In this document: piece after piece, positions 1 to 64,000 of the stretch
Layout of the letters: each line of letters opens with the position of its first letter
Position numbering within the stretch: the stretch's first letter is position 1
Source: Ashinkailepas kermadecensis
Taxonomy: Eukaryota; Arthropoda; Thecostraca; Neolepadidae
Assembly (NCBI GenBank): GCA_034440615.1
Contig: JAOTOM010004041.1
Coordinates: 80,001-144,000, forward strand
Direction of reading: 5' to 3'
DNA length: 64,000 bases
The notes under the pieces: generated by a model
The model's database searches: none
What the model saw: the letters and a program-made list of their open reading frames with translations, nothing else
What the model was told of the DNA's origin: nothing
Made by a program: the position numbers and the translations under genes

Positions 1-350
1 TCAAGGTTACACGTATAGCAGTGTCGAGTGTTAGGAGATGGTCTGTTGTTCCACGATGTTTTCTAAGACCGCACTGGGCGTTGGTAAAAAGGTCTTGTGT
101 TTCTATAAATCATGTAAGCTGCACATTGACCATTTGTTTTTCTAGTAATTTACACAAGCACGAGATCAGGACGATGGGCGGGTAGTGCGGTGGATCCAAC
201 CCACTCTTGACTGGCTTTAAGACGGGGACCACTGTGGCTTCCCGCCATGTGGCCTGGAATTGACCTTTCTCCCATAACATATTGAAAGTTGCGAGGAGTA
301 TCTACAGTGCTCGTGAGGGGAGATGATTTAGCGTCTCGTTGTGGATGCGG
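1..350 (-). pseudogene. LINE reverse transcriptase fragment, decayed, runs off the left edge
   Basis: Read on the minus strand from about 347 down to 1, the DNA encodes a typical non-LTR retrotransposon reverse transcriptase N-terminal half. Recognisable blocks are FNMLWEKGQFQATWREATVV, then VPVLKP, then a degraded SYRPI-like block, SCLCKLLEK, LFTNAQCGLRKHRGTTDHLL and LDTAIR. These match the conserved fingers region of I/Jockey/Loner-type LINEs (family knowledge). The catalytic YADD motif would lie beyond the window edge. It is broken: an in-frame TAG sits where CAG is expected near 296, and another stop follows the MVN block near 108. It would have copied element RNA at the target site; here it is dead. 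Clade assignment is uncertain, but identification as LINE RT is firm. Confidence 0.85.
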
Positions 351-1934
351 CCAGACTGCGGTCGTTGTGGTCGTTGTGGATGTAGCAGAGGCTGCTACAC
401 TCTCCAGGCTCCTTATTTCCGTCACCCACCTCCCCCTCACCACCTCTGTTGGTTCTTTCTAACACCCGCCTTCTCCATCCCACCCGCTATGTCGGTCACT
501 TGTATCACTCACCTTCCCACCCCACCCCGCTTTGTCGGTCCCTTGTAACACTCACCTTCCCACCCACCCCGCTTTGTCGCTTTGTCGTGACACACAGATA
601 ATGGGTAGCATTAAATCTTAACTCTCGCAATGCTGGGTAATTTGCTCCCCTCGCAGTGGGGGAAGTTAACCCCCCACTAACCTTTGCTACAAGCAAAATA
701 GAGATGTGGTAAAGGCATGGTGTAGCCACATTATTGAACTTATATAATTACTTGAAGCATGTTTATCCGTCTATTTTAGTTGACTAGCCAGAGCAGATCA
801 AACAGATTCAATGCTAGGGTACAGTCCAGAGTCAGTCAGCGGTAATTATTGGCCCTTGGTCATAAACCAAATGCGATTTCTTGCTTCAACATCGATGCTA
901 TGCAAACTGAAGACTCAGTCCAGCATGAACGACACGTGCAAAGCTCAAGGTCACCGATCGCGTCAAGGTCAAATACCGGGAAATATGTGATGAACTGTTG
1001 AAGATGACAGATGGCGCGTAGGAAAAGATAATGAAAGCTACGAAGCCGAAACCGTATTTTTCCACCACTCTCATGGAAATTTTATGGAAAAAAATTGAAA
1101 AGCTTTGATTTTGGGTGCAGATTTACAACAACAAAAAATATATAAATTGGATAAATATTTAAATTATTAGGTCACATTTTGTATCTTTGCATTTTTTCGT
1201 TCGTCATTTGTCTATGCATTCATTCTTAAATTGTAGCTGTACCTTGCATGGCTTGTTTATGAAAATGCTTTATGTGCATTTAGACATCGTATTGAGATGA
1301 AGTCGTGACTTGACTTCGACCCTCCGTAGATTGGCTATTTTGAGGGCTCAGAACACAATTTGTTGACAGAATGTGCGCAATTGAAGAGACAGAAGGTGTG
1401 CAAAATTGCAAAGCATAAGAGGTTCAGGCGTTACCTGATACTATGCCAATATCAGGCGGTATCAAAATGACCTCCCTGACAGGAAGTTGAGCTGGTCTCC
1501 CACGACGAGTGGCGGCAATGCCGGAGGGGTGAGGGGTGGGATGGGGGGAGGAAGCAGGAAGATTGTCTATGGAGTAAAACAACAGCTTGCGAGGAAGGCC
1601 ATGCGAATGCAATGGTCTCTGACTTGGTGATGTGTGAGGTTTCACGATGCAGTCACAGAGCGGTCTGATTGGGAATCACGCTGAGGGAGTCGACATCTTG
1701 CCCATTCCAGGCCCCCGTGGCGGTCCATCGCGGCATTGTGACGTTGCTGAGATCCGTTCTTCTTCCTACCTCCATGCTTACAATCCGTTCAGTTCCTTTC
1801 CACTCCCGCAGTCCCTTCTTCCTCGCAATCCATCTCTCGAAGGAGTAGGGACCCTGACATTTTACAATCGTACCCAATACCTACTTTGTTGTCTGAGTGT
1901 CCACCACATCACCCATCTTTGCCTCTTCAATCTA
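350..1934. other. No gene seen; short pyrimidine-rich repeat, then AT-rich DNA
   Basis: About 481-590 holds two and a half copies of a roughly 45-bp unit (CTTTGTCGGTCCCTTGTAAC and CACTCACCTTCCCACC). From 700 to 1400 the DNA is AT-rich and unique-looking. Short frames near 1424-1877 have no recognisable motifs. Confidence 0.5.
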
Positions 1935-2110
1935 GGGGTGGGGATGGCCCAGTGGTTAAGGTGTTCATCTCTGGGTACGAAGGTCCCGGGTTTAACTCTC
2001 TCACCACTCGGGACATTTCCAACTCCCGCGGCCCACCGGCGAAACAGTGTGGACGGAGCCATTAGCCGTGATTGTGCATAAAGTGCGTTGTGGACTACCC
2101 AATAAACAAG
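1935..2110 (+). mobile_element. tRNA-derived SINE, diverged
   Basis: Pol III internal promoter elements are spaced as in a tRNA: box A TGGCCCAGTGG at 1945-1955 and a box B variant GTTTAACTC at 1990-1998 (one mismatch to GTTCRANNC). A non-tRNA body follows and ends with ACCCAATAAACAAGCAATTC. The tRNA cloverleaf itself is not restored by pairing, so this is a retroposon head rather than a functional tRNA. No target duplication was identified. Confidence 0.6.
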
Positions 2111-2119
2111 CAATTCTTC

Positions 2120-3060
2120 TTCCATCCATCGCCTCCCTTCTCTCATCTCGCCATCTCCAGTACCATTCTCACCCTCTTACATCATGCCTTCCATTCGTCT
2201 TCCTCTGATACCTATACACCCAGTTCCCTCCCGCTATCTCCCTCTTCCTCCCCTTCCCGTTATCCCGCCCCGGTCGGCAGCCGTTTTCTTTGTATTGCTT
2301 TAGCATGTGGGATGTTATGCTTCAACTGGTTATTTGCCCTTTCCGCACATTGATCGTGAGGATTCAGACGTTTTGGCTTGCATGACATTGCTCGTGAGAA
2401 AATACACCCGGTGACGTCATAGTATGTGGATGTGGAAGCTTGATGATATTTGGTGAACCAGTGAGTTAAAGTCAATAAAAATTATGGTTGATAGCCTTTT
2501 GCTCATATTAAAAACAGAAGGCGGAATATAATTCAAAAGATATACCTATGTTTCAGCCCCGAGCTTTTCTCTGGGAGCGCAAGCTTTGACCACAAGTGAA
2601 CACGTGTGCACCCCTTGGAAAACTCGGTGCTGAAACATAGGTGTAGCTTTTGGAATTTGTGTCCACTTTCCTTTTCTAGGATGAGAAAAAGGCTATCTAA
2701 TAGGATAAAACTGCCCGAATTATTCGGAGCCGGTGAAATACCCATCCGCGCGAATGATTATGAACTGGGAGGGCACATGAACATGGTAGTCAGCCCTCCA
2801 TGGAAGTAATTACCTTGATAGTGATCGTAAGTTGACATTCACAGCCAGCATGCTCCTCCGTGCACATATGGAGTTGTTGGACATGCAATTATTTACCTGT
2901 GATTGGCATATCAATCCATTCTGTAGTTCATATGCATTTACTATTTTGACCAGAATTTCGTCAGACCCGGTCTGCTGTACGTTCCACGCGTACGTTTCTA
3001 CAAATATCTCACCCGCATGATGCGTCACAAGATAGCGTGATTTTAAGTGCCCTTTCCCCT
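2120..3060. other. No gene seen; contains one short inverted repeat
   Basis: An imperfect inverted repeat has arms at about 2544-2569 (ACCTATGTTTCAGC) and 2616-2642 (GCTGAAACATAGGT) with a 46-base spacer. It may be the ends of a very small element. The remainder is unique-looking AT-rich DNA. Confidence 0.45.
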
Positions 3061-3360
3061 CCCCGAGCAGAGGTGAAGACTATGATCGAGTGGCTCCTTG
3101 GCCGAAATCGGCAATCACCCGGCTACTTTTCCGGTTCATAACAACCACTCACGATAGCAAATCTCCGGACCGGGCCGCCTGTCGAGATGGCCGCCCGCCC
3201 CCAAGCAGTTTCCTGCGCTGCAAAACCTGTTGCATCATGTCTGAGTGCTGCACGGCAGCGCAAACGGCAAACGGCAAACGGGCGGACGGCAAACGGGCGG
3301 ACGGCGCGCTTCATCCATCACCCGCGCCGCGGAAGCACTCGAGGCCGGCTGCGGCCGGGC

Positions 3361-3870
3361 GACCGACGAGTCGCCGACGTCTGCCACGAGCCGTTCCGCC
3401 GGCGACGAGTCGCCGACGTCGCCAGAGTCGTTCCGCCGGCCGAGGGTCTGCCGACGAGTCGCCGACGTCTGCCACGAGCCGTTCCGCCGGCCGACGGGTC
3501 TGCCGACGAGTCGCCGACGTCTGCCACGAGCCGTTCCGCCGGCCGAGGGGTCTGCCGACGAGTCGCCGACGTCTGCCACGAGCCGTTCCGCCGGCCGAGG
3601 GGTCTGCCGACGAGTCGCCGACGTCTGCCACGAGCCGTTCCGCCGGCCGAGGGGTCTGCCGACGAGTCGCCGACGTCTGCCACGAGCCGTTCCGCCCGCC
3701 GAGGGGTCTGCCGACGAGTCGCCGACGTCTGCTACGAGCCGTTCCGCCGGCCGAGGGGTCTGTCGACGAGTCGCCGACGTCTGCCACGAGCCGTTCCGCC
3801 GGCCGAGGGGTCTGCCGACGAGTCGCCGACGTCTGCCACGAGCCGTTCCGCCGGCCGAGGGGTCTGCCGT
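3361..3870. repeat. 52-bp GC-rich minisatellite, about 10 copies
   Basis: Repeat unit of 52 bp containing GACGAGTCGCCGACGTCTGC, CACGAGCCGTTCCGCC and GGCCGAGGGGTCTGCC, nearly identical between copies. The first two copies (3361-3445) are shorter or more diverged. Because 52 is not a multiple of three, each frame steps through all phases of the unit and no frame meets a stop. This explains the long Arg/Pro/Ser-rich open frames on both strands; they are not genes. Confidence 0.9.
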
Positions 3871-5480
3871 GCCGGCTCACCGAATCACGCCTCGGAACGC
3901 CTCGCCGGCGCCGTTTATTGCCGGCAAGCGGCTCCATTATTTAACAAGTGCAACAATATAGTGGAGCGAGTGCGGCGGCAGGCCGGCCGGGCGGGCGTGC
4001 CGGCCGCGGCGCCTGTTGCGCACGCCGGCGAGCGCAGCTGGTCAGCCTGGCCGGCCTGTCGTCGTTGGCGACATCTGTCGTCGGCCGGGGCCGGCATATT
4101 GCCGACATCGCTCACGTGCGGCGATCACACCAGCTCACGCGCGCGTCCACTCGCCGCCCGTGCAACACGGGCGGTGACGTGGCGCCCGGGGCGCTCCGTC
4201 GGGGCGTGCGCGGGTCGGGGCGGGTCGCTTCGGCGAGCTTGGTTTGTTCGGCGGCGGCGGCGGAGGCGGTATGGTCGCCGGGAATTGGTAGCACTTCAGA
4301 TTGGCCTGCATGTCGCTGCGGGACGACGCCGGAGGACGAGACCCGAGGTGTGCAACTTCCGCGCGACACGTCGCGCCACTGGAGTAAATTTGGCGCCAAG
4401 ACGGCCGTGCAGGCGCGGGCTCTGCGGACAATTCAGGCCACGCTCGTTAATCCTACCTCCGTGGGGAGTGACCGTTGTGTTTGAACCGAGTCTGGAAACG
4501 TTGGCGGCGGCGGCGGTGGAGGTCATCATTTGTGGCCGATCGGCGTTGCTGTCAGCTCTTGTCGGGAGCTGACAGCTTTTCCGGATGATGAAATATCGTA
4601 GAAGGGGAATATATGCGGGCGGATGGAATAAGTGGCGTTTCCATCTTGTGATCCGGTTTATTCCCCTGGGTGCATAAGGAAAAAGTGGCGCTTAGAAGAG
4701 GCATGATAAATGTAGCTGACCTTGCTGAAGCTGTTCAAATGGGCAACGCATTGTCACCTACACACTCTGCCATGGGTGTAACCACTGGTGGGGGGCCTGG
4801 GGTGTGGGGGGGGGACTTGCCCCCCCAATTTCTGAAAAGTGGCGATTTGTCCTAATTTTTATCGTGCCCCCCCAAGCCTCAGCTACCTGAGTATCATCGC
4901 CGCAAAATTATACTTAATCATTTATAAAGTGAAAATATACATGCAAGAGAATCACTAAAAATACTAAAAGCCGATCTAGCCAATCAAAGGGCTTCACAGG
5001 CTATCTGTCGTCACAAAATTTCAAAATAGTAAATCAGCAAACGTCAGACATTTCTGCTTCCAGGCCATTCTTGAATAACATGAACATTGACCATCTTCTA
5101 TTTTCGCTTGGGTGGAAAATTGTGCTCTGCTAGGCAACAAATTTGCATTATCGCAAGGCTTTATACGTCTTAGGCTGCATTCCCCTGCTCATATATTGAT
5201 ATATATTGAACAAATACGACTCTGGGTGTCCTTGGATATCTTCAAGACCATTGAGGGAAGTCATGGGCAGCCTTTAGCACGTACGTCAAGTTAACGTCGT
5301 ATTCGTATTCGTATTCAGCGACGAGTTCGTCAGAGGCGTATTTGTATTGGCATCGGCATTCAGCGACGGGTTTATGATCGTTCGAATCAATTACCACAAA
5401 TGCTTCTGCTTGTACTGAACACACTAGAAGGAACTACATAGGTCTACGGTCAAGGTTCAACGCTTTAACACTTTAACGGT
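3870..5480. other. GC-rich island, then AT-rich DNA; no gene recognised
   Basis: From about 3060 to 4560 the DNA is strongly GC- and CpG-rich (for example GGCGGCGGCGGCGGAGGCGG near 4252), as in an invertebrate promoter island, but no splice-bounded exon is convincing. At 4788-4875 there are runs of G and C flanking CTTGCC and AATTTCTGAAAAGTGGCGA, typical of a dispersed repeat end. 4880-5480 is AT-rich without features. Confidence 0.4.
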
Positions 5481-5489
5481 CAAGGTTCA

Positions 5490-6300
5490 ACGCAAACCAG
5501 TTTCTTCGGTCGTCTCCCTTTTTTCGTTTTCACCCAAACCTGTCCAAATCTGGCATCAAACAATAGCCTGTGGTGAACGATCGTGCAACATTTCAAATCG
5601 GTACATGTCAAGGTCAAACGTCCAGGTCAATGGTTAGCTTGATTTATTAGATAGCGATATTGAAGCGATATCGACCGAACGCGAGGTTCGGTTGCTATCG
5701 CTTCAATTTCCATCAAATGGGCGTCATTCGACGTGCAGTATCAGAAAGCTAAGCAATCGAATTATTTTTCAAGGACAAAAGCCAAGCTGATCCTTCGGTC
5801 GCCTATTTTTTCGCTTTCTCTCAAACTTATCCAAATCTGGTGTCAAGCAATAACCAGTGGTGAACACTCGAGCAACATTTCAAACCGGGATATGTCAAGG
5901 TCAACATTGAGACATGTCAAGGTTTGATTGAGTTCTTCGATGTCCTCGCGTTTCGTCGCCATGTCTTCAATTGTCATCAAGTGGAGCCATTCGACGTGCT
6001 GTGCGGTACTGTTCAGAAATCACATTAATTTTCAAAGTCAAAGTCGAACTGATTTCTTCGGTCGCCCAGCGTTTCTTCGTTTTCTCCCACAGCTACCAAT
6101 GCTTGGTATGAAGAGATAGCTCGTGGGCAACCCTCGAGTAACATATCAACCCCGGACATGTCAGATCAAGCCTCAAGGTCAAAGGTTAGTTTAATTTTCA
6201 GAGTCCTCGCGTTTCGTGGCTATGGCTTCAATTTGCATTATGTGGGTGTCATTCGACGTGGCTTGCGGTACGGTATTAGAATGTTGAGATATCGAAATAA
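5490..6300. repeat. Decayed tandem repeat, three copies of about 260-290 bp
   Basis: Three diverged direct copies share the order: TTCTTCGGTCGYC, then a TTTTTCG(T/C)TTTC block, CCAAATCTGG, GAACRMTCG, GCAACATTTCAAA, CATGTCAAGGTCAA, CTTCAATTKSCATCA and GTCATTCGACGTG. Anchor positions for the TTCGGTCG block are about 5507, 5795 and 6058. Copy divergence is high, so this is an old tandem duplication. No coding frame runs through it. Confidence 0.65.
5659..5707. repeat. Perfect-looking hairpin within the decayed repeat
   Basis: Left arm GAAGCGATATCGACCGAAC and right arm GTTCGGTTGCTATCGCTTC pair with two mismatches across a 5-base loop (GCGAG). The arms extend outward as ATT...AAT. Confidence 0.6.
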
Positions 6301-6655
6301 TATCAAAGGTGTCGAAGGTCCGGCGTGTTTATAATGATTGAGTGTAATAGGAATAGGAGGGTCAAATCTATTTTTGTTTGCAGCCGTTGTGACAGCAAGC
6401 ACTCGTATGCTATATGACTAGGGGCTGCCTAAGAAATCCGTCATAACCTGCTCGGACGGTGCTCTCATCGCTGGTTTGTAATTTACACTGCCACATTGCT
6501 GTTCCGGACATATCAAATATATAATTTTTTTTCTTCTCAAATTGTCCGCTTTCCTCTTAATGGTTCAATGGAAGTTGTCAAATTTGCAAGAGAAACCACA
6601 CGCGAATGCGCACAATTGTATAACTAGCTGGAGTTCATAACCTCGAGAGAGCAAT

Positions 6656-6970
6656 GTTGTAATCAGGGGTATATCCAGGAATTGTCATGGGGGCACTTGT
6701 CTGGAAGGGCGCCATTCCTTTGGAGTGGCGCCACTGCGAAAGCACCTGGAGGGGTGCCTCTGGCTGCAAAATTCGAGGGGGCAGGTTGCACTCGGCCTTT
6801 CGTTCCAAGGGGGTGCCTTTTTATTTAATAGGGGTGATTCCGGCTTAAAAATTAGAGCGGGTACAATTGAACCTTTTCAGAGGGACGCCTTTTCCCGTCC
6901 TGAGGACGCCACCTTCCACGTGGCGGTACACGCACTCAGTGCCACACCCTTTATCCGCCCTGGTTGTCAT
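6656..6970. mobile_element. hAT-like MITE with 8-bp target duplication
   Basis: The element spans 6664-6962 (299 bp). Its ends are CAGGGGTATATCCAGGAATT on the left and, reading inward from the right, CAGGGCGGATAAAGGGTGTG. It is flanked by GTTGTAAT (6656-6663) and GTTGTCAT (6963-6970), a 7/8 match. An 8-bp duplication with CAGGG-type ends is characteristic of hAT transposons (family knowledge). There is no transposase, so it is non-autonomous. The same terminal motif recurs at 10758-11082 and 47216-47509, making a family of three in this window. Confidence 0.75.
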
Positions 6971-7627
6971 TGCGTCGAAATGCGTCCCCGTAAAACAGGA
7001 AAGCATGGGTAAGGTAATTGTATGTCCATATTTGCTACCATAAATCAATCGTCCAATATTTTATGTATTTCCCGCTACAAGAAGGCAACGTTTAACATAC
7101 TTACAGCATCGCTCTACGATCATGGTGAAATCGGGTCCAGCACATACGACGAAAAGCTAGGTGTTCATAGGCAGCGATAAGTAGTGAAACTTGCTAATTT
7201 TGGCGGAACTTTTAGTCCCCAAAATATAATTTTTAACAATGGCAAATCTAAAAAATTGAAATACATTGAACATTTAATTGAAGTGGCTGAAAATGACATT
7301 GAAAAAGAAGTGGCTGAAATCCAAGGATTTTTTTCGTCCAGAAAAAAATCGTAGAACGTCCCGGCATGCGTCTTTTACCCTGTTCAAGGCGGGGTGCTCA
7401 GTACGTCGCCTCACCATCTGGTGCCTCCCGCTCACTGTTGCTCTCCTTTCCTACAACGTCCCAACACCGATTCCGTCGCAACAGCAAAACCTCAAAGCTG
7501 CGGCATGCCGCGGTGGTTGGCGCGAAAACCCACAGATGGCAGCACGGTCGACTAACGCGTTTCGTTGACGCGGCGCGTTTACAGTCCGACCGGCGGCGTC
7601 CGCACGCTGCACGCACGCGGCGTGCAC

Positions 7628-7712
7628 GGGCCTCCGCAGGTCTCCGCGGGCCTCCGCGGGCCTCCGCAGGCCTCCGCAGGCGCCTACAAGCGTCTGCAGG
7701 CGTCCGCAGGCT
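7628..7712. repeat. 10-bp minisatellite, imperfect, about 8 copies
   Basis: Copies of GGCCTCCGCG or GGCCTCCGCA, decaying to GGCGTCTGCA at the right end. Confidence 0.75.
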
Positions 7713-7883
7713 GCCGGACTTGACTCGCAGAATTGGACAGTTGCTGCACACGGCAGGGACGTTCCGAGACTGTCCAGTGCACAAATGGCGATATATTTTT
7801 GAAGAGTCAATGCCGGACTTCTGCTCTACAACAGAGTTGGCGAAAACCTATGGCAACCTCGTGAAAATCAGATAGAAGATTAC

Positions 7884-7912
7884 AGGTGTGTATGCACAGA
7901 GGTGCAAAAATG
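7884..7912. repeat. Inverted partner of the repeat at 11245-11274
   Basis: The segment reads GTATGCACAGAGGTGCAAAA. The reverse complement of 11252-11274 carries GCATACACAGAGGTGCAAAA. The two are in opposite orientation 3.35 kb apart. They could be ends of one element or two copies of a dispersed repeat; no target duplication supports the first reading. Confidence 0.45.
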
Positions 7913-8200
7913 TGCCAATCGGATACCCTCTCTTGATTCCAAAGGCCAGTTTTGCTACCCATCACATGCGGCCCTACCTAGTGCATTTACCTCTTTATGC
8001 TTACATTCCAGTGCGCAGTACCGCCACTGAAGATGCAGATCACTACCTAATTACTCTTGGGAATGCAAACATTGATTTTCCTCAGTCCTTGATTTGTTGG
8101 CGACAAGAAATATTACATAGAAGCACATAAAAGCAATGCATTAGCAAGCTTAGCAATGGTGCAAAGGTGCAGCATGACAACAAAGGTTCAAAGTTGTATT

Positions 8201-8361
8201 GGTTGGTTATTGGGTTTTACGACACGTCGACCGTTGAGTCATATAGCGTCGCCAATCTCTCACGCCGATTGGTCGCGGGCCAAGAGTAGCGACAGGTGAG
8301 ACTCGAACTCACAATCTTTCGATTGTGAGACGAGCATCTTGCCCCTAGACCACTCGTCCCC
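8201..8361 (-). mobile_element. tRNA-related SINE, full length, with perfect 12-bp target duplication
   Basis: On the minus strand the element starts at 8361 with a tRNA-like head. It has box A TGGTCTAGGGG (8352-8342), a degenerate anticodon arm resembling tRNA-Val(CAC), and box B GAGTTCGAGTC (8310-8300) inside a 5-bp T stem (GTGAG/CTCAC). The acceptor stem does not pair, so it is not a functional tRNA. A body follows and it ends in GTAAAACCCAATAACCAACC. The insertion is bounded by identical CAAAGTTGTATT at 8189-8200 and 8362-8373. The intact duplication indicates a fairly recent LINE-driven insertion; the enzyme came from elsewhere. Confidence 0.85.
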
Positions 8362-8373
8362 CAAAGTTGTATT

Positions 8374-9128
8374 GACACACTGGGTTTGCTAGAACTGCAA
8401 TATGTCAACCAAGAATGTCAAATCAGTGTGCCTACAAAACATACCAATTTGTGTCACAATACACTTCAGTTGCTAAAAGTGAATGTAGATAAAATGTAAA
8501 AGATGCCAGAACAAGCTGAGGTTGCCAAAGCCATAACATAACAATAAAGCGTCTAAAATTGCATTGCAACACCATGGGTACAGGGATGAAACAAAAGCAA
8601 ACTGGTCCTGGATCTTTTCCATGTAGAGGATTGTCTTCTCCAAAAATAAAAATATCCTCAATTTTCTAGTTTGAAGAATGAATGGTGCCACATTCATTGT
8701 TCATTTACTATTTGGCATAAGGTTCGCAACTCACTTGGAAGTCACAGGTATTTCACATACTACAAATAGGAAGGACGCTATCCTCCCAGAGTAGGCATGC
8801 TCACAAATTTTCCTCTACACCCATGATTCAAAGACATACATTAAACAACAAATGTTAATGTCCATTATATCAAGGGAACAGGAAAAGCAAAAAGGTTAAG
8901 TTGGGTTTCTAAGTGAAATATTTGAAAGGAGAAATTGCTTGAAAATGTTATTTTTTAACTTATTCTCACATTTAATGATATGCTAGATTAGGTTAGGTTA
9001 TGCCACATTTTAAATACATTTCTCTACATGCCAAATTACCCAACTCCGAGCCTATTTCTGGTGTTAATTTGCCTGCCAACTGAAAAGCATGCAATTGCAG
9101 AAGAAATGGGTGGCCACTTCATGTTAAC
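8374..9128. other. No gene seen; AT-rich unique-looking DNA
   Basis: No tandem repeats, splice-bounded coding segments or element ends were recognised here. Confidence 0.5.
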
Positions 9129-9433
9129 CACATTCATAAATATAACGAAGAATGGCTCTTAGATGCTCCTGGGTTTTAGACATTGTGTGCAAATGAAATA
9201 TACGACCTTCAATATACCAGGAGGTGCTGAGTTGACATCAAAAGTAACGATAAAAGTTGTACTTTATTGCTCAACGTTTCGGCCAGGGGTCATCGTCAGG
9301 AGATGACGATGGCCCCTGGCCGAAACGTTGAGCAATAAAGTACAACTTTTATCGTTACTTTTGATGTCAACTCAGCACCTCCTGGTATATTGAAGGTCGT
9401 ATATTTTATTTACACACAATGCACATTCATAAA
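9129..9433. mobile_element. Palindromic retroelement-like insertion with 12-bp target duplication
   Basis: The insertion is 9141-9421, flanked by identical CACATTCATAAA at 9129-9140 and 9422-9433. From 9181 to 9421 it is a near-perfect inverted repeat with arms of about 118 bp meeting at 9299-9303. Each arm, read outward from the centre, contains GACGATG, CCCCTGGCCGAAACGTTGAG, CAATAAAGTACAACTTTTAT and CGTTACTTTTGATGTCAAC. The CTGACGA ... GAAAC arrangement in the left arm (minus strand) resembles a hammerhead ribozyme core, such as those in terminal repeats of Penelope-like elements, which also insert as inverted, truncated copies (family knowledge). Assignment to Penelope is inference; a foldback DNA element is the alternative. 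Confidence 0.65.
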
Positions 9434-10757
9434 CATTGCATTAGAAAATGAAATTCCAAGAATTCCAAAAATTACCTTTAGGTACATATTTACCCAGCCC
9501 TGTTCCTAGGTGTTTCTCAATGACCCTTTGAATTGCCTGCTATTTCTTTTTAGATTGATGTTCAGGCGGTTCAGGTTCCAAGAGCAGTCGTATTTTTGGA
9601 ATCTGGGAAACTTCCATCCTTCCAAAAATGAATCTTGGACATTAACCATGCAACACAGATGAGCCATAATGGCATTATGTGATGGACATTTATTGGAAGA
9701 ATTGCATGATTGACATGAGTTAAAGTTCGCAAGAAAACAATGGTTTGAGTTATATCTTCGAATCATGGAATTTGGAGGAAAGTTTTTAGAGAATCGGACA
9801 TCAATGTGGAGATCATAATTTACTTTGTGTGTGTGATATTCGAGACTGCATTTTGAATATTTCAGTTGGTTTTGACATTTTTATGACATAGCAATAAGCT
9901 TGAACTCTGTCAAACACATGCATGGCTTAACAATCGCAAGATAATGAGGCTATGATTTTCAAGACGGGATGATGTTTTAACGTTGGAAATCCTCGACCAA
10001 GCTGTTTTCCTAATCATGACCAGGACTCCAATGAACCCTAAAGTCCATGGCTACTCACAATTAGGTGCATGACGCATAATTAGAAATGAACGCACGTTTC
10101 CAATCGCTGTTCATCCTATCCGTTGGCGGCTGACAAGGAGGAATTCACGATTGGCGCAGCCGCGTCATAACTGTATTGGCGCCTAATTATTGCTAAATGT
10201 TTGGAATAATTTTATTTTGAGAAAGTAGTGAACGAAGTTACTCCTTTTGTTTTGTATTTATACCTCACACCATTAAACCATACTTACGTTTGCATATTTA
10301 GGTCAGAATTGCTCGTTTCACAACCCCATCATCGAACATGAATTTATAAAGTTCTGTACACCACGCTGCCTGCTAGCGCGGAAATGCATCCCATGTACAT
10401 AGAGTCATCAGAAACACAATTAATATAAATGTAGCGAAATTTCGTTGAAAATTCCGACACATGAGCTGTAAAATAAAAATCGCGATATTTATTTTACAAA
10501 ATCATCTTCCACAAAATGCTTCTACATGCTTTATCGATAGATACCTGATATACATTGTCTCAGGCCAAACGACTCGAGAGGGTGAACAGACCATCACTTT
10601 CTTCAATGGGGTATCTTATCTCAACCATCGCACCAATCAGCTTACGTTCCCCTGGTATTCGACCAATCAGATTTTAGAATGACCTACGGTAAAAATATTA
10701 TAGGATTTGGACTGTTGCTACCACAGCACGAAGTGCTATCCCCAAATGTCTTCTAAT
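9434..10757. other. No gene seen; AT-rich unique-looking DNA
   Basis: The stretch holds no recognised repeats or exons. Confidence 0.5.
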
Positions 10758-11082
10758 CAGAGGCGGACACAGGGGGTGGGGGAGCAATAGTGGCATGTAT
10801 CCTCTCCGCATGGAAAGGTGGCTCCCCTCCAGGAAGGCTTGAGTGCACCCGCCCATCTTCCGCTCCAGGGATTTATCAGCCAAAGGCTCACCTCTCGGAG
10901 GAAAAGGCGGCCCCTAAGACGAAAAGGCGCCACTTCAGCATGCTGGAGTGCACCCCTCCCCGTTAAACGATTTTCTGCCGAATGCGTCGTTCCGGGGACT
11001 TTCGCGGTGTTGGTTCTCCGATGAAATGGTTCTACTCCAGACAAGTGCCTCCACCAACTGAAAATTTCTGGATCCACCCCTG
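10758..11082. mobile_element. hAT-like MITE, second copy
   Basis: The left end is CAGAGGCGGACACAGGGGG and the right end, read inward, is CAGGGGTGGATCCAGAAATT. Both fit the CAGRGGYGGAYMCAG terminus shared with 6664-6962, giving a 325-bp element in the opposite orientation. The flanking octamers CTTCTAAT and CTACAATG match at only four positions, so the target duplication is decayed or absent. The internal sequence contains short blocks such as GAAAAGGCGCCACTTC, similar to those in the other copies. Confidence 0.65.
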
Positions 11083-11679
11083 CTACAATGTTTCCAAGTT
11101 AATACATGCAATTTCGGTTAGCATCTTCATTTACATGAAACATCCATTTTAGCACAGTGGAGACTGCTAATATGTTCGACAAGATTGTGCTACCAAAGAG
11201 TTGCGTTATCAGGTCCATCTGCTACCCTCCATGGAGGGTAAGAGGGTACTTTTTGCACCTCTGTGTATGCACCTGTTTAAGCGTCTTCACAAACAGAGTG
11301 GAATATGTTTGACATATGCGACTTCGTGGCAAGCATAGCCGTACCATTCTGGAGTGAGCCTGCCACTTTGGGAACGGAATGGAGTGAAGTAATTTGTGAC
11401 AAAATATCCGCTGGGAAGCAGGGCGAGATAAACGAACGCTGAAGGCAGAAGAAATGACTTCGTGGAGACGAGGCGAAATGAGGTCACTCGTCCGAAGGGG
11501 ATTGTCCGGAAGATTGAGAGAACGGCTGACGTCTGACAGCGGCGGAACAGGCGACCCGCCCAGAACGTCTGCCGTGGGTTTTCCGGCTTGGTCTGATCTG
11601 GTCTGGGCTGTTTGGCGTAATGTGAACTTCGGTGTGGTGCCCACTCTGGTCTTGCTCAGGACTCTGGGACATCCGCACG
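11083..11679. other. No gene recognised
   Basis: 11245-11274 is the inverted partner of 7884-7912. 11300-11680 has an open minus-strand frame without recognisable motifs; its upstream end is in a minisatellite, so I do not call it coding. Confidence 0.4.
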
Positions 11680-11936
11680 GCCGCGGCGCCAGATAGCCGG
11701 CTGTGCAGGCCACCAGCCTGCTGTGGCACGGCCACGGCGCCAGATAGCCGGCTGTTCAGGCCACCAGCCTATGGCTGGCCGGCACGGCCACGGCGCCAGA
11801 TAGCCGGCTGTGCAGGCCGCCAGCCTGCTGTGGCACGGCCACGGCGCCAGATAGCCGGCTGCTCAGGCCACCAGCCTGCTGTGGCACGGCCACGGCGCCA
11901 GATAGCCGGCTGTGCAGGCCGCCAGCCTGCTGTGCG
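11680..11936. repeat. 51-bp GC-rich minisatellite, 5 copies
   Basis: Unit of 51 bp with CCACGGCGCCAGATAGCCGG, CTGTGCAGGCCACCAGCCTG and CTGTGGCACGG. The third unit carries an altered segment (ATGGCTGGCC). As 51 is a multiple of three, open frames on both strands repeat every 17 residues; they are repeat artefacts. Confidence 0.88.
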
Positions 11937-12254
11937 GCCCCGCAGTTGCAGCGAGTGGCGCGGCGCCGGCGGCACAACATCGCCCCGCCACGACGCCACA
12001 CCCGGCGGTGCTGTAACGGCCGTCGGCCGCCGTCGCCATCAGGTCATCAGGTGCTCCGGCCCGTATCGGGGCGTCATATCTCGACCACGTGCACACGTGG
12101 CGCGGCCGCTGTCGTGTAAACGTTTCAGTTAGTACCGCGCGCGGGCTGTTTTTCATCGCTGAGCACCGCTGACCTCTTCGCCACGGCGGGCCGCGGGCCG
12201 TTTGAAGTGCGCGGCGACGTCGGTGCACCGTTTACGAGCGGCTCGGCCGTCGCA

Positions 12255-12371
12255 GGCGGCCCGGCGGCGGTGGCGCCGGCCGCGCCTGTAGCACTAGCGG
12301 GTGCAGGTGGCGCCGGCCGCGCCTGTAGCCCGGCGGCGGTGGCGCCGGCCGCGCCTGTAGCACTAGCGAGG
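12255..12371. repeat. GC-rich tandem repeat, 3 copies
   Basis: Three copies share GGTGGCGCCGGCCGCGCCTG followed by TAGCACTAGC or TAGCCCGGCG. It lies in a GC-rich segment from about 11900 to 12430. Confidence 0.75.
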
Positions 12372-12615
12372 CCATCGCACGGCTGGACGAGCGGTGTCTG
12401 CACTGTCCTGCCTGCGACCTGGCAGCCAGCCTAATTGTCGCCGGTCGTGCATGCGAGCTGTTATATGGAGCTCAGCGTGCCGCTAAGGAGGGGATTGGTG
12501 AGGGTGTAATACTTTGAGCATCAACCATTGAGCGAGTGAAAGCCGTTCACACGGTTCCATCAGTTAAGTTTCTCTTTCACCTGCAGAGGAATAAGTTATT
12601 CCACTACTTGCTGCC

Positions 12616-12693
12616 GGTAATGTTCCGGTAATGTTCCGGTAATGTTCCGGTAATGTTCCGGTAATGTTCCGGTAATGTTCCGGTAATGTTCCG
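12616..12693. repeat. 11-bp minisatellite, 7 perfect copies
   Basis: Unit GGTAATGTTCC, all copies identical, which indicates recent expansion. Confidence 0.92.
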
Positions 12694-13210
12694 GGCACAC
12701 CTGCTCATCACATGGTGGGAGTTGTAGAACAAAAGCTAGCATTCTGCTTGCAATGATACGAGTATTATAATTCGCGTAGGTGTGGGTTTCTGAAAATTAT
12801 TGGGCGGGCACAGTGCATGGAGGCAATTGGCGGGCCCAAATGAATTGGGTGTGGGGGGCATATCACATAGGGTCCTATGTTAAAAGCGAACATCATTGAA
12901 AGGGGGAAAATTCAACATGGCGGGGGGGCAAGTGCCCTCCAAAAAGCGTTCAAAGCTCCCCTGCTATTTTGATACAGGTATCATACAAAGAGCTTTATTA
13001 AAAGCAACGCTCTAAGGAAGGTTAAATATGATTAAAATAGGCATTGATGGGCATGCCGGGAAGGGACGAAGGGAAACGAGACACTTCCTTGTCGTCCCTG
13101 TAGGGACGACAGGGACGAACCAGGGCGGGAAAGGAATGAACGTGTGTGGGACGAAGCCGAAAAGAGACGGCAAGGAATGAGAAGCGAACGAGACGTGACG
13201 ACAGGGAGAG
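12694..13210. other. No gene seen; short G-rich dispersed-repeat-like stretch
   Basis: 12780-12965 has repeated GGGGG runs around CATGGC and AAGTGCCCTCC, resembling the decayed element sequence near 4790 and 15715. Nothing else was identified. Confidence 0.35.
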
Positions 13211-13211
13211 T

Positions 13212-13555
13212 GGCTGGAATGGGTGCAGACGGAGCAGGAACTGGCCCAAATGGGTGTAGACGGAGCAGAGACTGGCTGGAATGGGCATAGACGGAGCAGA
13301 GACTGGCCGGAATGGGTACAGACAGAGCAGATACTGGCCGGAATGGGTACAGACAGAGCAGAGACTGGTCGTAATGGGTACAGACGGAGCAGAGACTGGT
13401 CGGAATGGGTACAGACAGAGCAGATACTGGCCGGAATGGGTACAGACAGAGCAGAGACTGGTCGTAATGGGTACAGACGGAGCAGAGACTGGTCGGAATG
13501 AGTGCAGATGCAGCGGAGACTGGCTGGAATGGGTGCAAACTGAGCAGAGACTGAA
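13212..13555. repeat. 31-bp minisatellite, about 11 copies
   Basis: Unit of 31 bp built from GAATGGGTACAGACAGAGCA followed by GAGACTGGTCG, with regular variants that show a two-unit higher-order pattern between 13300 and 13500. It generates the long Ser/Cys/Pro-rich minus-strand frames across 13012-13770, which are not genes. Confidence 0.9.
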
Positions 13556-16424
13556 CGTGAGAGACAAAAATGACGAATGCTTGGTACAGTACCGGAAATT
13601 GACAGGACGGACAGGAAAGTGACGATATGAGGGTGACAACCGGTGAATAGATTCAGGCGGGCATGGCGGGAACAGATTAAGTTAAGTCGTTGGAGGTGGT
13701 TCGAGGCAGTTCGAGTCTGACGGTTCAGTTTCAGTTTGACGGCATGTCGTTCCCACCGGCTGAATAACACAGGCTGAGATTATTTATTCCTGCCGTTCCA
13801 GGTAAATCAGCGGATGTACGCGGCTTCATCAGTTGACCTCGATTGACCTCGATTGACCCGTCGTTTATGAGTATTTCATTTAATCGCACCAGTTATCTTG
13901 GCACCAAATGTCCGCGTCTGACATACAAATCTCAGGATGGATGAGTGAGAAAATAATTGCAATTTCTCATTGCATGCAATTTTCTCAAGAATTGAGAAAA
14001 TCAGAGGTGCCATCCAGAAAATCACCTCTTCCCACAACATTCAAGATGGCTGGACTTTCCACCGTTCGTCTGATTTGTTCTATGGTGATCCTGGGTGTGA
14101 AGCTAGAATTTAGCGGCCATTTTTACTCTAGAGGATTACAAGATGGAAATGTTCAGCAAAATATTGAACATGCCACCAAGGCATATGGTATAGGGAGTAA
14201 TATGAAACCTTCCCTATGGGTCATAATGTTATGCGTCAAACGTCATGGGATTGGCAAGATCTGGAGAAATACTTCGATAAATAATTCGTGTGCGCAAGTA
14301 CATGGACAGTGTTTGTGCTGAAATGCGCGGGAAAAACTCGCAAGCGTTCTCGACCGCTGACAAGATTTGATCTTTGACCTGGCACTTGAGGTCAATTCGT
14401 GAACCTACACGATCATGATCAATATCAGTCACGAGATCTAATAACGAGTTGCACGCCAGTTTTGGTTTTGCTGATCTAGTCTGTTCTGCTTGGAATTGTC
14501 AGGAATTAGTGCCGGCTCCTCCCGTGCTATTTGAACGTGACAAGGTGCCCAAAGCCGACGAGGGTTAGTGAGCTTACATGAACAAGGCTCTCTGATGGGC
14601 TCTTGTGAATATGCAAGCAATATTTATTTGAGGTTGCTTGCAGAAGACTGTGTGTGGAGCATGCAGTTGCAAGAAGAAGTTACCATGTGTGACCTTGAAA
14701 AGGTCACAAGACCTTATGCCTAGTGAGAGAGGTTAATGACTAACCTCCTAGCTATATTTGATTAATTAAGCATCCATTTGTACAGAAAGAAGAACTTTAG
14801 TTAACTAATGCTGACTTGTGTACACCATAATCGCCGTTTCAGCACAAATTTTCCTGACATGTCCTCAAGAATGGCGTGATATATATGTCACCTGTCATGG
14901 CCCGAAGTTTTGTGTTGCATTAGCTTATGCACAAGAGATGCATTATGAGATATTCGAAAGTTCGGCGCGCGAACTCATTCGGCTCGGTGCCCATTGTTCC
15001 ATTCGAGAGATGGGGTACCATCCCCCAGCCGGCTAAGACGCTGACTGGGGGCATCCCACACCCCGGAAGGCGAGGGATGACACACGGTATGGCAGGGCGA
15101 GCACCTACTCAATCAGCGAACGCTCCCGCACTTGCTTCGACTTGCTCCTATCTGTCACTGCAATTCTCCTGTAAGGTACTCTCAACATTATCGGTGCGAC
15201 GCTCTGCAACTGGTCCTCTATGCTGTAGCCGAACTGGAGCGTGCGGCGGTGCCCTCGGACGTCAGTATCTACGGCATCACCATAGATACCAGCATGTGGA
15301 CGGCTGCTCCATTTGTCGTATTGTTTGCGGCTTGACTGATGGCAGGTATGCTGTGCCGCTGGACATTGCCGATGGACATGCTGTGCCGCACATTCGGGCC
15401 AGCCTACCAATGGCATATTTTCACGGTTGACCCGACTTTGAAGTCCACTGGTTGTTCTGGTCCACTGGTTTGACTTTGAAGTCCACTGGTTGTACAGCCC
15501 GGGCACCTCGAGACATCATCTCACAAAAGAATGCTATGTTTGCTGGTTTGTAGCGGTTCCACAATGGGACATCAGACGGCGAGTGTTCCGCACGCTCACT
15601 CCACACGCGATCCATGATAGATACTGGACAATGGACAGGTGCCATGCGGAGGAGGGTTCACACAATGTACTCGTCCGCGTACCCTTGGTCACACTCATGG
15701 GTGTTGCTTTGTATACTTTTGAGGGGGCCAATGCACCTTCAATGTTGGCTTTACCCCCAATCATTTCAATTTTTAACATGGGGCCTATGGAGTTTGCCGC
15801 CTCCAGTCGATTTTGACCCGTCCATTGCCTCAATTTATTGCAGCCTTCCCCAAATAATTTTCACAAATAAATGTTCCTGGATATGTCTCAGGCTAGATGC
15901 AGGAGCTGGGCTCGTCAAGTTGTCAGTAGAACATCGCGAGATATTAGGGAGCTGCCAGGGCCGTGAGAATGCCTGCAAAACTAGACAGAAAGATACACAG
16001 CACAGGGCTAATAACAACTGTATCATCGTGTGAACGGCTGAGCTCATCCCCACCGTACTTACGCCTATGATGATTTAAAACATGACATTTTGGTGAGGGC
16101 TTCAAGTCAGTAGGCGTTCTCATGGCTTGGTTCCACTATTGATTGCCGGGGTACTTGCAAATATTACTGGTGTCCAAACGAGACGCAACGCAGTTAACAG
16201 CCAGTAATTCACATACTGTAATGTGCAACGTTGCGACTATGCAAGTTGCAGAACAGCAATGACCCGAACAACCTGACAGCTATTGCTTTCGCCTGCATTA
16301 TTTGACACCGATATTGACATTGACCAGCATTCGTTCGTGGTGAAGTGCTTGGCGCTTTGTCGCGTGCCGATGCTACGTGAAGCTTCGTTTGTCAATGCAG
16401 CCAGCCTGGCTGCGGTGTCGCCGT
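13556..16424. other. No gene recognised
   Basis: 13835-13862 contains three short GATTGACCTC copies. 15430-15495 contains two copies of TTTGAAGTCCACTGGTTGT. The frame at 13908-14321 lies in DNA with the look of degraded repeats (GCGGCCATTTTTACTCTAGA) and no recognisable protein motif. The rest is unique-looking. Confidence 0.45.
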
Positions 16425-16554
16425 CCACGTCGCCCCTCTTGGCAGTGCCACAGTCGTCAACCGCGCGGTCACGCTGTCCAGGAAGCGCCCACGTCGCTCT
16501 TCTTGGCAGTGCCACAGTCGCCAACCGCGCGGTCACGCTGGCCAGGAAGCGCCC
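16425..16554. repeat. 64-bp direct duplication, 2 copies
   Basis: Two copies share CTTGGCAGTGCCACAGTCG, CAACCGCGCGGTCACGCTG and CCAGGAAGCGCCCAC, with a period of 64 bp and few differences. Confidence 0.8.
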
Positions 16555-16699
16555 ACTCTCAAGGCAAACTCAATCTAGCCAGTCGACAAATAGAACGCAC
16601 TCGCGCAACCATCACCGACAAGTTTGAAGAGCGAGGCGTGCAGTCGCCGTGCAGTTTGCCGTCAATCGACTGACCTCCAGTCCAATTCAATCGGCTGCG

Positions 16700-17110
16700 A
16701 CGTGTGACGCGGGCATATCTGCCGAACATATGGGCACATTTGGGCACCACAGACACATTGACATGCATGCACCTGACGTGCGTGTGCATGCCACATGAGC
16801 GTGACGTATGTGGCGTTTGGACACATTTGGGCATCATGGTACTCTCTTGAGATATTGAGTGGCAATATCTCAAGGCATATTGAGCATATTGAGAATGGCA
16901 TATTGAGATATATGGGCATGATATAGATGGGACATGCTATGTTGGGTGGTATGACGTATATGGACGTCAAACATATGGATCACACATTTTTGGACATGAC
17001 ATGATATATGTGCTATATGAACGTATTTAAGCATCACGGACATATTAACACATATGGACATGAAATATGTGGCTATGGCATATGCAACATGTGGACACGT
17101 ATGGACATCG
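16700..17110. repeat. Degenerate CATATGGACAT-type simple repeat
   Basis: Loose repetition of CATATTGAGATAT, CATATGGAC and TTTGGGCAC motifs. No fixed period can be assigned. It adjoins the CT tract. Confidence 0.5.
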
Positions 17111-17180
17111 CCAGCATACTTGGGAAACAGCAGAAGACTCACTGTCACAAGTGGCTGGCCGATGCGGCTGGCACGACGGA

Positions 17181-17472
<292 letters not shown>

Positions 17473-17691
17473 CTTTCCCTCGTTTCATTCATGAAACGGT
17501 ATAAAAAGAGAAAATGGAACAAAAAAGAAAAAGGCGCACTCCAAAGGAAGACAACGAAAAGGAAATGATACAGAACCGTTCAAATAAAAAGAGAGATACA
17601 AAAAATCATGAGATAACCAAAAAGCTCAACGACTGTGCATCTAATATGTACTGTGTTCTTTCAAAGTCAAAGAGAAGTTGCGTTGGTCTGA

Positions 17692-18035
17692 TCGCACCCC
17701 TCTCTACACTCCATGTCCCACTCCATGTCCCACTCCATGTCCCACTCCATGTCCCACTCCATGTCCCACTCCATGTCCCACTCCATGTCCCACTCCATGT
17801 CCCACTCCATGTCCGCACCCCTCTATACACTCTATGTCCCACTCTATGTTCCACTCCATGTCCCACTCCATGTCCCACTCCATGTCCCACTCCATGTCCC
17901 ACTCCATGCCCCACTCCATGTCCGCACCCCTCTCTACACTCCATGTCCCACTCCATGATCGCACCCCTCTCTACACTCCATGTCCCACTCCATGACCGCA
18001 CCCCTCTCTACACTCTATGTCCCACTCTGACACCG
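17692..18035. repeat. 12-bp minisatellite with higher-order structure
   Basis: Unit CATGTCCCACTC repeated about 20 times and interrupted five times by a block CGCACCCCTCTCTACACTC. The higher-order block shows that segments of the array have been duplicated as units. Confidence 0.9.
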
Positions 18036-19330
18036 ACCGAACCGCAGCTTCAACTTTACTACGTCATTGGTCGCTGTCTTGTCTCGCTCCGTCTCTTCAA
18101 ACAAGCTACAACTATCGATTCTTCAAGTTCTGCCGATTAAAAAGTGCTCTTCATGCTTTCAAGTAACCTCTTCGCTGCAAGCTCTGCCCATCTCTTCAAG
18201 TCATTAACTATCTCCAAACACACATCGTACACACACACAGATAACACATCCTCAAACACCAACACAGAGCACAAATCACAAACGCCAGAAGCAGCCGATA
18301 TCATCACATTGGTTGCAGGCTGACAAAACTCAACGGCGACGACGGTGGGTGTCTGTCTATTGGCCACGTCAGGACTAGGTCACGATCAGCCACTATCGTA
18401 GTGGGGGGGGAGTGGAAGAGCACGACAGAGTCCGGCACAACGACAAGAGGAACAACTCTGCTCCTTGTGCTCAGTGTCCCTGTTTCTCGGTGATCCAGTG
18501 GCGCAAGCTTATAACTACGGACATTTTCATTGTACCAACTATTTCTAATGACTGAGTAACTAAGGAATCGATTATCTGTGAGGGGATTCTGACCGTGGAG
18601 GATTTCTCCCGAGGAGAAATTTAGTTCCCTTAATTAGGTGAATGAAAGACCAGGAAGATGAAGACGTAGACAGACTTGATGTGTGCTGTATGCCGTATTT
18701 TAAGATGGAGACATGCTTCACGAGGAAAACGATTAACGACTAACCACCACCGGTCCATGCTAACTGGAGTTTTTCATGAGAAGCCGGTGCTATTTCAAAT
18801 GTTGGACAGTGCCAAAATTAGAGATTCTGATTGGAGAAAGAACGCTGGACGGACCGCGGTGCCTTGCTGTAAGTTTTGCTGCGACGGAAAGAGGTGAAGG
18901 TTTCTAGGGACGTGTATTGGACTATGAAAAGCTCATTTGTATGCGCGTATACAATTTTATAATATGCTAGTGAAGACAATATTGTCATGCTATTTTTATC
19001 GGAAGTGATTGTGTTATAGTGCTGTTTTTATATTGCAGCTTCAGTTGCATCTAAGCCTAGCTCATTGCAGAACAGAAGGACGTAAGGCGGGGTGAAGCTT
19101 TACATGAAAATTTTGGCATTGCGCCAAGCTATGTTCAACGGAGGCCATTTGCCACACGGGGCTTGTAATGGCAAAGTGATCAGATTCCAAGGGGAATGTA
19201 GCGTTTTCCGTACAGAAGCACAGTCAAGTAGGCCTGCAAGTTTGGATTGATTGTGGAAACAAGAAAGAGGATTAACTGCGCGGCATAGAAGCCTTTCTTG
19301 AACGTGAGCAAGATGTGAAGGCAGAACAGT
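18036..19330. other. No gene recognised
   Basis: Mixed unique-looking sequence; no exon or element end is convincing. Confidence 0.45.
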
Positions 19331-19425
19331 GGCGTCAAGGCTCTCACGGTTCACGGGTTATTGGAGCTGCAGTGGCATCAAGGCTCTCACGGTTCAGGGG
19401 TTATTGGAGCTGCAGTGTTCATCAC
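19325..19425. repeat. 47-bp duplication, 2 copies
   Basis: Two copies share CAAGGCTCTCACGGTTCA, GGGTTATTGGAGCTGCAGTG. A related short repeat (GGTTACCGGGCTTCGGTTGT) occurs twice at 19571-19622. Confidence 0.75.
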
Positions 19426-19873
19426 GGCTGCAGTGGTTGTCGGACGTGCAGTTGCGGTGATTGGGGAAACACTGGCTGTCCGAGTTACGGTGCTGAGCGA
19501 CCACTTTGGTCGGTTGGCCGAAAACCCAGAACAGCCGACACAAGTGTTGCGGTGGTTAGCATAGCCTCAGTGGTTACCGGGCTTCGGTTGTTGAGGCTAC
19601 GGTGGTTACCGGGCTTCGGTTGTTGTGGAGGCTGCGGTGGTTACCGTTGTCGCGCCAGTTACCAGAACTACATAAATGGCTGTGAGGCTGCCGTTTTTTT
19701 TGTGGGGGGGGCGCAATGGTTATCTGGGCATCTGAGGTGACCGGAACGGCAGCCATGCATAACTCTCACTTGATGCTTCGCTGCCCAGAGGGGCAGCGGT
19801 GTTCTGGGGCCGACACAGTGTGTCTTCGATGAGTGACTGCCCGAGGTGTCCGCCTCTGCAGTGTACATGATCG

Positions 19874-20088
19874 GCCGTGCTAATGTCGAAGGTGACCGTG
19901 CTAAGGTCGAAGGTGAACGTGCTAAGGTCGAATGTGGCCGCGCTAAGGTCGAGGGTAGCCGTGCTAAGGTCGAGGGTAGCCGTGCTGAGGTCAAAGGTGA
20001 CCGTGTTAAGGTCGAAGGTGGCCGTGCTAAGGTCGAAGGTGGCCGTGCTGAGGTCGAAGGTGGCCGTGTTGAGGTCGAGGGTGGCCTC
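19874..20088. repeat. 21-bp minisatellite, about 10 copies
   Basis: Unit GACCGTGCTAAGGTCGAAGG plus T, with G/A variants. The period of 21 is divisible by three, so repetitive frames are open on both strands. Confidence 0.9.
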
Positions 20089-20192
20089 CAGCTTCCAGGT
20101 ACTGCTCCAGGGTTGGTCTTCCAGCAACCTTTCACGAACTGAACGACTTGGCACGGGGTCGTGCGGCATGAATAATGCTTCCCGGCTGCCAG

Positions 20193-20417
20193 CATTTAGA
20201 ATACATCTGTGCGGCTGGAATACGCGACAAGGGAACGAGAGGACATTCTGAGCTCAACTTTGCAGAGGTTGAACCACCTGTGTACCACCTGTGCAGGCAT
20301 GTACCACCACCACCTGTGCCTGATCAGTCTGGTGGGTCTGTGGTTGAACCATTTAGAATACATCTGTGCGGCTGGAATACGCGACAAGGGAACGAGAGGA
20401 CATTCTGAGCTCAACTT
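20193..20417. repeat. 67-bp direct repeat pair, 157 bp apart
   Basis: Segments 20193-20260 and 20350-20417 are essentially identical. They start CATTTAGAATACATCTGTGC, continue GGCTGGAATACGCGACAAGG and end GACATTCTGAGCTCAACTT. The 89 bases between contain shorter TGTACCACCTGTG repeats. This looks like a recent segmental duplication. Confidence 0.85.
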
Positions 20418-20419
20418 CC

Positions 20420-21590
20420 GGCTCGGAGTTCATTGAACCTTAGTGAGAATCGAGTGGTGTTAAACATTTCTGCTGGGATTTTACTATAACAAGCAATACT
20501 TGCTATTTATCCCGCTGAACCACTGGGCTGTATCCTTTATATATCTTTATATATCTTCTTCTCTACATCTTTATATTTTGTGGGTGTATGTTTTTGTATT
20601 TATTTATATCTTATCTACGCCGCACCTTTCATGTACGGAGTAGTTCACAGCTATAATTAAAACGAAGGATGAATAGTGTGAAGATAGTGGAATTGGTGTC
20701 TCAGAAAGTGCTTTTGCCACACAAATATTCTTCTTCTTGGAAATTCTTTGGAAGGTTTTCATTCTGAGTTCTCTGCTCCTGAGAAGCGAAGGCCGACATG
20801 TTTATTTTCGAGGAAACTCAGTCTGCCACTCCAGCGGTATGGAGTGACCTGCGCTGCGCTGTGCCGATGCCATGCAGTGCACGGCCCACCACGTTATGTC
20901 GCGCACCGGCGCCACACCAAGTCGGTCATGTCTGGCCATTTTAGGAGCGCCTGAGACTAGAGCTGACTTGGTCACGTGTTATGCGCCACTCTACCCACGC
21001 ACGGTGGTTAGCACGGCCCCCACCAAGACGGATTGGCAGCGCGACGTCGCAGTGGCATGAAGTTTTTCCTTCATAATGTCAATGGGTGGAGTTTTTCGTC
21101 GCCGATGGCCACATGCGGATTGGCAAGGCTGATGTAGCTGTTGACAGGAGACCGTGAATGTCGGCCATCAGCACGAAACATGATCATGCATGATTATGTG
21201 AGTGAGCATAACACGCAAAGTTTAATATAACGAACACGCACCACAATTAGCAAGTTGCATTGTTCAAATCATCACATGTCGCCTACTAGACGTGGTGTGC
21301 CTTTTTCCGACCCTCCCTTGTTCTTGGCGAGTCCAGACGGCGCAGTGCGTCACTACATCGAATAAGGTTTTTTCAGATTACGTTGTAAATGACTTGCATT
21401 ATGCCTTTCATGTGGATATAACATGAGCTGGTCCTTCCCTTCTGTAATATATACTTATATATGAACTTAGTCAACCTAGGCACTTAGCTTAAAGTATATA
21501 AATGACTGTCGTGGGAGATTGTCAGTGAAAACCATGGCGTTATTATGTAAGTATAAAAGTCATGAGTGGCCAGTCTGCAACATGTGGCAC
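20420..21590. other. No gene recognised
   Basis: Unique-looking AT-rich sequence with a TTTATATATCTTTATATATC stretch at about 20536. Confidence 0.45.
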
Positions 21591-21594
21591 CAGG

Positions 21595-21930
21595 TTCAAT
21601 GAGGTGCACCAGCAAGGCGAAAATACACACCAACACGTACCAGGTGGGAAAACCCACATCATGTAGATTGCAGGGGAGATTCAGGGCATGGGGGCACACG
21701 GAGCATGTGCACCTCATTCAAGTTGGGTGCACTTGAGCCTTCTGGAGGAGAGCCTTTTCCGCCAGAGGGGCTCTTTTTTCTGAAGACGTCAATGGGGTGC
21801 ACCTGAGCTTCCTAAAGGGTGCACCAGCACTCTTCAGGAAGCTCATGTGCACCCCATTGACGTCTTCAGCAAAAAAGAGCCCCTCTAGCGGAAAAGGCAC
21901 TCCTCCAGAAAGCTCAAGTGCAACCACCTT
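21595..21930. mobile_element. Nested foldback element
   Basis: The inner inverted repeat has arms of about 94 bp (about 21722-21816 and 21834-21927). Both contain GTGCACTTGAG, CTTCTGGAGG, CTTTTCCGC, AGAGGGGCTCTTTTTT and GAAGACGTCAATGGGGTGCAC in inverse order, separated by about 18 bases. Just outside on the left there is a second, smaller inverted pair, ATGAGGTGCAC (about 21599) and GTGCACCTCAT (about 21708). It has no coding capacity. Internal blocks resemble the hAT-like MITEs in this window, so it may derive from two inverted copies of that family. Confidence 0.7.
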
Positions 21931-23455
21931 GAATTATTCACCAGCAGACACCCGCCCAATTACACGCTTAAAATGTACTCTATGCACCCCTGGACTTTAC
22001 CCAATCATTTTCCATGGCCATTGCGAATTGTTCTTCCAGGCAGCTGTTTTCCACATGTGCGTCACCAGCATTATTTGCTACCAAACTCCAGCACTTCGAA
22101 CCGCTGCACCATGCACACCAGTGACAGCCTGTCACCAGGCACACCAGTGACACCAGGCACACCAGTGACAGCCTGTCTCCCACAGACAAGATTGTATCGA
22201 ATGTGTCATACTCTGCAGGCTGGATAATTGGAGACTGGAGTATCACATTCAAAGATGGTGTGGAAAATGTCATTCTGTGCTATTTTCACAAATCAATTGC
22301 TGAAGGCTCCAAATTCCAGTCACATTTGCATGGCATAGGCTACGCCAGCCTCGAAAAATGTTCAACCCATACCTGTTTTGTGCAATATACCAGGTTAACC
22401 AGCATTCTAATTAATTACATATGCAAAGGCAAGCATAGACATAACACTAGCATTGCAAAACATTTTTCCATCAATACATTCTTTGCATATTTTTAGCACT
22501 TATTTTTCATTTGGGGTTGTTTTTAAAGCAGACGGCAATAAGTTAAATCGTTTGGCAATCTGAATGCCTTGACTGGAGATACAAATGACTAAGACGTAGA
22601 CTAAGCCCCCATTGACTATACTCCATTTAGTCATAAGCAGTTTGTGCCATTCATGCGAGGTAATTACGGAAGTTATATCCAGTTATATTTTTCAAAGAGA
22701 GAGGGAAGGAATTACCAATTTCAAGTGCGTGCGTACTGTATTACTGCTACTGCTGGTCATTGTTGGGTGACATTGTCCTGCCTCCCTCAAACGCTTCAAT
22801 GAAAATATCCCTGACTATGCCTAGCTGAGCTTGCTTAAAGATACAGGGCGCCCCTTGTTTTGTCGTGAAAAATATAGTGCACAAAACTATACGGCATAGC
22901 ATGTATGTCGTGTATGTGTAACTGTGTATGTCTTGGACGCGGCGAAATTGAAAGATGCATGATTCTACCAATTGCTGTCATATCAGAGGAAAACAGCTGT
23001 GGCAAACGAAGCTTGAAGGCAAACTTTGACGTACGTTTAAAGTAATAATATCTTGGGTTAAAACCTACCGGGGTTCTTGCTTTTTGTCAAGGTTGTTTGT
23101 GGCTGATGGTAGTTAAATGCGTGCCCCCCTTCAAGCTCATTTAGTTATATAGCGACGATGCGTATTATATTGCATTCCTTCACATAGTTATAAAACAATG
23201 CGGCACAGACACAGAGCAATTAGGTATATCTAGATCATATCGTTTATCATATCGCTTAGTGTTCCTAAAATTTACAAGAATTGAGAAAGTTGCGACATTG
23301 TTCGAATCTTCAATAATTGACAAAGCAAGTGAACGACACGGCATTTTGGCCGGCACATTTTCCAGTGCTGACGAATATGCCAAAGCGACAGATCAGTGCG
23401 CTCGCTTATCAGGGGCAAGATTGGCCTCCCCCTGTTGATCGGTGTGTGCTGGGGT
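21931..23455. other. No gene recognised
   Basis: 22105-22175 contains four CACACCAGTGACA-type repeats. The remainder is unique-looking AT-rich sequence. Confidence 0.45.
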
Positions 23456-23464
23456 TTTATCGTG

Positions 23465-23966
23465 TTGCTGTGTCTGTTGTGGTTAAGCGTGCTGTGGTTC
23501 AATCTGTCGTTCAGTGTTGTGGTTCTCGTGTTGTGTCTTGATATCTTCATCTTGTGGCTCAATCTTTTTTCAGCCGTGTCGCGACCAATCGTGCTGTGGT
23601 TCAGTGTGTTTGGTTCGACGCTTGTTATTGTGGTCTTTCAACGGTCGACGTGTCGTAAAACAAATAACCATCTCACCAACCCCTGTGTGATCTCGTGCTG
23701 AGGTTCAGTCGTGTTGTGGTTCAGTCGTGCTGAGGTTTTATCGTGTTGCTGTTCAGTCGTGTTGTGGTTCAGTCGTGCTGTGGTTCAATCATGCTGCGTT
23801 TCAGTCGTGTTGTGGTTCAGTCGTGTTGTGGTACAGTCGCGCTGTGATTCAGTCGTGTTCAGTCGTGTTGTGGTTCAGTCGTGTTGTGGTTCAGTCGTGC
23901 TGTGGTTCAGTCGTGCTGTGGTTCAGTCGTGTTGTGGTTCAGTCGTGTTGTGGTTCAGTCGTGGGG
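23465..23966. repeat. 16-bp minisatellite
   Basis: Unit GTTCAGTCGTGTTGTG with T/C variants. It is clean from about 23700 to 23966 (about 16 copies) and diverged from 23465 to 23620. Confidence 0.85.
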
Positions 23967-24660
23967 CAGCGGGTGCCATCGCCACCTTCACGTGCGACCT
24001 TCGTAATCCTCAACATCGCCGGCGCGAATGCCGCAGCCCGCGTCGGCGAACGGACGTTGGTTGCGCCGGCATCACCACGGTGGCGCCAAAATCGCCGACA
24101 ATCGCGCGCCAACGCCGCTCGTGTCGGCCACGGCCACCGGCGGGCCAAGGACACACATCAGCCGCGGCCGAGAGGCGGCCGCCAGACGCCAGCGCAGCGG
24201 CCGCTCCAGAGGCGCTGGCGGTGCCGGCGCGCGCCCGTGCATAGATTAGCGGTGGCGCCCGCCGTGTGCGCGGCAGTTGTCGCCGCACGCGGCCGCGTTC
24301 GTCGCGGCGCGGCGGGGGTGGCCCCGCGCGGCGACCGGCACGCCCCGCGGCGCGTGGCGGGAAATCGGCCGCGTGGCGGGAGGAGCGCCGCGCCGCCGGT
24401 GACGTGGCCGCCGGTCGGCAGCTGATTGGCGGCCGCGGGTCGGTCCGGCGCGTCATGACGCAAGACCGAGAGGAGCGGCATTTGAGAATATGCCTTGGCG
24501 GGGCAGTCAGGAGCGGCGTTTTCTGCGCCGGTTCGGCTCGGACTGGGCTGGAGCAGGAATATGTGGCCGCTGCCGTCTCGCACTCGATGATGAATGTCGT
24601 CTTCATGCCAGTTTCCGTTTCAACCACCGCGAATTCCATCACATTAAAATTCACCTCTTA
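23967..24660. other. GC-rich CpG island-like segment; no exon recognised
   Basis: It is strongly CpG-rich (for example GCGGCCGCTCCAGAGGCGC). Frames are open on both strands simply because stop codons are rare at this composition. It could be a promoter region. Confidence 0.4.
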
Positions 24661-25050
24661 CGTCCATCGTAAATTGAAATAGACCATAAATCATGATCAT
24701 ATCGTATCACACATACCATACGTGAGCGATTTCCACTGAGACGCCTTGATAGTTTATTTGAACGAACATTGCTAGATTTTTCCCTGCTGTATTTTTTCGT
24801 GCCAGCAAGACGAAAGCACGAGTCACTAGACCCTCTCGTGCGCAGCTCCTAATACGGCTGGGAGGGTTTGGTGGTGACAGGCTGGCTAAGGCCGGAGAAT
24901 CGCCGACCGGGCAACCGTGTCGAAGCACTGGCAACACGTCAAATTATTGGCCGACATTCTGCCGTTGAATTGGAATTCCTGCATGGCGTGGTGTCGGCGG
25001 CCTTCGCACAAAGCGATTGGCCTGCTCACGTACGGTGGCCAGCGAACATT
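24661..25050. other. No gene recognised
   Basis: Unique-looking sequence between the GC island and the MITE. Confidence 0.4.
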
Positions 25051-25368
25051 CAGAGGCCAATTTCATCAACATCATAAGCTGTGTATTCACACCAAATTTG
25101 ATGTGAATACACCTTTAGGTAATCTTCAAGTATTACCCCTCACATTTTCCTTATATCAACAAGGTCAACAACCACAATTACATCAGCAAGTCACCGTCAG
25201 CTGACTGCCAGTCAGCTGTTGGTGACTTAGATATGAAATACGATGAAATATAATTAATTGAATAAATCTTATTAAATTAAACATAGTTAAATAAGATTAC
25301 CTAAAGGGGTATTCACACCAAATTCGGTGTGAATAAACAGCTTGTGATGTTAGTGAAATTGGCCTCAG
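25051..25368. mobile_element. MITE with 75-bp terminal inverted repeats
   Basis: The left terminus runs from 25051 (CAGAGGCCAATTTCATCAAC) to about 25126 (TTTAGGTAATCTT). The right terminus, about 25291-25368, is its reverse complement with few mismatches (CTGAGGCCAATTTCACTAAC read inward). Each terminus contains its own palindrome, TATTCACACCAAATTTG and ATGTGAATA. Internally, 25190-25229 forms another hairpin (AGTCACCGTCAGCTGAC / GTCAGCTGTTGGTGACT). No transposase. Flanks show no clear target duplication. Superfamily unassigned. Confidence 0.8.
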
Positions 25369-25369
25369 A

Positions 25370-25740
25370 GCATTAATTCGTCGGGCGGCCGCCCGACGCG
25401 CCGCGCCCGACAAGCGCTCTTCGCCGACGCGGCGGCTGGCACGGGCCGACCGGAGCTGCCGCCGGTCTGTGATTACCCCCCACACGGTGTGGGCCGGCCG
25501 TCGTGCGCGAGCCTTGATCACGGCGGACGTCGCCGCAGCGCCCCCCCGCCGCCGTCACCGCCGCCCCAGCGCGCTGCCAAGCCGAAACAAGGCCCCGCCG
25601 TCCCGCCATCCCGCCATCCCGCCATCCCGCCATCCCGCCATCCCGCCATCCCGCCGCCCGCTGCCGAGACGGCGGGATTGGCCGCCGAGATGGCCGCGTG
25701 TTGAGCGTGTTACGGTGACAGGGCACTAAGTCGGCTCGGG
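25370..25740. other. GC-rich segment with a 9-bp array
   Basis: It is CpG-rich, and 25595-25662 is about seven perfect copies of CCCGCCATC. No exon is recognised. Confidence 0.6.
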
Positions 25741-25834
25741 TGGGGTGCTAAGTGTGTCTTTTGGCGACGGGGCACTTTCCGGGTTCGCTCGGAGCGGTTC
25801 AGGTTTCGGGCAGAGTATTGATTGGGTTCGAACG

Positions 25835-26131
25835 GTGTTGATCGCGGGTTCAGACAGAATGTGGGGGCTGGTTTTCACGACCGAGTGTGAGTGGGTTCGG
25901 ACAGAACCAGATTGCGTGAGCTCGGATGGCCAGATTGAGTGGACTCAGACAGAGGGAGGCTGGACAAGCTCAGACGCCGTCGTCACCCTATGCCGGTTCA
26001 GACAGAATGTGGGGGCTGGTTTTCCGACCGGGGGTGGGGGGGGTTGGAGAGAACCAGGTTGGGGGGGCCGGAGGCCAGATTGAGTGGATTCAGACAGAGG
26101 GAGGCTGGACAAGCTCAGACGCCGTCGTCAC
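25835..26131. repeat. About 145-bp tandem duplication
   Basis: Two near-identical copies share GGCCAGATTGAGTGGA, TCAGACAGAGGGAGGCTGG and ACAAGCTCAGACGCCGTCGT. They start at 25928 and 26073. An earlier partial copy (GTTCAGACAGAATGTGGGGG) is at 25850 and again at 25995. Confidence 0.8.
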
Positions 26132-27281
26132 ACCGCACAGCGAGAGATTGACGTATGCAGCTTTAAGCTTCTCTCCGTGCATAAAGTTGAATATTAGAGT
26201 TACGAGCCGAAGGTCACGGATTGATCTTTGCTTGCACGTCGTCACATGTTCCAGCATTTGTTCCGGGGGAGGGTGATTTCTTAGGCGTGCCGGACCATAA
26301 AGATCATTTGCGCCGCCTTTAAAGCGAGTACGTTTCATACCTGTCTAAGAAAGCGGGTGTTTGCAATCAAGGTACAGGCAAGTGGATATTTACGTTAAGG
26401 GAATTTTTACGTTATAATTTGTGTGAGATTTTGGGTGCTGAAGGCGGGAGCTGGGTTGGGTGGGGGGGGGGGGGGGAGGGGTGGTTAGCCTTGAATTGGG
26501 CTGTCATGAAAACCATACGTCGCACATGAGCCACGAACGTCGAACCATGAAATCCATACCTGCGAGTCCTACGCCAGGCAATTTGCCACGCAAGTGTGAT
26601 GCAGATGATGAGATCGCAATGATGAAATCCCATCACATCGCAAATGTGATGAGATCATTAGCTAAAGTGCAGTGTGCTGTGCTGCTCCAGACCTACAAGA
26701 GTCCAGCAGGTGCTTCAAACGTCCGACCATCCGGCCAATTGCAGCAGAGAAACCACTGTGCTGTGTCTGCCTGCGTCTACGCGCTGAGATTGCATCACAG
26801 GGCGTGACGCAAAACGCTAAATAGCGGCACGCGCTATGATGGTTAGAGCCCCAGAGACAGTCATACGGCGGTGCCGTGACGCAGTCACGCAGAGGTGCCG
26901 TGACGAGGGGCAGGACAAAGAGTTTGGAGGAGTCACGATTGTGGACCCTGAGCACACGGAGCCAGGCACTAACGGGACGGGAGTGGGGGGACGGACGTGC
27001 ACGACAGCCAGTCGGACAGACGTCGGGACAGGAGACGGCGGCGATGCCCCCCCCCTCGCCCCCTATTTCCACTCTCATTTCGTGCACATGGCACGCGACC
27101 CTCTCTCTGCGTGTCCCTCTCTGTCGTCGTACCCGCGGGGCGGCGGTTGTTTCTGGGCTGCCTGGGCCTGCAAGCAAGCCGACGCGGAGGGCCACCACCA
27201 GCCGACGCTGGGCAACCGAAAGGCAGAGAATGAACAAGGCACGCAGGCGATTTGTCTTCGGACTTCCCCTGTGCGGCTTGA
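26132..27281. other. No gene recognised; long open frames in GC-rich DNA
   Basis: 26461-26478 is a G homopolymer run. A 255-codon minus-strand frame (26662-27429) and overlapping plus-strand frames are open, but none has a recognisable domain and composition explains them. Not called as genes. Confidence 0.35.
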
Positions 27282-27839
27282 TTATACCTCGGGGATTATC
27301 AATCCGCAGCCGGAAATTGCGAATGCTTTTTGTCTCCAGTTTTCCGCAACTGCACTCGCGGGGCAATTGTAATGTAATCGTGTAATCGTGGCAATTGTGA
27401 TCGTGGGACGAGCGACACCAGGCTGCCATCTAGGCCCAGTCGGAGTGCTGTTTGGAAGCGATGCATGTACTTCAGAAATGATGACGTTCAAGGGTCCCGC
27501 ACCATCGACGACTTTCTGCTGTATTTCCTCGTATCCCAAGTGTCCCAATACATCGTCCCGATGCTCGGTAGCAGCCATATGGACGATGATAGAGGTGATT
27601 TCACACATCTCGGCGACGGTGCGGTACGCGCCTAGGCTAGGGCCAAAAAGAAACTGTGATGAGTTGCAAAAGAGCAGATGGTCCGCTGTCAAACTTTTTT
27701 CAACCGAAGCAAATTTGGTCACAAATGTGTATGATTTTAAAACTGAGCTTGATGCAGTGGAGGTGGTGAGCAGGGACTTTATGTAATACTTTATGTGTGA
27801 ACACTTTATGTACCTGTGGTGTTGCCAATTCAACACCAA
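27282..27839 (-). CDS. Unidentified coding-looking open frame
   Basis: A non-repetitive minus-strand frame stays open for 185 codons with a normal amino-acid mix, in contrast to the repeat-driven frames elsewhere. The segment with the most protein-like character runs from about 27640 down to 27400 and includes YRTVAEMCEITSIIVHMAAT and KVVDGAGPLNVIISE. Just upstream of it on the same strand is a polypyrimidine-AG stretch (TTTCTTTTTGGCCCTAG, about 27652-27636) that could be a splice acceptor. No family, signal peptide or membrane segment is recognised, and no clear donor was found. It may be an exon, a decayed transposable-element coding segment, or chance; a plus-strand frame also overlaps. 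Confidence 0.25.
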   Translation of the reverse strand: MVLNWQHHRYIKCSHIKYYIKSLLTTSTASSSVLKSYTFVTKFASVEKSLTADHLLFCNSSQFLFGPSLGAYRTVAEMCEITSIIVHMAATEHRDDVLGHLGYEEIQQKVVDGAGPLNVIISEVHASLPNSTPTGPRWQPGVARPTITIATITRLHYNCPASAVAENWRQKAFAISGCGLIIPEV

Positions 27840-29600
27840 GAATTTGCACGCTTAGAATTAGGCCTATAAATGGAAATGCATGGAAAGAATGAACTCAGCA
27901 TTCGGTTTGGCAACACCAATAATTTTGTGAGGTCCCCATCTATGGTGCTGAGGTTATAACTATTGCACACTGCTATAGGAGGAAGAGATGGCACTTCTTG
28001 ACTCAGAAGAGTTGGCACAGTCCATATAGGTTCCGTAACTTATAACCTTTTTATGGGAAACATGCAATAGAATAACCTGTTACGCAAAACCGTACCTTAC
28101 TGAGACTAAAAAGCGCTGTCCTCGCGCTGAGTTGCTGTAGCCGGTTTTCGCTTTGCTGGTTACAGCCGAGTCAGCTTCTGCACAGGCATCACCACGAACC
28201 CACTTTGCTCGGGGATGCGCTTAACAATTTGACATTGGTATCAGAAAGGTGTTCTTCTCTTGAGGCTACAGTGAATGCGTGCTCACTTTGATCACTGCAC
28301 ACCGGAAGTGAACTTAGGGATGCTTTACGTGCTCTGAAATTCACCAAAAGTGACCGGCGAAGCGCAACTGGCGGACGGCGAGACACCGAACAGAAACGGC
28401 CGTGGTCAGCAAATTGACATTTGACAGTCATGCATTCCACGATTGGTGTTCCGCATTGAAGGATGCGCGTGCACAATGCACTCCGGGCCAGAGTTTGTGA
28501 TGACGTCACATGGCGATGGAGTTCCGATACTGATGGGTCGGGGCTAGCTGAGAGTGGACAACGCCCGGTGTCATTCAAATTGGGAGGAAGGTCGCCGATT
28601 CGGCTGACCGGTGTGTGGAGGACATGAAACACATTCCGGGTCAAGGCTATGTGGAGTCCGAGGACTACGGATGTTTTCACGGGAACCGAGGATCACATGT
28701 GTTCATAATTCTTACATGATTGCTACTCTTCCGATGCGTTTCCGGTGGATGCCAATTAATGATTACCAGCGCTATATCTCAGTTGGTATAATTTTTGCCG
28801 GTATTCGCCTATCAGGCCTATCAAGGAAAGGTTCGAGTCACCATACATGCTCGTGTTGTTACCCTTCACCCAGCTGGGGATCAACCCACGCCACCACGCC
28901 TCACCTTCCGGCTCTGCCGGCTGTCACTGCAGCCGTTGTCGGCTTGTCGTGAACTTGTCGAGGCGCGGGGATCTAACGTCTAACTGCACAGACGGTTTAG
29001 ACACCGCTATCGCACGATAAGGACTGTCCGCGCTGCGACAAGGGATCGACCAGCTAATATCCAATAGCCAAACCTATAGCCAATAGCCAAACTGATTAGA
29101 ATGTAGTAGGACAGCATGACTAGGGCGGTCTGACAGCAATGAAGTGAGGTTTTGATTGAAGCTTCGCCAAGCAACGTCACGAACGTGTCAGCAGTGTGGC
29201 GGTGGCGGAACACCTGCATCTGCAGAACATCTGCGGATGTCGGAGCATCTGCGGCACCGCCCGGTTGGAGGTACGCCAGTTGAACTGAAATCTCCGCACT
29301 GGGCAGCCGGTTGATATTCTACACAACGGCCTCGGCTTAACATGGATCCAAGCAGTTGCCCGGATAAATATTCAGAGAATATCATTGAAAACAAAGCGGT
29401 CGGTCCGCCGTTCCTGAACAGTTCAATAGCGCGGTCTTGGAACTGGTGTGACCAGAAAGCGTGCGTTGGCACGCTATCTATTCTTTGGCAAGGAAAAGAC
29501 ACGCTCTGAAATCACGCACACATACGGGGAAGAGCGACGACCCCAGACCTGTTCGAGTCCGAAGGAACGAGGAAATTAAGAAGCAGCGCAGCAGGGTGCA
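27840..29600. other. No gene recognised
   Basis: Unique-looking sequence. A duplicated AGCCAATAGCC-type octamer pair lies at about 29060-29090. Confidence 0.4.
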
Positions 29601-29609
29601 AGTTGCGCG

Positions 29610-30310
29610 GACAGGCATGACAGGCATGACAGACATGCATGACAGGCATGACAGACAGGCATGCGCGGACAGGCGGACGATTCACGACGCCCTGAACCGC
29701 CTGATGGCATCTGTCGCACACAGGCTGACAGACGTGGCATGTCTGGAAGGGCGTGCAGATGTCAGCCTGACAGGATCTGCTGAACGCAGGCTATCAGCCG
29801 TGACATGTCTGGATGGCTTACCGGAGGCAGGCTGACCTGGACAAGCGGGCACAGGCTGACGTTTGCATCATGTCTGGACGGCGTACAGGAGACGGGCTGA
29901 CAGGAGACAGGCTGACAGGAGACAGGCTGACAGGAGACAGGCTGACAGGAGACAGGCTGACAGGAGACAGGCTGACAGGAGACAGGCTGACATGAGACAG
30001 ACTGATGAGGGCAAGCTGACATGAGACAGGCTGATAGGAGACAGGCTGACAGGAAGAGGCGGACCAGGTTGGCAGGGACAGGCGGATGCAGGCTCTCAGG
30101 CGTGACATGCCTGTACGGCGTACAGGAGGCTAGCTGACAGGGACAGGCTGACACAGGCTGACGGGTGAGACATGTCTGGATGGCGTACAGGAGACAAGCT
30201 GATAGAAACAGGCTGACGGGTGAGATATGTCTGGATGGAATACGGGACCAGGCTGATCGGGACAGGTGCACACAGGCTGACACGTGTGGCATGCCTGGAT
30301 AGGCGGATAG
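29610..30310. repeat. 15-bp minisatellite with degenerate borders
   Basis: A clean core of about 11 copies of AGGAGACAGGCTGAC lies at 29886-30060. Outside it, GACAGGCTGAC and GACAGGCATGAC motifs are spread from 29610 to 30310. The repetitive frames with Leu-Ser-Pro-Val patterns are artefacts. Confidence 0.88.
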
Positions 30311-30597
30311 GGTCGCCGCGGGTGAAATTAGTCTGAAGCCGAGAATGAAAAATGAACCGGAAGTGGCCGAGCAGTTCCCTGCGTGCAAATGACAAGCGTC
30401 CGAGTCACGGCAAGACGGCAAGAGGTGGGGCTGGGACGGTGGCCATACGGCGCAGACGAGCAGGTGATCATATAGTGTTCGCGAGTCCTGTCGGGTGTCA
30501 CGACTGATCCTCGACAGTTGTGGAAATTCTCTGCGACATTAAGCCGCGGGAGCCTTGCGCGCAAGTTCAGCGGGTAATCCGGGAGGCTTTGCCGCCA

Positions 30598-31240
30598 CCG
30601 CTGACACACACAACACCCACGACTCCCACGACTCCCACGACTCCCACGACTCCCACGACTCCCACGACTCCCACGATGCCCATGACTCTCATGACTCCCA
30701 CGACTCCCACGACTCCCACGACTCCCACGACTCCCACGACTCCCACGACTCCCACGACTCCCACGACTCTCACGACTCCCACGACTCCCACGATTCCAAC
30801 AACCCCTACGACTCCCACGACTCCCACGACTCCCACGACTCCCACGACTCCCACGACTCACGATTCCCATGACTATCATGACTCTCATGACTCCCACGAA
30901 TCCCACGACTCCCACGACTCTCACGACTCTCACGACTCTCACGACGCTCACTACTCTCACTACTCTCACGACTCTCACGACTCTCACGACTCCAACGATA
31001 CACACGACTCCCACGACTCCCACGACTCCCACGACTCTCATGACTCATGCCGTTCACGACTCCCACGACTCCCACGACTCCCACGACTCCCACGACTCTC
31101 ACGACTCTCACGACTCTCACGACTCTCACGACTCCCACGACTCCAACGACTCTCACGACTCCCACGATTCTCACGACTCCCACGCCTCTCACGACTCTCA
31201 CGCCTTCCACGACTCCGACTCCCACGACTCCCACAATGGC
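30598..31240. repeat. 9-bp minisatellite, about 70 copies
   Basis: Unit CCCACGACT with frequent variants (CTCACGACT, CCCATGACT). The His-Asp-Ser and Thr-Pro-Thr frames on the plus strand and Gly-Val-Val/Arg-Gly-Ser frames on the minus strand come from this 9-bp period. Confidence 0.93.
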
Positions 31241-31456
31241 CTGTGTCATTGTGGGCGTCGTGGCAAGGGCATGATTCAAAAGTAAGTCATAGCACTTAAC
31301 TTTAAATGATGGGGTACTATCGAGTGTCATCCTGGCCTGAAAATGATAATGGGGATGGCTTGCGTTAAGCTTGAATCATTCTGGAGCTTCCCGATCGGGA
31401 GTTGGGTTGAGTGTCCTCCCGATGCAACAAAATTACGCTTAGCATGGACTCTGGTT

Positions 31457-31592
31457 CCACTGAGCTTCCACAGAGCTTCTACAGAGCTTCCACAGAGCTT
31501 CCACAGAGCTTCCACAGAGCTTCCACAGAGCTTCCACAGAGCTTCCACAGAGCTTCCACAGAGCTTCCACAGAGCTTCCACTGAGCTTCTCG
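31457..31592. repeat. 11-bp minisatellite, about 12 copies
   Basis: Unit AGCTTCCACAG, nearly perfect, with CTGAGCTTC variants at both ends. Confidence 0.92.
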
Positions 31593-33160
31593 AGGAACGA
31601 TTCGATTGCAGTGTCCTAAAAAGAGAGACTTGGCGTCAAGCCTGCTGAATAGGTGACCGACATCGCTGTTATTTCCTCAGATTAGTCTCCCAATGGTGCC
31701 TGGTTCTCAAATTCGAATAGAAATTGATGTTCAAGAGAAGATTAACACCATGCATGATGTGCACCATTCCCATTCCATGTGGATGTGCTTGCTGCTCAGC
31801 TTTTTGAAGCCTTCATTTCCCTTGCAAATTCTCCGAAATGTTTTGACAAAGCTATCAGATTGCAAGCATTGCAAGACAATAAAGTGGACTACAAAATAAA
31901 TAATTTATCTTAATGTATGTGTTTGTGTGCATGCGTGCAGGCATGTTTGTATGTATCTATGTACGCATGTATGCATGAATACATGCATGTATGTATCTGA
32001 GCTGATGGGGGAATTCATCCATGAAGGCACAAGGATGTATAGATAAGGATGATTTCGTAATGCTTACCATGACATTCATCATTTATCATGACATTTAACG
32101 TCTTTTATTTATGAGGGCATCCTTTCCTAAGTGAACGTGTGTTCTCGATCATGCTCATGTTCGGCTGACTCATGTTCTACTTAGGCTCACGTGAGCCTGA
32201 CTGAGATCCACACACGACATGCGCTGCAGCATCACCTGCACAACCAACGCAAGCGTTGACCGGTTGAGCTCCAACCATTACGAACTAGAAACCACATGCG
32301 TCCTGGGAACAGGCTGTCGTCTCGAACTATGACCTTCGCATTTCTGCTCGCCGTTTTGATCACGTTACCGGATAATCCGCCAGAAGTGACCTCAAATTGC
32401 TTCATCTCATGCGGGATATCGCGCCATCCGCGAGCATCCGACCAGGCGTCCATCTGTCCGGACGACCTGCGGGATGTCCACTTCTGCGAGCTGACCTCGG
32501 CTGACCTCGGCTGACCTCGGCTGACAGTGCTCGGTCGCACCACCGGCAGAGAGCAATACATGCTGAGACTTGTCGCTGACTACAACCAGGCGACAAGTTT
32601 TGTGGCATAAGCGAATGTTGTAAGCGGCTAAAATGTGGCCTGCTTGCAAGCGGTTGGTGGGCGGATTTTTTTCAAAGTTTCATAAGTTTCAAAGTTTCAA
32701 AGTTTCATAGTGCCCTTTACATGAATCAATCGACCTAAAGCCTCTCGACCCGAAGTCCGAGGCGTCGCTCTGCCGCCGGGCGTCACAATTTCCAGCTGAC
32801 CAGTCCTCGAGAGAACTGAATTTGTCGCCACAGTGACAACAGATTGTCGCCAACACCGACTACTACGTTGCCGAAAAAAGAGAGAAATATCTGAACACGA
32901 GTCGCCGACCGCGTCGCCCGAGAGAGTCCGCGACACTCTCGGCTTCTGAACAGCGACACCGTGAGGCGCGAGGCCCGCCGGCCGTTGTTTTTTAAGCCGA
33001 ACGCGCCGCAACACAAACAGTCGAACACAATTGGAATTGGTCCCCAGGCGTCGGACTCGCAAGGCCGTCCATTCTGGCAATCGGCTGTTTGTTGTGGCGC
33101 GCCGCTGCGATCCACACTGATTGGACGCCCACGTCACTGAGAGCGTTTGTGGCGGTGCTG
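31593..33160. other. No gene recognised; small simple repeats
   Basis: 31915-32000 is a degenerate GTATGCAT/GTATGTAT tract. 32494-32524 has three CTGACCTCGG copies. 32676-32710 has GTTTCAAA copies. The remainder is unique-looking. Confidence 0.45.
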
Positions 33161-33164
33161 CGTG

Positions 33165-33435
33165 TGTCTGGCTGGGTTACGTACGCCCGTGGCTGGGCTA
33201 CGTACGCCGGTGGCTGGACTACGTACGCCCGTGGCTGGATTACGTACGCTCGTAGCTGGGTTACGTACGCCCGTGGCTGGGTTACGTACGCCCGTGGCTG
33301 GGTTACGTACGTCCGTGGCTGGGTTACGTATGCCCGTGGCTGGATTACGTACGTCCGTGGCTGGATTACGTACGTCCGTGGCTGGATTACGTACGTCTGT
33401 GTCTGGGTTACGTACGTCCGTGGCTGCACTACACA
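33165..33435. repeat. 21-bp minisatellite, about 13 copies
   Basis: Unit GCTGGGTTACGTACGCCCGT plus G. Each unit contains the palindrome TACGTA within GTTACGTACG. Repetitive frames on both strands follow the 7-residue period. Confidence 0.92.
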
Positions 33436-33587
33436 CACGCGCGCGTTTGGCTTGAGCGGGCATCTTGTGAATCATTCAAGTCGTTGTGCAGATCTGCCTG
33501 GCGCCCTGTCTGATCGTTGCGATATGGTGCAGGCGTGCGTGTGACTCAGTTACCCGACTAACGGCTCCATCAGCGGTCAAATGTCAG

Positions 33588-33760
33588 GGGGTCGTCGCTA
33601 GCTCAGCGGTTAACCGGAGCGGCTGGGAGACCGGAGCTGCGGACTTCGACTCCCGACGGCGCCGCCCGCCTTTCCTGGCAGGATGGGAGGCAGGCGACGC
33701 CGTATTGTCTCGGCTGCTTAGTGCGTCGCAGAGCCACGAACAACAACAGTTCAATGTCAC
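33588..33760 (+). mobile_element. tRNA-derived SINE or tRNA-like element
   Basis: Box A TAGCTCAGCGG at 33599-33609 and box B ACTTCGACTCC at 33643-33653 have tRNA spacing. The 7-base anticodon-loop position would read CTGGGAG (anticodon GGG). A non-tRNA body follows and runs into AACAACAACA at about 33740. Stem pairing is poor, so it is not called a functional tRNA. No target duplication was found. Confidence 0.5.
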
Positions 33761-33769
33761 GAGCCGCAT

Positions 33770-33998
33770 GTGGTAGCGATCTGCTGACGACCTGACACAG
33801 CAGACGAGATCCTCCTGGTCTTCTGCACATGGTGACGATCTGCTGACGACATGACACAGCAGACGAGATCATTATGATCTTTACACATGGTGACGATCTG
33901 CTGACGACATGGCACAGCAGACCAGACCCTCCTGGTCTTCTGCACATGGTGACGATCTGCTGACGACCTGACCCAGCAGACGAGACCCTCCTGGCCTT
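33770..33998. repeat. About 60-bp minisatellite, 4 copies
   Basis: Copies share ACATGGTGACGATCTGCTGA, CGACATGACACAGCAGAC, then GAGATCCTCCTGGTCTTCTG with one variant (ATTATGATCTTTAC). Confidence 0.87.
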
Positions 33999-33999
33999 C

Positions 34000-36360
34000 G
34001 CACGACGTTGCCGAGCGGCCGTCTAGCCGGCTGTGACCCAGGGCGGCACTCCACCGCGCAATGGCGGAATGGTCGGCATTGATAGCGCCTCGGGGCCGCC
34101 AGATCGCACGGCACCGCTCGTATTGAATGGGTGTCGTCGGGTGCCCGCCCCGCGGGTGTCGAACGCGCCGCCGCCTTCGTAGCTCTTCTGATAGCGTGCC
34201 CTGTCACCGAGACTAGATGGGGCCAATTTCCGCGGCGGCCGCCTATATTTGGCCCGCATGAGCGATCAGAGACCGGGGTCGGGACGTCTCATCGGCTCGA
34301 TCCATAAGCTCGAGCGGGGATGGGGAGGTAGTACTCGGAGGCATTCTTTAACGTCTCAATGCTTCGTTATTGTTCTTCTCAAGAGTGTAATGCAATATGT
34401 ATTCACGTGTGTGTGGAAAGCTTTGCATTGGATCAGCTTTGTGGTGGAGTTATACTCCAACTTGAGGTATACCTATCTCCTTCGGTTCGCTTTTGACCGA
34501 AGCCAGAGCTAGTAACCGACAGCAAAAGCTTGTCGCGACTCCCACAGTCACGATGGCACGTCTGCGCATCTATCCTCCCGTGGCGCGCGGGCCATTTCCT
34601 CATCTTGTCGTCGTGACGGTCACCGATTCAGGGAATGGGACGACATCCTCTGCTGCTGGCCATTGCTGATCCTGGGAATGGGCGACACCCCGGCTGCTGC
34701 TGCTGCTGTGGCATGCTCAGGGAGGAGTGCAAGAGCAAACACAGCCGGCGCCCGAAACGCCGCCTCGCAGATATGGCACACCGAACAATTTGGCGCATCG
34801 CTGCGTTAATCCGACTGTCGGACAAACACAACTCGTTCGTTGCAGTTAAGCTTTAAAACAGCGTACTGTATGTGGCAAAGAGAAAGAAACCGTTGATGAG
34901 CTTAAGTCGGGAGAATACGCGAGCCCAACTTATGATCTGCCTTGGGCTACTCACCTGACAATGTGGCTGGTGCGTTGGCGGCGATACAATCGACGAAGAC
35001 ATGCCATACATCACTACCTACCGTGTCGCCATATCGTGTACATCATTTACCACGCCTGCTGTGCCCCTGACAGGCGTTCATATGTCTCGGCCTATGACCG
35101 TTTGGTGAGGTTTTTCTTCTTCCAAATTCGGACAGAGTGAGTGAACGAGCGGCGGCAGCGAACGACCGCCGCCCAGGGCCTCGCGAGAACCACAGCCTAG
35201 ACGAGACCGATTCCGCCGCGATCTGGCCTGTCTGCATGGGTTTAAACTATTTATCGTGATTCAGGGCACTGGCTATGTGAAGCTATTTGTCAAAAGAATT
35301 GTACATTAATGCATTGCTTAGGCCATGTTAGAATGCACCAAAGGTTCAGGTTTCTGAGACATCAGGTAAAATATCCAAGTTGTGTAGGGCCTAGATTCTT
35401 TAATTGGATCAGTTTGAAGCCAACATTGCATGCGAATGTACACCACGGTATTCTCCGCACGAAAGATATTCTACTAAAAGTAGAGCATTAAGGAAATCAG
35501 CGAGGAAGACTGAATCAGGAGATGAACGATCGTCACAAGCCCAATAAGAACAACTCTGCCACGATCCCACCAATCACGTGAGCACGTGCAATTGACCGAC
35601 TAGGGACACCTGAGTTTTCCAGCAACTTTATTAATCCTATCCTAGCCTCTCACGTTTTTTGGAGGTGGGATTTCCCTGCAAATCAAATGACACCCATCAT
35701 GATGCGGTCCCCCAATTACGTGACCATTTGGAATTCAGCTACTATGGCACCTTCGTTTTTCATCAACTACAAAAACAAGCCGGGAAGAATGAGTCCTGGG
35801 GATGGTCGCTACAAGCCAGATGTGAACAACGCTAACTACAGGACCAGCGACCGGTTGAAGAGAATCGGAGCCTCCGCCCACCTAGCGGCAAGGCGTGCGG
35901 AAGAACGGTGTCTCTCCAACCTCCAGGCATGCAGATCAAACAATTTGACAGACAAATCTTGAGACGCTTACTCGCGACCGTATGCATCGTGCTTTGCATC
36001 GTCTTGGCATGTGCCGTAAAAACATGCACATTTTAAGTCTAATTGTCAAATTTTAATTCTTGAGGTTGGTAGAGTTTTGAGGCGGAAAATCCACGCTTTG
36101 TCTTGGATATCCTCATGAATTGGGTATCTAAGCTCCCAGCTCTAAGAACATTGGAGGAAAGGGGATAATTGAACATTATGGGAGCAATACTCACGCAAGG
36201 TACATGCAGCGTCACTTCATATTCCACTGCACTTTTGGGGGAGAAGTCAAAACAAGAGTCGGGAATGGCAAGGCTCAAATCCATTCCCCGACGGGTATGT
36301 TGTGTATGTAGCCAGGCGCTCAAATAAAATTTTGCCAAGTGGTTAAGAATGTTATTTGTG
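34000..36360. other. No gene recognised
   Basis: 34000-34330 and 34560-34800 are moderately GC-rich. 34693-34706 holds a short GCT run. No splice-bounded coding segment or element end is convincing. Confidence 0.4.
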
Positions 36361-36459
36361 CGTTAGTGTGTGTGTGTGCTTTTTGTGAGACTGGGTCTTA
36401 TATGAATACAACTGAGCGGTTTTGAGTGGTAAAGGTGCTGCACACCCGCACATACATAT

Positions 36460-36463
36460 ACAT

Positions 36464-36529
<66 letters not shown>

Positions 36530-36568
36530 GTATATATATGTATATATATGTATGTATATATATCTATA

Positions 36569-36612
<44 letters not shown>
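36460..36612. repeat. (TA)n microsatellite with TATG interruptions
   Basis: Pure TA from about 36467 to 36523, then TATG/TATC-interrupted TA to 36612. A short (GT)n tract precedes it at 36364-36377. Confidence 0.95.
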
Positions 36613-38124
36613 TATAATATGTCGGTTGGTGCATGCATTGCTATTTCCGTGAGCATCTCACCATCCACTGTCACTGAAGATAATATAAATTGTATGAGAC
36701 ATCAAGTGTACGGAAGTATATTAATGCAAACAATATTTACAGCACCGCTTAATTCGTTCACAGGCAACCAGTCGGAATTCCTTTGTCGGAACGAAGTGTG
36801 AAAGAGTAAAATGGACCACGGACAGACAAAACAAAACACAGTGCATGCAAAACGCCCAACATTTAATACAGATGACAGCATACAACATGGCCGCATTGCT
36901 GTCGTCATGCCTTGCTTGGCCGACATGTCCAACGCATACGAACATGCGACAGCGTGGAGTTGCCGAGATAACAAATGGATGTCAATGATTGAATGACAAT
37001 GAAGAAGTCCACTGAACATTCCATCATGAAAATAAGCACACGAAGCTTGAAGAAACAGGTGACAAGAACCTGCACACATGCACTAATTGACCGATTAACG
37101 GTTGTACGTGGAATTGTTCGCATATGGTTGCCGTGACGTGATTGGTCTCACGTGACGCTACCTCAACTGAAAGCTCATTATGCATCCAGTCTAATCTGGC
37201 AACCACCTGCCGCAAACTCACTGTATGCACTGAACATTTGTATTGTATGTGTCTAGTTCATTTGTCAAACACGGACTCCGTAGGCAGGTTCATTTACTGG
37301 CGGCTAAGGAGCATTTGCCTAGAGCTAGTTCGGAAAAGTATTGGGACTGGATCGAATAAGGCATCAAGAAGGGCTACAAACCGACAGTCTCATTGCATAT
37401 TTTACTCTTCGATGTCTTTGTGTAAGAAATGAGCGTGTTTTTGATATTGGACAGTGCTTCTTTGTCCTGTTTTATTAATAGGCGTGGAAAGGAACGACGC
37501 TCTGCTTCGCTTACATTGTTCAATTGTCATTCCAGTAGACAGCAACTGGATTGGATAATTTCCTCCAGCAACCACATCTTTATGGATAGGGTCGGACATC
37601 GGCTTTAAAGGAGCTAATCACATATCGTCGTTCTGGAGGAAAATTGAAATTCAGTGCTGCGGCTCGACTGTGTGGGCCATCAGCGTGACAAACGGAGTCA
37701 TGTAGCACCGTGTTAAGTCAATGGATTCGTTCACTTTTCACCTCGTCTTGTGCTTCCACGTATGAAGAAGACCTAGGACGATGTGTTTCAAGCTTTCCGC
37801 CTAACTTGCGCGCCTGGTGTGTGGGTGTGCTCGCGCTCGATAACTACCCGCCTGCACGGCATCAAAAATGAAAGTCGAATGCTACCGGCTGCATAATGCA
37901 TCATGCATCATTATGCAACGGCAAGTTTCTACCAGTATCAGTTCTTTAGACCAATCTAGCATTTCCGTACGCGTGCTCGTCGGCACCTGAAGCTAGTGTC
38001 TTGAAGCCACAGACTGCATCTAAAGCAGCAGTGGTACATAATTCATCAAATTTACGCCGCTATCCTTGCACCAAGATGTAGGTGCTTCCGCCGAAATTTG
38101 TTTGCACTTGAGACCAGCATGGTT
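36613..38124. other. No gene recognised
   Basis: Unique-looking, moderately AT-rich sequence; frames are short and featureless. Confidence 0.4.
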
Positions 38125-38467
38125 GTCGGCGAGGTCGTTCCAGTGTCGCGCTCGTCACTGGCTGACGTGTCGGTGATGTCGCTCCAGTGTCGCGCTCGTC
38201 ACCGGCTGACGTGTCGGTGATGTCGCTCCAGTGTCGCGCTCGTCACCGGCTGACGTGTCGGTGATGTCGCTCCAGTGTCGCGCTCGTCACCGGCTGACGT
38301 GTCGGTGATGTCGCTCCAGTGTCGCGCTCGTCACCGGCTGACGTGTCGGTGATGTCGCTCCAGTGTCGCGCTCGTCACCGGCTGACGTGTCGGTGATGTC
38401 GCTCCAGTGTCGCGCTCGTCACCGGCTGACGTGTCGGTGATGTCGCTCCAGTGTCGCGCTCGTCACG
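38125..38467. repeat. 44-bp minisatellite, about 8 copies
   Basis: Unit of 44 bp: GTCGCTCCAGTGTCGCGCTC, GTCACCGGCTGACGTGTCGG and TGAT. Copies after the first are almost identical, so expansion or homogenisation is recent. Confidence 0.93.
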
Positions 38468-38714
38468 AGCACGTGCTCGGCCGGGCGCTGACCTGCCCTC
38501 GGTACTGGTACTGGCGTCCGCTCTTCCCCCACAGGTCGCAGTTTCGTGGCACCGACATCTGGAGGGCATAGTCGTGTTATTGCGGCCAGTTCTGCCGACC
38601 GTGTGGGTAGAGGCTGGGGGCATTGAACACCTATTACCACATCATTAGTATCGTATTTGTCAGCTATTTCCGATACCTGCACAACGTAAGGTTCGTTTTC
38701 TTGTCATGGCTTGG

Positions 38715-39030
38715 CCTCCCCGCTGTCCGAGAGCGTACATGTAAAGATACTCGGAGCCCCGGTGTCGTCCCGAGCTCTCACCGCTGTCAGAGAACGTAGT
38801 GTTAGGATACTTGGGGCCCCGGTGTCGTCCAGAGCTCTCACCGCTGTCAGAGAACGTACCTGTAGGGATACCTGGAGCCCCGGTGTCGTCCAGAGCTCTC
38901 ACCGCTGTCAGAGAACGTACCTGTAGGGATATCTGGAGACCCGGCATCGTGCAGAACGCTCACCGCTGCTAGATAGTGTACGGTAAGAATACCTGAAGCC
39001 CCGACGTTGTCCAGAGCTCTCAGACCGCCG
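38715..39030. repeat. 60-61-bp minisatellite, about 5 copies, decaying rightward
   Basis: Copies share GCCCCGGTGTCGTCC, AGAGCTCTCACCGCTGTCAG and AGAACGTACCTGTAGGGATA. Anchors lie at 38756, 38816, 38877 and 38938. Confidence 0.85.
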
Positions 39031-39359
39031 CTCGATTCTACTTATTTCTCAGTGTGTTTACGATACAAGTAGAGTGGAAAGTGCATAGCACGATATAGAG
39101 GCTTCTGAGCATTATCTTAGAAGTGTAAACATGTAATTTAAACATGGCATGTTTACCCGACGTCAATGTACCACCCACCAAGCCATCGTTGGGTTTGCTC
39201 GTCTAAAACATCGAAAGGTTAATTCACATGCTTTGAATAGCATATTCGCTACCAGGTTTTATGTTAAACATGTTTTTTTCTGCTTGTATTCACTGGCATC
39301 CAGCTCACGCGCATGGCATCGAGAGGCTGATTGTATACGGCTGCGGCTGGTACAGTCGC

Positions 39360-39855
39360 TCCCCTGCACTGATACTGCTGGAGCGATACTTCCTCAGTGA
39401 TGTAGCTGCAGAGATACTGCGGGAGTGATGTTGATGCAGGGGTACTGCTGGAGTGATACTGCCTGGGCGATACTGCCTCAGCGATGCAGCTGCAGGGATA
39501 CTGCGAGAGTGATGTTGATGCAGGGGTACTGCTGGAGTGATACTGCCTGGGCGATACTTCCCCAGTGGTGCAGCTGCGGGGATATTTCGGGAGTGATGTT
39601 AATGCAGGAGTAGTGCCGGAGTAATGTTGTTGCAGGGTTGCTACGGGAGCGATGCTGTCGGGGTGATACTTCCTTAGTAATACTGCTACAGTGCTACTGC
39701 TACAGTGCTACTGCGGGAGGGAGGCTGCTGCAGAGATGCTATGGGAGTGATACTGCCCCAGTGATACTGCTGCATTGTTGTAGTGATATTGCTGCAGTGA
39801 TGCTGCTGTAGTGATGCAGCTACAGTGATGCTGCTGCAGTGATACAGCCGATGCC
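39360..39855. repeat. Degenerate GATACTGCTGGAGT-type tandem repeat
   Basis: Short units (GATACTGCCTGGGC, GATGCTGCTGCAGT) occur with a higher-order duplication of about 90 bp between 39425 and 39570 (GATGTTGATGCAGGGGTACT twice). Confidence 0.75.
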
Positions 39856-40306
39856 AGCCGGTATTTCGCCATGAGCCATTCGCCCGGCCGTTACGGTGAC
39901 GACACATAAACAGTATGCATGTGCCTAGATATATCGTCGTTATTTACGAGAATCTCGTATAACTAAGGATTCATGGCAACTTACTCGCAAAGGTTGTGTT
40001 GTAGCATGCAATCTGTATATCAATGGAACGCCTATGCTCTTCTTCGCTCAATCATAGTTTCCATGCAGGACACAGCCAGTGAACCAGTAGCTACGCTTGG
40101 AAATTAGAATTGGAAAATTAGAGATTATAACTTTAAAAAGTCCTTGTGAACTGCGCCTAATTGAGTATGCGAGGGCAAGGGAGAAGCTTCACACCACAAG
40201 CTTCCAATCCAATTTTCCCGGGGGGCTTTGCTCCTCCCACCCTTCTCAAAGCAGTCGCACCTGTGTGTCCCAGAAGGCGAAGCGTTTCAAAGGCGTCAGT
40301 GTGCAC

Positions 40307-40515
40307 TTAGCGCGATTCGTCCGCGCCCGACGGAGCATCTTCGCCGGCGGTTTGCATCACTTTGACTGCAGGCGCCGGCGGCATGGCCTCCCGCTTGACG
40401 GGCGGCATGATCGCTCGCTTGACGGGCGGCATCATCGCTCGCTTAGGCGGCGGAATGGCCTCGCGCTTGTTGCGCCCACCGGTGACGATTCGTTTGGCTT
40501 GCTCCATGGCGTCAC
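40307..40515 (-). CDS. Putative prohormone, downstream exon with Lys-Arg-spaced peptides and stop
   Basis: Minus strand, 209 bases. It follows a plausible acceptor (GTTCTGATTGACAG, just above 40515) and ends with TAA at 40309-40307. Entering in phase 1, it encodes 68 residues. These are DAMEQA-KR, IVTGGRN-KR, EAIPPP-KR, AMMPPV-KR, AIMPPV-KR, then a 27-residue tail starting EAMPPAPAV and ending GADESR. The four similar Pro/Met-rich units between dibasic sites are the hallmark of a multi-copy neuropeptide or peptide-hormone precursor (family knowledge). Two internal units come from a 24-bp tandem duplication. In-frame ATG codons at 40507 and 40522 would allow independent starts, but neither gives a signal peptide. 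The exon is phase-compatible with 45353-45431. No Gly precedes any KR, so no C-terminal amide is predicted. Peptide family not recognised. The antisense frame is a shadow. Confidence 0.55.
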
Positions 40516-40529
40516 CTGTCAATCAGAAC

Positions 40530-42125
40530 TGGTCAGAGTTGCACCACATGACCATATGAAGGGCGCGAGGCGGAGCGAGGTAGGGGCACGTTTGAAATTG
40601 GGCGTCACTGACGTCGACGGTGTGGTGGCCACTCGCGGTCCACGGCTATTACGACCATTTCACTTCTCTTTTTTGGTGTGGTGGGGGAGGCGGACGCTGT
40701 ACACGAGCAGTATTGGTACCGTCCTTTCTGTCGAAGAAGGGTCAATGCGGGGAATCGCTCGTCTTGTCAAGGGGAGATGGTGCACTCGACACGTTTGGGA
40801 GATCTCTGTTGCTTACAGAAATACACACAGCCTTGTGGATTTTGGCAATATCGAAGAAACCACCGGTTTAAGACGAGCTCCCTAACCCATCTCTGGCTGA
40901 GGTGCTGAGCTACCCGCGACGGCGGCGGGTTTGGTGGATTCTAAAAGCGTGGTAAAGGTCGCAGGTAAGGTCAGCTGAAATTATTCAAGCACGTCTCAAA
41001 ACACCGGCGGAATTTCAAGCCAGGGTTGAGCATATCAGATAGCGAAGTGGATCGAACAACACCAGGCACCACCTGATGTGGTATATCTCAGATCAGGTGA
41101 CCTTCATGTCAGGTCACGGTCATGTGATATCAGCTGTCGTTGTCGAATCAGGCGAAGTGGTGTATTTCTGAAATCACGTATACATGATGAATCTGAACAG
41201 GATACTCTTTCATCGTTCTTTCTTCTTCAGGGAGCCTCACATCTCAATACGGTCACTTGTCTTAGCAGAATGGCCGCTGCACTAAACCAAGAGGAAGTTA
41301 TATAATTCACCCATTGTTATTTTGGGTGAGATCACGAGTGGACCAGATTTACCTATAGAGATCCCGTGAATCTATGGCGGCCCGTAGACGTGTTGCCACA
41401 AGCGCCACGTTGTATTTACATCGCACATAAGGATTTCGAATGACTTGTGTTGAACGGGACTTGCTTTTTTCAGAAAAGATACTATATATATTCATTTGCC
41501 GGCACTGGAAGTTGAACCTTACTTGTGGCATAGTGGCTTGGGCAAAATCGCGAAAACCCCGTTGGGATAGCACTGCTCGACCGATCAGTGATTAAAACTC
41601 GGGGAAGGGTCTCGACTTGGCACATTTTGGGGGCTATTGTCCACCTACCCAAATGTTTGCTCACCCTACCCTACAATAGTTCAACTTTCCGCATGGAACT
41701 TTATGGGCGGCCTCCCATCGATGTCGCCCCCTCCCCCCCCCCCGTCCTCCACATTGCATTTATGCATTGATCCCGTTTCCCCAATATTTTACAGAAATTG
41801 GGACCTCTGTTCACAGTGGTTCCTTCAGAGGAACGGGGAGGGGGCAGAGCATCCTTATTTTACCACAGCGACTTGGGTGCTCGTGTCCGTTGAGTGACTC
41901 GCCACTCAGACCAGCACTGCGCTTCACCCTCCGCCTTCCCACCCCTGGGAGGAGAGATGAATGTTGGCGTGTGGTGTTCCGACACTATGCTGTCAGCAAA
42001 TGGCAATTACATGCGCAGTTCATCACTGTTTACGTCAGACAAACACACCTACACGCCTCGCAGAAGTAGATGAGAAACAGTTCCTGAGAATCAGAATGAA
42101 GTGGTGGCCGTTGGTTGACACAGGG
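40530..42125. other. No further exon recognised
   Basis: It holds unique-looking sequence with a C-run at 41725-41745 and no element ends. Confidence 0.4.
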
Positions 42126-42450
42126 TCGTTGGTTGACGACCTCACTGGACCGTCCTGTGAGGCGGCACCAGGGCCAGTTGACGACCTTACTGGACCGTCC
42201 TGTGAGGCGGCACCAGGGCCAGTTGACGACCTTACTGGACGGTCCTGTGAGGCGGCACCAGGGCCAGTTGACGACCTTACTGGACCGTCCTGTGAGGCGG
42301 CACCAGGGCCAGTTGACGACCTCACTGGACCGTCCTGTGAGGCGGCACCAGGGCCAGTTGACGACCTTACTGGACCGTCCTGTGAGGCGGCACCAGGGCC
42401 AGTTGACGATCTTACTGGACCGTCCTGCGAGGAAGCACCAGGGCCAGCAC
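42126..42450. repeat. 45-bp minisatellite, 7 copies
   Basis: Unit of 45 bp with GTTGACGACCTTACTGGACC, GTCCTGTGAGGCGGCACCAG and GGCCA; the last unit has diverged. The period is 15 codons, so tidy repeats such as VDDLTGPSCEAAPGP appear in one plus frame. Other frames on both strands are equally open, so no protein is called. Confidence 0.92.
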
Positions 42451-43410
42451 ACCGACGTGCATCACGGCGCCGCCTTCGGTGAAGACCTCCGGCGGATGAG
42501 ATTCGAATTTGGCTTTTCTCTCACAACAGCGTCGTGATTGCATCGTCGGCGCTGCTCGCTCAGCCACCAGTCACGAGACGGAAGTGTCTGTAGCAGGTGA
42601 CCGTCAGCTGTCGAAGGAACCCTGGTTCCAGTTAACAACTTCTTATGCGCATGCTGACGCTGCTTCTGGTGTGTTTTGACTACCTCCTCTTGGAAATTGA
42701 GGTGCTCTTGTTCAACTTGTTAATTTTCCCCACCAATCTCGGATGTGTTCTTCCTCGGATGTTTTTTCCTCGGCCACTCTCCCACAAAAGTGTTAGGTGT
42801 GCATCTGCACGTGACCGATAGTCGCGGTTACGGCAGCACCAGCGCGGTGCGTTTGCCACCACCGACTCACGCCACCACGTGCTAGCCTCAGCCCCCGCAC
42901 ACCCGCCGTCCGCCTGCTTTTGACGTGGCAAACAGCCCAGAGTCACGCACGGCCTGCTCTCTGCCAGTCGGCACGAAAATTACATCAATCACGGACGGTG
43001 AAGCTCGACCATTTCCCTGCAGCCGCCAGTCGCCAGCAGCACCCGGCTCGGCCTCACCACCCCAGCTGTCCACGAGTCGTCCAGGCTCACACGAGACATT
43101 GTGCCACCTACACAGGCCCGGAGACACCAGCAGACCCCCCCCCCCCCTTCAGTCGAGGCGCCCGCAGCCGATCAGCGTCACCTCGGCCGTGGGCGTGGCT
43201 GAGCTGGAGCCAACACTCTCGCAGCCGGAACAGATGTTGCCGGTTTGGCGTCTGCGGAGCTGAACATTGGAAGCCGGCCGGATGGCTCGTTGTCGTTCCG
43301 TGGAGCTTCAGCTGGCACGGTTGCGCGCGCGTCGCCTCGCTTGTCTTGCGGAGCGCTGGATGTTCGTTTCCAGTGGGGGAAGCGGCTGTCTTCTCTGCTG
43401 GACGCTTTCT
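42451..43410. other. GC-rich segment without a confident exon
   Basis: 42800-43400 is CpG-rich with open frames on both strands, for example a plus-strand frame from 42925 with TKITSITDGEARPFPCSR. No splice-bounded exon can be defined. A C-run lies at 43134-43146. Confidence 0.35.
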
Positions 43411-43413
43411 TAC

Positions 43414-43529
43414 GGAACGCTCGTTGCTATATGACGTCTGCAGTTGATGCGCCCCTAAACTACAATACGGAACGCTCGTTGCTATATGACGTCTGCAGTT
43501 GATGCGCCCCTAAACTACAATACGGAACG
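43414..43529. repeat. 58-bp perfect tandem duplication
   Basis: Two identical copies: ACGGAACGCTCGTTGCTATA, TGACGTCTGCAGTTGATGCG and CCCCTAAACTACAATACGG. A third, short partial copy (ACGGAACGTTCGTCGAG) follows. Confidence 0.92.
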
Positions 43530-45040
43530 TTCGTCGAGATGACGGTAATATCTCATTGTGCGCATGTGTGCATACATACAGCGCGTGTGTCGCGGAAGTG
43601 CATGCGGTACGTGCACCTCCGATGTCCACATAATCCAGCTTGAAGCCTTCTCGCGTGTGATGTAGTAAGGAGAGCCTTGTTGAATATATTTAAAAGTAGA
43701 ATGAGTACATTTTCTGGGTCGGATAATCGTATCTTTTAATTCTAACTTGTGCAGTAGAGGGATGTGAATTGGGAGTGCATGGGATGGAATTGAAGCTAGT
43801 ATTTGTGCTCTGAGCAAGTATGGTCATGATGAACTCCTGACAGGCAGGGGAGAGTCCCTCGCTGTAATTGTTTTATAATGCGGTCGATAATTTCTCTTTT
43901 TTCGTGTCGCTGACTTTGATGTTAAGGAGGTCAGTCACACCGTTTTATCGAGGGAATAGCCGAGGAAATCGAGGGAACATAAATGGCAGCTTGGCGTGCA
44001 GCCAAACAGTGGTACATCATTTGAATGGATTTCCTGAGGAAAAACTGGCGGGTCCTTCATTGCATGTGCTTCAGAAACGGGTTCACGTGTTCTTCAGGAG
44101 TCGGGATATGATATTTGATAACGTAGATAATAGGATATGCTGCATTTAGTATCTTCGCCTGAGGATGGGGCTCTAGTTATCGTTGCGCGCTGAACCTCTT
44201 ATGTCTTGGATGATGCTTGCATCTTCCCTTGATAGGCCGAACCCAGATGGGCTCCTGTCGCTCCTATTGAGACTTGCACCTTGATCTTTATGACCTATTG
44301 ACACTGAATGAAAAGAAGTAGAGCTAAGCCTGCGTTGCATCTTTCCTTTCCGATACACCTTTACCAATAACTGTGCCAATGTCAGTACCGCTATATTAAA
44401 ACCAACGTTTGAAGTGAAAACTCATTTCTTCCTGCTTGCGTCTTTCTTCGCCGAAATTTTCCACCGAAGTGAACGCTCGGTAGCAATAGGCGTATTTTGC
44501 ATGCATATTTTGCAGCATGCATGTTTTGCGGAAGCAAGGCCGCCGCTTCACGCCATTCGTCGTTCGGTTTACCTTTCCGTCAATGAGGTCCGGATGACCG
44601 GTGTGCCACTTTGACCAGTGGACATTGTGAGAGCAACTAATTATATTTTTTTAGAAGCCTGACAAGCATTGTCAGGTGAAACGCTCACCGAAACAAAACA
44701 AACAAAAAACGATAGCTGGGTGGATTATTTTACTGGGACGCTCGTTCTTGGGCGATGTGTTGGCACGACCAGTGAGTGACTGGCCACTACCGGTCATGGC
44801 GCAGAGTTGGGGGCGGCACGGGAGTTGGGACATGAGGCTGACGAGGCCACGGGACAGGCTCTTTTGGAACCAATCGAGGCACTCCAATACAGGCGGCACT
44901 TCTGGAGAGCTTTCACCAGGGATCATTGCATGCACACCGTAAGATAATGTTCAAATCAATGTAGGATTGTGGCATCGTAAACATCTAGCACTGGCAGTTT
45001 GTGAACGATAAGATCACGGACATGACGACAGCGACACGAA
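43530..45040. other. No gene recognised
   Basis: Unique-looking sequence. Minus-strand frames at 44173-44379 and 44672-44935 show no family motif. Confidence 0.4.
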
Positions 45041-45044
45041 AGAA

Positions 45045-45160
45045 TCACCCTCTGTGGGATTCGAACCAGCAGCCCTGCACTTTATGACCAGCAACCTTGC
45101 ACGTATGTCGAAATGTCGCCTGCCTATCGTTCTTCTAGGCCCTGTCATGCGCAGTTCAAA
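45045..45160. mobile_element. tRNA-like SINE remnant
   Basis: The minus strand carries a clear T-arm/box B (CTGGTTCGAATCCCAC, about 45070-45055). A second, plus-strand T-arm-like palindrome GCAGTTCAAATCTGC lies at about 45151-45165. No clear box A is paired with either, so this is a degraded tRNA-derived element. Confidence 0.4.
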
Positions 45161-45352
45161 TCTGCATAGCATGTCACCATTTCCCAGCCATCCATGCCCG
45201 GAAGAAGAGAGGCGGGATACTCCGGATGACTCACGACCTAGAGAATCTAAATCTAGAGATCTAGTTGATCTAGAGAAGTTCCACCGCGCCGCGCGAGGTT
45301 TCACGATTTTGATTGGCCACCACCAGCTGAGCAACGTCAGCGTTGGACTCAC

Positions 45353-45431
45353 CGTAGTTATGACGACGACTGCGGCGGCGGGCGGTGCAGACGACGACGG
45401 TCAGCAACACCAGACACAGCACAGCCCTCAT
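45353..45431 (-). CDS. Putative prohormone, first coding exon with signal peptide
   Basis: Minus strand, ATG at 45431-45429. It encodes a textbook secretory signal peptide, MRAVLCLVLLTVVVCTA, with a two-residue charged start, a hydrophobic core and small residues before the likely cut after Ala17. Basic RRRSRRHNY follows. The frame reaches TACG|GTGAGT, a consensus splice donor, after 79 coding bases (26 codons plus one). Unspliced, it would stop after 53 residues. The phase matches the acceptor of 40307-40515, and joining restores Gly27 and gives a precursor of about 95 residues. A TATA-like/initiator pair lies upstream. Start choice: it is the only ATG giving a signal peptide. The joining is inferred; each exon is visible in the sequence. 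The gene is too short to be found by ORF length alone. Confidence 0.55.
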
Positions 45432-45435
45432 GGCG

Positions 45436-45478
45436 TGCTTGTGTGTGCGTGTGCGTGCGTGTGCGTGTGCGTGTGCGA
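45436..45478. repeat. (GT/GC)n microsatellite
   Basis: Alternating GTGTGCGT units inside the predicted 5' leader of the prohormone exon. Confidence 0.85.
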
Positions 45479-45532
45479 TGGCTCCGATGCCCGCCCCGTC
45501 GTGCAGCGTCGCGCGCAGATCCGCACCTGCGA

Positions 45533-45570
45533 TAATGGCGCCTCGGCCGGCCGGCGACCGCCGTTATAAC
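45533..45570 (-). promoter_or_regulatory. TATA-like box and initiator for the putative prohormone gene
   Basis: On the minus strand AGTTATAACGG places TATAAC at 45568-45563. Thirty-two bases downstream an initiator-like GCCATTATC puts a likely start A at 45536. That is the canonical TATA-to-start spacing, and it would give a 5' leader of about 105 bases before the ATG at 45431. The leader contains a CACACG simple repeat (45477-45440). Spacing supports the call; neither element is a perfect consensus. Confidence 0.35.
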
Positions 45571-45571
45571 T

Positions 45572-46035
45572 TCTTTTTTTTCTTCTTTTTTTGGCTGCTG
45601 TCGGCGTTGACGGACGGTGCCGTCGCCACACCGGTGGTGGGCCGGACAGGTCCGACAACACACCAGCTGCCGACAGGCCCCCCGTCGCTGCCGACAGGCG
45701 TCGTCGCTGACGTCGCTCCGTGCGCTGTCGTCGTACGCTCGCGGGCGGTGGCGTTGACCCTGCCACGAGCGGACCCAGACACTGGTCGACGGAGGAGTGA
45801 TTAGTGGTGTTCGTGCGCCTCCACGAACCAGGTGCTCTTGTCATCCTCCACTGTCCTTCAAACGTCATTGCCAGCTGCTTTTCGAAATGAAAACTGTTCG
45901 TTTCGCTTAACTATGGGCAATGTGTTTTCGGACTTTTTGAAGCCTTCCCTATTTAAGAAAACAAGCAGCGTATTCTACAAATTTCGAGGGGCGTGGCAAC
46001 GTATTAGGATTTTAGGGGTCTACCATCATTTAGTA
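45572..46035. other. No gene recognised; GC-rich segment upstream of the prohormone exon
   Basis: The segment 45600-45790 is CpG-rich and could be part of the promoter region. A T-rich tract (TTCTTTTTTTTCTTC) lies at 45571-45590. Confidence 0.4.
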
Positions 46036-46746
46036 CTACTCTGAGACTCGCATAATGCTCCACACCGGGTGAAGTAATGCCCTTTCGAGGCCTAAGTGGC
46101 GGCCGTGCGGACTTGCGGCCCTCGGTCCGCCTCTGAGAACGATTATATCACAGTCGCGACGTGCGCACGTGTTTGTCACGTCTCCCCTGTTTGCGGGCAT
46201 GTCGCAAAATCGGGTCCACGTCAGTTTGACAGGTTGTTTTCGCAGCTCTGCCAACTGCTCAGGAGTTGCGCGCGGCCGGCACGCTTCTAGCATGCCAAAT
46301 AGAAGTGAACTTAGATGCTTTGATGCAGTGAAGTTAGATGCTTCCACTTTTATCGGACGGCTACACTGGTCGGGCCGTTCGGTGGCTTCGTGGAATGCCT
46401 CCCCGTCCTGTCTCCTCCGCAGTAAAATGGTCCATTCAGATGAGCCGGAACTGTGACGTGATTGCTTAATGCGTCGTAGAAAGTCGCGCCGATGCGGGCA
46501 CTCCTTTTCGGAACGTCGCGCCTGCTCGTTGGCTGGCGCTGCAGCGAGCCGATATCTCTGCGATGTCAGGGGAAGTCTGGAACTCGGAATGCACTTGACA
46601 GCTCCAGCCCGGGCGCCTTCGCTATCGCCTTGGCCGTGCTTCGACGCCCAAACTCTCGTGATGGCAGACAACAACCCGGATGCGTATTCTGGGCAGCTGT
46701 TAATGTAGGTCCTCAGAAACTTGGGCGTTACCAGACTAGGTGTCAT
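46036..46746 (-). CDS. Unidentified 236-codon open frame, possibly non-coding
   Basis: This is one of the longest frames in the window not driven mainly by a tandem repeat. It contains protein-like stretches such as ATPEQLAELRKQPVKLTWTR and HLSSLLFGMLEACRPR, but no recognisable domain, signal peptide or splice signal. Its first codons come from the 46-bp repeat at 46723-46860. The plus strand is also open across 46169-46456, and GC content makes chance frames likely. Confidence 0.2.
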   Translation of the reverse strand: MTPSLVTPKFLRTYINSCPEYASGLLSAITRVWASKHGQGDSEGARAGAVKCIPSSRLPLTSQRYRLAAAPANEQARRSEKECPHRRDFLRRIKQSRHSSGSSEWTILLRRRQDGEAFHEATERPDQCSRPIKVEASNFTASKHLSSLLFGMLEACRPRATPEQLAELRKQPVKLTWTRFCDMPANRGDVTNTCARRDCDIIVLRGGPRAASPHGRHLGLERALLHPVWSIMRVSE

Positions 46747-46860
46747 TGTACTCCAGGCGCGGCCACTTGGGCGTTACCAGACTAGGTGTCATTGTACTCC
46801 AGGCGCGGCCACTTGGGCGTTACCAGACTAGGTGTCATTGTACTCCAGGCGCGGCCACTT
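46723..46860. repeat. 46-bp minisatellite, 3 identical copies
   Basis: Unit of 46 bp: GGGCGTTACCAGACTAGGTG, TCATTGTACTCCAGGCGCGG and CCACTT. Confidence 0.93.
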
Positions 46861-47102
46861 GCTCAACTGCAGCTAACTCGCCGGGATTAGTGTCCATGCA
46901 TTGCGAATGCATGAAGCAAACCAATACCATGCGTCCTGTAGGGCCTCAGACAGATACCGGCCACATTGTGTACTTCGTATTCTTCGTGATCATCTATGGT
47001 TGCAGCAGCCAATCAGATCGACATGGTCCCTACCCTTCCGGGCGCTCACGAAAAACCGTGTTGTGTGTATGGGGGGGGGATAATATTTGTGTGTGCATGG
47101 AT

Positions 47103-47103
47103 A

Positions 47104-47183
<80 letters not shown>
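47103..47183. repeat. (GT)n microsatellite, about 40 units
   Basis: Pure GT from about 47105 to 47181 followed by GTATGTATGTATG. Confidence 0.95.
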
Positions 47184-47193
<10 letters not shown>

Positions 47194-47215
47194 GCGGTGT
47201 GAATGTGCTTGCGTG

Positions 47216-47509
47216 CAGGGGCGGATCCAGGAATTGTCATGGGGTACTCGTCTGGATGGGCGTCATTTCCGGGGGGGCGTCTTCGGCTGAAAATCCGTTC
47301 ATGGTGGGAGGGCACTCGAGCATACTGCAGGGACGCCATTTATTCTCAGAATGGCGCCTTTTCCTGCCAAGGGGGTGCCTATTGCTCTCCGAGGGGCGGA
47401 CTATGGCTGACAAATACATCCGTTGAGAGTGGGGGGAGGAGGTACTCGAGCCTTCTCGGAGGGGCACCACCTTCCATGGGGACACATGGCCCCAGTTCCC
47501 CTCCTCCTG
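47216..47509. mobile_element. hAT-like MITE, third copy, diverged right end
   Basis: The left end CAGGGGCGGATCCAGGAATT and following GTCATGGGGTACTCGTCTGG match the copy at 6664 closely. The right end is less certain: read inward from 47509 it is CAGGAGGAGGGGAACTGGGG. Internal AAATGGCGTCCC/GCCTTTTCCTGCC-type blocks recur. The flanking octamers do not match convincingly. The left end adjoins the (GT)n tract. Confidence 0.55.
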
Positions 47510-47694
47510 TATGCACCGTGAGCGTGAGCGTATGCCCGTGCGTGTGCGCGCGCCCATGCTTGTATGTTTTCTTATAATAAAAAAAACGAAACCATTTCGG
47601 ACTGTGCCAGGCAGAGTCCAGAATGATTACCGATAAAGCAAATAGCCACCAGAGCAATGCTTGTCGGGGTCCTCCTGATGGTGTGTGTCTACCG

Positions 47695-47800
47695 AAAGTA
47701 AGTGCCTCGGAGGTATTTGGGGAGGAACTCGCGATTTAGACATCGCACCGGCCCGTGAGCACGCCAGGTCATTTGACCCCTCGGCTACGCATGCCACAGC
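47695..47800 (-). mobile_element. tRNA-derived SINE, type II tRNA-like head
   Basis: Minus strand: box A TAGCCGAGGGG at 47787-47777, then a long variable-type region and a degenerate T-arm (GCGAGTTCCTCC, about 47732-47720). The head resembles tRNA-Ser/Leu. It is decayed and not a functional tRNA. Confidence 0.45.
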
Positions 47801-48970
47801 TAATATTGATAATAATGATATAAATATTTAAGGTGTGTCAATGCCATACGTTTTCTCGAAGTAAAAAGCCCATGCTAAATTTTCCTGCCTGTAGTGAAAA
47901 TTACATATGGTGGTCGATTTTTCTTGAGAAAATTGATTTCATCCTGCGCCAGGAGATTTGAATACTTTTCTTTGAAAACAGTGCTGTCATCTGGCGGAAA
48001 TATCACGCAAATATATATTTTTCGTTTGAATTCTTTACATAGTACCATTTTCGGCATCCTCTCGGTGAAACGAGTTGAATGGTGTGCAGTAGAAATATGT
48101 CGCTCATATCATGGCATATATATTGGCGAGAAGTAGTTTCGCCATCCCTACCAGTTCGACAGTCACGGCTGGTGTGCTCAGTATCCCTCACCCAGCGTCT
48201 GGCTGCCTCTCGCGTTACCGCCGGATTATTGGCACGCATCGCTGCCTGTGATGCTACCCTCCGCCACACCCCTCTTCCTTCGAGCATTTACGTTGACGAC
48301 AAACATGAACTGGGACCAGTGCGCAAGACGAGAGCCCTCTGTCTTGTGTGGCTCCGCTGTTCTCCCGACCGTCTCTATCTCTCGCCTGAGGCGCAGTTAC
48401 GTGCTTAATGTACGCTCACTCTACTATATTGCATCGAACAGATCTGCGGCGGCGGAATGCAACCGGTTCCAGACAGATATCGGTAGAGCTACAAAAGGTG
48501 ATACACGGCATATCGTGGATGCGAAGGCGGTGTGGAGAGCCCGTCACAAGAGGCAAGAGGAAGAGGCGAGGTGTCGATCGGACGGACTGAGAGAAACATG
48601 CGCGACTGCATTGTAGTTTAATGGAAGGAAGTATTTAACCTTTGTCAATAGGCACGGAGAGTGCTCACGTGAGGAGCACATTGTTGCGTCATCAGAGCCT
48701 GGCGGAGAATACCTCTGACATTTCACATTGCATTCGGGTAGGTCAGTGGACATGTATGCAGAAACATCAACCATAACACTCTAGTATGGAGACGATATAT
48801 TAGCTCTGTGGTGTGGCGACACAGCGGTGAACACGGGTACAATAGGAGGAATGTACGAACTACTGGAGGAAATTGAGGGCAAGAATGATTGGTTTATTTG
48901 CCAATTACATCTCAATGAGCTCAACCTGAGAGCGGTGTTCAAAGCATTGGACTGCGACACTGCCGGTCCC
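47801..48970. other. No gene recognised
   Basis: Unique-looking sequence; short frames only. Confidence 0.4.
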
Positions 48971-48974
48971 AAGT

Positions 48975-49268
48975 CATCCGTGTAGATGGACGAGTCGTGT
49001 GTAGATGGACGAGTCGTGTGTAGATGGGTGTGCGTGTCGTGTGGAGATGGGCCTGTCGTGTGTAGATGGGTGTACTGTGTGTGGATGGGTGTGTCGTGTG
49101 GAGATGGGCGTGTCGTGTGGAGATGGGTGTGCGTGTCGTGTGGAGATGGGCGTGTCGTGTGTAGATTGGTGTACTGTGTGTGGATGGGTGTGTCGTGTGT
49201 GGAGATGGGCGTGTCTTGTGTAGATGGGCATATCGTGTGCAGTGTGGACTTTTGTGGTGTGTCGTAGT
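48975..49268. repeat. Degenerate GTGTCGTGTGGAGATGGGC-type repeat
   Basis: Units of about 18-21 bp (GTGTCGTGTGTAGATGG and GTGTCGTGTGGAGATGGGC) with a higher-order period of about 60-70 bp. It merges into the 20-bp array. Confidence 0.8.
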
Positions 49269-50105
49269 GTGAGTGATGTGTGGCGTGACCGTGCTGTGTG
49301 TAGTGATGGGCATATCGTGTGCAGTGTGGTGTGACTGTGTTGTACGTGCTGTGTGTGGTGTGACCGTGCTGTGTGTGGTGTGACCGTGCTTGTGCGTGTG
49401 TTGTGTGTGTGACCGTGCTGTGTGTGGTGTGACCGTGCTGTGTGTGGTGTGACCGTGCTGTGTGTGACGTGACCGTGCTGTGTGTGACGTGACCGTGCTG
49501 TGTGTGGTGTGACCGTGTTGTGTGTGGTGTGACCGTGCTGTGTGTGGTGTGACCGTGTTGTGTGTGGTGTGACCGTGCTGTGTGTGGTGTGACCGTGCTG
49601 TGTGTGACGTGACCGTGCTGTGTGTGACATGACCGTGCTGTGTGTGGTGTGACCGTGCTGTGTGTGGTGTGACCGTGCTGTGTGTGGTGTGACCGTGCTG
49701 TGTGTGACGTGACCGTGCTGTGTGTGACGTGACCGTGCTGTGTGTGACGTGACCGTGCTGTGTGTGACATGACCGTGCTGTGTGTGGTGTGACCGTGCTG
49801 TGTGTGGTGTGACCGTGCTGTGTGTGACGTGACCGTGCTGTGTGTGACGTGACCGTGCTGTGTGTGACGTGACCGTGTTGTGTGTGGTGTGACCGTGTTG
49901 TGTGTGGTGTGACCGTGCTGTGTGTGTGACCGTGTGTGTGTGGTGTGACCGTGCTGTGACCGTGCTGTGTGTGGTGACCGTGCTGTGTGTGTGAGCTGTG
50001 TGTGACATGACCGTGCTGTGTGTGGTGTGACCGTGCTGTGTGTGGTGTGCCCGTGCTGTGTGTGGCGTGACCGTGCTGTGTGTGGTGTGACCGTGCTGTC
50101 TGTGG
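49269..50105. repeat. 20-bp minisatellite, about 40 copies, ending 40 bases before an exon
   Basis: Unit GTGCTGTGTGTGGTGTGACC, alternating with a GACGTGACC variant. The His/Thr-rich minus-strand frame of 575 codons over this array is an artefact. The array sits in the intron immediately upstream of the exon at 50146. Confidence 0.93.
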
Positions 50106-50145
50106 TCGAGGTTCGGATGTAAACCCATGTTTGTTCTGTCTTCAG

Positions 50146-50296
50146 GTGGCCAACATCACCGACCCGGGCATGAGGGATGCCGTGAGGACGGCCTTCCTCA
50201 AGGGCTTCGTGCCGCGTGAGATGTGGCGTCTGGACATCATCAAAGATCGCTACATCAAGTGTCACCGCGAGCCGGAGCTGCAGCTCAGCGAGCAGG
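50146..50296 (+). CDS. Internal exon of an unrecognised, probably conserved protein
   Basis: The exon is bounded by a strong acceptor (TTTGTTCTGTCTTCAG, ending 50145) and a consensus donor (GG|GTGAGT from 50297). It is 151 bases, entering in phase 0 and leaving in phase 1. It encodes 50 residues including NITDPGMRDAVRTAFLKGF, VPREMWRLDIIKDRYIK and CHREPELQLSE. The content is a mixture of charged and hydrophobic residues typical of a soluble helical segment, with GC-rich third positions. I do not recognise the family. Partner exons were not identified inside the window; large repeat-filled introns lie on both sides. Good splice sites at both ends and protein-like content make this the most secure coding exon here. 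Confidence 0.75.
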
Positions 50297-50560
50297 GTGA
50301 GTTGGGCGGCCTGAGCTGAGCCTGAGCTGAGCCTGAGCTGAGCTGCAGCTGAGCTGCAGTTGAGCCGCAGTTGATGCCGGCGCTGCGACAAGTACCTACA
50401 AGACGGAACGGTGACTGCGTCGGGGACGGGGAGGGGAGGGGTCGGTGACGAGATCTGCTGCTGATTCGAGAGTCGGCGGTGGTGAAAGCTTAGAAGGCAC
50501 GAGACCATCTATATCCAGTAAATATGCTCTTGTTCTCGATCATCGGCGTTCACCTTCACA
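50297..50560. other. Start of the downstream intron with a GAGCTGAGCCT repeat
   Basis: 50311-50375 contains imperfect copies of GAGCTGAGCCT and GAGCTGCAGCT directly after the donor. The rest is featureless. Confidence 0.6.
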
Positions 50561-50579
50561 CGCGTCCATTATCATATTT

Positions 50580-50845
50580 GATCATCGCACATATTCACTG
50601 TCACACATAATCGCTGTTACATATCGTCACTGCCACACAATTACTCTGTCACATACAGTCTATATGTCTCATCAACATTGCTACTCACATTCACTGTCAC
50701 ACAGTTCCTGCTACACATGGTCAATATCACATATCGTCACTGCCACATAATTATTGTCGCATACAGTCTATATCACATCAGCATTGTCAAACACATTCAC
50801 TTTTGCACAGTTCCTGCCGCACATAGTCACATCTCTATCACACTA
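50580..50845. repeat. Diverged outlier of the 29-bp satellite
   Basis: CACACATTCACTGTCACACA- and CGTCACTGCCACATAAT-type units like those of the main array, but with many substitutions. Confidence 0.75.
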
Positions 50846-50859
50846 GTTTAAGCCACTTT

Positions 50860-51057
50860 TTTGTTTTGGCAACTATTTATTGGCATACAACTGAAAAATA
50901 CCTCGGATAAAATATCCTATAATACAAAATATCCTCTTGGCAACTATATATTGGCATACAACTGAAAAATACCTCGGAAAAAATATCCTATGCATGATTA
51001 GGATCCATTTTTCTAAGATATAGATTGCATCCATGATTTGTATTTTTCCCGTTTTTT
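50860..51057. repeat. AT-rich segment A, one partial and one full copy
   Basis: A partial copy (50865-50921) and a fuller copy (50936-51057) share GGCAACTAT, ATTGGCATACAACTGAAAAA and TACCTCGG. The fuller one continues ATATCCTATGCATGATTAGG, ATCCATTTTTCTA and TAGATTGCATCCA. The same segment, more diverged, closes the other side of the satellite at 54463-54591. Confidence 0.8.
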
Positions 51058-54000
51058 ATCACACGTCGTCACTGCCGCATAATGCTGTCACACATCGTCA
51101 CTGCCGTACATCGTCACTCGCTCATCAATGCTGTCACACATGGTCACTGTCACACATCGTCACTGCCACATAATACTGTCACACATCGTCACTGCCACAT
51201 AATACTGTCACACATCGTCACTGCCACATAATACTGTCACACATGGTCACTGCCACATAATACTGTCACACATGGTCACTGTCACACATCGTCACTGCCA
51301 CATAATACTGTCACACATCGTGACTGCCACATAATACTGTCACACATCGTCACTGCCACATAATACTGTCACACATGGTCACTGCCACATAATACTGTCA
51401 CACATGGTCACTGTCACACATCGTCACTGCCACATAATACTGTCACACATCGTCACTGTCACACATGGTCACTGCCACATAATACTGGCACACATGGTCA
51501 CTGTCACACATCGTCACTGCCACATAATACTGTCACACATCGTCACTGCCACATAATACTGTCACACATCGTCACTGCCACATAATACTGTCACACATCG
51601 TCGCTGCCACATAATACTGTCACACATCGTCACTGCCACATAATACTGTCACACATGGTCACTGCCACATAATACTGTCACACATCGTCACTGCCACATA
51701 ATACTGTCACACATCGTCACTGCCACATAATACTGTCACACATCGTCACTGCCACATAATACTGTCACACATGGTCACTGCCACATAATACTGTCACACA
51801 TGGTCACTGTCACACATCGTCACTGCCACATAATACTGTCACACATCGTCACTGTCACACATGGTCACTGCCACATAATACTGTCACACATGGTCACTGT
51901 CACACATCGTCACTGCCACATAATACTGTCACACATCGTGACTGCCACATAATACTGTCACACATCGTCACTGCCACATAATACTGTCACACATCGTCAC
52001 TGCCACATAATACTGTCACACATCGTCACTGCCACATAATACTGCCACACATGGTCACTGCCACATAATACTGTCACACATCGTCACTGCCACATAATAC
52101 TGTCACACATCGTCACTGCCACATAATACTGTCACACATCGTCACTGCCACATAATACTGTCACACATCGTCACTGCCACATAATACTGTCACACATCGT
52201 CACTGCCACATAATACTGTCACACATCGTCACTGCCACACAATACTGTCACACATCGTCATTGCCACATAATACTGTCACACATCGTCACTGCCACATAA
52301 TACTGTCACACATCGTCACTGCCACATAATACTGTCACACATCGTCACTGCCACATAATACTGTCACACATCGTCACTGCCACATAATACTGTCACACAT
52401 CGTCACTGTCCACATGTCACTGTCACACATCGTCACTGCCACATAATACTGCCACACATGGTCACTGTCACACATCGTCACTGCCACATAATACTGTCAC
52501 ACATCGTGACTGCCACATAATACTGTCACACATCGTCACTGCCACATAATACTGTCACACATCGTCACTGCCACATAATACTGTCACACATCGTCACTGC
52601 CACATAATACTGTCACACATCGTCACTGCCACATAATACTGTCACACATGGTCACTGCCACATAATACTGTCACACATCGTCACTGCCACATAATACTGT
52701 CACACATCGTCACTGTCACATAATACTGTCACACATCGTGACTGCCACATAATACTGCCACACATCGTCACTGTCACACATCGTCACTGCCACATAATAC
52801 TGTCACACATCGTCACTGCCACATAATACTGTCACACATCGTGACTGCCACATAATACTGCCACACATGGTCACTGTCACACATCGTCACTGCCACATAA
52901 TACTGTCACACATCGTCACTGCCACATAATACTGTCACACATCGTGACTGCCACATAATACTGTCACACATCGTGACTGCCACATAATACTGCCACACAT
53001 GGTCACTGTCATACATCGTCACTGCCACATAATACTGTCACACATCGTCACTGCCACATAATATTGTCACACATCGTGACTGCCACATAATACTGCCACA
53101 CATGGTCACTGTCACACATCGTCACTGCCACATAATACTGTCACACATCGTCACTGCCACATAATACTGTCACACATCGTCACTGCCACATAATACTGTC
53201 ACACATCGTCACTGCCACATAATACTGTCACACATCGTCACTGCCACATAATACTGTCACACATCGTCACTGCCACATAATACTGTCACACATCGTCACT
53301 GCCACATAATACTGTCACACATCGTCACTGCCACATAATACTGTCACACATCGTCACTGCCACATAATACTGTCACACATCGTCACTGCCACATAATACT
53401 GTCACACATCGTCACTGCCACATAATACTGTCACACATCGTCACTGCCACATAATACTGTCACACATCGTGACTGCCACATAATACTGCCACACATGGTC
53501 ACTGTCACACATCGTCACTGCCACATAATACTGTCACACATCGTCACTGTCACACATCGTCACTGTCACACATGGTCACTGCCACATAATACTGCCACAC
53601 ATGGTCACTGTCACACATCGTCACTGTCACACATGGTCACTGTCACACATCGTCACTGTCACACATGGTCACTGTCACACATCGTCACTGTCACACATGG
53701 TCACTGCCACATAATACTGCCACACATGGTCACTGTCACACATCGTCACTGTCACACATCGTCACTGCCACATAATACTGTCACACATCGTCACTGCCAC
53801 ATAATACTGTCACACATCGTCACTGCCACATAATACTGTCACACATCGTCACTCCTGCCACATAACACACATCGACTGCCTGCCACATAATACTGTCACA
53901 CATCGTCACTGCCACATAATACTGTCACACATCGTCACTGCCACATAATACTGTCACACATGCTGCCACATAATACTGCCACGCATGGTCACTGTCACAC

Positions 54001-54345
54001 ATCGTCACTGCCACATAATACTGTCACACATCGTCACTGCCACATAATACTGTCACACATCGTCACTGCCACATAATACTGTCACACATCGTCACTGTCA
54101 CACATCGTCACTGCCACATAATACTGTCACACATCGTCACTGCCGTACATCGTCACTCGCTCATCAATGCTGTCACACATGGTCACTGTCACATAATACT
54201 GTCACACATCGTCACTGCCACATAATACTGTCACACATCGTCACTGCCACATAATACTGTCACACATCGTCACTGTCATGCATCGTCACATGTCACATGA
54301 CTGTCACTCACATGACTGCCACTCACATGACTGTCACACACATGG
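51058..54345. repeat. 29-bp satellite, about 110 copies (3.3 kb)
   Basis: Unit of 29 bp: ACTGTCACACATCGTCACTG then CCACATAAT. Variants substitute GGTC for CGTC, or lack the CCACATAAT part to give an 18-bp subunit. The unit therefore looks like a fusion of two related 9-10-bp motifs. Copies are highly uniform over 3 kb, which suggests recent amplification and homogenisation. The repeats are contiguous, without unique spacers. Confidence 0.96.
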
Positions 54346-54462
54346 TTGGCGTGTTTTCGCCACGTGGTAGCTTATGCTGGTTTAAGTCGTGGTGCAAACT
54401 TGCTGGTCAAAACCAGTCCTATCCACGGCCCATCGGATTGCTTAAGCTAGCTAAAAATCATT

Positions 54463-54591
54463 TCACTTTTTAGTTTTGCAACTCTGTCGGCATAAAACTG
54501 AAAAATACCACGGAGAAATATCCTATGCATGATTAGGATCCATTTTCTACCATGTAGATTGCATCCACGATTTATGCCTTCCCTGTTTTCA
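54463..54591. repeat. AT-rich segment A, distal copy
   Basis: Direct-orientation copy of 50936-51057: GGCATAAAACTGAAAAATAC, TATCCTATGCATGATTAGG, ATCCATTTTCTA and TAGATTGCATCCA. Divergence is about one base in eight by eye. Confidence 0.8.
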
Positions 54592-54599
54592 TTTTAATA

Positions 54600-55605
54600 A
54601 GGAACACCGCTGTGATCTGTTGTTCAACAAAGGTTGTGCTCAAACAAGGACCTGCATGCTCTGCCCTAAGCTTTTATCATGCGTTTCTCACTGTTTGGAA
54701 TACATATGTACTTACGGATGCAATTACACCTACTTGGTCATGAATGGCTGGACTGGAATATCGGCACCTGTTACGTACATTTTTAGTTTAATAGCAATGC
54801 ATGTGACTGATTTGGACAAGGGTAATTAAAGAGACCTAAAATCAGAATGTCAACGTTGTAAGACCACAATGGAGGGCATGCCCCGCTTAATTTGTTTCCG
54901 TGATATGTCAGCTAGTCTGTTTCGGTCTGCAAAGCATGACAACCGAATCACGAAACTTTGAACACATTAAACAAACATCGAAATCAACACATGCCACAGT
55001 AGCACAGACTTGCACCAACGAACTACAGCTGGAATGGAGAAAAGACTAAGCTTGTAATGCTAAGTGTTGGGATGAGACCTACAGCAAGATCTTGTCCAGT
55101 TGTGTGCACAGTGCAGGCTGGACTCGTGCCTGGGTATTTCTCCATGTGTTTGTGTAAGGTGGCATTTAGCATGAATCTTCGCTCTTCTGTTTGATTGTTT
55201 TTGCAATAGAGATACGTTAAAATAATAGCTTTGCTTATCGTCACATACTAAGTGCCAGGTATGAGAACTACGTAAGTTGTGTTTTGATGTTTGCGCTTTA
55301 AATGCAAATTGCTGCTCATATTTTATTCTGAATAACACCAGTTTATAATTTAATTTATAATTTTTATAAACGTTTATAAACGTTTATAACATTTATATAC
55401 ACGTTTATATGATTTATATAAACGCTTTATGAACATTTACGTTATAAACAGTCAAAATCTAAAAATGGTTATAATAATTTTACGCCAGTTAATTTCGCCA
55501 GTGTCAGCCGATTTTAGCCGTCGTATACCATTTTACACACCAACTTGGCTGAGACTAGTTTTATCCGGCTTTTTGTCAACCTTGGTCAGTGTTGCACGTG
55601 GCCAC
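54600..55605. other. No gene recognised; AT-rich
   Basis: 55340-55432 has repeated TTTATAA/ACGTTTATA motifs. The rest is unique-looking. Confidence 0.5.
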
Positions 55606-55990
55606 TCTCATGCATCGTTATTGCCAGATAATTACTTCCACATGTGGTCACTGCCACACATCGTTCCAGTGACACATCACTGTCGCACATCGTCACTGCC
55701 ACATAATTCCTGCCACATATGGTCACTGTCACATGTGGTCACTGTCACATGTGGTCACTGTAACACGTGGTCACTGTCATACATCGTCACCGCCACATAA
55801 ATGCTGTCACATGTGGTCACTGTCACATGTGGTCACTGTCGCACATCGTCACTGCCACATAATTCCTGTCACATATGGTCACTGTCACATGTGGTCACTG
55901 TCGCACATCGTCACTGTCACATATAGTTGCTGTCACACACAGTCACTGTTACGTCGCCATGTTTCCACATCGTCACGGTCACACATCCAC
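55606..55990. repeat. Second diverged outlier of the 29-bp satellite
   Basis: CATGTGGTCACTGTCA and CATCGTCACTGCCACATAAT units with a TTCCTG insertion typify this block, and they resemble the outlier at 50580-50845. Confidence 0.8.
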
Positions 55991-56063
55991 CCAATACGCG
56001 GCAGTGAGCATGTCACGGCGCATCTCTTCCTACTTCTAGCCGACGCCTCCATTAGCTGCTGGT

Positions 56064-56160
56064 ATGCGTGGCACATCTCCCCGGAAAGGTACACCTCTCC
56101 AGGATGGTACACCTCCCCGGAATGGCACATCTCCCCGGAATGGTACACCTGCCCACATCG
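56064..56160. repeat. 18-bp tandem repeat, about 5 copies
   Basis: Units such as CACCTCCCCGGAATGG and CACATCTCCCCGGAATGG. Confidence 0.75.
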
Positions 56161-56311
56161 CTAACTTCCACATGGAAATCGATGCTCCTCTTGTCCGCCA
56201 AACGCTCAACGGCGTCCTCCAGGCGATCCACTACGTCGCTGACGCCAGCGCCTGGGTAGCAGCTGAGCCAGCACCAGCACCAGCACCAGCACCATCAATC
56301 CCAACGCCAGG

Positions 56312-56349
56312 GCCGGCCCTGCTGCCCGACGCTGGGCAGCAGGGCCGGC
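56312..56349. repeat. Perfect 16-bp GC hairpin
   Basis: GCCGGCCCTGCTGCCC and GGGCAGCAGGGCCGGC pair perfectly around GACGCT. It lies inside a repeat-like region ending at about 56455. No T-run follows, and it is not called a terminator. Confidence 0.85.
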
Positions 56350-56379
56350 TGCCCACGCTGGCCATGGCTGCTGGCTCGA

Positions 56380-56456
56380 CAGAGCACGCTCTATGGGCGC
56401 TAGATGATCAAACCTGGTCGATGCGCCCTAAAACTCAAATAACCAACCAACCAAGC
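56380..56456 (+). mobile_element. SINE-type 3' tail, shared with 60630-60668
   Basis: GCGCTAGATGATCAAACCTG, GTCGATGCGCCCTAAAACTC and AAATAACCAACCAACCAA form a tail. A related tail at 60630-60668 reads CCGCTAAATGATCATACG then GTCAAAGCGCCCTTAAACTC. The shared GATGATCA...GCGCCCTAAAACTC block followed by short A/C-rich repeats is typical of a retroposon 3' end. Upstream limits are undefined. Confidence 0.5.
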
Positions 56457-56459
56457 ACG

Positions 56460-57665
56460 CTGTCGAGATATTCATTCGCAAGTCTCTGATGCTGGTAAGG
56501 TTACCATAGTCGTGTTCTTTCATCTGTCCAGCCAGCTGGCGTTAAGCTTATGAGTAGTCTGATGGCAAATCCGCGACAACTCAGCTCGCAAACTCATCCC
56601 GCTATCCATACTGAACCAGTTCGGAATGGTGACGATGTCTGAAGAGTGGTTTTCTATGATGTAACGTATCGTGAATGTACGAAAAACATGGTCGAACTCT
56701 TTTTCAAATATTGATATTTAATATTCTGACTGCCCCTGAGCTGAATTAGAAGAGTGTGCATTGCTCCCAGAAGGAAGAAGGAGAGAAGGAAGTGAGAGGG
56801 ACGCACCAACAAACCAGACGTATGGCGGCCTGTCCCTCACACCTCCTTCTTTGCCTTGCCTCACACCTCCTTCTTGTCCTTTCCTCACACCTTCTTCTTT
56901 GCGTGTTGAGCTATATCTTTCGACGGTTATTGTCTCTTGTGCTGTTTTGCTCGGTACAATGAGACTTGTCTCTATGCTTAGCTTTGAATTTACCCTCCAG
57001 TTTTTCTGCTACTTCGTCCATAATCTGACCTTTGTGACTTTCAGTCCATCGGATAACTTTTCTGGTATAGTTTCCACTAGTTGAACAGTGATAATTCCTG
57101 TTTTTCAGTGTATTTCTTCACTTTTACCTTTGATGTGGTGTTCGGGATCTTCAAAGCAGATTGTGGAATCACTCTTCTTTGAACACAGGCGCGTGACATT
57201 TCATAACTGAAATCCAAACCCATTAGCTTACGTCTCAGCAGAATGTGAAAATCCTTCGGAATGTGTCAAATAAACTTGTGTGTTCTTGTATTCTGCCGTG
57301 ATGAATGCAAATCTCAATCTTGAGATCCGCGTCACGAATTCCTTTGTCCTCCAGTAGCACTAAATTTCCCAATGCAAAGCACGACAAGTGGGGAAAATGG
57401 CTGAAAATTGAATTCTGCTGTGATGTGCGTAAGCTCTGTGTGAACCACGCCAACCGATTCTACATGGACATATATGCCATATTTTTCTCTTAGTTCCAAT
57501 TGCAACTAAGAGTCTTGGTCGTCAATTGTAAACAGTGCGAAGACGTACTACCCCTGTCGTGGCCCTCCAAGCTTCCCTGATGACTCCCAGGAGGCGTTAT
57601 TTACGCCGACGTCCGATATCAATTACATTGTTTGTGTAAACGGAACAACGTGAGAAGGAGTGTGG
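56460..57665. other. No gene recognised
   Basis: 56850-56900 has CACACCTCCTTCTT copies. The rest is unique-looking. Confidence 0.4.
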
Positions 57666-57722
57666 CTGTCTAGAGTGTTTAGTTTAGAGTGTGACTGTCT
57701 AGAGTGTTTAGTTTAGATTGTG
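57665..57722. repeat. 29-bp tandem pair
   Basis: TGTCTAGAGTGTTTAGTTTA occurs twice, 29 bp apart. Confidence 0.8.
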
Positions 57723-57843
57723 GATGTCTGAACGATACGATATGTGCCTCGCTACATCCGGACATCCCGCCACACAGTGGGATGACGCAAGGTTGTATCG
57801 GCCGCCCATGAGCGTCCCATGACACTGGGACGGCAGACAGAGC

Positions 57844-57997
57844 ATGGAGTGTCGCATTTGTATGCATTCCCTGCCTGCGCCGACTCACGGTATGAATGCT
57901 GAATGTGCATTGTCTATTGAGGGGCGATGTGAGATTGATGTCGTTTCCGGCGCTGGTGGTTCCTGTGCTTTCACGTGCCCTGCATTCGCCGGTGCCG
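57844..57997 (+). CDS. Possible exon, cysteine-containing, ends at a consensus donor
   Basis: An open segment ends at GCCG|GTGAGT (donor from 57998). The frame from the ATG at 57844 reads through six cysteines, including NAECALSIEGRCEIDVVSG and GSCAFTCPAF. The spacing suggests an extracellular disulfide-rich fold, but no family is recognised and no signal peptide is present. No good acceptor was found; if real, its start is undefined. A large minisatellite begins directly after the donor, as it ends directly before the exon at 50146. Confidence 0.2.
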
Positions 57998-58024
57998 GTG
58001 AGTGGTTTGTGTCAGCAAGGTGTT

Positions 58025-59362
58025 GTGCGAGCTCCGAGCCGTCGCTGGTCCAGTGGCGGACCATTACACAGGCTCCGAGCCGCCGCCGGTCCAGTGGCGG
58101 ACCATTACACAGGCTCATAGCCGCCGCCGGTCCAGTGGCGGACCATTACACAGGCTCATAGCCGCCGCCGGTCCAGTGGCGGACTATTACACAGGCTCCG
58201 AGCCGCCACCGATCCAGTGGCGGACCATTGTACGGACTCCAAGTCACAATCGGTTCCGTCGTGGACCACTACACGGACTCTGAGCCACCGTTGGTCCCGT
58301 CGTGGACCATTACACGGGCTCCGAGCCACAGTCGGGCCCGCAGCGGACCATTACACGGGCTCCGAGCCACAGTCGGGCCCGCAGCGGACCATTACACGGG
58401 CTCCGAGCCACAGTCGGGCCCGCAGCGGACCATTACGCGGGCTCCGCCGAGCTACAGTCGGGCCCGCAGCGGACCATTACGCGGGCTCCGAGCCACAGTC
58501 GGGCCCGCAGCGGACCATTACACGGGCTCCGAGCCACAGTCGGGCCCGCAGCGGACCATTACGCGGGCTCCGCCGAGCTACAGTCGGGCCCGCAGCGGAC
58601 CATTACGCGGGCTCCGAGCCGCAGTCGGGCCCGCAGCGGACCATTACACGGGCTCCGAGCCACAGTCGGGCCCGCAGCGGACCATTACGCGGGCTCCGCC
58701 GAGCTACAGTCGGGCCCGCAGCGGACCATTACGCGGGCTCCGAGCCACAGTCGGGCCCGCAGCGGACCATTACGCGGGCTCCGAGCCACAGTCGGGCCCG
58801 CAGCGGACCATTACACGGGCTCCGAGCCACAGTCGGGCCCGCAGCGGACCATTACGCGGGCTCCGCCGAGCTACAGTCGGGCCCGCAGCGGACCATTACG
58901 CGGGCTCCGCCGAGCTACAGTCGGGCCCGCAGCGGACCATTACGCGGGCTCCGCCGAGCTACAGCCGATCCTGTTGCCAACATTACACGGGCTCCGCCGA
59001 GCCACAGTCGGGCCCGCAGCGGACCATTACGCGGGCTCCGCCGAGCTACAGCCGATCCTGTTGCCAACATTACACGGGCTCCGAGCCACAGTCGGGCCCG
59101 CAGCGGACCATTACGCGGGCTCCGAGCTACAGTCGGGCCCGCAGCGGACCAGTACGCGGGCTCCGCCGAGCTACAGCCGATCCTGTTGCCAACATTACAC
59201 GGGCTCCGAGCCACAGTCGGGCCCGCAGCGGACCATTACACGGGCTCCGAGCCACAGTCGGGCCCGCAGCGGACCATTACGCGGGCTCCGCCGAGCTACA
59301 GTCGGGCCCGCAGCGGACCATTACGCGGGCTCCGCCGAGCTACAGCCGATCCTGTTGCCAAC
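58025..59362. repeat. 41/44-bp minisatellite with three interspersed variants, about 32 copies
   Basis: The main unit is CATTACACGGGCTCCGAGCC, ACAGTCGGGCCCGCAGCGGA and C. A 44-bp variant inserts CCG (GGCTCCGCCGAGCTACAG). A third variant replaces part of the unit with CCGATCCTGTTGCCAA. The first six units (58025-58300) are more diverged. Variants occur in a recurring order, so multi-unit blocks have been duplicated. Open frames of 370-435 codons here are artefacts. Confidence 0.95.
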
Positions 59363-59528
59363 ACGTGCAACTTGGTCGACGCGTGCGAAGGCCAAGCCAG
59401 TCATTCGGTCTATTTGACATGTGATGTAACATTGGTATTCAGGCAGCATCAATGTAAATGGTTTCAACATGGTTCTACACGGCCAGCCATGAACATATTT
59501 CATCATCTAATTCAGGCAAATTGATGCA

Positions 59529-59765
59529 GTGTGGCGTGCAATTTCCAAACCTGGGAGCTTCGCGGGACTTGAAGGTGCGCGTTCAGTGCGGAATGTTTTT
59601 CGGGCTCTCGTTCCATCCGGAAGCGACTCTCTGGAGCTGCGTTGGGAAGCTCTGGAGATTTCGCAGGCCGGCAGAGCTGACGGTGCTGTTTATGTGGAGA
59701 ACGCCTGGACACGGGACGTTATTTTTCATCCCCAGATCACTTGGGAGGCCGAGACGGATGGCTAA
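59529..59765 (+). CDS. Unidentified 78-codon open frame
   Basis: A non-repetitive frame with a protein-like C-terminal half (SLELRWEALEISQAGRADGA and VYVENAWTRDVIFHPQITWE) ending in TAA. No splice signal, family or signal peptide is recognised. It may be a fragment of a longer gene, an element, or chance. Confidence 0.15.
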   Translation: MWRAISKPGSFAGLEGARSVRNVFRALVPSGSDSLELRWEALEISQAGRADGAVYVENAWTRDVIFHPQITWEAETDG

Positions 59766-60715
59766 GAAATAGCCTGAGGTCAGGGTAGGATGGATGTCAT
59801 CTGGGGCCCGGACAGATTGGCGAGTTTACCCGTGCTAAATTTGATGTGCTGCCGAGATCTCTCAGAGCCCGATCCAGGAAATTACGCCACTTTACGATCC
59901 ATCAATGGAACTGTAATAGACGCACGTGTGGAAATATAACTACGTCTATGTTACTTAATTAGTTAGTTTAGCGTATTTCCTGAGGGTGTATTTAGCAGTC
60001 ACTTCTTGCTTTATTAGTGCGTGGATAATAATAGCCTTGGAGTGCCGGAGTGCTGATGACAGGCGTGACCGTTTCCCACCACTTATTCCCCGTTTGACCT
60101 TATCACTGACCTGACTCATCTGACCTTGTCCCTAACCTAACCCATCTGACTTTGACTCGACTCTGTCCCAACCCCCTAGAACGGCAGAAATCGACCGATG
60201 GCGGTGTGTTTATTGGCTTCGTATGAACGTATCTGTAGTGTAGCTGGTCTTCTCGTGTGCATCGCTCGCTGACCCGTCAGATCAGACTGGACCCTGAAGC
60301 TATAGGGATGTGGCAGTGTCTCATTGCTGCGGTGTCAGCCAGCTAAATCAAGAAAATATTAATGTTTTTAAACATGAATTATAGTCCAATATTTCATCTT
60401 GGCAGGAGGATGTTTGACACCTTGAAGGGCACTTTGAAGCAAAAGGTTAAGCAATAAGACATTTAAGAGACACATTTTCAGGAAAGTGATTGTCATGTTA
60501 CGATTGCGTCCGGTCTGAAAAGCAAAACTTTGCTAATTTCTTGAGAAAATGTAATTCGCCTGCTGAGAAGGCTGCAAGAGACTGGGACCCAGTCTGCATA
60601 CCCGGGATTTTTGGCCGCTAAATGATCATACGTTTTGGTCAAAGCGCCCTTAAACTCAACTAGCTAGCTAACCAGCCTGGACAGCCGTGTCGCTGTCGTC
60701 TCGCGTGCAGGCCTC
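59766..60715. other. No gene recognised; ends in a SINE-like tail
   Basis: 60100-60170 has loose CTGACYT motifs. 60630-60668 is the tail related to 56380-56456. The rest is unique-looking. Confidence 0.45.
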
Positions 60716-60717
60716 GT

Positions 60718-61660
60718 GTTTATCACCTGACCACCTGACCACCTGACCACCTGACGCTGAAGCCTCGTGTTCATCACCTGACTACCTGACCACCTGACCA
60801 CCTGACCACCTGACCACCTGATCACCTGACACTGAAGCCTCGTGTTTATCACCTGACTACCTGACCACCTGACCACCTGACCACCTGATCACCTGACGCT
60901 GAAGCCTCGTGTTTATCACCTGACTACCTGACCACCTGACCACCTGACCACCTGACCACCTGACGCTGAAGCCTGGCGTACGGACCTTGTCTTCATCATC
61001 TGACCACCTGACCACCTGACTACCTGATAACCTGACTACCTGATCACCTGACTACCTGATCACCTGACTACCTGATCACCTGACTACCTGATCACCTGAC
61101 TACCTGATCGCCTGACTACCTGACTACCTGATCACATGACTACCTGATCACATGACTACCTGATCACATGACTACCTGATCGCCTGACTACCTGATCGCC
61201 TGACTACCTGATCGCCTGACTACCTGATCGCCTGACTACCTGATCGCCTGACTACCTGATCGCCTGACTACCTGATCGCCTGACTACCTGATCGCCTGAC
61301 TACCTGACTACCTGATCGCCTGACTACCTGATCACATGACTACCTGATCGCCTGACTACCTGATCGCCTGACTACCTGATTGCCTGACTACCTGATCGCC
61401 TGACTACCTGATCGCCTGACTACCTGATCGCCTGACTACCTGATCGCCTGACTACCTGATCGCCTGACTACCTGATCACCTGACTACCTGATCACCTGAT
61501 TACCTGATCGCCTGACTACCTGATCACCTGACTACCTGACTACCTGATCACATGACTACCTGATCGCCTGACTACCTGATCGCCTGACTACCTGATCGCC
61601 TGGTTACCTGATCACCTGACTACCTGACTACCTGACCACCTGACCACCTGACGCTGTCGC
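60718..61660. repeat. 8-bp minisatellite organised in 16-bp units
   Basis: The basic unit is CTGACCAC or CTGACTAC. From 61020 on, CTGACTACCTGATCGC (16 bp) predominates. Early blocks of about 120 bp are separated by a spacer GCTGAAGCCTCGTGTTTATC, repeated at about 60758, 60832 and 60898. Confidence 0.95.
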
Positions 61661-62090
61661 CTGGCGTGCCCGCATTTGTCACCTGGCCACCGCTGGGCCG
61701 ACAGAGACGTGTTACAAGCCCGATCTCCGCCGCGGAAGCGCCGTGTCCACATATCTGAGTGGGTCAGTGCGCGCGTGCTCGTGTTCCCAACGGCCGGCGG
61801 CGACCCCGACGCGGTCGATGTGAGACGCGCCGCGGCCGCACGGCGACACGACAGAGACACAGGCACAGGGACACACGGGGTCACAGGCGGCCGTCGTACG
61901 TGACACGCTGGCAGTAGCGGTGACCGTCGGCGGGCCCGCGCCGCTCCCCGACACGTCGCACTCGTGCGCGCGAGCAGGAACCTCGCGTTCCTCTGCGACA
62001 CATTCGACGGTTCGTTCGCCACGTGGTGTCGCCGGCCTCCAGAGCTGGAGGCTCGGAGTTCTCCGATCGGTCGCTGGTGGACTGGGTGAT
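61661..62090. other. GC-rich segment, no exon recognised
   Basis: It is CpG-rich with open frames on both strands and no splice-bounded coding segment. Confidence 0.4.
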
Positions 62091-62091
62091 C

Positions 62092-62277
62092 CCGCGGACT
62101 GCGCCCGCACGCCCGACGGTGCGGCACCGGCGAGGTTACGAACTGTGGTGGTTATGACCTGTAGAGGTTGTGATACGCTGTCATCCCGCGGACTGCGCCC
62201 GCACGCCCGACGGTGCGGCACCGGCGGGGTTACGAACCGTGGTGGTTATGACCTGTGGAGGTTGTGATACGCTGTCG
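62092..62277. repeat. About 91-bp tandem duplication
   Basis: Two copies share CCCGCGGACTGCGCCCGCAC, GCCCGACGGTGCGGCACCGG and GGTGGTTATGACCTGT. Confidence 0.88.
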
Positions 62278-62424
62278 GGGTGCGCGACGCCGGCGGCGGT
62301 GGTCGTGTCGCCGCCGCGCAAGTCGGGCCGCACACACGCGCCGAAGCCCCGGAGGCGGAAACGCGACGGGTGGTCGGTGGTGAGGTGCACGCAACACGCG
62401 GCCGCTCGAACGACAACGTGCGGC

Positions 62425-62666
62425 CGGAAGGGCACCTGGCGGCCGCCGGCGAGTCGGAAGGGCACCTGGCGGCCGCCGGCGAGTCGGAAGGGCACCTGGC
62501 GGCCGCCGGCGAGTCGGAAGGGCACCTGGCGGCCGCCGGCGAGTCGGAAGGGCACCTGGCGGCCGCCGGCGAGTCGGAAGGGCACCTGGCGGCCGCCGGC
62601 GAGTCGGAAGGGCACCTGGCGGCCGCCGGCGAGTCGGAAGGGCACCTGGCGGCCGCCGGCGAGTCG
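62425..62666. repeat. 30-bp minisatellite, 8 perfect copies
   Basis: Unit GAGTCGGAAGGGCACCTGGC plus GGCCGCCGGC. The 10-residue periodic frames on both strands are artefacts. Diverged single units recur at 63065-63240. Confidence 0.95.
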
Positions 62667-63357
62667 CGGCAACTGGGGACGCGACCGACGGCGCCTCGGC
62701 CGGATGGCCGTCGACCAGTGCCGGGGGTGGATCGGACTGCGGCCGCGGCGTCACGGTCTGCGTGACTGTATCACGGGGGCCGCCGGCGTCAGGTCTGCGA
62801 AGCGGCACATGACGGGGGCCGCGGCGCTGCGAGTCGGCATGACGGGGGCCGGGGTGTCACGGTCTGCGTGACTGTATCATGGGGGCCGCGGCGCACGGTC
62901 TGTGTGACTGTATCACGGGAAGCGGCCACGGTCTGTGGCGGCGGGCCGCGGCGTACGGTCTGCGAGGCGGCATGACGGGGGCCGGTGTCACGGTCTGAGT
63001 ACGGAAGGGCGCCCGTGGCGGCACGCCGGCGAGTCTGAAACGGGGGCACCCGGCGGCACGCCGGCGAGTCGGAAGGGCACCATGGCGGCCGCCGGCGAGT
63101 CGGGTTAAGGGCACCCGGGGGCCGCCGGCGTACGGTCGGCGTGGCGGCATGGCGGGCGGCCGGCGTGTCGGAAGGGCTTACCTGGCGGCCGCCGGCGACG
63201 GTCCTGGAAGACGGCACCTGGCGGCCGCCGGCGAGTCGCGGCAACTGGGGACGCGACCGACGGCGCCTCGGCCGGATGGCCGTCGACCAGTGCCGGGAGT
63301 GGATCGGACTGCGGCCGCAGCGTCACGGTCTGCGTGACTGTATCACGGGGGCCGCGG
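62661..63357. repeat. 126-bp direct duplication 574 bp apart
   Basis: Segments of about 62661-62786 and 63235-63357 are almost identical. They start GAGTCGCGGCAACTGGGGAC, continue GCGACCGACGGCGCCTCGG and run to TGACTGTATCACGGGGGCCG. The interval between holds irregular GGGGGCCGCGGCGTCACGG units, continuing to 63475. Confidence 0.88.
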
Positions 63358-63539
63358 CGTCACGGTCTGCGTGGCGGCATGACGGGGGCCGCGGCGTCAC
63401 GGTCTGCGTCACGCATGACTGGGGCCGCGGCGTCACGGTCTGTGTGGCGGTATCACGGGGGCCGCACCGGACGGCGACACAGTCCGATATTTGTCCGGCA
63501 ATTAATCCTGCGGCCGGCCGGTCGCCGCCCGTCAGCCCG

Positions 63540-63664
63540 CGCCGTGACGGATTTGTCACGGTGTGACGCCGTCCGCCAGCGTCACGCCGTGACGCATTGG
63601 TCACGGTGTGACGCCGTCCGCCAGCGTCACGCCGTGACCGATCTGTCACGGCGTGACGCTGGCA
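63540..63664. repeat. About 45-bp minisatellite, 3 copies
   Basis: Units of GTCACGGTGTGACGCCGTCC and GCCAGCGTCACGCCGTGACG with internal palindromes (CGTCACG/CGTGACG). Confidence 0.85.
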
Positions 63665-63764
63665 GGCCAGCCGTTGACGCCGCTGTGACAGCCCGCGGCA
63701 GATGCCGCCATAAACAGACTGCCGCCGGCGCCCCCGGTGCCGTGTCGTGCCACCGGGTGCCTCC

Positions 63765-63808
63765 GACCTCCGATCTCCGACCTCCGACCTCCGACCTCCG
63801 ACGCCGAC
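63765..63808. repeat. 8-bp repeat, about 5 copies
   Basis: CCTCCGAC, one unit with T for C. Confidence 0.85.
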
Positions 63809-64000
63809 GGCCACAACCAGTGGCGCCCCCACCAGAGGGACGCCTGCCCGCGCCACATTCCCGAGACGCAGCGTTGGCTCTGTGACGTGTCGAAGAGAAC
63901 GACCCGAAACTCCCCACCCCGCTCCTCCCCCCCTCCCCCATACTCACAAACTCACAAACTTCAGTCAGTGCGGCCGCCTCTGGCTGTAACGGCTAATGAG
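63809..64000. other. No gene recognised at right edge
   Basis: C-rich stretch (CTCCTCCCCCCCTCCCCCA) and unique-looking sequence. Confidence 0.4.

Follow-up and report, generated by a model that had tools for sequence, protein, structure and literature searches.

Do two short open stretches on the minus strand of a barnacle contig, nearly five kilobases apart, together specify a peptide precursor, or is the resemblance an accident of the repeats among which they lie? The locus belongs to a 64,000-nucleotide window (the whole stretch analysed) of contig JAOTOM010004041.1 from Ashinkailepas kermadecensis, assembly GCA_034440615.1, positions 80,001 to 144,000 of the forward strand. One way to understand it is as a gene of two coding exons for a small, secreted, prohormone-type peptide precursor that is cut at Lys-Arg; we give this reading a probability of about 0.6. 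Such a precursor is probably lineage-restricted: the kind of gene is known, while the peptide family would be new.

The candidate gene and its predicted peptides

The original prediction specified two exons, a donor, a GACAG before the second exon, phase 1 and a TAA stop, and each of these is found at its place. Exon 1 begins with the ATG at 45431 (minus strand), and MRAVLCLVLLTVVVCTARRRSRRHNY gives the minus-strand residues from that ATG up to the GTGAGT donor after 45353. It comprises a 17-residue hydrophobic start (45431-45381), then RRRSRRHNY, then the first base of a split glycine codon; its final bases are TAC G at 45353, with GTGAGT next. Exon 2 starts at 40515, preceded by GACAG, and stops with TAA at 40309-40307 (minus strand). 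Joined in phase 1, the exons give an intact frame of 288 nt (95 aa plus stop), in which G from exon 1 and GT from exon 2 make up the glycine codon; an intact codon at the join and a product of about 95 residues had both been foreseen. The joined frame reads MRAVLCLVLLTVVVCTA-RRRSRRHNYGDAMEQA-KR-IVTGGRN-KR-EAIPPP-KR-AMMPPV-KR-AIMPPV-KR-EAMPPAPAVKVMQTAGEDAPSGADESR. The start was judged by hydrophobicity and by eye: its best 10 residues have a mean Kyte-Doolittle value of 3.38, and small residues, C and A, appear by eye at -3 and -1. The exon 1 frame is also open past the donor (45563-45273, minus strand); if the intron were kept, a 53-residue secreted protein would result.

Table 1. Features at the candidate locus and elsewhere; positions refer to the window unless a contig is named
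Feature	Position	Strand	Basis or remark
Candidate coding exon 1	45353..45431	-	direct reading; GTGAGT donor at end
Proposed phase-1 intron, 4837 bases, GT...AG	40516..45352	-	donor and acceptor present, phases agree
Candidate coding exon 2, five Lys-Arg sites and TAA stop	40307..40515	-	direct reading
Predicted peptide IVTGGRN, between KR 40495-40490 and KR 40468-40463	40469..40489	-	direct reading; cleavage inferred
Predicted peptide EAIPPP, then KR 40444-40439	40445..40462	-	direct reading; cleavage inferred
Predicted peptide AMMPPV, then KR 40420-40415; in 24-bp tandem repeat	40421..40438	-	direct reading; cleavage inferred
Predicted peptide AIMPPV, then KR 40396-40391; in 24-bp tandem repeat	40397..40414	-	direct reading; cleavage inferred
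C-terminal stretch: EAMPPAPAV (40390-40364), then KVMQTAGEDAPSGADESR	40310..40390	-	direct reading
tRNA-Val (CAC)	8286-8361	-	ARAGORN and Rfam
Sphingolipid delta-4-desaturase, open frame (L014)	contig C3544, 169225-170307	+	outside the window
Stop-free stretch (L022)	contig C3544, 193441-193644	+	codon score 27.2
Long frames, endonuclease-like and zinc-knuckle-like (L024, L025)	contig C3544, 208846-214416	+	
Neurohormone family, CHH/MIH/ITP type (L029-L032)	contigs C4612, C3605, C2592, C4034, C3907		six matches

Exon 2 encodes a series of similar predicted peptides, each set between dibasic sites: its five Lys-Arg pairs, beside which it has no other dibasic pair, frame four peptides, and EAIPPP, AMMPPV and AIMPPV have (I/M)PP in common. 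The prediction had listed EAIPPP, AMMPPV, AIMPPV and EAMPPAPAV as segments separated by Lys-Arg, and all four are read there; to these can be added two more Lys-Arg sites upstream (AKR and NKR), which frame IVTGGRN, and the qualification that EAMPPAPAV is followed by Lys-Val and so has no dibasic site at its C-terminal side. The residues preceding the five pairs are A, N, P, V and V; the glycine that would permit amidation is absent. Codons at the pairs vary while the residues stay constant, the arginines being written CGA, CGC, CGA, CGA and CGG and the lysines AAA, then AAG. The middle of the exon (40377-40453) is a 24-bp tandem repeat of 2.2-2.8 copies. The first two Lys-Arg sites fall outside it; growth of the repeat alone therefore does not produce the pattern.

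On the precursor reading, the 17-residue start would take the product into the secretory pathway; a convertase of the furin/PC2 type would cut at Lys-Arg, freeing IVTGGRN, EAIPPP, AMMPPV and AIMPPV; a carboxypeptidase would trim Lys-Arg from the freed peptides; and, because no glycine precedes any of the pairs, these would be released as free acids, with no amide. The calculated [M+H]+ values are 716.405 for IVTGGRN, 623.340 for EAIPPP, 645.310 for AMMPPV and 627.353 for AIMPPV. The (I/M)PP(V/P) core of the units may be the active motif, with prolines that would slow exopeptidases, and the Glu-Ala with which two units begin could be removed by a dipeptidyl peptidase. The most likely use is as a putative signal to a receptor, released from neurons or neurosecretory cells. 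Larvae of Balanus amphitrite metamorphosed later when given a convertase inhibitor (PMC3462748); that barnacles use convertase-processed peptides, as this report indicates, is counted in favour of the precursor reading.

Splicing, rarity and coding character

Whether the exons belong together was approached by scanning the contig for a donor preceded by an ATG and a hydrophobic core. A first scan, limited to phase 1 with cut-offs of 2.6 for hydrophobicity and 6 for the donor, gave no candidate; the exon 1 donor scores 5.96. After exon 1 had thus been missed by 0.04, a second scan lowered the cut-offs to 2.4 and 4.5 and admitted all phases. All five candidates that it found lie on the contig's minus strand, three of them in phase 1. 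In two reversed controls the counts were one and three, with a single phase-1 case among the three. Over the 29.5 kb upstream of exon 2, exon 1 is the sole candidate of this signal-plus-donor kind, and it is the contig's sole one in phase 1 at a donor score of at least 5.9, a line chosen with the exon 1 score already known. Its donor ranks in the top 0.17% of 27,473 GTs; the acceptor of exon 2 is moderate, in the top 5.4% of 22,875 AGs. We infer from donor, acceptor and phase that exon 1 is spliced to exon 2. The 2.3 kb downstream of exon 2 lack both AATAAA and ATTAAA and contain the nonstandard AATACA (39290) and CATAAA (39263); the desaturase, for comparison, has its first AATAAA or ATTAAA about 1.4 kb past the stop.

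With other tandem repeats masked, exon 2 is the only place in the 214.5-kb contig where five or more Lys-Arg pairs follow one another in a single frame at intervals of 6-12 residues. Dinucleotide shuffles of the contig, at this spacing and with the same masking, gave runs of at least five in 0 of 200, of at least four in 1 of 200 and of at least three in 39 of 200. A looser scan (spacing 6-14) again found exon 2 as the contig's only Lys-Arg run of at least four, and the reversed contig, at that spacing, had none. Single-base shuffles of the unmasked contig, also at spacing 6-14, contained one or more runs of at least four in 13 of 20 cases, which tells against the rarity of the pattern; long GA repeats may be the cause of these runs. 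When all dibasic types are allowed, the contig has 39 runs and its reversal 31, and RR within tandem repeats accounts for many of the examples; what stands out is therefore the exclusive Lys-Arg order.

Five Lys-Arg pairs arose in 1 of 200,000 permutations of the 68 exon 2 residues, and four in 31 of 200,000 when one near-duplicate unit was left out. The 4689 contigs of the genome total 908 Mb, about 4200 times this contig (214,510 bases), so four-pair runs must also arise elsewhere by chance. The run alone is a strong hint and no proof.

Many minisatellites with units of 14-121 bases lie in the window (38124-39845, 42132-42447 and 46719-46861, for example), and several are open over more than 100 codons in two or more frames; an open frame here is poor evidence of a gene. 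Codon use was scored with training on 675 codons of the same genome (the desaturase, with three cuticle-protein and four neurohormone stretches). For exon 2 the proposed frame comes out at +11.0; the five others, of which one, antisense, is without a stop, range from -20.8 to -56.2. Exon 1 scores +3.6 over 26 codons. Among stop-free windows of 68 codons, 40 of 2437 reach +11.0, and of the seven distinct stretches listed above exon 2 all but one, at 193.4 kb, belong to the desaturase frame. Third-position G+C is 0.75 in the joined frame against 0.95 in the desaturase. Windows of 30 codons are weaker evidence of coding: exon 2 scores 11.0, between the top-1% mark of 15.3 and the top-2% mark of 8.5, against 10.5 for the antisense at the same spot.

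Other features of the genome came to light along the way. The stretch at 193.4 kb has the highest listed codon score outside the desaturase. Among the best 120 of 2914 matches, the desaturase is 87% identical to that of Pollicipes pollicipes and 81% to that of Amphibalanus amphitrite, with Daphnia magna, at 56%, following among the named entries. Chitin_bind_4 has at least 150 scored matches among 349 candidates in the genome. The crustacean neurohormone family of the CHH/MIH/ITP type has matches on five contigs, which suggests several paralogues in this barnacle. On the desaturase, chitin-binding and neurohormone matches the genome was assigned to a barnacle, and sources outside the arthropods were rejected. 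Rfam, at its gathering scores, finds one tRNA and nothing else. Toward the end of the contig, long frames with an endonuclease-like start (GDFNSHHPLW), preceded by a zinc-knuckle-like frame, are presumably those of a non-LTR retrotransposon.

Relatives and rival readings

DNA search finds exon 2 in single copy in the genome, and protein search of the genome yields no second copy. The 89 genome matches at E ≤ 10 include the two exons; the remaining 87, which reach E 0.0156 at best, are taken as low-complexity proline-rich sequence, many of them in repeats on a few contigs. Among about 5.8 billion proteins (lengths of about 52-166 and 158-502 residues; 4 and 38 word-sharing candidates), no relative passed E ≤ 1 and E ≤ 10, respectively. 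Some Pollicipes and Amphibalanus proteins are in that set, so that a barnacle precursor, if conserved and annotated, could well have come up; the empty result tells somewhat against a conserved hormone. Gene sets often omit proteins of fewer than 100 residues, which softens the weight of the missing barnacle relative. No family in Pfam or NCBIfam matches the candidate at E ≤ 10, and Pfam gives three weak matches to ten frames of the window, none above its cut-off. Four solved structures match at E ≤ 10; the best, a fragment of IFT52 at E 0.11, is taken as a chance proline match. A mention of the peptides was not found in the main texts of papers. The original prediction could name no family for the MPPV-type peptides, and these searches found none.

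Chance, in a window rich in repeats, is the foremost rival: a short 24-bp tandem repeat, one of many such in the window, happens to be open in one frame and to spell Lys-Arg, the signal-like stretch has nothing to do with it, and there is no gene. The surroundings suit this reading, with 16 TRF rows within 38000-47000 alone, the repeat in the middle of exon 2 itself, and an antisense strand that is open through the exon within a 264-codon frame; so do the empty homologue search, the four-pair runs in the cruder shuffles and the sheer size of the genome. It fares badly with the dinucleotide shuffles, in which five pairs never arose, with the reversed contig and its lack of any run of four, with the two pairs outside the repeat, and with the codon use of exon 2; it would also need the coincidence of a signal-plus-donor exon in matching phase, a rare object of which both strands of the contig together hold three in phase 1. 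We consider chance unlikely.

A second perspective grants that exon 2 is coding and denies it exon 1: the exon would belong to another gene, or would start at its own ATG (40507), and with no signal peptide the Lys-Arg pairs would go unprocessed. That ATG stands in GCCATGG, which we take to be a Kozak match, the acceptor is moderate only, and the joining of the exons is itself a matter of deduction. Against this, a signal-like exon in matching phase lies 4.8 kb upstream on the same strand, alone of its kind over 29.5 kb, and exclusive, evenly spaced Lys-Arg would have no obvious use in a cytosolic protein; the reading is improbable. A third concedes the secreted multi-peptide precursor and disputes its use, which would be exocrine: a cement-gland, settlement-cue or defence peptide. 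Architecture cannot separate a hormone from an exocrine peptide, and proline-rich multi-peptide precursors are known among insect antimicrobial peptides. Settlement peptides, too, are counted among barnacle signals in a review (PMC10532818). The predicted peptides, of 6-7 residues and mostly neutral and hydrophobic, are unlike cationic antimicrobial peptides, and we hold this last reading to be the least probable.

The secreted precursor cut at Lys-Arg is thus the reading we prefer. Of the original proposal, a multi-copy neuropeptide or hormone precursor, the part that stands is architectural: a signal-like start, similar peptides bounded by Lys-Arg, a short product, two pieces placed in the correct order and phase, and a pattern rarer than chance in the main controls. 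The larger idea can be put forward only tentatively, and we would not stake even odds on it: that the locus is the founder of a family of free-acid (I/M)PP(V/P) hormones, new and restricted to barnacles, made by convertase processing from a tiny single-copy prohormone and serving a signalling particular to barnacles, possibly in settlement or moulting.

Comparison with known peptide systems

A survey of barnacle neuropeptides in 2012 searched with arthropod peptides already known and arrived at 16 predicted families; its main text names 14, none of which resembles the candidate by name (PMC3462748). With such queries, an orphan precursor like this one would have escaped that survey. Barnacle metamorphosis depends on convertase-made peptides (PMC3462748). 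If the reading is true, the candidate would provide an orphan ligand open to testing, and its gene would exemplify a hormone restricted to a single crustacean lineage.

One likeness is to fungal precursors of the alpha-factor type, in which Lys-Arg-Glu-Ala joins a convertase site to one for a dipeptidyl peptidase; two of the candidate units start with the same four residues. Kingdom and peptides differ, and the resemblance is one of motif only. Proctolin and other free-acid arthropod peptides are likewise short and proline-containing with a free C-terminus; proctolin precursors hold one copy, and of a different sequence. Similar in plan are the multi-copy arthropod neuropeptide precursors (allatostatin A and B, orcokinin, tachykinin-related peptide). 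From these the candidate differs in having no amidation glycine, peptides of 6-7 residues and no Pfam match; we know of no sequence in common between its peptides and those families. What it has in common with them is the design: a signal-like start, and similar short peptides bounded by dibasic sites within one small precursor. All four of these families are reported in Balanus amphitrite (PMC3462748).
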